42,330 bases of DNA from Desulfococcaceae bacterium (GTDB lineage Bacteria; Desulfobacterota; Desulfobacteria; Desulfobacterales; Desulfosalsimonadaceae), in contig JAQYVU010000035.1 in assembly GCA_030145385.1 (NCBI GenBank), positions 1-42,330 of the forward strand, given 5' to 3'. Positions 1 through 42,330 of the stretch are shown in pieces; position 1 is the stretch's first letter; every line of letters starts with the position of its first letter. Under the pieces are notes generated by a model. It made no database searches, was not told where the DNA came from, and saw only the letters and a list, made by a program, of their open reading frames with translations. The translations under genes were made by a program, and so were the position numbers.

Positions 1-563
1 GCAACATATTTAAAAGGCTTGATGAATGTTGCGGGCCTGACACCCTGATTGCCAGCAATACCTCAGCTATTCCCATCACTGAGCTGGCAGCGGCAACCGC
101 CCGGCCGGAAAAAATCATGGGCCTTCATTTTTTCAGCCCGGTGCCCATGATGATGGCGGTTGAAGTGATCAAAGGGACACTGACAACAGAGAAGACAGCC
201 CAAACCGGCAAAAAATTTGTGGAACAGATCGGCAAAACCCCGATCATGGTCAACCGGGATGTGGCCGGTTTTGTGATCAACCGGATCAATCTGCCGTCTT
301 CCATGGAGGCCATGCGCCTGGTTGAAGAGGGGGTTGCGAGCGTCGAAGATATTGACAAAGGCTTGAAGCTGGCTTCCGGGCGTAAAATGGGAATCTTTGA
401 AACCGGCGATATGGTGGGACTGGATGTTACCTATGGCGCACTCATGGCAATGTATAAAGAAACCGGAGATCCCCGCTGGTATCCCCCGCTTTTGCTGCGA
501 CGAAAAGTCAAAGCCGGTCATCTGGGCCGAAAAACCGGCAAAGGCTGGTATGATTATGACTAA
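1..563 (+). CDS. 3-hydroxyacyl-CoA dehydrogenase, 5'-truncated by the window edge
   Basis: The reading frame is open from base 3 to the TAA at 561-563. It reads the second half of the NAD-binding domain and the C-terminal helical domain of the 3-hydroxybutyryl-CoA dehydrogenase (Hbd/PaaH) family. Visible family motifs are SNTSAIPIT, the catalytic-His segment GLHFFSPVPMM, the NRDVAGFVINRI helix and the terminal GRKTGKGWYDYD. The family oxidises (3S)-hydroxyacyl-CoA to 3-oxoacyl-CoA with NAD in the cytosol. About 100 N-terminal residues, including the Rossmann glycine motif, lie outside the window. The next gene starts inside its last codons, so the two are probably translationally coupled. The substrate chain length cannot be told from the sequence. 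Confidence 0.9.
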   Translation, partial: NIFKRLDECCGPDTLIASNTSAIPITELAAATARPEKIMGLHFFSPVPMMMAVEVIKGTLTTEKTAQTGKKFVEQIGKTPIMVNRDVAGFVINRINLPSSMEAMRLVEEGVASVEDIDKGLKLASGRKMGIFETGDMVGLDVTYGALMAMYKETGDPRWYPPLLLRRKVKAGHLGRKTGKGWYDYD

Positions 564-2340
564 TTTCAAAGTCAGCTTAAAAGATATCCTGTTTATTTTA
601 AACGACCAGCTCGACTACGGATCGCTGTGCGCCCTTCCCCGCTACAAGGGGCTTAACGCGAAAGCACTCGACATGACGGTCAATGAAGCAGCCGTATTCG
701 CAAAAAAAATTGTCGACCCCTTACAGGCAATCGGTGAATCCCAAGGTGTAACATTAAAAAACGGAAACGTTTCCTGTGCTGATGAATTTATAGACGCCTT
801 TCGCCGATATGCTGATAACGGGTGGATTGCCGCTGCCCGGGATCCTGAATACGGTGGACAGGGATTTCCGCACATGATGCGGATTGTTGTCAATGACCTG
901 ATGTACGGGGCCTGTCAGTCCTTTAATATGGCCCCGAGCCTGACCCACGGAGCCGCACATTTGATTGAAACGTTTGCATCCGGTGAGTTGAAAAAAAAGT
1001 TTGTCCCCCAATGTTACAATGGCAACTGGACCGGCACCATGTGCCTGACCGAAGCCGATGCCGGTTCCAATCTGGCCGGTATCCGGACAACGGCATTTCC
1101 GGACGGCGATCAATTTAAAATAAAAGGGACCAAGACCTTTATTTCCTGGGGGGACCACGACCTGGCGGAAAACATTATCCACCTGGTGCTGGCCCGAATT
1201 GACGGTGCGCCGGCCGGTGTTAAAGGAATTTCCCTGTTAATTGTTCCAAAAATAAGGGTCCATGATGACGGCACTCTGGGGTCTGGCAATGATGTGCGAT
1301 GCATCAGCATTGAAAAAAAACTCGGCCTGCATGCATCGCCCACCTGTACCCTGGAGTTTGGATCAAAAGACAATTGTATCGGATACCTTTGCGGAAAAAA
1401 AAACATGGGCCTGGCTCACATGTTCCAGATGATGAATTCCGCACGGATTAACACCGGGGTCAGTGGCATGAGCATTGCGAGCACAGCTTATTTAAATGCC
1501 CTGGCATATACCAAAAACCGGAGTCAGGGTAAGGATATTTGCGGCAGAACCAAAGAAGACGTTCCGATTATCAACCATCCGGACATCCGGCGGATGCTGC
1601 TGTGGATGAAGGCGTCCGTGGACGGCATGCGGTCCATGATTTACACCGGGGCGTTCTGGTCGGACCTGGCCTATGAACTGGAAGATGGGGATGAAAAAAA
1701 TCACTATAAACACCTGGTTGATTTCATCACCCCGATCATCAAAGCCTTTTGTTCGGACACCGGGTTCAGAGTCTGTGAAACCGCCATCCAGTGCCTGGGG
1801 GGTTATGGATACTGCAAAGATTTTCCTTTAGAGCAATATTTGAGGGATGTGAAAATCATGTCTCTTTATGAAGGGACCAACGGCATCCAGTCCATTGATC
1901 TGATGGGAAGAAAAATGACCATTGCCGGCGGCGCGCCGTTTCGGGCGTTTACGCAGGAAATTGTAACATTTTGCCAAAAGAACAAAACCCACCCGGCACT
2001 GGGAAAAAATATTAAAAGCCTGGAAAACGCCTTCAACGAGGTCTTCCGGACCGTTCTTGAAATAAACGAACTGAAGAAAACGGATCCTGTTCACTGGGGG
2101 GCAAACACTTATCCGGCACTGCTTTGTTTCGGTGAACTGATCATGGTCTGGCGGCTGCTGGATATGGCAATCATCAGCCAACGTCTTTCTGACCAGACAC
2201 GAACAAACAATTTTTACATTGGCAAAATTTTACAAGCCACCTGGTATACGGACATCACCTTACCGCACACAATAACGAAAATCCGCTCATGTCTCCGGAA
2301 AGGACGGGAGATAGCGGAGATGCCGGAAGGTGCGTTTTAG
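556..2340 (+). CDS. Long acyl-CoA dehydrogenase (DmdC/FadE-like, 594 aa)
   Basis: This FAD-dependent dehydrogenase would oxidise an acyl-CoA to the 2-enoyl-CoA and pass electrons to ETF. The order is N-terminal helical domain, beta domain (CLTEADAGSNLAG, GTKTFISWGDHD) and C-terminal helical domain with CLGGYGYCKDFPLEQ and LYEGTNGIQ. The Glu of the latter, near residue 439, fits the catalytic base of this subfamily. The extra roughly 150 C-terminal residues are typical of the 3-methylmercaptopropionyl-CoA dehydrogenase/FadE type, not the usual 380-aa enzymes. ATG 556 was chosen because it gives the family-like start MTNFKVSLKD and overlaps the upstream stop by 8 bp. ATG 550 is also possible, and an upstream in-frame extension to 397 would lie inside the previous gene. 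Specificity is not visible. Confidence 0.9.
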   Translation: MTNFKVSLKDILFILNDQLDYGSLCALPRYKGLNAKALDMTVNEAAVFAKKIVDPLQAIGESQGVTLKNGNVSCADEFIDAFRRYADNGWIAAARDPEYGGQGFPHMMRIVVNDLMYGACQSFNMAPSLTHGAAHLIETFASGELKKKFVPQCYNGNWTGTMCLTEADAGSNLAGIRTTAFPDGDQFKIKGTKTFISWGDHDLAENIIHLVLARIDGAPAGVKGISLLIVPKIRVHDDGTLGSGNDVRCISIEKKLGLHASPTCTLEFGSKDNCIGYLCGKKNMGLAHMFQMMNSARINTGVSGMSIASTAYLNALAYTKNRSQGKDICGRTKEDVPIINHPDIRRMLLWMKASVDGMRSMIYTGAFWSDLAYELEDGDEKNHYKHLVDFITPIIKAFCSDTGFRVCETAIQCLGGYGYCKDFPLEQYLRDVKIMSLYEGTNGIQSIDLMGRKMTIAGGAPFRAFTQEIVTFCQKNKTHPALGKNIKSLENAFNEVFRTVLEINELKKTDPVHWGANTYPALLCFGELIMVWRLLDMAIISQRLSDQTRTNNFYIGKILQATWYTDITLPHTITKIRSCLRKGREIAEMPEGAF

Positions 2341-2356
2341 TAAACTATAGATTGAT

Positions 2357-2445
<89 letters not shown>

Positions 2446-2522
2446 TGAAACCTTTAAAACAGGAATCCTTCACAAATTTATATTTAATTCCAATTCTTTG
2501 GAAAAACAAGGGACAATAAACG

Positions 2523-3707
2523 ATGCAAATCAATGAAGTCGTTTTAGTCGATGCGGTCCGAACCGCTTTTGGCCGGGCCGGTGAAAAAGGAATTTTCTGG
2601 AAAACCCGGGCCGAAGATCTGGCCGTGCCGTTGCTCAAGGCTTTGATTGAAAGAAACCCGCAGGTCTCTCCAAATATAATCGAAGACAGCATCTGGGGCG
2701 TCACCAACCAGGTAAAAGAACAGGCCGGCACGCTTGGCCGAATGGTGACCATGCTGGCGGACTGGGGATGGGAAATCCCTGGGTGCTCCATTGACCGGAT
2801 GTGCGCCAGCGGCCTGACCGCCATCGGATTTGCCGCCACCACCATTGCCTCGGGAATGGCCGACTGCCTGATTGCCGGCGGTGTGGAGCATTTAGGCCAC
2901 GTTCCCATGGGGTTTATGCGGGAACATCACCCCCGGGCCGAAGAAGTCATGGGCGGGGCATCCGCCCTGGTGATGGGGCAAACCGCGGAAAACATTCACG
3001 ACCGGTTCCCGGAATTTACCCGTGAAATGGCAGACGCCTATGCAGCAGAGTCCCAGAAAAAAGCAGAACACGCCATGACATCCGGCAGAATGAAACACAT
3101 GATCATCCCCATTGAAACAGAACTGGCTGACGGTACCCGCATTATTGCCGATACGGATCAACACCCGCGTCCCGGGACAACCGTTGAGAAACTGGCGACA
3201 TTAAAACCGGTGTTTCAGGAAAACGGCCGGGTGACTGCCGGAAACGCTTCCGGATTAAACGACGGTGCTTGCGCAATGATGATGATGAGCCGCACCAAAG
3301 CCGACGAACTGGGTTTAACGCCGAAGATGCGGTGGGTGGCCTCAGCCGTGGCAGGCGTGGATCCCAAAATCATGGGAACCGCACCCGTACCGTCAACAGA
3401 AAAAGTGCTGAAAATGACCGGCCTGACCATGAATGATATGGATATTGTTGAAATCAACGAAGCGTTTGCGGTTCAGGTTTTGTATTTTCTGGACCGGTTC
3501 GGCTTGGCGTGGAATGATCCGCGAGTCAACATCTGGGGCGGTGCACTGGCATACGGACACCCCCTGGCCGCATCCGGGCCGCGGCTGGTGGCATTTTTAA
3601 ACGGGCTGTTTGAGGAGAACCCCTCGGCCAGATACGGTCTGACGACTATGTGCGTGGGGCGGGGGCAGGGAGTATCAACCATCTGGGAAAACCTCATGGC
3701 TTCGTAA
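2523..3707 (+). CDS. Thiolase (acetyl-CoA C-acyltransferase)
   Basis: A 394-aa thiolase that cleaves 3-oxoacyl-CoA with CoA, the last step of a beta-oxidation turn (or the reverse condensation). The nucleophilic Cys is residue 94 in RMCASGLTA. The other active-site signatures follow in order: NEAFA, GHPLAASG with His 346, and CVGRGQG with Cys 377. Length and motif spacing are standard for the family. The Met-Cys-Ala-Ser sequence around the nucleophile differs slightly from the common Q/V-C-x-S-G form. A weak AAGGGA precedes ATG 2523. Its position between two acyl-CoA dehydrogenases and beside a hydroxyacyl-CoA dehydrogenase supports a catabolic role. Its stop lies inside the long palindrome 3696-3816. 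Confidence 0.92.
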   Translation: MQINEVVLVDAVRTAFGRAGEKGIFWKTRAEDLAVPLLKALIERNPQVSPNIIEDSIWGVTNQVKEQAGTLGRMVTMLADWGWEIPGCSIDRMCASGLTAIGFAATTIASGMADCLIAGGVEHLGHVPMGFMREHHPRAEEVMGGASALVMGQTAENIHDRFPEFTREMADAYAAESQKKAEHAMTSGRMKHMIIPIETELADGTRIIADTDQHPRPGTTVEKLATLKPVFQENGRVTAGNASGLNDGACAMMMMSRTKADELGLTPKMRWVASAVAGVDPKIMGTAPVPSTEKVLKMTGLTMNDMDIVEINEAFAVQVLYFLDRFGLAWNDPRVNIWGGALAYGHPLAASGPRLVAFLNGLFEENPSARYGLTTMCVGRGQGVSTIWENLMAS

Positions 3708-3816
3708 AAAGCCCAACTGCTGTGTTGCACTGCATTCTTCGTCACTGCGGAGTAGCAAGCTACACCTCATTCCTCAGAATTTGTGCGCCTTGCATTTGAA
3801 CTTTTTTCTTTGCCAT
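3696..3816. repeat. Long CAAGGC palindrome, copy 1
   Basis: Imperfect inverted repeat centred on GTAGC-AAGCTAC near 3751-3762. The outer arms ATGGCTTCGTAAAAAG (left) and CTTTTTTCTTTGCCAT (right) pair. On the minus strand the right arm holds CAAGGCGC (3786-3793), and the left arm holds GCAACACAGC (3719-3728). The left arm includes the last codons and the stop of the thiolase gene. One of nine such elements in the window. Confidence 0.75.
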
Positions 3817-3876
3817 GAAAGTAACTATAATAAATTGTAAAAATACTTATGAAATATTTAACTGGAGAGGAAAGCC

Positions 3877-4644
3877 ATGTTTGAGTTAACCGGAAAAGTG
3901 GCGGTGGTGACCGGCGGAGCGAGAGGCATCGGCAAAGGAATCTGTGGAATGCTGACAAAACAGGGCGCCAAGGTGGTGATTGCAGACCTGCTGATCGACG
4001 AAGCCGTGGCAACAGCTGCGGAAATCGAGACTTTCGGGGGAAAGGCAATTGCTGTGAAAACGGACATTACCGACCTTGCGTCTGTCCAGGCCATGGTTGA
4101 CGCGGTAAAGAAAAAATTCGGCCCCGTGGATATCCTGGTGAACAATGCCGGGTGGGACCGGATGAAGCCGTTTATCAAAACCACCCCGAATTTCTGGAAC
4201 AAGGTGATTGATATTAATTATAAGGGTGTGCTGAACACTACTTACGCGGTAGCCAATGATATGATTGAACGCAGCAGCGGCAAGATTATCAATATCGCGT
4301 CTGACGCAGCCCGGGTGGGCAGTATGGGTGAATCAGTATATGCCGGCACCAAAGGCGCGGTCATCTCATTTTCCAAAACCATGGCCCGGGAATTTGCCCG
4401 CAACAAAATCAATGTGAACGTGATCTGTCCGGGGCCGACCCCTACCCCGCTTTTAGATGATATGAAAGCCGAAGATGCGTTTGCAGACAAAGTCCTTTCC
4501 GGCATGGACAAGATTATTCCCTTAAAACGAATGGGAACGGCTGACCATATTGCTGCTGCAGCGGTCTTTTTTGCCTCGGAAGAAGCGAATTTTATTACCG
4601 GTCAGGTTTTAAGCGTCAGCGGGGGGCTCACCATGGTCGATTAA
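3877..4644 (+). CDS. SDR-family dehydrogenase, BadH-like
   Basis: A 255-aa short-chain dehydrogenase. The cofactor motif TGGARGIG is near residues 12-19 and NNAGW near 90. The catalytic triad is Ser 142, Tyr 155 and Lys 159 (YAGTK), and the C-terminus is TGQVLSVSGGLTMVD. The stretches NNAGWD..KPF, NIASDAARVGS and CPGPT match my memory of 2-hydroxycyclohexanecarboxyl-CoA dehydrogenase (BadH) of Rhodopseudomonas. That enzyme makes 2-oxocyclohexanecarboxyl-CoA with NAD before ring opening. A strong GAGAGGAAA precedes the ATG, so the start is secure. Together with the flanking acyl-CoA dehydrogenases it suggests an alicyclic acid route. A generic 3-hydroxyacyl-CoA dehydrogenase role is the alternative. 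Confidence 0.88.
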   Translation: MFELTGKVAVVTGGARGIGKGICGMLTKQGAKVVIADLLIDEAVATAAEIETFGGKAIAVKTDITDLASVQAMVDAVKKKFGPVDILVNNAGWDRMKPFIKTTPNFWNKVIDINYKGVLNTTYAVANDMIERSSGKIINIASDAARVGSMGESVYAGTKGAVISFSKTMAREFARNKINVNVICPGPTPTPLLDDMKAEDAFADKVLSGMDKIIPLKRMGTADHIAAAAVFFASEEANFITGQVLSVSGGLTMVD

Positions 4645-4691
4645 ACCCGAATTCTTCATGAACAGTTAAAACTGTTCACCCTTCGGGCCGG

Positions 4692-4780
4692 CCTGAATCG
4701 TCTCCTGGCTGCGTTATCCGGGAATCACTGTAGCCGAACTACAGCTTCTTCCCGGATGCCTTGCCAGAAAACGATTCAGG
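4692..4780. repeat. Long CAAGGC palindrome, copy 2
   Basis: Two arms of about 42 bp (4692-4733 and 4739-4780) pair around CTGTAG-CCGAA-CTACAG. The outer ends CCTGAATCG and CGATTCAGG are perfect. The right arm carries GGCAAGGC on the minus strand (4757-4764), opposite AACGCAGCC in the left arm. It lies 48 bp after the SDR stop and about 100 bp before the next palindrome. Confidence 0.75.
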
Positions 4781-4879
4781 CTCGGTGAAAAATACGGGTC
4801 ACTTTTCTGAACAACAATCAAATATTAAGAGGCTCCTTTTTTATATAACATCGAAAATATATTTACCAAAACATTTGTG

Positions 4880-5000
4880 GCAACGAAAAAAGCCTCAAGT
4901 TCAAGGCGTGCAAGTTCTTCATCCATGAGGCGTACTTTTTGTACGTTGAATGGATGAAGGACGAAGCGCAACGAAGAAATTGAGTTTTTTGCGTTGTCAT
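4880..5000. repeat. Long CAAGGC palindrome, copy 3, in the leader of the next gene
   Basis: The arms pair over about 55 bp around a TTTTT loop (4936-4940). The stem top is GCGTAC/GTACG and the outer stem is CAACGAAAAAAGCCTCAA against TTGAGTTTTTTGCGTTG. CAAGGCGT (4902-4909, plus) faces GCGCAACGAAG. It ends three bases before the GGAGG ribosome binding site (5004-5008) of the following gene, so the folded RNA would sit directly against the translation start. Several other copies lie at gene ends instead. Confidence 0.8.
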
Positions 5001-5013
5001 ATCGGAGGCTATT

Positions 5014-6177
5014 ATGGATTTTAAACTATCCAAAGAACATCAAATGCTGCAAAAAGCGGTCCGGGAATTTGCCGTTAAACAAATCGCACCCCATGCGGCC
5101 CAGTGGGACGCGGACCATTATTTCCCCTATGATGAAGTGATCAAACCCATGGGAGAACTGGGTTTTTTCGGCATGTGCATTCCGGAAGAATATGGCGGGG
5201 AAGACATGGACTGGCTGTCGGCGGTCATCATCACCGAAGAAATCGCCAAAGTATCCAGCTCGCTGCGGGTTCAGGTCAACATGCAGTGCATCGGCTCAGC
5301 CTACACCATTTACCGGTACGGCAGTGAAGATCTTCGCAAAAAATACATTGAGAAACTGGTTCGTGCTGAATACCTGGGCGGTTTTGCCATTACCGAGCCG
5401 GATGCCGGATCAGACGTCATGTCCATCGCTTCTGAAGCCGAAGACTGCGGCGACCACTGGCGGCTCAACGGCTCCAAAACCTGGATATCCAATGCCGATA
5501 TTGCCGACGTGCTTATTTATTATGCTTACACGGACAAAGAAAAAGGGTCAAAGGGCCTGTCCGCCTTTGTTATCGAGCCCAAAAATTTTAATGGCATCAA
5601 AACATCCCGGCTGGATAAAATGGGGTCCCATTCCTCTCCTACCGGCGAACTGTTTCTGGACAATACCCGGGTCCCCAAGGAAAATATCCTGGGCAATCCC
5701 GGCGACGGGGCCAGGATCGTGTTTTCATCATTAAACCAGACCCGGATTTCTGCGGCCGCCGGAGCCGTCGGGGTGGCCCAGGCATTGCTGGACGCATCCG
5801 TTAAATACTGCAATGAGCGCAAACAATTCGGAAAATCTATCGGCAGTTTTCAGATGAACCAGGACCTGATTGCGCAAATGGCGACAGAGATTGAGGCGTC
5901 CCGCTTGCTGGTCTACAAGGCAGCCTGGGAAAAGGACCAGGGGAATCTGAACAACGGCCTGGACGTGGCCCAGGCAAAGTATTTTGCCGGGGAAACCGCC
6001 ACACGGTCCGCCAATTACGCCATGCGGATTTTAGGGGCTTACGGATATTCCGAAGAATACCCGGTGGCCCGGTTTTACCGCGACACTCCCACCTACACCA
6101 TTGTGGAAGGGTCATCCAACATCTGCAAAATGATCATTGCCATGGATAAGTTAGGAATCAAAAAAGCTAACCGATAG
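5014..6177 (+). CDS. Acyl-CoA dehydrogenase, glutaryl-CoA / cyclohexenecarbonyl-CoA dehydrogenase type
   Basis: A 387-aa acyl-CoA dehydrogenase with GGFAITEPDAGSDV, NGSKTWISNAD, GSHSSPTGELF, ERKQFGKSIG, GAYGYSEEYPVARFYRD and VEGSSNI, whose Glu (about 365) is the expected base. Over nearly its full length it resembles, from memory, the non-decarboxylating glutaryl-CoA dehydrogenase of Desulfococcus multivorans. It also resembles the cyclohexane/cyclohexene-carboxyl-CoA dehydrogenases of Syntrophus. An Arg in LRVQ (residue 85) is at the place where that group binds the distal carboxylate. Electrons would go to ETF. GGAGG at 5004-5008 fixes the start. The BadH-like neighbour favours a ring or dicarboxylate substrate, but the exact substrate and whether it decarboxylates are not decidable by eye. 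Confidence 0.9.
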   Translation: MDFKLSKEHQMLQKAVREFAVKQIAPHAAQWDADHYFPYDEVIKPMGELGFFGMCIPEEYGGEDMDWLSAVIITEEIAKVSSSLRVQVNMQCIGSAYTIYRYGSEDLRKKYIEKLVRAEYLGGFAITEPDAGSDVMSIASEAEDCGDHWRLNGSKTWISNADIADVLIYYAYTDKEKGSKGLSAFVIEPKNFNGIKTSRLDKMGSHSSPTGELFLDNTRVPKENILGNPGDGARIVFSSLNQTRISAAAGAVGVAQALLDASVKYCNERKQFGKSIGSFQMNQDLIAQMATEIEASRLLVYKAAWEKDQGNLNNGLDVAQAKYFAGETATRSANYAMRILGAYGYSEEYPVARFYRDTPTYTIVEGSSNICKMIIAMDKLGIKKANR

Positions 6178-6334
6178 GGACGTGGGAAAAAACAATTGCC
6201 CCAGATGGCGAAGGATTTTGGTTCGTATTCAAGGCGCGATGAAGCGTGCATATCGGGATATGTGAGCTTTGTCGCAACAAAGAATCCGGACCAAAAGACA
6301 TGTAAGATGGGATAATTATTTTTTTCCACGTCCC
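6177..6334. repeat. Long CAAGGC palindrome, copy 4 (largest, 158 bp)
   Basis: It begins on the last base of the upstream stop codon. The outer arms GGGACGTGGGAAAAAA and TTTTTTTCCACGTCCC pair almost perfectly, followed by ATTTTGGTTCGTATTC against GAATCCGGACCAAAAG. The core holds CAAGGCGC (6222-6229, plus) facing TCGCAACAAAG. The A/T tracts on both sides would allow it to act as a terminator in either direction. Confidence 0.8.
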
Positions 6335-6679
6335 TTAAAAGCCTGTTGGCTTCATAAAAACCCAAATCCCGGATTCTATTAAACCGAGGACAATATTAAA
6401 TAGTCTACGATCGGTTACGAACCCAAAACAGTGGGCTGGATTTTCCTGTTTTTTGGAAATGGCAAAAAATCGAGATGAGTGAAAATATTATGAGATATCT
6501 TGTGTCTATATAATTTTTTCTTTCAGATAATTATCGAAACAGAATGCCTATTACAAGTGGAGGGCGGATTACTCAAAAAAAAAATATAAAATATTTAAAA
6601 ATACCAGTCCGCTATGAAGCCGCAGGTAATAGCTTGTCCTTTTCATGCTGTTGTTGGGGCTTGAAATAGAAATACCCTC
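6335..6679. other. Non-coding stretch
   Basis: AT-rich, with no convincing reading frame, RNA gene or repeat family member. It separates the catabolic cluster from the toxin-antitoxin promoter. Confidence 0.5.
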
Positions 6680-6717
6680 TTGACACTTTCTATTTCATAT
6701 GTACAATAAATTGTACA
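6680..6717 (+). promoter_or_regulatory. yefM-yoeB promoter with overlapping palindromic operator
   Basis: TTGACA at 6680-6685 and TACAAT at 6702-6707 are separated by 16 bp. The perfect palindrome TGTACAATAAATTGTACA (6700-6717; 8-bp arms, 2-bp spacer) covers the -10 element and runs into the ribosome binding site AGGAGG (6717-6722). Known YefM-YoeB operators use TGTACA core motifs, so this is a natural autoregulatory site for the antitoxin or the complex. The sequence is seen directly; the regulatory role is inferred from the family. Confidence 0.8.
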
Positions 6718-6728
6718 GGAGGTGTCAA

Positions 6729-6980
6729 ATGAAAGCCATCACATATACAGCAGCAAGACAAAATCTTGCAAAAACAATGGACAAAGTCTGTAATGACCGT
6801 TCCCCGGTGATTGTAACACGTAAATCGTCAAACTCTGTGGTCATCATGTCATTGGAAGACTTTGAAGCCCTTGAAGAAACGGCATATCTCTTACGTTCAC
6901 CAAAAAATACAAGACGATTGATCGAATCGATTGCCCAACTTGAAAACGGAAAAGGGGCTGAAAAGGAACTTATAGAGTGA
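6729..6980 (+). CDS. yefM: YefM-family antitoxin
   Basis: An 83-aa Phd/YefM antitoxin, the same length as E. coli YefM. The N-terminal part (KAITYTAARQNLAKTMDKV, PVIVTRKSSNSVVIMS) is the DNA-binding/dimer fold. The charged C-terminal tail (EDFEALEETAYLL onward) is the segment that wraps the toxin. The start at 6729 follows AGGAGG by 6 bp. An in-frame ATG at 6699 is upstream of that site and inside the operator, so it is rejected. The gene overlaps yoeB by 4 bp (GTGA). Repression through the TGTACA palindrome is expected. Confidence 0.93.
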   Translation: MKAITYTAARQNLAKTMDKVCNDRSPVIVTRKSSNSVVIMSLEDFEALEETAYLLRSPKNTRRLIESIAQLENGKGAEKELIE

Positions 6981-7231
6981 AGCTCATTTTTTCTGACCAC
7001 GCTTGGGATGATTATCTTTATTGGCAAAAAACGGATAAAAAAATTCTCCGGCGTATCAACAATCTCATTAAAGATACCAAGCGAACCCCCTTCGATGGTT
7101 TAGGCAAACCTGAACCCCTAAAACATGCCCTTTCAGGATACTGGTCCAGGAGAATAACAGACGAACATAGATTTGTTTATAAGGTAAATGAAAATGCTAT
7201 CCTAATTGCCCAATTGCGTTACCACTACTGA
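6977..7231 (+). CDS. yoeB: YoeB-family ribosome-dependent mRNA endonuclease toxin
   Basis: An 84-aa RelE/ParE-fold toxin starting at GTG 6977, inside the last codon of the antitoxin. The catalytic residues of E. coli YoeB are at identical positions: Glu 46 (PEPLKH), Arg 65 (DEHRFVYKV) and His 83 (RYHY). The toxin should therefore be active. YoeB cleaves mRNA in the ribosomal A site when YefM is degraded. It is followed by a terminator hairpin shared with the convergent gene. Confidence 0.94.
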   Translation: MKLIFSDHAWDDYLYWQKTDKKILRRINNLIKDTKRTPFDGLGKPEPLKHALSGYWSRRITDEHRFVYKVNENAILIAQLRYHY

Positions 7232-7363
7232 TCCACCTCTATAGCCCCAACATTAATTATTCAGCAAACCGGCTTCTTTTTGTCCAGAAATCTTGAATCA
7301 ATTAAACTCATCTCCAACAAACTCGGCTCGTGAAAAGTTTTTGCCAGAAGGCTGAAAAAAAAT

Positions 7364-7408
7364 AAAAAAGCCGCCCTCATCCTGACAAGACGTGGGCGAC
7401 TTTTTTTA
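7364..7408. terminator. Bidirectional terminator between yoeB and the convergent gene
   Basis: AAAAAGCCGCCC pairs with GGGCGACTTTTTTT with one mismatch across a loop of about 18 nt. A runs on the left and T runs on the right serve both converging genes. Confidence 0.75.
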
Positions 7409-7448
7409 GTTCAAGGGATTCAATTCAATCCTGAAAAAAACAGATATT

Positions 7449-7850
7449 TTACGATGCATTCCCAAGAGAAATAATCAAAGGAATGATATGCAGATCATTT
7501 GAGACTTCAATGGTCTGACCGAGTTTCCAGTCGACACATTTGCCCTGCCCGTTTATTTGTTCATCGATTTTGCCCACCAGTCCCTTTACATTAATAAGGG
7601 GATGTCTTGAAAAAACTTCCGGCAGCCCGTATGTCAGGTTGCACCGGAGGCATTTTCCGGGACGTTGGGTTAAATGAAATTCAAACGTCAGAGTATTACT
7701 TTTGTGTTCTTTAAAAATCAGCCCGATATTGTACGCGCCTTCAGACGAATCACCGTACAGCGCGTCAAAAAACTGATCCGCCATATCTTCCGGAAAAATT
7801 TTACTGATGGTTTCTGAAGAAAAAAGTTTATTTAAACTATCTGTGGTCAT
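7449..7850 (-). CDS. Conserved-looking hypothetical protein (133 aa)
   Basis: I do not recognise a characterised family. The protein has no signal peptide or membrane segment. It contains one close Cys pair, GKCLRCNLTYGLPEVF, which could bind metal or be structural, and a third Cys at GKCVDW. The N-terminus (LFSSETISKIFPEDMADQFFDALYGD) is acidic and amphipathic. AAAGGA precedes the ATG. It follows the DUF2780 gene by 13 bp on the same strand, so the two are probably co-transcribed. Sequence quality (balanced composition, good start, terminator directly after) argues for a real gene. Confidence 0.7.
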   Translation of the reverse strand: MTTDSLNKLFSSETISKIFPEDMADQFFDALYGDSSEGAYNIGLIFKEHKSNTLTFEFHLTQRPGKCLRCNLTYGLPEVFSRHPLINVKGLVGKIDEQINGQGKCVDWKLGQTIEVSNDLHIIPLIISLGNAS

Positions 7851-7863
7851 TTTTTTATTTCCT

Positions 7864-8364
7864 TTACTGCCAGACTGATTGGAGAATGTTCATGACGGAT
7901 TCACCGCCGGCAGAATTAGCAAAAGAAAGTAAAACAGGAATAAACTGTGATACCATGTCCGCATCCAAACCCAGTTGTTTAAACTGGTCATTGACTGCGG
8001 CAAACTTGTTGGCACTTTCCACAGCCTTGGTAAGCCCCCCCAGTCCTCCGGCAAGCCCGGCCATCTTATCGGAAGCATCTGACGTGGATTCCGAAACCGC
8101 AGGCGCTGCTTTAATCAAATCGCCGATTCCGGGAATCGCGCCGGCCACCTGCCCATAGTCGGTTTTCGAAAGCGCCCCTTTTGCCATGTCGAACAGCGCC
8201 CCCGCACCTCCTGTTGCCTGGGGTTCAGTCACCCCCAACTGGCTGGTTAACATCTTTACGAGATCCATTGTAGTCGAAGTTTCCGCACAAACAATTCCGG
8301 CCGGAAAGGACATCAACAAAAAAGAAAACAGCGCAATCAAACCGGTCATTTTTTTCATTTTCAT
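7864..8364 (-). CDS. Exported DUF2780-like protein
   Basis: A 166-aa protein with a clear signal peptide: MKMKKMTG, a hydrophobic core, and likely cleavage after VCA near residue 27. The mature part begins LVKMLTSQLGVTEPQATGGAGALFDMAKGAL, the pattern of the DUF2780 family (often called VcgC/VcgE-like), whose function is unknown. The rest is Ala/Gly/Ser-rich and helical (SQFIPVLLSFANSAGG). CAGGAGATTACC gives a good ribosome site before the ATG. First gene of a probable two-gene operon with the 133-aa protein. Confidence 0.8.
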   Translation of the reverse strand: MKMKKMTGLIALFSFLLMSFPAGIVCAETSTTMDLVKMLTSQLGVTEPQATGGAGALFDMAKGALSKTDYGQVAGAIPGIGDLIKAAPAVSESTSDASDKMAGLAGGLGGLTKAVESANKFAAVNDQFKQLGLDADMVSQFIPVLLSFANSAGGESVMNILQSVWQ

Positions 8365-8525
8365 GGTAATCTCCTGTGTGTGTTTTTGATAAAAAGAATA
8401 TTTGATAATATGTTCAGTAATCAGCGCATGTCAACCAATCCCAAGATAAAAAACAGAATTGTGATTAAGCATTATCGGCCGGCTTCATTTTTTCAGCCAC
8501 GTCAAGGAGTGCCTCTTTTGTAGGA

Positions 8526-8981
8526 TTAAATTCTTTTCCTGATATGAATCACCTTGTCTACGGTGGCGCAAACCGTTCCCTCCTGATCCACCAGGTCAAT
8601 CCGATACGTGCGGACCAATGAGGCTTCGGACTCCAGCGTTTTCCGAATCAAATTCAGTTCAATATCATCTAATAAAAACCGGGCCGTTAATCGCGTTTTT
8701 CCGGGCTTTTTAAAATAGATGGCGGCTTCTTTGTCCCAGACCATGTAATCCGGCCCCAGCAGCTTGATCAGCATGACCATGTAAATGGGATCCACTGCTC
8801 CGAACATGCTGATTCCGGAAATGGTGCCGTAGTAATTTCTGGTCCAGATACGCAACGGGAGTGAAACCCGGACTTCTCGCCAGGAATCATCGATATAGAC
8901 AATTCTTGCCCCGGTCCGGCGATACACCGGATAAAAATTGTACATCCAGCGTTTGATTCGTGTCTTTATTGATTCAGGCAT
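8526..8981 (-). CDS. DUF4442 hot-dog-fold protein
   Basis: A 151-aa protein whose pattern (RVSLPLRIWTRNYYGTISGISMFGAVDPIYMVMLIKLLGPDYMVWDK then YFKKPGKT) fits the DUF4442 family. That family belongs to the hot-dog fold clan of thioesterase-like proteins. No specific substrate is known; acyl-CoA or acyl-ACP binding is a reasonable guess in this fatty-acyl context. Just beyond the stop, the opposite +1 frame stays open for about 20 more codons on the minus strand (8464-8525). A late frameshift that shortened the C-terminus is therefore possible but unproven. Confidence 0.75.
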   Translation of the reverse strand: MPESIKTRIKRWMYNFYPVYRRTGARIVYIDDSWREVRVSLPLRIWTRNYYGTISGISMFGAVDPIYMVMLIKLLGPDYMVWDKEAAIYFKKPGKTRLTARFLLDDIELNLIRKTLESEASLVRTYRIDLVDQEGTVCATVDKVIHIRKRI

Positions 8982-9030
8982 TTTTATTTTAATTCAGCAC
9001 TCCAAAGAAATTTAAATTGTCAAACTTTTA

Positions 9031-9153
9031 TAAAAACGAGCGTTTGGCCCTCAAGACAAGGCGCCGGCTGACGAAAAAGCGGAGCATACGAAGGTATGTG
9101 AACATTTTGAGGAAGACGGCAACGCTGTATTGAGGCTAAAGACGATGTTTTTA
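9031..9153. repeat. Long CAAGGC palindrome, copy 5
   Basis: Arms of about 58 bp pair around GCATAC-GAAG-GTATGT. The outer ends TAAAAACG and GATGTTTTTA and the inner TCAAGACAAGGCGC against GCAACGCTGTATTGA are clear. It ends on the base before the stop codon of the next minus-strand gene. One of the best-preserved copies. Confidence 0.85.
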
Positions 9154-9849
9154 TCAGATGTCCGGGATGGTTTCCGGATAAACCCGCCCATTTGCGCTGA
9201 TCTTAAACACATAAATCAGCCCCGGACGCAGCTTCTTATAAACCGCATTGCCATAGACCGCCTTGATGCCATGTTTCCTGAGCACATCCGGATCATCGGC
9301 CATCTGCCAGACCGCCTCCCAGAACATTTCCTGATCCGGCAGACTCAGCTGCGCCAGAAAATCGGCATAGCGCTTGGGTGCCTGTGATTCCATTTCAATG
9401 GGATAACCGTTTGACGGTGCCATATTTTCGCCGTAGACCCGACGCCATAAATACAACGCCCGTTTTTCACCGGTCATGATATCCTGATTGCTAAACGTGA
9501 CAATCAGTGCGTCAAAAAAAACCACATCCCCTTCAATGAGATATTCCCGCTCCAGTACTTTGTTTAACTGATTGTCCCGGGCCGTTTCGACAAATTTTAA
9601 GGTGGTGTAAAGTTTTCCTTCAATTGTTTCCTGACCGATCACCTTCGCGTAACCAATCTGCTCTTCCCGGGTCAGGTTCGCAATCGCAACTTTTAACTTT
9701 TCATTGTTTTCAAACAGGTCATGAATGGATTTTGAACCGTAAAACAGCAGCCCCCCGAACCCGGCCATCAATATCAGAAACAAAATTATGACGGATCGGA
9801 TAAACACTTTGCCGCTATTATTACTTATAAAATCATGCATTTTAGACAC
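9154..9849 (-). CDS. Membrane-anchored hypothetical protein (231 aa)
   Basis: One N-terminal transmembrane segment (about residues 17-39, IRSVIILFLILMAGFGGLLFYG) is followed by a soluble, probably periplasmic domain of about 190 residues. The domain includes a charged helical stretch (LFENNEKLKVAIANLTREEQIGYAK) and then a beta-rich part. I do not recognise the family. GTG 9849 has AGG five bases upstream; ATG 9840 is the alternative start with no clear ribosome site. The 3' end abuts palindrome copy 5. Confidence 0.7.
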   Translation of the reverse strand: MSKMHDFISNNSGKVFIRSVIILFLILMAGFGGLLFYGSKSIHDLFENNEKLKVAIANLTREEQIGYAKVIGQETIEGKLYTTLKFVETARDNQLNKVLEREYLIEGDVVFFDALIVTFSNQDIMTGEKRALYLWRRVYGENMAPSNGYPIEMESQAPKRYADFLAQLSLPDQEMFWEAVWQMADDPDVLRKHGIKAVYGNAVYKKLRPGLIYVFKISANGRVYPETIPDI

Positions 9850-9904
9850 TTTAACCTGGTATCAATTCAAATGCCAGAGAAAAAAGCTTCACCAATCTTA
9901 TAAA

Positions 9905-9947
9905 ATTGGCAAGGCGTGTAAATTCTTCATTCATGAGACGTACTTTT
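9905..9947 (+). repeat. Half copy of the CAAGGC palindrome family
   Basis: The sequence GGCAAGGCGTGTAAATTC followed by TTCATTCATGAGACGTAC is close to the left arm of copy 3 (4901-4935), but there is no matching right arm. This appears to be a decayed half element directly upstream of the full copy at 9979. Confidence 0.6.
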
Positions 9948-9978
9948 ATATACTATCCCCAATATTTAGAGGGACTAT

Positions 9979-10099
9979 AAAGCTTCAGGTAATGTTTGAG
10001 TGCAAGGCGCAAGCCGATGAAAAAAACGGAGCATACGCATGTATGTGAGTATTTTGAAGAGGCTTGCAACACAGCAATCGGGCATTACCTGGGGCTTTA
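9979..10099. repeat. Long CAAGGC palindrome, copy 6
   Basis: Arms of about 58 bp pair around GCATAC-GCAT-GTATGT. The outer stem is AAAGCTTCAGGTAATGTTTG against CATTACCTGGGGCTTT. TGCAAGGCGC (plus) faces TGCAACACAGC. The right end coincides with the stop codon of the alpha/beta hydrolase gene. The central part closely resembles copy 5 while the outer arms differ. Confidence 0.85.
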
Positions 10100-11029
10100 G
10101 ATGCGGTCTTTGAGCCAGCCGGCCAGATCCGGCCACACTTCCTCCTGCGCTTGCCTGCTCACCACCATTCCCGCATGATCATAGTCTTTTGAAAAACCGG
10201 TATCTTTGCCCAGCACCATAAACATTTTATCCGGACTGCCCAGACGTTTATGAATTTTTCGGCACCCGGCCGGCGGATCATTTTTATCGTTTGCCGCGGC
10301 ATATGTCATAACCGGTATTTTTATGTTCTCCAATCCATCCCAATATGAGTCCCCTTCTGAATTGGTCCACTTGCCCCGAAACTTTTTCCATCGGATGGTT
10401 TCAATCATAGTTCCGGCAGACTCAATCTCAGACCCCAAACCAAATTTGGGTGCCGGAAAATTTCCTATTACCCGCAGCAATGTTGACAAAGTCCATGCCA
10501 CCGGCGGTATTTTTAAATACCTGTCGCCAAGGCTGATCTGGCTCCCGAAGGTAACAAGGCTTAACACACGATCCTGATTCAGCCAGTTGACCGAAAGTGC
10601 GGCAAGTATAAAAAGACCGCCAAATGAATGCCCGACCCAGAAAGCCGGCGTTCCGGTAATGTTAAACACGGCATCGGCAATTGCCGGTAAATCATACCGG
10701 ATCTGATCTTCCGCCGTAATCTCTGAAAAAGACTCCCCTTTGGGCGAAAGGCCGTGACCTCTGAGTTCCGGGATCCACACATCAAACCCCTGGTCTGCCA
10801 GATAGACTCCCAGACCGATCCCTTTGGGAGAAATCCAGAAGCTCCTTGTTGCATAGCTGCCGTGGATTAAAATCACCGGAATTGATAATGGCTGTTCGTT
10901 TCTCGGCTTAATCCGACTAAGTGTCAGCCGGGCATTATCCGCGGTATAAATGTTTCTTACTTCGACCGCCACGCCCCCCATCAGGTGGTGCTCCGGTTCT
11001 GATATACTTTTGTGTTGCTGAAAATTCAT
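10097..11029 (-). CDS. Alpha/beta hydrolase
   Basis: A 310-aa hydrolase with the oxyanion-hole motif VILIHGSY (near 52-59), LRGHGLSP, the nucleophile elbow GHSFGG with Ser 135, and a likely acid in AANDKNDPP. A C-terminal catalytic His is expected in DYDHAGM. The layout is that of lipase/esterase or PHA-depolymerase-like enzymes of the cytosol; no signal peptide is seen. It probably cleaves an ester or thioester, but the substrate is not visible. It stands alone, with its 3' end inside palindrome copy 6. Confidence 0.85.
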   Translation of the reverse strand: MNFQQHKSISEPEHHLMGGVAVEVRNIYTADNARLTLSRIKPRNEQPLSIPVILIHGSYATRSFWISPKGIGLGVYLADQGFDVWIPELRGHGLSPKGESFSEITAEDQIRYDLPAIADAVFNITGTPAFWVGHSFGGLFILAALSVNWLNQDRVLSLVTFGSQISLGDRYLKIPPVAWTLSTLLRVIGNFPAPKFGLGSEIESAGTMIETIRWKKFRGKWTNSEGDSYWDGLENIKIPVMTYAAANDKNDPPAGCRKIHKRLGSPDKMFMVLGKDTGFSKDYDHAGMVVSRQAQEEVWPDLAGWLKDRI

Positions 11030-11086
11030 AATCTTTCTAACTCGAAATAGAATTATTAATTGAAGGTTTGCAAGACCCCACTTTAC

Positions 11087-11114
11087 TTGACAAGTTCAAT
11101 TATCAAACTATAAT
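11087..11114 (+). promoter_or_regulatory. Sigma-70-like promoter
   Basis: TTGACA (11087-11092) and TATAAT (11109-11114) are both consensus hexamers with 16-bp spacing. The promoter points at the glycosyltransferase-recN pair and leaves a leader of about 215 nt. The rest of the 11030-11335 gap holds nothing I can identify. Confidence 0.65.
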
Positions 11115-11335
11115 GGTTTCTAATATATGTATTCTTCTTCAAACTGGCAGTCAATTTATTTTCAAGCCAATGACATGGAATACAATTTCAAAGATTCACT
11201 TCAGATTCAATGAATACTGAAGCAAAAAAAGCGATGTATATCCGGTGCATTCGTTTGATGAGAACCCCGACTGCACAGCCGGGATATCTGAAGTGGCGCA
11301 TTTACGCTCGAACCATGGTATAAGGATAATTTAAA

Positions 11336-12679
11336 ATGAGCCATGAAAAAAATTGCACATGCTTCTTTTGCTCAACCCGACAGCGTATCGGATTTGTCTC
11401 GACGCGTATTGCCGGCACGGACGGCGTATCCCTTGAAGCCTTCAAGTGGGCCAAAGTTCTTGAAAAACGGGACTTTAAGTGTTTTTATTTTGCCGGTGAA
11501 CTCGATACAGCCCCGGAAGTCTCTTTTCAGTCTAAAAAAGCACACTTTTCTCATCCGGAAATCAGAAAAATTTTTCGGGCGTGCTTTGACAAACGAACCC
11601 GCAAGCGATCAATCACAAACAAGATTCAGGAAATTAAAGAAGAACTCAAAGACGACCTGTATCAGTTCATCAACAAATTTAACATCAGCCTGCTGATTCC
11701 CCAAAATGCGCTGACCATCCCCTTGAATATCCCTTTGGGCCTTGCATTGACTGAAGTCATCGCGGAAACCGGAATGCCGGCCATCGCTCATCACCATGAT
11801 TTTTTCTGGGAACGCACGCATTTTCTGACCAATGCGGTGTGGGACTACTTAAATATGGCATTCCCCCCCCATATACCGACAATTCATCACGTGGTCATCA
11901 ATTCTTCGGCAGACAATCAGCTGGGGCTGAGAACGGGCATCTCCTCATCGATCATGCCGAATGTCATGGATTTTGACAATCCGCCACCCCCGATTGACGA
12001 ATATGCTGAAGATGTCCGCCAGGCTTTCGGGGTAAAAGACGATGAATATTTTATCCTTCAGCCCACCCGGGTCATCAAACGAAAAGGGATTGAACATGCA
12101 ATCGAGCTGGTAAGCCGGCTGGGCCTGAAAGCCAAGCTGATAATTTCCCATGCATCCGGCGATGAAGGATATGATTATGAAAACCGTATCCGGGAGTATT
12201 CAAAACTCTTGAATGTTGATACAATTTTTGTTTCAAAGCGTATTGATGAAAAAAGAGGTCTTACCAAAAAAGGAGAAAAAATATATACACTGGAAGATGT
12301 CTATCCCCATGCCGACCTGGTCACTTACCCCTCCAACCTCGAAGGATTCGGCAACGCGTTTTTAGAAGCGATATATTTCTGCAAACCCATTGTTGTGAAC
12401 ACCTATTCCATTTACTCCATTGATATCAAGCCCAAAGGATTCAAAGTCATTGAACTTGATGGTTATGTGACCCAAAAAGCAGTTGAAGAGACAAAAAAAG
12501 TATTGAAAAATTCCCTGACGTGCGAAAATATGACCAGCCATAACTATAATGTTGCCCGGCGGTTTTATTCTTATTCGGTTCTTGAACAAAACCTGATCGG
12601 CATATTAAACGTGATTGCGCCATGTACGGATCATATTATGACTGATAATAATACTTGCCAGATTAAACATGCTCGCTGA
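11336..12679 (+). CDS. GT4-like glycosyltransferase
   Basis: A 447-aa GT-B fold enzyme. The N-terminal half begins with the usual strand IGFVSTRIAGTDGVSLEAFKWAKVLE. The C-terminal half has the nucleotide-sugar site: LQPTRVIKRKGIEHAIELV and the E-x7-E signature in EGFGNAFLE. An unusual N-terminal CTCFFC segment could bind metal or just be flexible. The acceptor and sugar are unknown; mannosyl- or glucosyl-transfer to a small glyceride-like acceptor is one possibility in this family. AAGGA precedes the ATG. It overlaps recN by 11 bp, so recN translation is likely coupled to it. Confidence 0.85.
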   Translation: MSHEKNCTCFFCSTRQRIGFVSTRIAGTDGVSLEAFKWAKVLEKRDFKCFYFAGELDTAPEVSFQSKKAHFSHPEIRKIFRACFDKRTRKRSITNKIQEIKEELKDDLYQFINKFNISLLIPQNALTIPLNIPLGLALTEVIAETGMPAIAHHHDFFWERTHFLTNAVWDYLNMAFPPHIPTIHHVVINSSADNQLGLRTGISSSIMPNVMDFDNPPPPIDEYAEDVRQAFGVKDDEYFILQPTRVIKRKGIEHAIELVSRLGLKAKLIISHASGDEGYDYENRIREYSKLLNVDTIFVSKRIDEKRGLTKKGEKIYTLEDVYPHADLVTYPSNLEGFGNAFLEAIYFCKPIVVNTYSIYSIDIKPKGFKVIELDGYVTQKAVEETKKVLKNSLTCENMTSHNYNVARRFYSYSVLEQNLIGILNVIAPCTDHIMTDNNTCQIKHAR

Positions 12680-14396
12680 ACTTTCCATTAAAAATTTTGC
12701 AATTATTGATGATTTAACCGTCTGTTTCTCAAAGGGCCTGACTATTTTAAGCGGTGAAACCGGGGCCGGAAAATCAATCATTATCAATGCAATCAATCTG
12801 CTGCTGGGAAGCCGCGCAACATCCAAAATGATTCGCACCGGTGCGGAAACTGCTGAAATAGAAGCATTGTTTCATCCCCCGGCATCGAGCTCTGCGATCA
12901 AAATACTGAAAGACCAGGGCATTGAATCCTCCGAAGAACTGTTGATCCGACGGGTTATCTCCATCAATGACCGCCACCGGATTTATATCAACGGCCGTCT
13001 TTCAACCATGCATTTTTTAAACAAAGTGACTCAAAATCTTGCCGCGATCTCCGGTCAGCATGAGCATCAGCAGCTGTTAAATGAATCAAATCACCTGCTG
13101 ATCCTTGATCAATTCGGCGACATTATGCCGCTTCGCCAACAGGTTTATAACGCCTATCACCATATCCTGCCGCTGATCCAGGAACTGGATCACTTAAAGG
13201 CCAACCGCCGAAAACAGCAGGAGCATACTGAACTGCTTGAATTTCAAAAAAAAGAGATTGAAGATGCCGGCATCGTGGCAAATGAAGATGAATTACTGAA
13301 AAAAGAACAGACCCGTTTAAAAAACGCGGAAACGCTTTATCAAATCGTTGCCGGAGTTTCTGAAACACTGTATAGCTCAGATGGCGCAATCGCTGAAAAG
13401 CTGGGAGAAATCAACCGACAGCTTGAAAGCGCATCCCGCATTGACGAAACCCTGGAATCCACTGCCGGAGAATTAAGCGATGCGGCATTCCGCATTGAAG
13501 ACATTGCCCGGGAGCTTAACACTTACATTGACGGGATTCAGTCGGATGAACAGCGTCTGGAAGAAATTGAATCCCGCCTGGACCTGATTAATCGGTTAAA
13601 GCGTAAATACGGAGGATCTCTTGATGCCGTCTTGCAACATCTGGATACTATTGACAAAGAGCTTAATGATCATAACACGTTAGATGACCGGATTTTACAA
13701 TCAGAGCAGAATATACAGGAAAAACACAGGCAACTGACTGATCTGGCGGCCGGACTTTGCCAAAAACGCCGAAAACTTTCCGTTATTTTATCAAAAAAAG
13801 TAGAACAGGAATTAAATGTATTAAAAATGCCGAACACCCGGTTTGAAATCGCTTTTGCCCAAACTGCCGCAACACCGGCAACACCTGCCTATTTAACGGC
13901 CAACGGTAAGGTAATTGCGGAAACCGGTACGGAACAGGCATGCTTCATGATTGCACCCAATATTGGAGAGGATTTAAAACCGCTGTCGAACATCGCATCC
14001 GGCGGAGAACTTTCCCGGGTGGTCCTGGCTTTAAAATCAATTACCGCAAATGATGCATCGACCAGCACCATGATTTTTGATGAAGTGGATGCCGGCATCG
14101 GCGGCGAAGTCGCGGAAGTGGTGGGCAAAAAACTATCCGACCTTGCGACTGCCAATCAGGTCATCTGCATCACGCACCTGGCCCAGATCGCCGCTTTTGG
14201 GGATCACCATTTACAGATATCAAAACATATTGAAAAAATGCGAACCTGCACCCGAATATCGCCATTAGACACGGATCAGCGACTGAAAGAAACCGCCCGG
14301 ATGATCGGCGGAGAAAAAATCACCACCGCCACCCTCGACCATGCCCGGGAAATGCTGGGAATCAGCCAAACGTACCGGCAAAAACTGTCAAACTAA
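12669..14396 (+). CDS. recN: DNA repair protein RecN
   Basis: A 575-aa SMC-like ATPase of double-strand break repair. Walker A GETGAGKS is at residues 29-36, followed by long central coiled-coil arms (about 150-360). Then come the ABC signature ASGGELSR (about 444) and Walker B MIFDEVDAGIGG (about 468), with ITHLAQIA downstream. Length and order are standard. The start ATGCTCGCTGAACTTTC lies within the end of the glycosyltransferase gene. No separate promoter or LexA-type box is evident upstream because of the overlap. Confidence 0.96.
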   Translation: MLAELSIKNFAIIDDLTVCFSKGLTILSGETGAGKSIIINAINLLLGSRATSKMIRTGAETAEIEALFHPPASSSAIKILKDQGIESSEELLIRRVISINDRHRIYINGRLSTMHFLNKVTQNLAAISGQHEHQQLLNESNHLLILDQFGDIMPLRQQVYNAYHHILPLIQELDHLKANRRKQQEHTELLEFQKKEIEDAGIVANEDELLKKEQTRLKNAETLYQIVAGVSETLYSSDGAIAEKLGEINRQLESASRIDETLESTAGELSDAAFRIEDIARELNTYIDGIQSDEQRLEEIESRLDLINRLKRKYGGSLDAVLQHLDTIDKELNDHNTLDDRILQSEQNIQEKHRQLTDLAAGLCQKRRKLSVILSKKVEQELNVLKMPNTRFEIAFAQTAATPATPAYLTANGKVIAETGTEQACFMIAPNIGEDLKPLSNIASGGELSRVVLALKSITANDASTSTMIFDEVDAGIGGEVAEVVGKKLSDLATANQVICITHLAQIAAFGDHHLQISKHIEKMRTCTRISPLDTDQRLKETARMIGGEKITTATLDHAREMLGISQTYRQKLSN

Positions 14397-14602
14397 ACCC
14401 GGACTTTTTTACTCTCGGGGATATCCGATTTCACCTCACATACGGCATCAGACGTTGCCTCGCATCGTTTAATATAGCGAGACAAAATGTTTTCCTTGTA
14501 CCTGTTCCATGCTCCCGGGGACAGACCTGGCAATCGCTCAACTCGGGCTTTAAGTTTGTTTTGAATATCCGGCTGATATTTTCTGATATCCGGATAATAA
14601 AT
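14393..14602 (-). other. Open frame without a normal start, possible gene remnant
   Basis: On the minus strand 69 codons stay open between a stop at 14603-14605 and TAG at 14393-14395. They read YYPDIRKYQPDI, then RVERLPGLSPGAWNRYKENI, then RCEATSDAVCEVKSD. The composition looks protein-like, but there is no ATG, GTG or TTG at the left boundary. It could be the 3' remnant of a lost gene, a gene with a rare start, or chance. It converges on recN and shares its stop region. Confidence 0.35.
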
Positions 14603-14629
14603 TTACAAATACAATCTGCGCAATCACTC

Positions 14630-14658
14630 TTGACCCGGACTGTTAAACAAGGTATATT
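14630..14658 (+). promoter_or_regulatory. Promoter for citrate synthase
   Basis: TTGACC (14630-14635) and TATATT (14653-14658) are separated by 17 bp. They lie about 170 nt upstream of the gltA start in an AT-rich leader. Good match to a sigma-70 promoter. Confidence 0.6.
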
Positions 14659-14832
14659 GAATAAATTTATCGGTTTAAAATAGTTGTTAAATGTATAAAT
14701 TTATTTTCAAGTATTTATCATTATTAAGCCATTCTTTGCCCAAGACCACTCAACGATTAAGTTTTATAATTATAGATAGTTGAAATATAATACATACGAA
14801 ATTAGAACAAAATAACGTTAAGGAATCAAATT

Positions 14833-16143
14833 ATGAAAGAGTATGCCACATTAACCATTGATGGGAAAGAGCTGAAGCTACCGGTTATCATAGGGACTGA
14901 AGGTGAAAAAGCAATTGATATCAGGTCACTGAGACAGGAGACCGGATGCATCACCTATGATCCAGGGTTTGCCAACACCGGCAGTTGCAAAAGCAAAATC
15001 ACGTTTATGAACGGTGAAAAAGGCATCCTGCGCCACCGCGGCATTCCCATTGAACAACTGGCTGAAAAATCATCTTTTGTGGAAACCTCATATCTGATCA
15101 TGCACGGTCATCTGCCGACACGCAAAGAACTCACCCGAACCAGCATCATGTTAAATGATCAATCCATGGTTCATGAAGACATGCAGTTCTTTTTCCAGAA
15201 TTATCCCCGATTGTCGCATCCCATGGGCATTCTGTCTGCCATGGTCAATGCACTGCGGAGTTTTTATCCGGAAATAATCACCACCCAGGAGGAATTTGAA
15301 AAAGTTTTCATCCGCCTGCTGTCTAAAGTCCGAACCATGGCGGCCATGTCTTACAAAATATCCAGGGGCCACAAGGTGATTTATCCACGGACGGACTACA
15401 CCTACTGCGCCAACTTCCTGAATATGATGTTTGACAGCCCGGTCAATCCCTACCGCCTTGACCGGGATGTCGTCAAAGCGCTGAACACATTCTGGATTCT
15501 CCATGCAGACCACGAACAGAACTGTTCCACATCTGCGGTTAAAACCGTTGGCAGTTCGCAGGCAAATGTTTATGCCTCTATTTCAGCCGGAATCACCGCA
15601 TTATGGGGCCCCCTTCACGGCGGCGCCAACCAGGCCGTCATTGAAATGCTGACGGCCATTCACAAAAAGGGCGTGGGCATCAGCGAAGTCGTGGAAAAAG
15701 CAAAAAACAGGCGGAGTTCCTTCCGTTTGATGGGATTCGGGCACCGGGTATACAAAACATATGACCCGAGGGCAAAAATCATGAAGAAAGTTTGTGACAA
15801 GGTTTTGCCCAAACTGAAAATAAATGACCCGCTGCTTGAAATTGCCAAACAACTCGAGGAAGTCGCTTTAAGTGATCAGTACTTTGTTGACAAAAACCTT
15901 TACCCGAATGTGGACTTCTACAGCGGCATATTATTAAGAGCCATGGGCATCCCGACGAATATGTTTCCCGTGATGTTTGCTATCGGAAGACTGCCGGGAT
16001 GGATTGCCCAATGGAAGGAGAATATGGATGACAAGGAGCAAAAAATCACCCGGCCCCGGCAGATCTACACAGGATTGAATAAATCCCCGTATATCCCGAT
16101 CTCCAAACGGGATTCCGACTCGGAAGACGACAGCGACTATTAA
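14833..16143 (+). CDS. gltA: Citrate synthase
   Basis: A 436-aa type II (hexameric, Gram-negative type) citrate synthase condensing acetyl-CoA and oxaloacetate. The three catalytic residues are at the expected places: His 262 (GPLHGGANQ), His 304 (GFGHRVYKTYDPR) and Asp 361 (PNVDFYSG). The N-terminal beta domain (MKEYATLTIDGKELKLPV) marks the large form. AAGGAATCAAATT precedes the ATG. The acidic tail SDSEDDSDY is slightly unusual. In a complete-oxidising sulfate reducer this would feed an oxidative TCA cycle; in others it serves glutamate synthesis. Confidence 0.96.
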   Translation: MKEYATLTIDGKELKLPVIIGTEGEKAIDIRSLRQETGCITYDPGFANTGSCKSKITFMNGEKGILRHRGIPIEQLAEKSSFVETSYLIMHGHLPTRKELTRTSIMLNDQSMVHEDMQFFFQNYPRLSHPMGILSAMVNALRSFYPEIITTQEEFEKVFIRLLSKVRTMAAMSYKISRGHKVIYPRTDYTYCANFLNMMFDSPVNPYRLDRDVVKALNTFWILHADHEQNCSTSAVKTVGSSQANVYASISAGITALWGPLHGGANQAVIEMLTAIHKKGVGISEVVEKAKNRRSSFRLMGFGHRVYKTYDPRAKIMKKVCDKVLPKLKINDPLLEIAKQLEEVALSDQYFVDKNLYPNVDFYSGILLRAMGIPTNMFPVMFAIGRLPGWIAQWKENMDDKEQKITRPRQIYTGLNKSPYIPISKRDSDSEDDSDY

Positions 16144-16157
16144 AACCGTCTGAAATC

Positions 16158-16204
16158 AAACGGCCATTTTTGCAATTTAACAGCAAAAATGGCCGTTTTT
16201 TTTT
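16158..16204 (+). terminator. Intrinsic terminator after gltA
   Basis: Perfect 16-bp stem AAACGGCCATTTTTGC / GCAAAAATGGCCGTTT with a 9-nt loop, followed by a run of T. Confidence 0.92.
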
Positions 16205-16241
16205 GGGGAAACATCAAACCTGGAATGAGCTAGTAAATTTT

Positions 16242-17705
16242 TTATCGATTACCGGCTAAAATCTTTTTACGATAATCCGTATACCGGACCATGGCGGCCA
16301 AAGCCTTTGCCGCGCGGACCGGGCTGGGCAGCACCGCAATGCCATTATCCTGAAGATTTTTAATGAACCGGTTTTCCCGCGTATAAAATGAAAACCCGAT
16401 AAATGGTTTTGAAAAGCCCTTAATCAAATCCGCCACCGCCTTGCTTTGCTCATCAATAAACGCACCGGCCTGAACAGTGGCTTCGTCTCCGGAGATGCCG
16501 TAACTCTCCATTGCCCGCCGAACGGAATGGTCGGGCATTAAAAAATATATCAATACCGAATCAGAAGCCTCATCTTCAATGAGCACCTTGGGAATATCCA
16601 CAAAGTAATCCATACTGTTTTTGGAATATGTAATATCAATGGGATTATTGACACTGCCGGTATGAGGGACAAATTGTTTTAATTTTTCAAGTGTTTGATC
16701 GGCTATGGGGTTTAAGACAAGGCCCTGGCGGGTGCAGACATCAGCTGCAACAGCGCCGGGGCCGCCGGAATGGGTCTGGACAACCACCCGGTTTCCCGCC
16801 GGGCGCGGGCACATGCCTAAGCACAGACAATAATCAAACATTTCCTCAATGGAATTTGCCCGGATCACGCCGCTTTGCCGAAAAATCCCGTCATACAGCC
16901 TGTCCGGCCCGGACAGGGCCCCGGTATGGGAAAAGGTGGCTTTTCTTCCGCCCTCAGATCCGCCCACATAATAAGCAACAATGGGTTTATGCGGAACAAT
17001 GGACCGGGCCATTTCAATAAATTCTTTCCCGCGCCGGATGGTTTCAATATAAAGACTGATCACCCGGGTATTCGGACATGCCCCCAGGTATTCCAGACAG
17101 TCCACGATATCAACGTTCGCCTCATTGCCGACACTGATACCGGTGGAATATCCCAGCCCAAAACCGGCAAGATAATCAAACATCTGGGTGATAAAGCTGC
17201 CGCTCTGGGAAGCCATTCCGATGAAACCGGCACTCTGCTGATAAGGAAAATATGTCGCGTTGAATTTGTGGTGCGGATTGACAACACCGATACAGTTGGG
17301 GCCGACAAACCGCATGCCATACTTATCGGCGATTTCACATAGCTGTTTTTCAAGGGCAATACCGTCCCCCCCGACTTCCTTGAATCCACCGGAAACAATG
17401 ATGGCCTGCTTAATCCCTTTTTTACCGCAATCTTCTAAAATTTCCGGCACCACCTTTGTGGGCAGGACAATAAATGCCAGATCCGGTGTTACGGGTAAAT
17501 CCAATACGGATTTATACGCGTCAAGGCCCATCACCTGATCATCTTCGGGATGAACCGGATAAATCTTGCCTTCAAACCCGAGTGCTAAAATGGATGAAAG
17601 CAGATTCGTGCCCATGGCGGCAAACCGGTTGGACGCACCGAACATGGCAATATGTTCCGGATTGACGATTCTATACAATGCTGTTTCTTCAATTGGCTTT
17701 TGCAT
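16242..17705 (-). CDS. ADP-forming acyl-CoA synthetase, alpha (CoA-binding) subunit
   Basis: A 487-aa protein with a CoA-binding Rossmann domain (HIAMFGASNRFAAMG), then GGFKEVGG, VGPNCIGVVNP and SQSGSF. The SHTGALSGPD segment holds the likely phospho-His. The C-terminal ligase domain follows. Such enzymes convert acyl-CoA + ADP + Pi to acid + CoA + ATP (or the reverse activation). ATG 17705 was chosen because GGGGGT lies just upstream; an in-frame ATG at 17729 has no clear ribosome site. It overlaps the beta-subunit gene by 17 bp. The acyl group is unknown. Confidence 0.88.
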   Translation of the reverse strand: MQKPIEETALYRIVNPEHIAMFGASNRFAAMGTNLLSSILALGFEGKIYPVHPEDDQVMGLDAYKSVLDLPVTPDLAFIVLPTKVVPEILEDCGKKGIKQAIIVSGGFKEVGGDGIALEKQLCEIADKYGMRFVGPNCIGVVNPHHKFNATYFPYQQSAGFIGMASQSGSFITQMFDYLAGFGLGYSTGISVGNEANVDIVDCLEYLGACPNTRVISLYIETIRRGKEFIEMARSIVPHKPIVAYYVGGSEGGRKATFSHTGALSGPDRLYDGIFRQSGVIRANSIEEMFDYCLCLGMCPRPAGNRVVVQTHSGGPGAVAADVCTRQGLVLNPIADQTLEKLKQFVPHTGSVNNPIDITYSKNSMDYFVDIPKVLIEDEASDSVLIYFLMPDHSVRRAMESYGISGDEATVQAGAFIDEQSKAVADLIKGFSKPFIGFSFYTRENRFIKNLQDNGIAVLPSPVRAAKALAAMVRYTDYRKKILAGNR

Positions 17706-18396
17706 ATTTACCCCCGGCTTCCGTACCAAAAATTACCAATGCATCCACCGCCTTTACCCGCCCATCATTGTCAATTTTCAAAGGATTAACATCAATTTCA
17801 AATATATCAGGATTATCCAGACCGATCTTTCCCAGAGATATCAAACACTGACAAATGGTTTTAATGTCTGCCGGTCGTTCCCCCCTGAATGCATTGAGCA
17901 TGGCCTTTGATTTCAGTTCACTGACCATATCTTCGGCTTCCACCCGGTCAAACGGGGCAACACGGAAAACCGTATCCTTAAATATTTCCGTCATCACGCC
18001 GCCAAGGCCCAGCATCACACAGGGCCCGAACTGCGGTTCCCGGGTCAAACCTAAAACCAGTTCCCTGGCACCGGCAACCATTTCAGCGACCAGAACCCCT
18101 TCCAGTTCAACAGATACTGAAGACAAAATTCGATCATAGGCATGGGCTACATCGTCATCCGATGTCAGACTTAATTCAACACAACCGGCTTCACTTTTGT
18201 GCATCAGCTCCGGACTGCAGGCTTTGAGCACCACCGGAAACCCGATTCTTTTTGCAGCGGCTACTGCCTGATCCCGGCTCTGAACCAGTACTTCTTCTGT
18301 CACTGGAATACCGTATTCTGCCAGCAGTTTTTTGGATTCATACTCCGACAGTGCCCAAGCACTGTTCTCAATTTCGGACTGCTTTGATAATTGCAT
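17689..18396 (-). CDS. ADP-forming acyl-CoA synthetase, beta (ATP-grasp) subunit
   Basis: A 235-aa ATP-grasp_5 protein: LSEYESKKLLAEYGIPVTEE, FPVVLKACSPELMHKSEAG, GRELVLGL-type ARELVLGLTREPQFGP, and DVNPLKI at the metal site. Length and motifs fit a stand-alone beta subunit whose alpha subunit is encoded immediately downstream with overlapping codons. The pair would exchange phosphate through a His of the alpha subunit. Fused single-chain forms of this enzyme are common, so the split arrangement is worth noting but not rare. Confidence 0.88.
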   Translation of the reverse strand: MQLSKQSEIENSAWALSEYESKKLLAEYGIPVTEEVLVQSRDQAVAAAKRIGFPVVLKACSPELMHKSEAGCVELSLTSDDDVAHAYDRILSSVSVELEGVLVAEMVAGARELVLGLTREPQFGPCVMLGLGGVMTEIFKDTVFRVAPFDRVEAEDMVSELKSKAMLNAFRGERPADIKTICQCLISLGKIGLDNPDIFEIDVNPLKIDNDGRVKAVDALVIFGTEAGGKYAKAN

Positions 18397-18435
18397 CGCA
18401 CCCTCGATTATTTCTTGATATTAATTCTGTTAACG

Positions 18436-18531
18436 CAAGTCTGATTCGTTCATTTGCAAGGCATAAAGGGGGAAGCTGTAGTGTTTTACCGCGATCTCTT
18501 TATAACACAGCAAATGGGCGAATCAGCTTGT
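18436..18531. repeat. Long CAAGGC palindrome, copy 7
   Basis: Outer arms CAAGTCTGATTCGTTCATTT and AAATGGGCGAATCAGCTTG pair, continuing into CATAAAG/CTTTATA. TGCAAGGCAT (plus) faces ATAACACAGC. The right end covers the last codons and stop of the metallo-hydrolase gene. The central 28 bp are less well paired. Confidence 0.7.
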
Positions 18532-19497
18532 GGTACTGAAACAGACCACAGGATCATCCTTATCCCGAACGATTATTTTTTTATTTTCAAGATACTTTAA
18601 ATGGGAAATTGCCTCGCCAGTGGCAAACCACTGTTGCGCCACCGGAAAATCCTCCCAGGAGTCGGCTTTAATGTCCCATTTCATTTTCGCTGCCACCTCA
18701 TAAGCCGACAACGAAGATGTTTGTTTCAGAATATCCACAACCTCCCGGAGCCTCAGATCATGATGGTGTTTCAACTCATCAATCCGCTGAGTATAATTTT
18801 CAAACAACCGCCGGTGCCCGGGAAGCACACGGTCGACTTTTAACAAATACACCTTGTCTAAGCTTTCCAGGTAATCCTTTAACGGATCAGAATCTTCGGA
18901 CCAGCACTGGATATTGGGAGTAATGTCACCCAGCAGATGATCCCCGGCAATTAAAAACCGTTTGTCGGGTTCATATAAGCAGGTATGCCCTTCGGTGTGG
19001 CCGGGTGTCTGGATGCAGGTAAACCGATAGTCTCCGACCTCCAGAATATCATCATCATTTAAAATATTTAACGAAGGAATCCAGTCAGTACCGTATTTGA
19101 AGCCGGGATGCTGGTTAAGGGCAGAGCGAAGCATTTCTTCAGGAAACCCATTTTTGGCGGCATAGGCAATCATCGGCTCAAACCCCTCCCAGTGTTCAAT
19201 GAGTTCCTTATCCGGGCGGTTAAAATAAACCATTGTATTTTTTGTGACAAGTTCCCCTAACAGGCCAAAATGATCCGCGTGAAGGTGGGTGATGAAGATA
19301 TCAGCCGTTTCAAGGCCGACGTCTAATTCCCTTAAACCATTCATCATGGCCGTTTTACATTCCTCCCGATTCAGTCCCGTATCAACGATCAGGTTTCGTT
19401 CACCGCCCTTGATAATATATGAATTCAGATACTTTAACGGACTTTCCGGCAGCGGGATTTTGATGCGGTACAGATTCGGATATAATTGTTCAACCAT
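18523..19497 (-). CDS. Metallo-beta-lactamase-fold hydrolase
   Basis: A 324-aa protein with the zinc motif THLHADH (His 71, His 73, Asp 75, His 76), then TPGHTEGHTCLY and LIAGDHLLG. The C-terminal region (LSAYEVAAKMKWDI..ISHLKYLENKKII) looks like a winged helix, as in LACTB2-type hydrolases. That subgroup includes thioester, phosphodiester and RNA hydrolases, so the substrate is open; the acyl-CoA synthetase neighbour makes thioesterase activity plausible. AAGGA precedes the ATG. No signal peptide. Confidence 0.85.
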   Translation of the reverse strand: MVEQLYPNLYRIKIPLPESPLKYLNSYIIKGGERNLIVDTGLNREECKTAMMNGLRELDVGLETADIFITHLHADHFGLLGELVTKNTMVYFNRPDKELIEHWEGFEPMIAYAAKNGFPEEMLRSALNQHPGFKYGTDWIPSLNILNDDDILEVGDYRFTCIQTPGHTEGHTCLYEPDKRFLIAGDHLLGDITPNIQCWSEDSDPLKDYLESLDKVYLLKVDRVLPGHRRLFENYTQRIDELKHHHDLRLREVVDILKQTSSLSAYEVAAKMKWDIKADSWEDFPVAQQWFATGEAISHLKYLENKKIIVRDKDDPVVCFSTTS

Positions 19498-20143
19498 GAA
19501 TCATCCTTATATTGTATAAAAATAACGAACGCTCACTCTATTTTTTACCAAAAAATCATCTTACATCATAAACTTTTTATTTCAACTGAATTTATAAAAT
19601 TTAATCCGGCATTGAAGACACAAGGTCAAATTAAGGCAATTTTTATCGCATTTAATGCAACCCTTTAATCAACATTGTTTCACTTTCCGAGGGGATGGGC
19701 AAAAAAAGCATTAACCGGGTTTTACGTTCCATTACTCCAGAAACCTCTTTTAGGCCAAAACGGAAGCTAAAAAACCAGATTAACAAAGGCACCAATACGA
19801 CGTACATTTTTATCAAACTTTAAAACACCCATAAAAATTATCCGGGCCATAAGAAAATTGACAGCACGATGGTTTACTTTCAGTTCACCACAAAACAGCA
19901 GGACGCTTTTTATAAAAAAATTGCCGGCAGCTCTCAGATTGTTTAAGCAGGCTTTAATTTCTGCTTCAAAACCGAAAGCTTCTATTCAAATAATCCCGCT
20001 GGAAGGGTTGACTTGCTATTGAATTATGCCGCGGGGAGATGGATATCGGTGGTGAGCACTATCAATTCACACAGAATCGTCGCAAATTATCTTGACGTTT
20101 TAATTCATAATTCCAGAAATAACCAACAGGCATTTACCTTACC
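19498..20143. other. Long intergenic stretch without a supported gene
   Basis: AT-rich, with only short open frames. A 42-codon frame starting at 19695 (MGKKSINRVLRS) has GAGGGG touching its ATG, too close to be a normal ribosome site. I see no RNA gene, terminator or family repeat here. Confidence 0.5.
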
Positions 20144-20392
20144 ATGAAGCCTTCTGAACCTGACATTCCTTTAGCTGAAACATTATCCGATAATCCGTCC
20201 CAAGGGTTAGGCAACCGAAGTCTTTTAGATACCTGCGCTTATTACCGGCTCAATTTTGATGCGACAACCCGCGTCCTGGCCGGAAAAAACATCATCGTCG
20301 AACCGGATATGAGCATCCGGGAGATTGCCGGCTAAAATCATCCCGGCCCGTTTGATGTGTACCTCGTGATTAAAGGCGCAGAACATCGATAG
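20144..20392 (+). pseudogene. Small ORF interrupted by an in-frame TAA
   Basis: A 63-codon frame (MKPSEPDIPLAETLSD to EPDMSIREIAG) stops at TAA 20333-20335. The same frame then remains open for another 18 codons (NHPGPFDVYLVIKGAEHR) to a TAG at 20390-20392. The continuation looks protein-like, so an AAA-to-TAA change in a small gene is plausible. No convincing ribosome site. I do not recognise the product. Confidence 0.35.
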
Positions 20393-20406
20393 AAGGCATA
20401 AGAAGC

Positions 20407-20543
20407 TGTTTCAAAACCCCAATTGAGGAGAAGCCCGATAGCAGCGTTGAAGACCTTTTCAAAATGTTTATAACCCTTATGTATACTTCGTTTTTTCATC
20501 GGCATGAGCCTTGCCATTGAATCTGCTCCAAGGTTTTAAAACA
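20407..20543. repeat. Long CAAGGC palindrome, copy 8
   Basis: Outer arms TGTTTCAAAACC and GGTTTTAAAACA pair. On the minus strand GGCAAGGCTC is followed by ATGCCGATGAAAAAACG, and the opposing box is TTCAACGCTGC. The interior is more diverged than in copies 5 and 6. It lies in the leader region of the beta-helix gene. Confidence 0.7.
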
Positions 20544-20739
20544 AATTCTGTTAATTCAAATTATGCTTTAGCGGCTTTTTTGCCCTTTCCAACCCTTAAA
20601 AGACGAATGTAGGATATAGCTTTTTTCGTGATTAATAAGCATTTTGCTTGTAATAAATTTCAAATATTTTTATAAGTTTGTGTAATTCGGCTTAAGGGCA
20701 ACCTTTTTAAATCAATAAAAAATCCAATGGAGTTCTATA

Positions 20740-21882
20740 ATGAAAAAAATCTCAATGATATTTATTCTGGTCTTTTTTTCCATGGTGAGTATTTCACTTG
20801 CTGGATCGGTTACTGTCAGCACCTTTGGCCAACTACAGGCAGCATTGACAACAGCTGCAAGCAACAATGAAAATGATATCATCAATATTGCTGCCGGGCT
20901 ACCAATTAGCGTCACGTCCTTGCTGGAATATGATACAAGCGAGAATTATTCTTTAGATATTATCGGTGCCGGCGCCGGCGAGACGGTTCTTGACGGCGGC
21001 GATTTAACTCAGATCATGTATGTCCGTGCACATTCAGGCGTAACAGAGCCTATAACCATAAAGGGAATAACTTTTCAAAATGCCTTCTCTGATTCCGACG
21101 GCGGTGGCCTTTTTTTGCGCAATGATGCCGGTGACGTGACCGTGGAAGGTTGTGAGTTTCTCGACAATAAATTAGATAGCGCTGATGACGGAGGCGGCGC
21201 CTATATACAATCGCACACCTCGATATCAGTTTCCGCATGCTCTTTCATCGGCAATAGCTCTGAGGATGAAGGTGGCGGACTCTATGCTTATGGTAGGGGC
21301 TTAATCACCATAACCTATAGTGTTTTCAGGAGCAATACAGTTGCTGACGCTTATGGTGGCGGTCTATATGTCTTTATAGATGACACCGCGGTTGCAAACA
21401 TCATTAACAATACCATTACCGGCAATACGGCAAATGATTGGGGGGGCGGCCTTCTGTTAGATGGTGGAAATGGAAGCACAACCTTTAATGTATATAACAA
21501 TATCATTTGGGGAAATACTTCAACAAACCAACCTGACTCAGATGATATGTATATTTTTGATGGTGCAGCTGTTGTAATAAATCTTTATAACAATGATATC
21601 GGGCCATATCTAAGGTCCACTGAGCCACCACAAAGCACGCTTAATACCGGCGGCAACATCAATGCTGATCCCATGTTCGATGCGGACTTTCAGCTCATGC
21701 CAAACTCGCCGTGTATCAATAGCGGCCTTGGGGGTGAAGATATGGGGGCATATGAGTACCTGGGTTCTTCAGCTTCAATACCCACGATGAACGAATGGGG
21801 CATGATTATTTTTTCCTTGTTGCTTGGAAGTTTTGCCATTTGGTATATGCGAAAACAAACTCACAGAGGAAAGATGGCATAA
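20740..21882 (+). CDS. Exported beta-helix protein with IPTL-CTERM sorting tail
   Basis: A 380-aa protein. The signal peptide (MKKISMIFILVFFSMVSISLAGS) is likely cleaved near residue 21-22. Residues about 25-330 form a right-handed beta-helix of the polymorphic outer-membrane type, with repeated GGGLF/GGGAY/GGGLY turns and CSFIGNS, VFRSNT, TITGNT strands. The end (347-380) reads IPTMNEWGMII, a hydrophobic helix, then RKQTHRGKMA. This is the tripartite IPTL-CTERM signal recognised by a dedicated exosortase-like system. The protein is therefore expected to be anchored, cut and displayed at the cell surface. No sortase gene is in this window. A terminator follows. Confidence 0.85.
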   Translation: MKKISMIFILVFFSMVSISLAGSVTVSTFGQLQAALTTAASNNENDIINIAAGLPISVTSLLEYDTSENYSLDIIGAGAGETVLDGGDLTQIMYVRAHSGVTEPITIKGITFQNAFSDSDGGGLFLRNDAGDVTVEGCEFLDNKLDSADDGGGAYIQSHTSISVSACSFIGNSSEDEGGGLYAYGRGLITITYSVFRSNTVADAYGGGLYVFIDDTAVANIINNTITGNTANDWGGGLLLDGGNGSTTFNVYNNIIWGNTSTNQPDSDDMYIFDGAAVVINLYNNDIGPYLRSTEPPQSTLNTGGNINADPMFDADFQLMPNSPCINSGLGGEDMGAYEYLGSSASIPTMNEWGMIIFSLLLGSFAIWYMRKQTHRGKMA

Positions 21883-21912
21883 TAATATTCGCATTGGCAT
21901 TATATAATCACT

Positions 21913-21940
21913 AAGCCCCGGCTCTGTCCGGGGCTTTTTT
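21913..21940 (+). terminator. Intrinsic terminator after the beta-helix gene
   Basis: Stem AAGCCCCGG / CCGGGGCTT with a CTCTGT loop, followed by TTTT. Confidence 0.9.
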
Positions 21941-22039
21941 AGTCTTTTTAGTTCACTTTGCTAAAAGAGCAAAACGACAATATTCCTTAGAACGAGGGTC
22001 AAACCTTGGATTGTGAATTAAGTCGATCAAATTGACGGT

Positions 22040-22959
22040 TTAATTTTTCATCTTCATCCAGTTTTTTCTTAAATGACTTCTGTGGCTCACAGCGGAAAAG
22101 CTCATTCCAAAAAGCTCCCCGATTTCTTCATTCGTCAGACGGCCAGTATTCCACAACAGATAAACCATTATATCTCGATTCTGTTTATCCGCTCCCCGGA
22201 GACGTTTAGCAGATATGTATCGCTCCAGATCAACTTGAAGGGCTTTTGAAATGCCGGCAAGAAACTCTTCAGGATGAAAATCCCCAGCCAATTGTCTTTG
22301 CTGGGGAAATTCCTTATGCGGAGTGTCCGGCAGAAATCGACGGCGAATTTCTTCCACAAAACTCTGAGCCCCCAGGATCAGACCGTGCCGGAGATCCTCC
22401 AGCAGTCGCTTTTCCTCTGCGGCATAACGCTGCACTTTTTCCCGATACTGCTTCTGGAGATTGGGATCTTTAAAGTAAGACAAAATCAGTTCCGTGGACA
22501 GCCACTCCGGGCGCTTCTTGTCATATGCGTATACCCCGTAACTGCTCCAGGGATAATCTGTCAGGCGTTTTACGATCCCGCCACGTAACGGATTCCGGTG
22601 GATATAGCAGGACAATTGCATGATATAGGCATCACTTTGAACCAGAATGCTTTTATAGCGCCCCTGGAACAGGTGGCCGGTTTATTGTGACGATTATTAA
22701 AACGGCGGGTATAGGTGGTGCCCATCCACTGCATGGCTTTTTGCAGGTTGGCCCGGCGGGTCTGAACCAGCAGGTGATAATAATTCGACATCAGAACATA
22801 GGCGAAAATATCCACCTCAAACCGTTCGGACATCTCGGCAAGGATTTCTAAAAACAGGCGCCGGTCATCATTGGAAAGATAAATATCCTGCCCGTCATTG
22901 CCACGGGACATTAAATGGTAATACGCGCCTTCATATTCAATTCACCATGCCCTGCTCAT
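22040..22959 (-). pseudogene. REP-associated tyrosine transposase (RAYT, Y1 family), inactivated
   Basis: Reconstructed, this is a single-strand DNA transposase of about 300 aa. The N-terminus (MSRAW, IEYEGAYYHLMSRGND) starts at 22959. The Y1 core has LMSNYYHLLVQT and TYTRRFNNRHNK. GHLFQGRYKSILV and YIHRNPLRGG follow, and the C-terminus ends with a helix-turn-helix (LTNEEIGELFGMSFSAVSHR). Three lesions are visible. There is TGA for Arg at codon 6 (22942-22944). A one-base loss in the A run near 22681-22683 splits the gene into two frames. The first His of the HUH motif is Tyr (NYYH, codon 22780-22782). RAYTs mobilise REP palindromes; such palindromes lie just upstream. Confidence 0.9.
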
Positions 22960-22984
22960 GGAAATTTCTGTAAAATATTACTCG

Positions 22985-23028
22985 CCCGGTGTCAATACTT
23001 AATTCATAATTCAAGCTTTGACCCCGGG
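22985..23028. repeat. REP-like palindrome, copy 1
   Basis: Arms CCCGGTGTCAA and TTTGACCCCGGG pair with one mismatch. The AT-rich centre contains, on the minus strand, the tandem heptad TGAATTATGAATTA. It sits 26 bp upstream of the RAYT start codon, the usual place for the cognate REP. Confidence 0.85.
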
Positions 23029-23128
23029 CATTCCATACGTGCCGACAGCCCCGTTTGTGAGGATGCCACATCACCGGGCCGGGCGGGGGATATTAAATCA
23101 GGCGGGGCTGCGCGCGCAGGAAGCGAAA

Positions 23129-23157
23129 GAACCGCCTTTCCCTTAAAAAGGCGGTTC
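23129..23157. terminator. Hairpin following REP copy 1
   Basis: AGAACCGCCTTTC pairs with AAGGCGGTTCT. Possible terminator, though the downstream T run is poor. Similar CCGCC hairpins stand at 25098-25132 and 27167-27188. Confidence 0.55.
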
Positions 23158-23257
23158 TGGAGACCGAGCAAGTAGACTTTCCGATTTCAATGGGCCAAGG
23201 GCCTGAGCGTCACATTTATTTTCCAAGATGCAGTCAAAAATGGACCCGACCTCCGTT

Positions 23258-23301
23258 CCCGGGTGTCAGTATTTAATTCATAATTCAAGCTTTGACCCCG
23301 G
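23258..23301. repeat. REP-like palindrome, copy 2
   Basis: Same architecture as copy 1: CCCGGGTGTCA, the AT-rich centre TATTTAATTCATAATTCAA, then TTTGACCCCGG, in the same orientation. The right part overlaps the last codons of the membrane-protein gene at 23285 and supplies its stop codon. A second small hairpin GGGTCAAG/CTTGACCCC follows at 23322-23344. Confidence 0.85.
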
Positions 23302-23764
23302 ATTTTAACACCTCTTTCAATGGGTCAAGGGCGGACTTGACCCCTATACGTTCTTTAATCAAATATATGAGCTTCTTATAATTATTCATACTTTTTATAA
23401 GCAGTAATTTTTTATTAGTAATCAGAACTATATAAATAAAATCAACAGGGACTATAAATAAAGGTTTCTTTATTTGCGCTATTTCTTTCCAATTAACTTT
23501 TTTATGAGTTATCCAAAAATGTTTTAATTCGAGGCCCTCATCGTATACTTCAATAGAATAATAGGTTATTTTCAATAAAAACCAACTAATTATCAAACAC
23601 GATAAAAGGATCGCTATGCATTCAACTTTTCTTTCGATAAAAAGTCCTTTTGAAATAATTAAAAATACATAGCTAACAGGCAATCGTAAAATTGATAAAT
23701 AGCATATGGTAAATATTATTTTGAACCACATTGGAAAAGTCACGCTGAATAAATATTTTTTCAT
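23285..23764 (-). CDS. Small membrane protein, candidate Rhs immunity
   Basis: A 159-aa, visibly AT-rich gene. Two hydrophobic hairpin regions (about 10-36 and 50-68) are followed by a short soluble domain (YSIEVYDEGLELKHFWITHKKVNWKEIAQIKK), which resembles a bacterial PH-like domain. It lies directly downstream of the Rhs cassette at 23917, where immunity genes are normally found, hence the suggestion. The last residues (KSALDPLKEVLKSGVKA) are encoded by REP-like DNA, so the native C-terminus was probably lost or extended. I do not recognise a named family. Confidence 0.6.
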   Translation of the reverse strand: MKKYLFSVTFPMWFKIIFTICYLSILRLPVSYVFLIISKGLFIERKVECIAILLSCLIISWFLLKITYYSIEVYDEGLELKHFWITHKKVNWKEIAQIKKPLFIVPVDFIYIVLITNKKLLLIKSMNNYKKLIYLIKERIGVKSALDPLKEVLKSGVKA

Positions 23765-23916
23765 AGTAGCTCTTAGCCTACGGCCTTTTATTATATCGAT
23801 TCGAGGATATAGACCACTGCGCCTCTCTATAGCTTGGCAGTATCAGTATTTAATTGAGATAGTTTAGAAATAGATCTTTTCGCTATACAAATTTTTTATT
23901 AAAACCATGAATTAAA

Positions 23917-24985
23917 TTAATCACCACAGGGGGCATCGTTATTATGAAGTAACTCAGTTCCCAAATGGTCAATTTTACCTTTCATGTCATCTTCAATTTC
24001 TTGTATTCCTTTTTCAAGCTTTTCGAATTTTTGTTCTGTTTCGATAAGCTCTTTGGCCATTTCTTTTTCGAGAGCTAACATTCGATCTTCATAAGTCAAT
24101 ATATCACTTGGACTCAACATCTCACCAGTCATTCCAGACGCTGCACCTGCAACTGCTCCACCGAGTGGCCCGGTTAATGCTCCCCCAACAGCTCCCGCAA
24201 CAAAACCAGATGTTGCCCCCGAAACTATACCTGAGGGGCCGCCAGTAACCGCGCCGGTAACCGCACCAGCCACTGCGCCAGTAACCGCACCAGAAACTGT
24301 TCCTGCAAGCAACCCCCACGGATCAATCCAATTAACCGGATCATTTAGGCAATATCCATATAAATCTGTATCTCCGCCAGCAAATCCGATGGGATCTTTA
24401 GCCGTCCATCTCCCGGTTTCCGGATCAAAATCCCGATATCCGAACCTTACAAGACCGGTATCGCTGTCATGCAACCCGCCGGCAAACCCGAACGGAACCT
24501 CAAAGGCCGGATTGTTGTCATTAATGATGCTGCCAAAACTGTCATAGTCAATTCTTTTTATCACATTACCGGAGCCATCTGCAACTATTCTCAAGGAGCC
24601 GACCTGGTCATAGGTGAGATAATAAACCACACCGCTCTTAGTCATGGCATACGGCATTCTGCTGTCCGCATACTCAAATCGAGTCTTCAGGTTGTTTGAT
24701 CCGTCATATACGGCAAGCAGCCGGGTCAACCCCTGCCAGAGATATTTTTCCACTATCGCACCGTTAACTTTTCGCGATTCGCCTGCCCTGAGGGTCATGG
24801 TCATATTCAGCAAAATCACCTGAAGGCAACTCCACGCTTAAAAGTTCGCCTCGAGAAGAGTAATCATAAGTGGTTACATCCGATCCATCGGTTCTGGACA
24901 GCAAAAATAACCGCCATCCGGATAATTTACGTCAATCAACCGGTTTTGGGTATCAATGCTCAGCTGCGTCCCGAAGCACCGGTTC
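23917..24985 (-). pseudogene. Displaced Rhs C-terminal cassette with Gly-zipper tip
   Basis: The continuous frame 23917-24819 encodes the end of an RHS core (GAIVEKYLWQGLTRLLAVYD onward, through YDQVGSLRIVADGSGNV and DPETGRWTAKDPIGFAGG) nearly identical to the large Rhs protein. It then diverges after CLNDPVN into a different tip: WIDPWGLL, a glycine-zipper-like segment rich in AGAVTGA, and a charged coiled coil (LEKEMAKELIETEQKFEKLEK). Upstream, 24820-24908 continues the RHS homology in another frame after a 2-bp loss, and 24909-24985 jumps to a more N-terminal part of the Rhs gene. There is no own start signal, so it is probably a silent donor cassette. The tip's activity is unknown. Confidence 0.8.
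24331..24908 (-). repeat. RHS-core direct repeat, copy in the displaced cassette
   Basis: About 578 bp closely matching 28220-28800 of the large Rhs gene in the same orientation. The match starts at the shared CTTAAT-free boundary ATTAACCGGATCATTTAGGC and ends at GACAGCAAAAAT. Such homology lets a displaced tip recombine onto the main gene. Confidence 0.85.
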
Positions 24986-24994
24986 CTTTCTCGT

Positions 24995-25035
24995 CGGGTG
25001 TCAATATTTAATTCATAATTCAAGCTTTGACCCCG
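24995..25035. repeat. REP-like palindrome, copy 3
   Basis: CGGGTGTCAA and TTTGACCCCG arms with the same TATTTAATTCATAATTCAA centre. It starts about ten bases beyond the end of recognisable Rhs homology, marking the edge of the displaced cassette. Same orientation as copies 1 and 2. Confidence 0.85.
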
Positions 25036-25097
25036 AATATCTGTCTCATCATAATTTAATAATCATGCTCAATCAAACTCGGCATTGAAAAAAGAAA

Positions 25098-25132
25098 ACG
25101 GCGGTTAAAAGAAAAATCAATTTAACCGCCGT
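25098..25132. terminator. Hairpin following REP copy 3
   Basis: ACGGCGGTTAAA pairs perfectly with TTTAACCGCCGT across a 12-nt loop. An AT-rich tail follows. Probable terminator or part of the REP composite unit. Confidence 0.65.
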
Positions 25133-25188
25133 GAAAAATTTATTTATTTTAAAGAATTAATCGTTCTATGAGTCAAGGGCTGGCTTGA

Positions 25189-25224
25189 GGCTGGCCCACA
25201 AAATCAAAAATCAAGGTCCGGCCC
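25189..25224. repeat. Variant REP-like palindrome
   Basis: Arms GGCTGGCCC and GGTCCGGCC pair at 7 of 9 positions. The centre reads, on the minus strand, TTGATTTTTGATTTT, again a tandem heptad but of different sequence from copies 1-3. It is preceded by ATGAGTCAAGGGC, a box also found near 23187 and 23320. The remaining 25225-25330 holds nothing recognised. Confidence 0.6.
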
Positions 25225-25330
25225 CAAGCACCTCTGCTTAATCTGAACAGCGTCTTGGGTTTGGTTGATCAACCTATCGCAATTGGCCGAAGTAGTCTAT
25301 GCGGCGATTAAGTTGACAGTCCCATGTATT

Positions 25331-26209
25331 TTATAATGATTTCCCCAAAACAAATAAAAAACATAGTGAAACAATAATATAAACAGTAAAAAAGGGCACC
25401 CATGTTGTTATTATCCCCACAAACTCTAAAGAATCAAGCCGTTTATTTTTATCAAAAGACTTATTAAAAAGATGATGCCCACACATAAAAGAAACTGTAC
25501 ATAAAGATGATGATATAACACCAATAATAATTAAATATTTAACTACAGCTATATTTGCCGAAATTATTGCCGACACTACAATAATTAAAGCTATAATTAA
25601 AAACGAAGTCTTAAATATTTTTTGTGAAGGAATAATTACTTGATGGAGATCTTCCATCTTGCCTACTCTCTCTAATAAAGCATTTAAAGCATAACCCTCT
25701 CTTTTTATAGGGCAAGCCAATGCTACTGATATTCTTTTTAAAAAAGAAAACCAAGCGTTATTCGTTCTCCAGGTAAAATGACCCTTTATAATTGTATGCT
25801 TATTCGATTCTGAGTCTACCAAGTGCAAATGATTTATAGCTCCATATGAAGGTAGTTTTTCATATTCCCAAAGGATTGAGTTTATCTTGCTGAATTGAAA
25901 TTGTTTAATTTTATTGCCATCAACGATTGCACCATTAATGATAATCAAGTCTTTTTTTATTATTAGTGTCTCATTAAATAAATAATTTACGATAAGAATC
26001 AGTGCCCCAAAACAGACTATAAGAATAGATAGCAACAAGCTTATATCGACAAAAGAAATAGTACATTTTGTACTATTTAATTCTGCAATAATAACAGTTA
26101 ACAATATAAGAAATGGTGTTATCCATAGAGTAGTTTTTAACGCACTGTAAATTTTATCATAGAAAGAATCACTGTTGCAAGGTAGCTTAAATTTTAAATT
26201 ATTCTTCAT
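25331..26209 (-). CDS. Membrane protein, candidate Rhs immunity
   Basis: A 292-aa protein of AT-rich composition with four hydrophobic segments. Two are N-terminal (about 28-45 and 55-77) and two C-terminal (about 200-245 and 265-288). Between them is a soluble domain that begins LFNETLIIKKDLIIINGAIVDGNKIKQFQFSKI, reminiscent of bacterial PH-like domains. It lies immediately downstream of the HINT-bearing Rhs cassette, the standard place for an immunity gene. No characterised family is recognised. The start ATG 26209 has only a weak ribosome site. Confidence 0.65.
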   Translation of the reverse strand: MKNNLKFKLPCNSDSFYDKIYSALKTTLWITPFLILLTVIIAELNSTKCTISFVDISLLLSILIVCFGALILIVNYLFNETLIIKKDLIIINGAIVDGNKIKQFQFSKINSILWEYEKLPSYGAINHLHLVDSESNKHTIIKGHFTWRTNNAWFSFLKRISVALACPIKREGYALNALLERVGKMEDLHQVIIPSQKIFKTSFLIIALIIVVSAIISANIAVVKYLIIIGVISSSLCTVSFMCGHHLFNKSFDKNKRLDSLEFVGIITTWVPFFTVYIIVSLCFLFVLGKSL

Positions 26210-26283
26210 AAAAAAACATTTGGCTTAAAATACGAATTTGGCTAATTATAAAATTCATTAGAATAAGTCTTTAATGCTCCTTT

Positions 26284-27018
26284 TTAAAATTTCGTTTTGC
26301 CACATGAATTATGAACGCATATTTTGCCTTTACCTACAAAATATGTATGAAAGTTCTCAACCTCAAAATTGTATACGGTCTGTTTTTTACTGGTTTCGGT
26401 ATTGCTTGAGACTGAAATCCATTCTCCGCTGTATGTCAGAACATTCTCCCCGGCAGATAACGACTTAGCCTCGATCCATCCTTTGTCTTTTACCATAAAA
26501 GGATGTTCGTTAGTAACATATAACACGTCACTATCACCATTAAAACTTAATTTTCGGATATATTTATCTGGCGTTACAAATGTTTTAGTAACTTTTTGGG
26601 GAGTTATTTCTCCTGTTTCTTCATTTCGAGATAAAACTAAATCGCCAGATTTAATTTCTTCAATCTTTTTAAATCCTTCAGGCGTAAATATTTCAGTTCC
26701 TGCGGCAAAACAGACAGGCTTATCATCGCCTTCCGCCTCGTCAGTTTTCCATCCTTCCATAATATCATTGACACCCCATGCTGTCATTGCCACTCCGCCC
26801 ATCCAAAATTTCAGGCCTTCTCCAATGGCATGAATACCCATAGGATTCAGATGCGAAATCTCTTCTACTCCTATTGAAATTAATCCTGCTCCTATTCCTA
26901 TCGAAATAACTCCTCCAGCTGTTTTCGCAGCACCAGAACCGATTTTAGCCCAATTTTTCAATCCTAATGGGTCAACAAAATTAACCGGATCATTTAGGCA
27001 AATGATCCGGTTAGGCAC
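26284..27018 (-). CDS. Displaced Rhs tip with HINT autoprocessing domain, toxin missing
   Basis: A 244-aa fragment. It enters Rhs homology at CLNDPVNFVDPLGL, followed by a glycine-rich hydrophobic linker (GGVISIGIGAGLISIG). A pretoxin HINT domain follows: Cys 103 in VCFAAGTEIFTPEGF, the TxxH motif in VTNEHPFMV, and the splice-like end VYNFEVENFHTYFVG..CVHNSC. HINT domains cut themselves to release a downstream toxin, but here only SCGKTKF follows Asn 237 before the stop. The toxin is therefore absent or decayed. Codons 1-6 derive from an inverted duplication (26982-27013); GTG 27018 may not be a functional start. Confidence 0.8.
   Translation of the reverse strand: MPNRIICLNDPVNFVDPLGLKNWAKIGSGAAKTAGGVISIGIGAGLISIGVEEISHLNPMGIHAIGEGLKFWMGGVAMTAWGVNDIMEGWKTDEAEGDDKPVCFAAGTEIFTPEGFKKIEEIKSGDLVLSRNEETGEITPQKVTKTFVTPDKYIRKLSFNGDSDVLYVTNEHPFMVKDKGWIEAKSLSAGENVLTYSGEWISVSSNTETSKKQTVYNFEVENFHTYFVGKGKICVHNSCGKTKF
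26982..27013. repeat. Perfect inverted duplication at the HINT cassette edge
   Basis: TAACCGGATCATTT (26982-26995) and AAATGATCCGGTTA (27000-27013) form a perfect 14-bp palindrome with a 4-nt AGGC loop. The left arm is the conserved Rhs CLNDPVN coding sequence that marks tip boundaries at 24331 and 28220. The right arm is its inverted copy. Confidence 0.9.
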
Positions 27019-27166
27019 TTTTGGCCGTCAATAGCATCCCTTGCCAATACGAGAACTTACATTAAATATTTAATTTTGTAAAAGAACAACTTTCAAGTGA
27101 TTTTTAAAAAGTCATACCCATAGTCTGATATTATCATCCATTTTTGATCTGGTTGCCCAAATAAAA

Positions 27167-27188
27167 CACGGCGGGAAAACCCGCCGTG
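27167..27188. terminator. Hairpin downstream of the TPR gene
   Basis: Perfect 9-bp stem CACGGCGGG / CCCGCCGTG with an AAAA loop. It lies between the TPR gene and the HINT cassette. It lacks a T run on either strand, so termination efficiency is uncertain. Similar in sequence to the hairpins at 23129 and 25098. Confidence 0.55.
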
Positions 27189-27269
27189 AGAGTTCGAAAT
27201 TAAAGATAACGATCCTGGTCAAATTTTCTTTTTAACCCGCAGGAAAAGAAAATAAGAAATAAACATAAT

Positions 27270-27863
27270 TCAAGCCCCGGTAGCGTTTTCTTTTTTTTTT
27301 AATTTTTCTATACACAGATCGATACTTTCTTTTATTTCATTTCTTAAAGGCTTCAATTTATCTGCGTGCTTGTACGCCTCCAAAGCAAGAATGTATGAGC
27401 CTTGCATGTAATAAGCATACCCTAATCTAACAAATGGAACATACTCATCTGGGTAATATTTTATATAATTATTTAAGAATATTATTGCATCTCCAAAACA
27501 CTCCAATCTAATTAAGCTATCGCCTAAATAATAGTTCTCCTTGTCTTTTTCAGAAAGCGTTTTTCCATCGCTTAATATTTCCTTTACCTTAATATATTCA
27601 CCAAGCTTAAAATACACATTTGAGAGTAAAAGCCTAACATGCTTTGTATCTATACCTGAATTTAGAAGGGTTTCTAAGGTTCTTTTTGCTTCCCCATATT
27701 TTTTATATGAAATATATAAATTGCTTAGCACCCATAATATATCTTTATCATTTTGCCGTTTTTCCAATTTCTTTTTGCAAACATTCTCAATTAGCGAAAA
27801 AGAATAAAATGGCGGTAAAGCTGAACGAATAGCCAATTCTAATAATAAACTCTTTTTTCCCAT
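27270..27863 (-). CDS. TPR protein, candidate immunity for the large Rhs tip
   Basis: A 197-aa helical protein built of tetratricopeptide-like repeats. Recognisable units include WVLSNLYISYKKYGEAKRTLETLL, LLSNVYFKLGEYIKVKEIL, and FVRLGYAYYMQGSYILALEAYKHA, which is a canonical TPR. It is AT-rich compared with the Rhs gene. The chosen ATG 27863 overlaps the Rhs stop as TAATG, with AAGGATGG upstream, so translation is probably coupled. An upstream in-frame ATG at 27875 has no spaced ribosome site. Position and coupling fit an immunity protein, but TPR immunity is inferred, not proven. Confidence 0.75.
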   Translation of the reverse strand: MGKKSLLLELAIRSALPPFYSFSLIENVCKKKLEKRQNDKDILWVLSNLYISYKKYGEAKRTLETLLNSGIDTKHVRLLLSNVYFKLGEYIKVKEILSDGKTLSEKDKENYYLGDSLIRLECFGDAIIFLNNYIKYYPDEYVPFVRLGYAYYMQGSYILALEAYKHADKLKPLRNEIKESIDLCIEKLKKKENATGA

Positions 27864-30800
27864 TAATGTGGCCATCCTTTAATTAATTTTATAATTTTTC
27901 CTGTTGTATATAAAATTTTCTTCCAAAAAGGGTCCTCAGGATCTGGTGGTTGATCTGGATCATATTCAGGGCCTTGCCATGTAGTCTCTGTCTCACATGC
28001 TTTTGTATCATTCTGAATGTTCTGATCCCTTTCATTTGCCCAGTCAATCCATTCCCTTGGATCGGTAGGATCATTAGGTCCATCAAGCCCTGCTTCTAAA
28101 GCATTTTGTGCCGTATAACCTAACGCACCAATAATTGCTAAATCTGCTATGGCATGGACTGCTGTATACCCAGCAGTCATGGTTAATACAAAAACAATCC
28201 TTCCATCAGGATCAAAATTATTAACCGGATCATTTAGGCAATATCCATACAGATCGGTATCCCCACCGGCAAACCCAATGGGGTCTTTTGCTGTCCACCT
28301 TCCTGTTTCCGGATCATAATCCCGATACCCGAACCTGACAAGGCCGGTATCCCGGTCATGCAACCCGCCGGCAAACCCGAACGGAACTTCAAACGTCGGA
28401 TCTGTATCAGCGATAATGTTGCCGAAAGTGTCATAGTCAATTCTTTTTACCACATTACCGGAACCATCTGCAACTATTCTCAAAGAACCGACCTGATCAT
28501 AGGTGAGGTAATAAACCACTCCGCTCTTGGTCATGGCATACGGCATTCTGCTGTCCGCATACTCAAATCGAGTCACCAAATTATTTGATCCGTCATATAC
28601 AGCCAGCAGCCGGGTCAATCCCTGCCAGAGATATTTTTCCACTATCGCACCGTTAATTTTTTTGGCGATCCGCCTGCCCTGAGGATCATGGACATATTCA
28701 ACATAGCCTCCTGAGGACAGCCCCACACTTAAAAGCTCACCCTGCGAGGAATAATCATATGATGTTACATCCGAACCTTCGGTTTTGGACAGCAAAAATC
28801 CATCCGGATCATACGCGTATTCCACATTGCCGGCAGTCAGCAGATGGTCCTCTTGAGAATATACCAGGCTTCGTCCGGCAACACCCCTTTGTGCATTCAT
28901 TTCATAAATACGCGAGCCATTGGCATTGTACTGGTATTCTTCCACAAAAGAACCGTCTTGGGTCACGGTTAACAAACGTCCCATTTCATCATAGGTATAA
29001 ACAAAATCAGAATTTGTCCCGCCAACGGTTTCGGTCTTTGCTTTAATCCGTCCGGTATTATCCATAGTGAGATTCCATGCGGACAGACTTTGCCCGCTCA
29101 CAGAAACAGACTGCGTTCCAATTTCGCCATAACCGTTAAAGGTGCGCGACAGAGCAAAAGAACTGCTTGTCACGGATTCCGGCAGCCCGTTTGCGACGTT
29201 TCGGATGATCGTGAACCGCCCGGCGCTGGTCAGGAGATTGTCCATGTCATACGTAAAGACTTCTGTTCCGCCGGCATAAGAGAATGAATCAATATCAAAG
29301 AAGTTGTTGTACGTCATGGCAACACTGGTATTGAGTGTGCCGGACAGGGTTTTTCCGGTCAGCAGGTTGCCGTCATAATCATAGGCAATCCCTTCAGACC
29401 CCTTTGTAATGGTCGCAATTTTACCGCCACAGGGGTAGTAGGAATAATCAATATTGCCTTCCGGTGTCTGTACCTGCATCAGCCTGCCGGGATAATCGAT
29501 ATCATAAATATTATTGATCTCTTTTGCCGACGGAAAGATCGTTTTTGTCAGGCGCCGGTCGCGGTCATAGACATATGAATAGGACCCGCTTAACGGCATC
29601 TGGTAAGAAGTGTTGCGGTCCACACTGTTGTATTCAAAACCATGGTCCACGGACAAGGGATTGGTCAAAACGGTCATGTTGCCGTTTTTATCGTAATCAA
29701 ACCAGGCAGACGTATTGTCCGGCCTGTGCATACTGGTCGCCCGGCCCATTGGATCATAACTGAAAGTGGTGGTCCTGTTTTCCGGATCAGTGACCGAGGC
29801 CAGGTTGCCGTCAGCATCATAGCCAAATGTCGATTTCCGGGTGCTGGCGGTCACATCGACCAGCCGGCCTCGTGTGTCATACGTATAGGCCGTGTCAAAC
29901 AGGCCCGGCGTGCTTGTCCAGGTGGTCAGCCCGGTATCCGGATCAAAACCGGATGAACTGATTCTGCCTTCAGGAGTGGTCAGGGTTTTCTGGGTCTGGG
30001 GTTTGTCGATTAAATATGTAAATGCATTACCATTAACAGTAAGTGTTTTAGTGGTTTTATCAAGAATTCGGTCGTTGTCGATATCTTCATACAACCGGTC
30101 TTCCGTAACGGTTTTTGAAAGCCCTGAAGGCTGTGACAGGGTTCTGCTTTTAATATATTTAAACCGATACCCCGGATCATAGGCATACTCGAAAAGCATA
30201 TCCATGCCGCAGGAAAGAGACTTGTTGACGGTCAAACCGTTTTCTGATTTCCGATAATCAGTAATGCCGCCGGAAGGGCCGGTAATCAGGGAGGTATATT
30301 CACCTGATGGCAATGTCCGGTCAAGGTATACTGTTTGCTGACCTTCGGCGGTTGTCATTTCCGTGCGGATGGTGCCGTCCGCATTGTTTGTCACGTCATA
30401 GCACCAGTGTCCGCCTTCAGCGTCCGTGGCATCCGTAATTTTCCCATTCGGGTCAAAAACATGTTCATATCGATTGCCATTCGGGTCAACTTTTGCCGTC
30501 TCCAAACCACCGGAGGAATACTCAAATGAATAATAACCGCCATCCGGATACCGCACTTCTTTTAACCGGTTCTGAAAATCAACAGTCAGCTCCGTCCGTA
30601 TCCCGTCCGGTGAAATGATCGCCGTCGGCACCCCATTAAAATCCCGCTCAATGGTTGTTCTGTTCATTCCCCGATCATATATATAGACAAGACGATCATT
30701 GGAATCATATGAAAAGTATCTGAGAAGTGCGCCGGTATTTGAATCTTGGGTGGCTGTATGCTGATTTCCGTTTTTAATGATATACGTCTCTCCTGAAGGA

Positions 30801-33800
30801 TCACTGTATGCCTGGCCGTCTCCGCTGACCAGACTGCCGATGCCTGAACCGCCGGTATTCAGTACGCAGGCAATATAACCATCGTATATTGCAGAAAAAT
30901 ATACCTGGCTGCTCGGACCGACTGCTATGCCCAGAGGATATGGGACTCGTCCTTCTTTTGGCGGCACACCGGTTTTAATGCCGATTGACCCGTCACCAGC
31001 CAGGGTATTGATGATTCCCAGAACATTTACCTTACGGATTTTATGATTTGCAGTATCAGCAATATAAATATTGCCTTGTTCATCAAGCGCCAGAGCAGCA
31101 GGGCTGTTGAGGCTCGTATCTGTTGCCGGGACACCTTCGGCAGCGGGACCGGCAATGCCGTTTCCGGCCACAGTGGTGATTATGCCGCTGTTATCTATCT
31201 TACGAATACAGCTATTGAATGAATCGGCAATAAAAATATTCCCTTTGTTGTCTGTTTCCACATCTTTTGGGCAAAACAGCGCAGCCATCGTCGCCGGACC
31301 ACCATCGCCGTAATAGTACGCGCCGCCGTTTCCGGCAATTGTTGTGATTATAGCGTTCGGGCTTATTTTACGAATACGGTTGTGCTCGGTATCAGCAACA
31401 TACACATTCCCTGAACTGTCAACAGCCACGCCCTGTGGATAGTATAGTGAAGCACTTGTGGCAGGCCCGTCGTCACCGGAAAACATAATTGAACCGTTTC
31501 CGGCGATGGTTGTGATAATGCCGTCTGAAGTTACTTTTCGAATGCGATGATTTAAGGTATCCGCAATAAAGAGGTTGCCTGAATCATCAAACATAATCCC
31601 TCTGGGTCCGTTCAGCTGCGCCGACATTGCCGGTCCGGTATCCCCGCCATAGCCGGCAGTCCCATTTCCAGCCACCGTTGTAATAATGCCGTCCGTATCG
31701 ACTTTTCGAATACGGTGATTGTTTGTATCTGCAATATATACATTGCCTTCACCATCAACGGCAACACCTGTCGGGTTATCCAGCTGGGCCTGGGCTGCCG
31801 GGCCATCATCACCTGCATAACCAGGTGTTATAATGCCTGCAAACCGGTTTAAGAGATTCGGGGAATAAATATCCGTGCTGCCATCACCTTTATAGATTCT
31901 TGTCAGGTCGTGCGCGTAAAACCGGTGATGGGGCGAAAGGGTCCATCCTTCGGCAACAACATCCGCATAATCCCGCTCCACGATAACCTGCTCATAGCGC
32001 CAGATAGCGACTTCCTGTCTTGCCTGTATTTCAGTAACGTTGGGTCCTACCTGGGCAAAAGCCTGGGCAAATTCACCGGGGCTGTAGTAAACAGCATCAT
32101 AAACAAACCCGACCTGTATTCCGGCTTGAACCGGACCGGCAAATAAAGCATTGCGGAAATCCGTCCCTTCCCAGGTAAATACCGCCACCTGGTCAGGCAA
32201 AGGATCAAGTGTCTGTTGAAATTTTTGCCCGGCAATGTTTAAAGACACCTCTATTCTTTTCAGACTTGCCGGAACCGTCGTTCCGCTGGCCGGGACCGTA
32301 ATGATGGTTTTGTTGTCAGCGCCGACGCGGTTGCTGGCATAGTGAAGGGTTATATCGGTTCCGGGAATCGTTATGTCTTCGTGGAATACCCGGCTTCGAT
32401 CCATGATAAATGACCCCGTGCTTGTCTGACAATCCTCCTCCCCTTCGCCTGTACCTGTTTTGCCTTCCGCATTCGGGTCGATAGCATCCTTGTCAGGACC
32501 ATAAGGCCAGTTGCAGTCATAAGGGGTAAAATGGGTGATTTCCGATCGCCAGAATGATGTTCCAGGCACATAAAGACTTGGATCTTCCAATCCCAGGGCT
32601 TCATCAGCTGTCGTGCCATCACCGTTTAAATCATCGGCAAGATTATCACCATCCGCATCTATTGCATCTACAATGCCGTCACCATTTGTATCCAGCAGTT
32701 TGACGACAACGCCGTTATCTGAAGGCACCCAGACGCCTTTGTCGCGATCATAATAACCGATGGGTACGATACTGCCGACATCAAAACCCAGAAAATTGTC
32801 TACCCAGACAACCACCGGTTTTTGAAACTGTACCCGCTGGGCTTCATCAAAAGCCAATTCCGAGCAATACGTATATGCAGAAGTCGGCGGCAGCACCGAA
32901 GGCATGGCTTCAATAGTAAAAAATTCCGTGGCACGAACCGTACCGGAATTCAGTTCACGGATTGTATTGCCGTTTGCATCCACTTCATATGCCCTGTTGT
33001 CGCCGGTAAAAATCAGCGTACAGGAACGGGTGCCGAATTCATCTGAAACCGGTGTGCTGATATGGCTCATTACGGTGGCGGGGTTGCCGTCAAAAGCAAT
33101 TGTTGTGGATTTTGTATCTACGGGGATCATGACAATCGGATCGATGATTGCAAAACCGTTCCATGGGACATCGACCGAACGATGGGAAGTAATCAATCCG
33201 TCAAGGGTGTAAACCGCTGTCATGGAGCTGCCGCCTTCCACCGGCAACGAGAATGAACCCTCGCTGTCTGTGATGGCCGTGCCGTATTCCAGGTGGTGCA
33301 AGATACCCACATTCACCCCTTGTATCGGGGAGCCTTGTGTGTCAAGAATCGTTCCGTTGATCAAGGAAAACCGCTCAGCATCATACGTTTGCAACGTGGC
33401 GTCCGGCGGGATCAGGTCTTCATATTGTGATCCAAAAGAGCCTTCCGGCAGGGGATCGGTCTGCGACGCGACGATAACCTTCACCTGGGCGGTTGCACTG
33501 CCTCCAGCACCGGTGGCCGTGATAATGTAAGTCGTGGTCCGCTCCGGCGAAATGATTTCGGAACCGCTCAGGGCAATCGCACCGATATCCGGAGAGATAA
33601 CGCAGGTATCGGCATATTCCGAGTACCATGAGAGTTCGGTGGTTTCACCGGATGCAATCGTTGCCGGCGTTGCGGATATGCTCACGATCGGCAGAGGCGG
33701 CGCGGATACCGTTATTGTAACGCTGTCTGTTGCCGCTCCTTCCGGGCCGATAACCGTTATTGTGTATGTTGTGGTCTCTGCAGGTGAAACCGGCAGCGAT

Positions 33801-35557
33801 CCACTCAGGGATACGGTTCCGACGCCCTGGTCAATTTCAGCATCCGTCACATTGGCAGAATCCCAGGAAAGCACGGAGGATTCGCCTTCAAAGATGGATT
33901 CCGGATTTGCCGTTAAAGTAACTACAGGTACCGGAATTGGGGAGACGGTTATAGTTACGCTGCTGGTTGTTGTGCCGCCGGGGCCTGTGGCGGTAAGAGC
34001 GTATGTGGTTGTTGCTGTCGGAGTTACTTCAACAGAGCCATTTAATGCAACAGATCCAATATTTGGCAAAATTTCACATGTGTCAGCATCTGTGGACGTC
34101 CATGTCAATATAACGGAATCCCCTTCAAAGATATCCGTACTTGAAGCATTCAGGGTAACAACAGGCTGAGGAATAATAGAAACCGTCACTGTTGCCTGGT
34201 CGGAAACCGACCCTCCGGGACCCGTTGCTGTGATGGTATAGGTCGTGGTTTCTGCGGGAGTTACAGTATACGATCCTGCTGCATCGACCGGGCCGATGCC
34301 CGGTTCAATGCTTATGCTATCGGCATTTTCCGCGTTCCAGGACAATGTTGAGATTCCGACGCTTAAGATCGTTTCAGGCGTTGCCGTGATAGAGACTGCG
34401 GGCACAGGAATCGGGGTGACGGTCACGGTAACACTGCTGGTTGCCGTACCGCCGTATCCTGTCGCCGTTATTGTATATGTTGTGGTTACTGTCGGGGCTA
34501 CATCAACAGACCCATTTAATGCACCAGATTCAATATTCGGGGTGATGACACAGGTATCTGCATGGCTGGATGTCCATGACAATATAACGGATTCGCCTTC
34601 AAAAATATCTGTTTGAGAAGCGTCCAGCGTAACGACCGGTTGCGGGGCAACAGAAACATTTAGCATCACTTGCTTGGAAACAGCGCCTTCAGCACCCGTG
34701 GCTGTAATGGTGTAGGTTGTCGTTTCTGTTGGTGACACAGTTAAAGATCCCGTCAAGGCGACATTGCCGATGCCATTATCAATGGAGACTGTCTCTGCTG
34801 AAGCCGAAGACCATGTCAGCGTTGCGCTTTGCCCGACAAAGATGGATACCGGTGAACAGTTAAAGGAGACGGATGTTCCTTGCTGAACGATTTCAACAGA
34901 AAGATAGGTGCCCGGTTTGCTGTTCAGTTCGGTGGTGATCGTATTCGTATCTGAAAGATTAAGATATGATACAAGAATGAAATCGTCTGACTTGAAATCA
35001 TCTGTTTCAAAAAGCAGCTCGCCGTTTATGACAATCGAACCGCTGGTGACCCTGCTGCTGCCGTCTTTATTGCCGTTTTTGACCATAAGGAATCCATCAC
35101 CGGGCGTTGCGGTAAAAGAATCCGTATATATATCCGTTTTGCCTTTGGTCCTGATATACTGACCTGGCGAAAATACCGCTGAACCGGAGGTTTGAATTTC
35201 GATTGTCAGAAACGAATCCGGGGCGCTGGTAAGTTCAACTTTAAGGGTGTTTGTATTATTTGCCTGTATCGGAGCCATTAACATGGCTTCGTTTTGTTCA
35301 AAATCATTCGGGTCAAATATCAGTTCATCATTTAAATAAATATAAGCGCTGGAAACCCTGTTCGTTTTGTCATCATTGCCGTTTTTGACAAACAGATAAT
35401 ATTCTCCAGGGACCGCATCAAAGGATTCGGTATAGAACTCTGCTTCACCGGTTGTTCGGGTGTAAGCGCTGGGGCCAAACAACGTTGCTGCGGAAACTGT
35501 GGCAGCCAGAAAGAATGTGATGCCGATAACAATCAGACAAACCAGATGCTTTTTCAT
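27863..35557 (-). CDS. Giant Rhs/YD-repeat protein with Ig-like repeats and NHL propeller
   Basis: A 2564-aa exported protein. A signal peptide (cut near 23) is followed by two related ~100-aa domains (about 24-225) and six Ig/PKD-like repeats of about 79 aa (about 227-694; TTTYTITATG hallmark). Next come a transthyretin-like carboxypeptidase-regulatory domain (about 735-800), Asp-rich calcium-type repeats (DTNGDGIVDAIDADGDN, about 956) and a six-bladed NHL propeller (about 1240-1570; ADTNNHRIRKV, TTVAGNG). YD repeats (about 1600-2420) end in the RHS core DPIGFAGGDTDLYGYCLNDPVN. The last ~120 residues are a variable tip (LTMTAGYTAVHAIADLAIIGALGY, then acidic). Such shells enclose a toxin tip. 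The tip has no recognised toxin motif. AAGGTG precedes the ATG. Confidence 0.92.
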   Translation of the reverse strand: MKKHLVCLIVIGITFFLAATVSAATLFGPSAYTRTTGEAEFYTESFDAVPGEYYLFVKNGNDDKTNRVSSAYIYLNDELIFDPNDFEQNEAMLMAPIQANNTNTLKVELTSAPDSFLTIEIQTSGSAVFSPGQYIRTKGKTDIYTDSFTATPGDGFLMVKNGNKDGSSRVTSGSIVINGELLFETDDFKSDDFILVSYLNLSDTNTITTELNSKPGTYLSVEIVQQGTSVSFNCSPVSIFVGQSATLTWSSASAETVSIDNGIGNVALTGSLTVSPTETTTYTITATGAEGAVSKQVMLNVSVAPQPVVTLDASQTDIFEGESVILSWTSSHADTCVITPNIESGALNGSVDVAPTVTTTYTITATGYGGTATSSVTVTVTPIPVPAVSITATPETILSVGISTLSWNAENADSISIEPGIGPVDAAGSYTVTPAETTTYTITATGPGGSVSDQATVTVSIIPQPVVTLNASSTDIFEGDSVILTWTSTDADTCEILPNIGSVALNGSVEVTPTATTTYALTATGPGGTTTSSVTITVSPIPVPVVTLTANPESIFEGESSVLSWDSANVTDAEIDQGVGTVSLSGSLPVSPAETTTYTITVIGPEGAATDSVTITVSAPPLPIVSISATPATIASGETTELSWYSEYADTCVISPDIGAIALSGSEIISPERTTTYIITATGAGGSATAQVKVIVASQTDPLPEGSFGSQYEDLIPPDATLQTYDAERFSLINGTILDTQGSPIQGVNVGILHHLEYGTAITDSEGSFSLPVEGGSSMTAVYTLDGLITSHRSVDVPWNGFAIIDPIVMIPVDTKSTTIAFDGNPATVMSHISTPVSDEFGTRSCTLIFTGDNRAYEVDANGNTIRELNSGTVRATEFFTIEAMPSVLPPTSAYTYCSELAFDEAQRVQFQKPVVVWVDNFLGFDVGSIVPIGYYDRDKGVWVPSDNGVVVKLLDTNGDGIVDAIDADGDNLADDLNGDGTTADEALGLEDPSLYVPGTSFWRSEITHFTPYDCNWPYGPDKDAIDPNAEGKTGTGEGEEDCQTSTGSFIMDRSRVFHEDITIPGTDITLHYASNRVGADNKTIITVPASGTTVPASLKRIEVSLNIAGQKFQQTLDPLPDQVAVFTWEGTDFRNALFAGPVQAGIQVGFVYDAVYYSPGEFAQAFAQVGPNVTEIQARQEVAIWRYEQVIVERDYADVVAEGWTLSPHHRFYAHDLTRIYKGDGSTDIYSPNLLNRFAGIITPGYAGDDGPAAQAQLDNPTGVAVDGEGNVYIADTNNHRIRKVDTDGIITTVAGNGTAGYGGDTGPAMSAQLNGPRGIMFDDSGNLFIADTLNHRIRKVTSDGIITTIAGNGSIMFSGDDGPATSASLYYPQGVAVDSSGNVYVADTEHNRIRKISPNAIITTIAGNGGAYYYGDGGPATMAALFCPKDVETDNKGNIFIADSFNSCIRKIDNSGIITTVAGNGIAGPAAEGVPATDTSLNSPAALALDEQGNIYIADTANHKIRKVNVLGIINTLAGDGSIGIKTGVPPKEGRVPYPLGIAVGPSSQVYFSAIYDGYIACVLNTGGSGIGSLVSGDGQAYSDPSGETYIIKNGNQHTATQDSNTGALLRYFSYDSNDRLVYIYDRGMNRTTIERDFNGVPTAIISPDGIRTELTVDFQNRLKEVRYPDGGYYSFEYSSGGLETAKVDPNGNRYEHVFDPNGKITDATDAEGGHWCYDVTNNADGTIRTEMTTAEGQQTVYLDRTLPSGEYTSLITGPSGGITDYRKSENGLTVNKSLSCGMDMLFEYAYDPGYRFKYIKSRTLSQPSGLSKTVTEDRLYEDIDNDRILDKTTKTLTVNGNAFTYLIDKPQTQKTLTTPEGRISSSGFDPDTGLTTWTSTPGLFDTAYTYDTRGRLVDVTASTRKSTFGYDADGNLASVTDPENRTTTFSYDPMGRATSMHRPDNTSAWFDYDKNGNMTVLTNPLSVDHGFEYNSVDRNTSYQMPLSGSYSYVYDRDRRLTKTIFPSAKEINNIYDIDYPGRLMQVQTPEGNIDYSYYPCGGKIATITKGSEGIAYDYDGNLLTGKTLSGTLNTSVAMTYNNFFDIDSFSYAGGTEVFTYDMDNLLTSAGRFTIIRNVANGLPESVTSSSFALSRTFNGYGEIGTQSVSVSGQSLSAWNLTMDNTGRIKAKTETVGGTNSDFVYTYDEMGRLLTVTQDGSFVEEYQYNANGSRIYEMNAQRGVAGRSLVYSQEDHLLTAGNVEYAYDPDGFLLSKTEGSDVTSYDYSSQGELLSVGLSSGGYVEYVHDPQGRRIAKKINGAIVEKYLWQGLTRLLAVYDGSNNLVTRFEYADSRMPYAMTKSGVVYYLTYDQVGSLRIVADGSGNVVKRIDYDTFGNIIADTDPTFEVPFGFAGGLHDRDTGLVRFGYRDYDPETGRWTAKDPIGFAGGDTDLYGYCLNDPVNNFDPDGRIVFVLTMTAGYTAVHAIADLAIIGALGYTAQNALEAGLDGPNDPTDPREWIDWANERDQNIQNDTKACETETTWQGPEYDPDQPPDPEDPFWKKILYTTGKIIKLIKGWPH
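28220..28800 (-). repeat. RHS-core direct repeat, copy in the large gene
   Basis: About 580 bp closely matching 24331-24908 in the same orientation. It encodes SDVTSYDYSSQGELLS through CLNDPVN. The substitutions are mostly silent or conservative, so the two copies are recently related or kept alike by gene conversion. Confidence 0.85.
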
Positions 35558-35614
35558 AAATCACCTTTTTTAAAATTAATGAAGCATGTTCAGGGATAAA
35601 AAACAATATGTTAG

Positions 35615-35646
35615 GAATTGATTTGCTGTTAAGTACAAATCAATTC
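35615..35646. repeat. Hairpin in the Rhs gene leader
   Basis: GAATTGATTTG (35615-35625) and CAAATCAATTC (35636-35646) form a perfect 11-bp stem with a 10-nt loop, about 60 bp upstream of the Rhs start codon. It could be an operator or an RNA structure; nothing further can be said. Confidence 0.5.
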
Positions 35647-36685
35647 TCGATGTTTCATAGGTTCCGTCTACTTACCGGACAGCAGAAGAACGGTAAGCAC
35701 AAGAAGCAATAAAAACAGACTGGCTCTAAATTTTGTTCATTGGGGTTGGATCAATGTTCGGCATCGGAATAACGCCTATGAGGCAGGTTCTAATGACCGA
35801 GATCTAAATTTTAAGCCGCCAACGTACCGCTAAGGACTGTTCTTTTTGAAAAAATAATCAAATCGAACTATTATAAAAAATATGCCCAAGCTATGAATAT
35901 TGTTTAAACTTTTGTCTTAATTGCTGGCAGCAAGAGGAGAAAAATACGATGAGGATTAATATTCTGCCGTCGCCCCAAATACTCCGAGGGCAATTGATAT
36001 GAAGTTGACAACCGCAATCACCTATTAAATAACTTGGCAAAAACCGACTTCTGGCCTCTATAATATTGTATGCTTGAGGAGGTCGCATTTGAAAACTTTA
36101 TAACTATCTTCTCTGGCGATTAGCGGAAGCTTCAAGCAAACTATTTCAGAAAACAAACATACCGTTTACGTTAACAGCAAGATAAATATTTTATATTTAA
36201 AGATTTTAATAAGTAGACAGGAGTTTACGATAGTGTAGTTTTTCTGTCAAGAAATAATTACTATTAGTATCACAATGTAATAGCTATTATAGTGTAAAGC
36301 CTTGTATATCAACACTCAATTATTTAACAATGCATTGAAATTTTTTCTCCCGCAAACAATTGCTGATATTTTGTATTCACGTTAACGAGAGATATGGTGG
36401 CAAACTATTTAACAAAGGACAATTTTTGCATTTTGGGGCTCATTAAACACTTAGGACCAGTAGAGTATTTGAACAGCAACCTACTGTGATAATGTCCTTA
36501 AAGTTCTATTCCCTTCTTTTTGGAGAAATATTAATTTTTGTGGAAAAGTTAATATCTATTGATTGGCGACCCTGATAAAAATTTTGGCTATGGTTTTTTT
36601 GCGCCTTTTGGAAGCCGGGATATCTGCCATTTTTCTTAGCGTATAGTTACGCAGAAATCTGGACAGGTACAGGTCAGGTACAGGC
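35647..36685. other. AT-rich region without a supported gene
   Basis: About 1 kb upstream of the Rhs gene. Only a 65-codon minus-strand frame (35891-36088) without ribosome site or protein-like motifs is present. The promoter of the Rhs operon is expected here, but I found no well-spaced -35/-10 pair on the minus strand. Confidence 0.5.
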
Positions 36686-36715
36686 CCAATAAGAATATAG
36701 CTATATTTTTATTGG
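36686..36715. repeat. 30-bp near-perfect palindrome
   Basis: CCAATAAGAATATAG followed directly by CTATATTTTTATTGG: 15-bp arms with no loop and one mismatch. It stands 47 bp after the lipoprotein stop. It may be a terminator, a protein-binding site or a recombination scar. The direct repeat GGTACAGG/TCAGGTACAGG precedes it. Confidence 0.6.
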
Positions 36716-36761
36716 ACAAAGTGAACTTTCCGGGATTTGGGAAAAACCCAATCGGCTGCTT

Positions 36762-37421
36762 TTAATTACATTCTTTGCGATCAGTCACAACAACACCTGG
36801 CGGAATGCTAAACACGTCATCTTTTAAATCAAATTCAATATTTTCATAAACCATGGTCTGATTTTTGTCTTTCGTAAGGTTTATTTTTGCCAGTTTAATG
36901 CCTTGTTCTTTGCTTACCGCAAAAATACTGCCCTGCATTTCCAGCAAATAACAAGATTTTCCACGAATGATGTCTTCGCCGATGATCCGGGCATTGTCAT
37001 AGTTAAAATGCCAGTCTCGGGCTTTGTCATAATTTGATTCATTCCAGGCACCATTGGTCGGGCAGCGACATGCTTTTTTTTCATCCGGATAATAATGATA
37101 ATCATGGACCCCATCGACATTATAAATGTAGACATAGCGCTTACCGGCCCGAATCAGGTCTTCACGGAACCGATAAAACGGCTGACCGTTTTTTTCAAAC
37201 TGAAAATACATCCGCTTTACCAGCATTCCCCTGATCCGGTACTCCTGACCATATGAATTAATATTTTTGTTTTTTGACTCCAGTTCGGCAATAATCAGCG
37301 CCTGGGCGCGGTGAACGGATTTGTCTTTTCCTGCACACCCCAGCATGGCAAGTACGAGGATCAGAATCATTGCACATTGTATCTTTACCCATTTTATTTT
37401 TGGCCATTGTTTTCTTAACAT
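36762..37421 (-). CDS. Lipoprotein, LolA-like fold candidate
   Basis: A 219-aa protein with an N-terminal hydrophobic segment ending in the lipobox LAMLGC (Cys about 29), so it should be lipidated and membrane-attached. The mature part (YRIRGMLVKRMYFQFEKNGQPFYRFRED, KSCYLLEMQGS, ENIEFDLKDDVFSIPPGV) has the strand pattern of LolA/outer-membrane lipoprotein-sorting-like proteins. One internal CRC motif is unusual. The family call is tentative. GGCGGG precedes ATG 37421; the long basic leader before the hydrophobic core suggests a later ATG (MILILVLAM) is possible. Divergent from priA. Confidence 0.7.
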   Translation of the reverse strand: MLRKQWPKIKWVKIQCAMILILVLAMLGCAGKDKSVHRAQALIIAELESKNKNINSYGQEYRIRGMLVKRMYFQFEKNGQPFYRFREDLIRAGKRYVYIYNVDGVHDYHYYPDEKKACRCPTNGAWNESNYDKARDWHFNYDNARIIGEDIIRGKSCYLLEMQGSIFAVSKEQGIKLAKINLTKDKNQTMVYENIEFDLKDDVFSIPPGVVVTDRKECN

Positions 37422-37712
37422 TGATTTCCCGCCCTGGTGATCATTTGGATTCTGTCCTCATTATCTTGACAATGCTTCATATTATCAAAATATTATTTAC
37501 ATAACAACCGTATGAGAATTTAACCGCCAGCAATATTATGCCTTATGTTGGTCAAATAAGATAATGTTTACTGCCGAACTGAAATACTGTTGAAACTTTT
37601 TCGCCAATGGATTAATTGAAATTAAGATGAACAGCCCATATTCGCTGACAGGCAACTTTGATAAACTCATAAACATTCCAGGATAGCCAGGCTAAAAAAC
37701 CCATCAAATTTC

Positions 37713-40154
37713 ATGACAGATAAAATTCCATATATCGACGTCGCAGTGACGCTTCCGTTATTTAATACCTATACCTATGCAGTTCCGGAATCGCTGAAGG
37801 AAATCATTGCTCCGGGCAAACGGGTGCTTATCCCTTTCGGAAAGCGCAAAATCACCGGTTATGTGCTGGGAACTGCAAAAAATTCAGACATTAAGGGTAT
37901 TAAAAATATCATTGAAGTGCTCGACGAAATCCCGCTGTTTCCGGCTTCAATGATTCCATTTTTTAAATGGCTGTCTGATTATTACATCCACCCCATGGGC
38001 GAAGTTATTAAAGAAGCCCTGCCCGGGGGCATTAATTTAAATGAATGCATTTCAATGAATATTACGGAATGCGGCACCGAATGTTTGTCACAAAAAAAAG
38101 CCGCATCCATTGAAAATGACATATTATGCATTTTGTCTGCTGATTCATGCCGCCAGCAGGATTTAAGCAGGAAGCTTAACCGGGAAGTCCCCAATTCCGT
38201 GATTTGCAAAATGGAAAAAACCGGCCTCATCTGCCGTAAGCGGGAAATAAACAAACCGGTCACCCGCCAAAAAATGCAGCGGTATATCGCTTGTCTGCCC
38301 TCAGAAATACCGGATAAAAAACTTTCCGCGCCCAAACTAAAAATTCTTGAAACAGCCGCGGAATACGGAGAAATCTCCGTATCTGAATTAAAAAAAATTA
38401 TCCCCACAGCTGCCAGTCATATTCGCAAACTGGAGAAAGAAGAGTTAATTTCGATTTTCGATAAACCGGTCTATCGCGATCCGTTCGGAGAATCCGTCGC
38501 GCCGGACACTCCGCCAAAGCTGACCCTGGACCAGCAGCATGTGGTATCCTGCGTTGTAAAAAACCTGGGCGCCGGTTTTAAATCGTTCCTGCTGGCCGGT
38601 GTCACCGGCAGCGGAAAAACCGAAGTTTATATGCATGCCGCTGCCCGGGCAATTAAAAAGGACTTATCCGTACTGGTACTGGTGCCGGAAATTGCCCTGG
38701 TCTCTGAAATTGAACGGCGCTTTCGCGCCCGGTTTGGAGAATGCGTGGCAGTTCTTCACAGCGGGCTTTCCTCCGGCGAACGGTTTGACCAGTGGATACG
38801 CGTCAGCAACCGGCAATGTTCGATTGTCATCGGCGCACGGTCCGCGATCTTTGCACCGCTAACAAACATCGGACTGATTATTGTGGATGAAGAACATGAC
38901 ACCTCCTACAAGCAGGAAAGCCGGTTCCGCTATAATGCCCGGGATATGGCAGTCATCCGGGCCCGGCAGGAAGGTGCTATTGTCCTGTTAGGTTCCGCCA
39001 CTCCTTCCGTCCAGTCGGTTCATAATGTGGCAAACAAAAAATTCAATGAGCTGAGTCTGCAAAAACGGGTATTTTCTCAGGCCATGCCGGACATTTCCGT
39101 GGTGGATCTCAGAAAGCACAAGGATTACAAAGGAACCCGGCGTTTTATTACCATTGATCTGCAAAAAGCCATGAAAGAAACTCTTGACCGGGGGGAGCAG
39201 GTCCTGCTGTTTTTAAACCGGCGGGGATTTGCCAGTTATCCGGTATGCGCGGCATGCGGGGAAGCGCTCAAATGCCGCAACTGTGACATCACCCTCACCC
39301 TTCACCAAAAAGACAATGCCTACAAATGCCACCTGTGCGGGTACTCGATGCCGTCCGTTGCCGTGTGCGGTGAATGCGGGTCAGCCAGTATTAAACGCCT
39401 GGGAATGGGAACCGAAAAGGTTGAAGCCACCATCAAGGGGTTGTTCCCCCAGGCCCGGGTCGCCCGGATGGACCGGGACACGATGACACGCAAAGGCGCG
39501 ATGGTTAAATTGTTAAAAAGCCTCCGGAATCATGAAACCGATATTCTGATCGGCACCCAGATGGTGGCCAAGGGCCATGATTTTCCCGGCATCACGCTTG
39601 TGGGCATCATCTGCGCGGACCTGTCACTCAGCTTTCCGGATTTCCGGGCAGGAGAACTCACATTTCAGGTGCTGGCCCAGGTGGCCGGACGTGCGGGCCG
39701 CGGAGAACGTCCCGGCCGCGTGATCCTCCAGACTTACAGCCCGGATCATTTCAGCATCACCGCTGCCACGGATCATGATTTCATGAAATTCTACAACCAG
39801 GAAATTTCGTTTCGAAAAGCATTTAAATACCCGCCTTTTTCGCGGATGATCCAGCTGAAAATATCCGGCCGCGATCGTGAAAAAACCCGGCAGCAGGCTG
39901 TTGCTATCGGTAGAATGTGTGATGCGATGAAAAAAGGGAACAGTGATTTTCAGCAGTGGGTTGATATTTTAGGTCCGATTGAGGCGCCGATTTCACGCAA
40001 AGCCAACCGCTTTCGCTGGCAAATGATCGTTAAATCCGAAGGGGTGGACATCCTGCACCGGTTTGTCCGGACACTGATATTTGAAAACGGACTGCATCTG
40101 TCCGGCAATCCGGTGAAGGTATCCATAGACGTTGATCCGTTCTTCATGATGTAG
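37713..40154 (+). CDS. priA: Primosomal replication restart helicase PriA
   Basis: An 813-aa protein that reloads the replisome at stalled forks. The 3'-end-binding N-terminal domain begins IPYIDVAVTLPLFNTYTYAVP. Helicase motifs follow: Walker A GVTGSGKT (296-303), DEEH box (392-395) and GSATPS. An eight-Cys zinc region starts at Cys 512 (CAAC, CRNC, CHLC, CGEC). MGTEKVE, GTQMVAKGHDFPG and QVAGRAGRGERPGRV then follow. All expected motifs are intact, and the length is somewhat larger than in E. coli. The ribosome site before ATG 37713 is weak. A CAAGGC palindrome starts on the base after its stop codon. Confidence 0.96.
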   Translation: MTDKIPYIDVAVTLPLFNTYTYAVPESLKEIIAPGKRVLIPFGKRKITGYVLGTAKNSDIKGIKNIIEVLDEIPLFPASMIPFFKWLSDYYIHPMGEVIKEALPGGINLNECISMNITECGTECLSQKKAASIENDILCILSADSCRQQDLSRKLNREVPNSVICKMEKTGLICRKREINKPVTRQKMQRYIACLPSEIPDKKLSAPKLKILETAAEYGEISVSELKKIIPTAASHIRKLEKEELISIFDKPVYRDPFGESVAPDTPPKLTLDQQHVVSCVVKNLGAGFKSFLLAGVTGSGKTEVYMHAAARAIKKDLSVLVLVPEIALVSEIERRFRARFGECVAVLHSGLSSGERFDQWIRVSNRQCSIVIGARSAIFAPLTNIGLIIVDEEHDTSYKQESRFRYNARDMAVIRARQEGAIVLLGSATPSVQSVHNVANKKFNELSLQKRVFSQAMPDISVVDLRKHKDYKGTRRFITIDLQKAMKETLDRGEQVLLFLNRRGFASYPVCAACGEALKCRNCDITLTLHQKDNAYKCHLCGYSMPSVAVCGECGSASIKRLGMGTEKVEATIKGLFPQARVARMDRDTMTRKGAMVKLLKSLRNHETDILIGTQMVAKGHDFPGITLVGIICADLSLSFPDFRAGELTFQVLAQVAGRAGRGERPGRVILQTYSPDHFSITAATDHDFMKFYNQEISFRKAFKYPPFSRMIQLKISGRDREKTRQQAVAIGRMCDAMKKGNSDFQQWVDILGPIEAPISRKANRFRWQMIVKSEGVDILHRFVRTLIFENGLHLSGNPVKVSIDVDPFFMM

Positions 40155-40277
40155 TTAAAACGGTTCCTTTGGCTCCAATACCGCGTTGCCCGATTTCCTC
40201 AAAGCCTCACGACCAGGAGGTCGCTCCGGTTTTCGCAAATCGCGCGCCTTGTCTTGAAACCAAATTATTGTTTTAAC
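40155..40277. repeat. Long CAAGGC palindrome, copy 9
   Basis: Arms of about 59 bp pair around ACGACC-AGGA-GGTCGC. The outer ends GTTAAAACGGTT and TTGTTTTAAC pair. On the minus strand GACAAGGCGC faces GGCAACGCGGT. It begins directly after the priA stop codon. Well preserved. Confidence 0.85.
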
Positions 40278-40532
40278 AACCGGTCTCGGGATTGAACATT
40301 TAACAAACAAAATGTCTATGCACGCACTATAGTGGACCCGTTGTAAAGGACAAAAAAAATCAAATTTAAGGTGTACTCTATCTTTAGTGTTAATCAATCC
40401 TGTCAAGTTGTCGATAAATGAGCAGGGGAAATTTCAGCGCGAGAATGGGCCCTCATTTGCTCGTCGGAGCGCTGAAATTTTTTCTGCGGCAAGCTCGCTT
40501 AAATTTGCTCCATGACTGTTTATTCTTTTTTT

Positions 40533-41426
40533 TCATGCTGCCATTCGTATCAGATCTTTTCCCCAATAGATCTCCACAGGGGTTTTGTCTTCAAGCGATT
40601 GATGAGGGCGCTCAATATTATAAAAATCAAAATACTGCTTCAGTCCCTTAATCAGCTCTTTGACATTTTGATACTCATGCAGGTATATCTCTTCATACTT
40701 CACAGATCGCCACAATCGTTCTATAAAAATATTATCCATTGCCCGGCCCTTGCCGTCCATGCTGATCCGGATACCCTGCTCCAATAATACACCTGTAAAA
40801 TCTTTTCCTGTATACTGGGCTCCCTGATCCGTATTAAAAATATCCGGTCTGCCATATCGACGGATGGCACTCTCAAGGGCATTCACACAAAAATCGTCAT
40901 CCATGGTCACCGAAACTTCCCAGGACAGCACATGGCGGCTGTGCCAGTCCATAATCGCAGTCAAATAGACGAAGCCGCCTGAAAGCCGGATATATGTGAT
41001 ATCCGAACACCAAACCATATTCGGGCGATTGATATTCATTCTCTTCAGAAGATAAGGATAAATTTTATGTTCCCTGCGCGGCGAACTTGTATTTGGCTTC
41101 GGTGCAATGGATTGTATCCCCATTTTACGCATCAAGCGCTGTACGCGTTTCCGGTTCACATGATGCCCCTGACGTTTCAGGTAAATCCGTATCTTCCGGC
41201 TGCCATAAAATGGATGGCGCGTATATTCTTCATCAATCAGTCGCATCAGTTTCAAATTCTCCTGACTTATTCCCGACGGATCGCAACCTGACCGATAGTA
41301 ACTGGATCTGGGCAGACTCAACAATTCACATTGCCGGACGATGCTTAAGTCTGAAAATCCAGGCTGAATACAAGTCCGTTTTTCAGATAAGCTCATCTCT
41401 TGTACCCGACCGTTTTTTTTAACCAC
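40533..41426 (-). CDS. IS3-family transposase OrfB (DDE integrase domain)
   Basis: A 297-aa integrase-like product. An HTH_21-type region ([30 protein letters not shown]) precedes the catalytic core with Asp 142 (WCSDITYI), Asp 200 (NTDQGAQYT) and Glu 236 ([13 protein letters not shown]). This gives the D-D-(35)E spacing of IS3 elements. It is normally made as an OrfAB fusion by -1 frameshifting. It is intact and therefore potentially active. Confidence 0.93.
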
Positions 41427-41707
41427 TCCAGTTCGACCTGCAACTTTCCGATTTGCTGGTAGAGACGATCCTTTTCTGCTTCATAGGTTTCAATGCCACG
41501 ATCCTTGCTCCGGGAAAAAAGTTCCGCCGAATCTTTCAATAACGTCTTTTTCCACTGACCGATCTGATTGGAATGGACCCCATATTCTGTTGCCAGTTCG
41601 CCAATCGTCTTCTGCCCCTTTATTGCATCCAGTGCCACGCGGGCTTTGAATTCTTTGGTGAAGGTCTTTCTCTTTTTCAATTGCTCCTCCTTTTTAGTCA
41701 GGAGCAC
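41393..41707 (-). CDS. IS3-family OrfA with -1 frameshift site
   Basis: A 104-aa protein with an N-terminal helix-turn-helix (EFKARVALDAIKGQKTIGELATEYGVHSNQIGQWKK) and a C-terminal leucine-zipper-like helix. It overlaps orfB by 34 bp. A run of eight A (complement of 41413-41420) lies in the overlap, and in the orfA frame gives the slippery heptamer A-AAA-AAA, which shifts ribosomes -1 into orfB. Confidence 0.92.
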   Translation of the reverse strand: MLLTKKEEQLKKRKTFTKEFKARVALDAIKGQKTIGELATEYGVHSNQIGQWKKTLLKDSAELFSRSKDRGIETYEAEKDRLYQQIGKLQVELEWLKKTVGYKR

Positions 41708-41800
41708 ACCTTAACACATTGTCCCGTTTTTGGGGTCCAGTATACACCTCGTTCCCACTAAGAAGCGAGGAAGCAGAGGACGAGCGACCTTATAGCCATT

Positions 41801-42188
41801 TTACTCTCTAAACCATTCATATGTTTTTGTAGGTTTCCCAAAAACTTCAACAAGGTCGTTCTCCTGACAAGGAAGTTTATACCACTTTTGAGTACCTCTG
41901 AGCCTGAACTTTCCCTTACGCATAATACTTATTTGCAAAATCTTATTGCGACTAACCACAAAAGACAGAAACGGGCCACAATCAATTTCTTTTGTTGATT
42001 GTGGCCATAAGCCAACGAAGGGTGTGTTTTCGATTGGTGTCATATCCAAAACTTTTGCACCTGGAATTTTTTTTATTTCTTCTATGGATAAAGTATCAGA
42101 TTCAAACTCAAGAACGCCTGGAATATTAATATCAATTGCAGGCTTCCCATCATAAGGTTTATTTGGCGTCCCTAATTCAATTATATAA
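41801..42188 (-). pseudogene. Hypothetical protein, 5' end removed by an IS66-like insertion
   Basis: The minus-strand frame is open from 42196 to the stop at 41801 but has no start codon before Met at 42049. The readable product is YIIELGTPNKPYDGKPAIDINIPGV, where I stop the quotation at its natural breaks: YIIELGTPNKPYDG, KPAIDINIPGVLEFE, IPGAKVLDMTPIENTPF, WYKLPCQENDLVEVFGKP. The left boundary coincides with GTAAGCG at 42189, the typical terminus of IS66-family elements. The N-terminal part of the gene should therefore lie beyond that element. I do not recognise the family. Confidence 0.65.
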
Positions 42189-42330
42189 GTAAGCGCTCAA
42201 GGAACCCCATCTTCACAGAAGATATAAGATCTGTCATGGTGTCCGTCAAATCAATTCAGATGAGGAGACGATATTATGACAGCAGACAAATCACGAGAAG
42301 AGTTATTGGAAGAGAAGCGCCGGTTCTGGA
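42189..42330 (+). mobile_element. Left end of a probable IS66-family element (partial)
   Basis: GTAAGCG at 42189-42195 matches the terminal bases typical of IS66-family inverted repeats. It cuts an open reading frame and is followed after 80 bp by a gene start that fits the IS66 accessory gene. The expected 8-bp target duplication would be TTATATAA (42181-42188), to be found again at the far end outside the window. Confidence 0.65.
42276..42330 (+). CDS. Start of a probable IS66 accessory protein TnpA (partial)
   Basis: ATG 42276 follows GAGGAG (42262-42267). The 18 visible residues (MTADKSREELLEEKRRFW) resemble the beginning of IS66 TnpA-type proteins, which continue with an Arg/Trp-rich helix-turn-helix. 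Too short for certainty; the call rests on this start and on the GTAAGCG terminus upstream. Confidence 0.5.
   Translation, partial: MTADKSREELLEEKRRFW

What the first reader, a model, noticed from the sequence alone, without database searches (positions are those of the whole stretch)
27863..35557. Teneurin-like domain order in a bacterial Rhs protein
The order transthyretin-like domain, an intervening beta region, NHL propeller, YD shell, RHS core, C-terminal tip is the order of animal teneurins. Here it is preceded by six Ig-like repeats and Asp-rich calcium-type repeats and by a Sec signal peptide. It is therefore a relative of the proposed bacterial ancestors of teneurins, probably an anchored or secreted surface protein and not a type VI-delivered one (no PAAR or VgrG-linked N-terminus is seen).
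Basis: partly seen in the sequence, partly recalled or inferred. Interest (0 to 1): 0.65.

Follow-up and report, generated by a model that had tools for sequence, protein, structure and literature searches.

The report
Bacterial teneurin-like polymorphic toxin
A sulfate-reducer-group bacterium encodes a giant secreted protein built like the animal nerve-cell receptor teneurin; it belongs to a recently published family of bacterial toxins that carry a variable tip inside a protein shell, here with spare tips stored next to the gene.

Summary
Window 27863-35557, minus strand, encodes one 2564-residue protein: Sec signal peptide, two ~100-residue beta-sandwich repeats, six Ig-like repeats, teneurin-type TTR domain, TIP domain, FN-plug, NHL propeller, YD shell, RHS core and a 112-residue tip. 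[quoted passage not shown] Corrections: the Asp-rich stretch follows the TTR domain, inside TIP; the "intervening region" is TIP plus FN-plug.

Added here: autoprotease residues keep the solved protein's spacing. Relatives of the tip in two other TLPs are each followed by a related TPR gene, like the one downstream here (candidate immunity). Two orphan tips lie further downstream. A plug cysteine is present in 81 of 81 ordinary linkers and all 51 complete tips have a cysteine, so the published plug-tip disulfide may be general; but 33 of 38 plug-less control tips also have one, so this stays a hypothesis. In 4 of 85 relatives a HINT domain sits in the plug linker, where the solved TLP is cleaved. 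Toxicity, cleavage and delivery are untested; the NHL docking angle is not confirmed.

The parts
27863..35557 (-). TLP gene, 2564 aa
35486..35557 (-). Sec signal peptide (res. 1-24), signal peptidase I type
   Evidence: read by eye; coordinates
34865..35485 (-). two ~100-aa beta-sandwich repeats (res. 25-231); weak matches to jelly-roll domains
   Evidence: AF2 pLDDT 87.6, pTM 0.63; Foldseek E from 2e-6, TM at most 0.33 among the 50 rows shown
33458..34873 (-). six Ig-like repeats (res. ~229-700), period 79
33122..33391 (-). teneurin TTR-like domain (res. 723-812)
   Evidence: PF25020
32495..33067 (-). TIP domain (res. 831-1021) with Asp-rich calcium-type stretch 956-981 (metal binding untested)
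32411..32431 (-). plug linker C1043-QTSTG-S1049; aligns with BiTLP C719 and cleavage site G723/S724
31838..32425 (-). FN-plug (res. ~1045-1240)
   Evidence: (sub-threshold)
30833..31837 (-). NHL propeller (res. ~1241-1575), six blades counted by eye in the model
28463..30790 (-). YD shell (res. ~1590-2365)
28202..28462 (-). RHS core with predicted autoprotease R2412, D2425, D2449 (DPIG...DPDG)
   Evidence: spacing equal to BiTLP R2103/D2116/D2140
27866..28201 (-). polymorphic tip (res. 2453-2564), single Cys C2521, basic C-terminal end
27270..27875 (-). TPR protein, 201 aa, start overlaps the TLP stop; candidate immunity gene
26284..27018 (-). orphan tip O2: ~33 bp of RHS-core end, then a hydrophobic stretch and a pretoxin HINT domain
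   Evidence: PF07591 94.9 bits
25331..26209 (-). 292-aa protein after O2, hydrophobic by eye; candidate immunity gene
   Evidence: no match in Pfam, PHROGs or PADLOC
23917..24907 (-). orphan tip O3: RHS-core fragment in two frames (85.7% DNA identity over 587 bp to the main core) plus a glycine-rich tip (Pfam Gly-zipper match below cut-off)
23285..23764 (-). 159-aa protein after O3, hydrophobic by eye; candidate immunity gene
   Evidence: no match in Pfam, PHROGs or PADLOC

Best explanation
It is a Sec-exported polymorphic toxin of the bacterial teneurin-like (TLP) family. Shown by sequence: signal peptide, adhesin-type N-terminal arm, FN-plug, NHL, YD shell, RHS core and variable tip in one chain. 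Inferred from the solved relative BiTLP: the shell encloses the tip; the core cuts the chain just after DPDG (res. 2449-2452) using D2425, D2449 and R2412; the plug is cut between G1048 and S1049; and C1043 may be bonded to C2521, so that the cut tip stays attached to the N-terminal arm. Inferred from sequence character alone: this tip acts on membranes. The adjoining TPR protein is the likely immunity partner, and the two downstream orphan tips are a reserve that can replace the working tip by recombination in the conserved core. Delivery and the trigger of release are unknown.
For: Family. Autoprotease spacing (-13/0/+24) equal to that published for BiTLP. Tip with TPR gene: relatives of the tip in L169 (43%, E 4e-19) and, more weakly, L135 are each followed by a TPR relative (35%, E 6e-34; 24%, E 1e-11); no other ORF of the window and 94 loci scanned matches the TPR protein better than E 0.018. 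Tip swapping: L045 and L046 have 95% identical superfolds and unrelated tips; DNA identity falls from 53 of 60 to 19 of 60 at the core end. Of 28 pairs with superfold identity of 60% or more, 2 have related tips. Orphans: 10 of 42 TLP loci with at least 2.5 kb downstream carry an orphan core ORF, 20 in all.
Against: No toxicity, cleavage, export, disulfide or immunity was tested. No membrane anchor found. The L135 tip is not related to this tip at BLAST E 1e-3, only in a three-row alignment. Tip cysteines are also frequent in Rhs proteins without a plug: 33 of 38 have at least one. 32 of 42 TLP loci show no orphan core ORF in the stretch held. The model's NHL-shell arrangement is not confirmed in detail (rmsd 8.4 A).
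Confidence: 0.78

Rival explanations
1. It is mainly a cell-cell adhesin or recognition protein, as in animals, and the tip is vestigial.
For: Six Ig repeats and two beta-sandwich repeats; the 2026 paper leaves a communication role open and reports that three of the nine CTDs it chose inhibited E. coli, so six did not in that assay.
Against: Intact autoprotease residues; tip family kept in three TLPs with a neighbouring TPR gene; tips exchanged among close superfolds.
Confidence: 0.12
2. The conserved plug cysteine is catalytic or structural for N-terminal cleavage and does not tether the tip.
For: A Cys lies 1-11 residues before the plug model in 81 of 81 ordinary linkers; 4 relatives have a HINT domain (a self-processing type, recalled) there instead; tips of Rhs proteins without a plug also have cysteines in 33 of 38, and in the last six residues in 11 of 24 length-matched ones against 24 of 51 TLPs.
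Against: The BiTLP structure shows C719 bonded to C2216; 41 of 51 TLP tips have exactly one Cys against 9 of 24 length-matched controls, Fisher p 5e-4.
Confidence: 0.25
3. It is a type VI or Tc-type Rhs toxin that has acquired an NHL domain.
For: Shared YD shell and core; T6SS Rhs and Tc structures appear in the fold search.
Against: Signal peptide; no PAAR/VgrG match; no PAAR in the assembly; in the 50 rows shown, teneurins and TLP reach TM 0.60-0.68 against 0.43 or less for T6SS Rhs and 0.25 or less for Tc; NHL lies before a single-chain shell.
Confidence: 0.02

Closest known systems
Bacterial teneurin-like protein of Bacillus inaquosorum (BiTLP; PDB 9IFO, 9PT5; PMC13018210)
   Same: TTR, TIP, FN-plug, NHL, YD shell, RHS core, short tip; both cleavage sites and both bonded cysteines have counterparts here
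   Different: Gram-negative host group; different N-terminal arm; different tip; TPR candidate immunity gene; orphan tips downstream
Animal teneurins (6FB3, 6FAY and others)
   Same: TTR, FN-plug, NHL, YD shell in the same order; E down to 6e-88
   Different: No EGF match; TIP present; no Tox-GHH match in the tip; autoprotease motif intact
Orphan rhs-CT/rhsI and cdiA-CT/cdiI modules (PMC3150448 passages read; PMC3967940 abstract read)
   Same: Core fragments with tip and neighbour gene downstream of the main gene
   Different: Here beside a TLP; expression and function untested
T6SS Rhs effectors (RhsA, Tse5 and others)
   Same: Shell, C-terminal autoprotease, N-terminal plug and second cleavage (RhsA: PMC8765631 passages read)
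   Different: No PAAR or VgrG link; FN-plug instead of their plug

Membership tests
[quoted passage not shown]
   Pfam FN-plug itself is below its cut-off (19.4 of 27.8 bits); the plug rests on the match to 9IFO
Bacterial TLP | TIP domain between TTR and FN-plug (96% of TLPs in the paper) | tested here: met
Bacterial TLP | RHS core with paired DPxG motifs about 20 residues apart and conserved Arg | tested here: met
   D2425, D2449, R2412
Bacterial TLP | Short variable C-terminal domain, about 15 kDa on average | tested here: met
   112 aa; 51 tips of relatives fall into 38 clusters
Bacterial TLP | Immunity gene immediately downstream | tested here: inconclusive
   A TPR gene overlaps the stop and recurs after related tips; neutralisation not testable here
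Bacterial TLP | Tip is toxic and is enclosed in the shell | not testable with these tools
   needs expression and structure
Animal teneurin | EGF repeats | tested here: not met
   no EGF family among Pfam matches at E 1 or better
Animal teneurin | Single transmembrane helix and intracellular domain | not tested
   no predictor run; by eye the N-terminal hydrophobic stretch is a signal peptide
Animal teneurin | Tox-GHH C-terminus | tested here: not met
   no Pfam match in 2453-2564
T6SS Rhs effector | PAAR/prePAAR or VgrG N-terminus | tested here: not met
   no PF05488 match in the assembly
Tc toxin B-C | Shell split over two subunits, propeller inserted within the YD repeats | tested here: not met
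   single ORF, NHL upstream of the shell

The most novel reading that the evidence does not exclude
TLPs are modular two-part toxins in which any tip, whatever its fold, is held to the N-terminal adhesin arm by a plug-tip disulfide, so that self-cleaved tip and arm travel together and separate only on reduction in the target; the plug cut is important enough that in some lineages a HINT self-cleaving domain has replaced it; and the locus is kept versatile by a reserve of orphan tips that recombine at the core.
Probability: 0.4. Interest if true: 0.55.

Novelty: new member of a known kind. Interest (0 to 1): 0.38.

Why it matters
It adds a well-preserved member, from a Desulfobacterales genus, to the family held to have given rise to animal teneurins. 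The set gathered around it raises two testable points that I did not find in the parts of the 2026 paper's main text that I read or searched: whether the plug-tip disulfide is a family rule, and why a HINT domain sits at the plug cleavage site in some members. In this order the plug is found in 51 of 389 genomes searched and in the phylum in 18 of 395; the paper reports under 3% of species per phylum outside Myxococcota, but with three domain models and a stricter cut-off, so the figures are not directly comparable.

Tried and rejected
Cysteine rule as a TLP-specific signature: rejected in its strong form. All 51 complete TLP tips have a Cys (41 exactly one, 10 more than one, 24 with one in the last six residues), but 33 of 38 control Rhs tips without a plug also do (10 exactly one, 12 in the last six). 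On the 24 controls of 60-200 aa, 22 have a Cys (Fisher p 0.10 against 51 of 51), 11 have one in the last six residues (much as in TLPs), and only 'exactly one' differs (9 of 24 against 41 of 51, p 5e-4). The within-family comparison is thin: in two plug-less Rhs proteins (L206, L219) the Cys of related glycine-rich tips aligns with K, G or V, but such alignments also shift between TLP-type tips. The controls come from 40 regions that I chose for long open frames from the capped match list; three regions (L202, L204, L205) gave no counted ORF and one (L184) gave two.

Rows dropped: of 87 ORFs with a plug, 2 had no TIP hit and were left out of the linker count (85: 81 ordinary, 4 HINT); 36 lacked a core or shell hit or a closed 3' end and were left out of the tip count. 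The 85 are not all independent (some are near-identical or from one genome). In four ordinary linkers the last Cys stands directly before the plug model, where others have the conserved Ser. The orphan count sees only core-bearing ORFs; fragments as short as the one before O2 are missed.

(class) drew nearly the same genomes as (order) and is not a second sample. The N-terminal repeats gave only weak PDB matches, so no ligand is claimed. Rfam: nothing in the window at gathering scores. PADLOC gave one weak NHL-region match, ignored. The superfold model stops at 2222 because of the 1200-residue limit; the tether geometry could not be modelled. No tree with animal sequences was built. PMC3482391 (polymorphic toxins) was seen in passages only and is not leaned on.
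Full report
What is there. Its genome, unnamed, is of the same genus as G001, whose contig is identical to PCSG01000116.1, titled a Desulfobacterales MAG. Pfam and NCBIfam find TTR_TEN1-4, TEN_NHL, TEN_YD-shell and Rhs_assc_core above their cut-offs and FN-plug below its own. phmmer against the PDB puts two bacterial teneurin-like entries first (9PT5, 9IFO, E 4e-295 and 4e-293), then 16 animal teneurin sequences (E 6e-88 to 3e-61). In the FN-plug region the alignment with 9IFO places C1043 at C719 and G1048-S1049 at the published cleavage site G723-S724.

Known family. The class was described in 2018 as FN-plug-bearing bacterial YD proteins (PMC5851990, passages read), for one protein already with Ig and TTR domains and an extra ~180-residue domain between TTR and FN-plug. 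In 2026 (PMC13018210; abstract and outline, the whole Results, Discussion and the HMM-search method read; passages; supplements not readable here) BiTLP was solved with its cleaved tip inside the shell, three of nine chosen tips inhibited E. coli, and an immunity protein was shown for one. That paper includes a Desulfosudis oleivorans tip. So the teneurin-like order is confirmed and already explained.

Structure check. An AlphaFold2 model of residues 1023-2222, from an alignment of 49 rows, has mean pLDDT 87.4 and pTM 0.72. Foldseek, 50 rows shown: 9IFO TM 0.68, animal teneurins 0.60-0.68, T6SS Rhs 0.43 or less, Tc 0.25 or less. VIA-align: 9IFO Z 46.4, 1142 residues aligned, rmsd 8.4 A; 6FB3 Z 36.8, 1118 residues, rmsd 11.8 A. 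All modelled domains fall in one alignment in the right order.

Distribution. A model of the FN-plug (15 sequences) was found at E 1e-3 in 18 of 395 genomes of the phylum and 51 of 389 of the order. I collected 87 plug-bearing ORFs, among them four from other groups by record title (L008-L011).

Tip and neighbour. The tip (2453-2564) has no Pfam match. It is related to the tip of L169 (43% over 91 residues, E 4e-19) and, by a three-row alignment only, to that of L135; the Cys, the WKK and several Pro and Asp positions are shared. In all three cases the next gene encodes a ~200-aa TPR protein, and the other two are related to the window's (35%, E 6e-34; 24%, E 1e-11); the next best ORF in the 95 sequences scanned has E 0.018. 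This is the best evidence that the TPR gene is the partner of this tip. That the tip is membrane-active is my inference from its hydrophobic start and basic end.

Tip exchange and orphans. Among 41 TLPs compared, 28 pairs have superfold identity of 60% or more and only 2 of these have related tips. L045 and L046 are 95% identical in the superfold; DNA identity per 60 bases is 52-59 before the core end and 14-19 after it. In the window, orphan O3 shares 85.7% DNA identity over 587 bp with the main core, an orphan on another contig of the assembly 87.4% over 293 bp, while L042, the nearest superfold (58%) among those with a complete core, has 71.9% over 570 bp; the closer relative L007/G001 ends before the core. 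Orphan core ORFs follow 10 of 42 TLP genes with at least 2.5 kb of downstream sequence held, 20 in total, six after L159. In L170 tip and next gene lie in a repeat of at least 2,158 bp (it runs to the end of the stretch fetched), 99.95% identical, 8 kb apart, starting 38 bases before the core end. Orphan modules are known in Rhs and CDI loci (PMC3150448 passages; PMC3967940 abstract). The listings showed no title or abstract opening that reports them for TLPs, and PMC13018210 has no 'orphan' in its main text; the other papers' texts were not read for this.

Cysteine pair. The 14 residues before the plug model hold a Cys in 81 of 81 ordinary linkers; the background for 14-residue stretches downstream of the plug is 385 of 7112 (5.4%). 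The model begins after this Cys, so this is not circular. All 51 complete tips hold a Cys; with the tips' own Cys content about 42 would be expected; 41 have exactly one against 15 expected, and 24 have one in the last six residues against 4 expected. Controls weaken this: 33 of 38 plug-less Rhs tips have a Cys and 12 of 38 have one in the last six residues; in the 24 of similar length only 'exactly one' differs (9 of 24 against 41 of 51, p 5e-4). The plug Cys is solid; its pairing with the tip in this protein is inference from BiTLP. The main text of PMC13018210 mentions the bond for BiTLP only.

HINT in the plug. Four of 85 TLPs (L058, L162, L166, L168) carry a pretoxin HINT domain (69-92 bits) between TIP and plug, in place of the usual Cys-to-Ser linker. 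The main text of the paper mentions HINT only for tips, and the listings showed nothing on HINT within a teneurin plug. It fits the idea that cutting here matters, but splicing instead of cutting is possible, and activity is untested.

Verdict. A well-preserved new member of a known family. The value lies in the added points on tethering, HINT and tip reserve, each still a hypothesis.

Noticed in passing
L058, L162, L166, L168 (between TIP and FN-plug): Pretoxin HINT domain in the linker where BiTLP is cleaved, 4 of 85 TLPs; the HINT of L058 is 42% identical to that of window orphan tip O2.
   Followed up: partly
L170 9332-11489 and 17338-19495: Tip and next gene in a 99.95% identical direct repeat 8 kb apart, second copy running to the end of the stretch fetched; ORFs between look like two tyrosine recombinases and a primase (by eye).
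   Followed up: partly
L049 (G041:C241), 8.7 kb: Five orphan RHS-core fragments in tandem, four running into tips of their own that do not match one another at E 1e-3; another genome, G455, has 44 core matches.
   Followed up: partly
L051, L052, L053: The N-terminal arm (78% and ~53% identical) also occurs on a 480-aa ORF and on large Rhs proteins in which no plug was found (L053 is cut at its 3' end), so the arm too seems to be exchanged.
   Followed up: no
window 22999-23023, 23273-23297, 25008-25032: A 25-bp sequence in three exact copies on the minus strand, found nowhere else in the assembly at up to 2 mismatches; a fourth copy with 3 mismatches lies at 21997-22021, plus strand.
   Followed up: partly
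window 22040-22911 and 40533-41707: Transposase-like ORFs by eye: a REP-type one split into two overlapping frames, and an IS3-type pair (names recalled, not tested).
   Followed up: no
window 20740-21882: Secreted beta-helix-like protein ending in IPTMNEWG plus hydrophobic helix and basic tail, resembling an IPTL-CTERM sorting signal (recalled, not tested).
   Followed up: no
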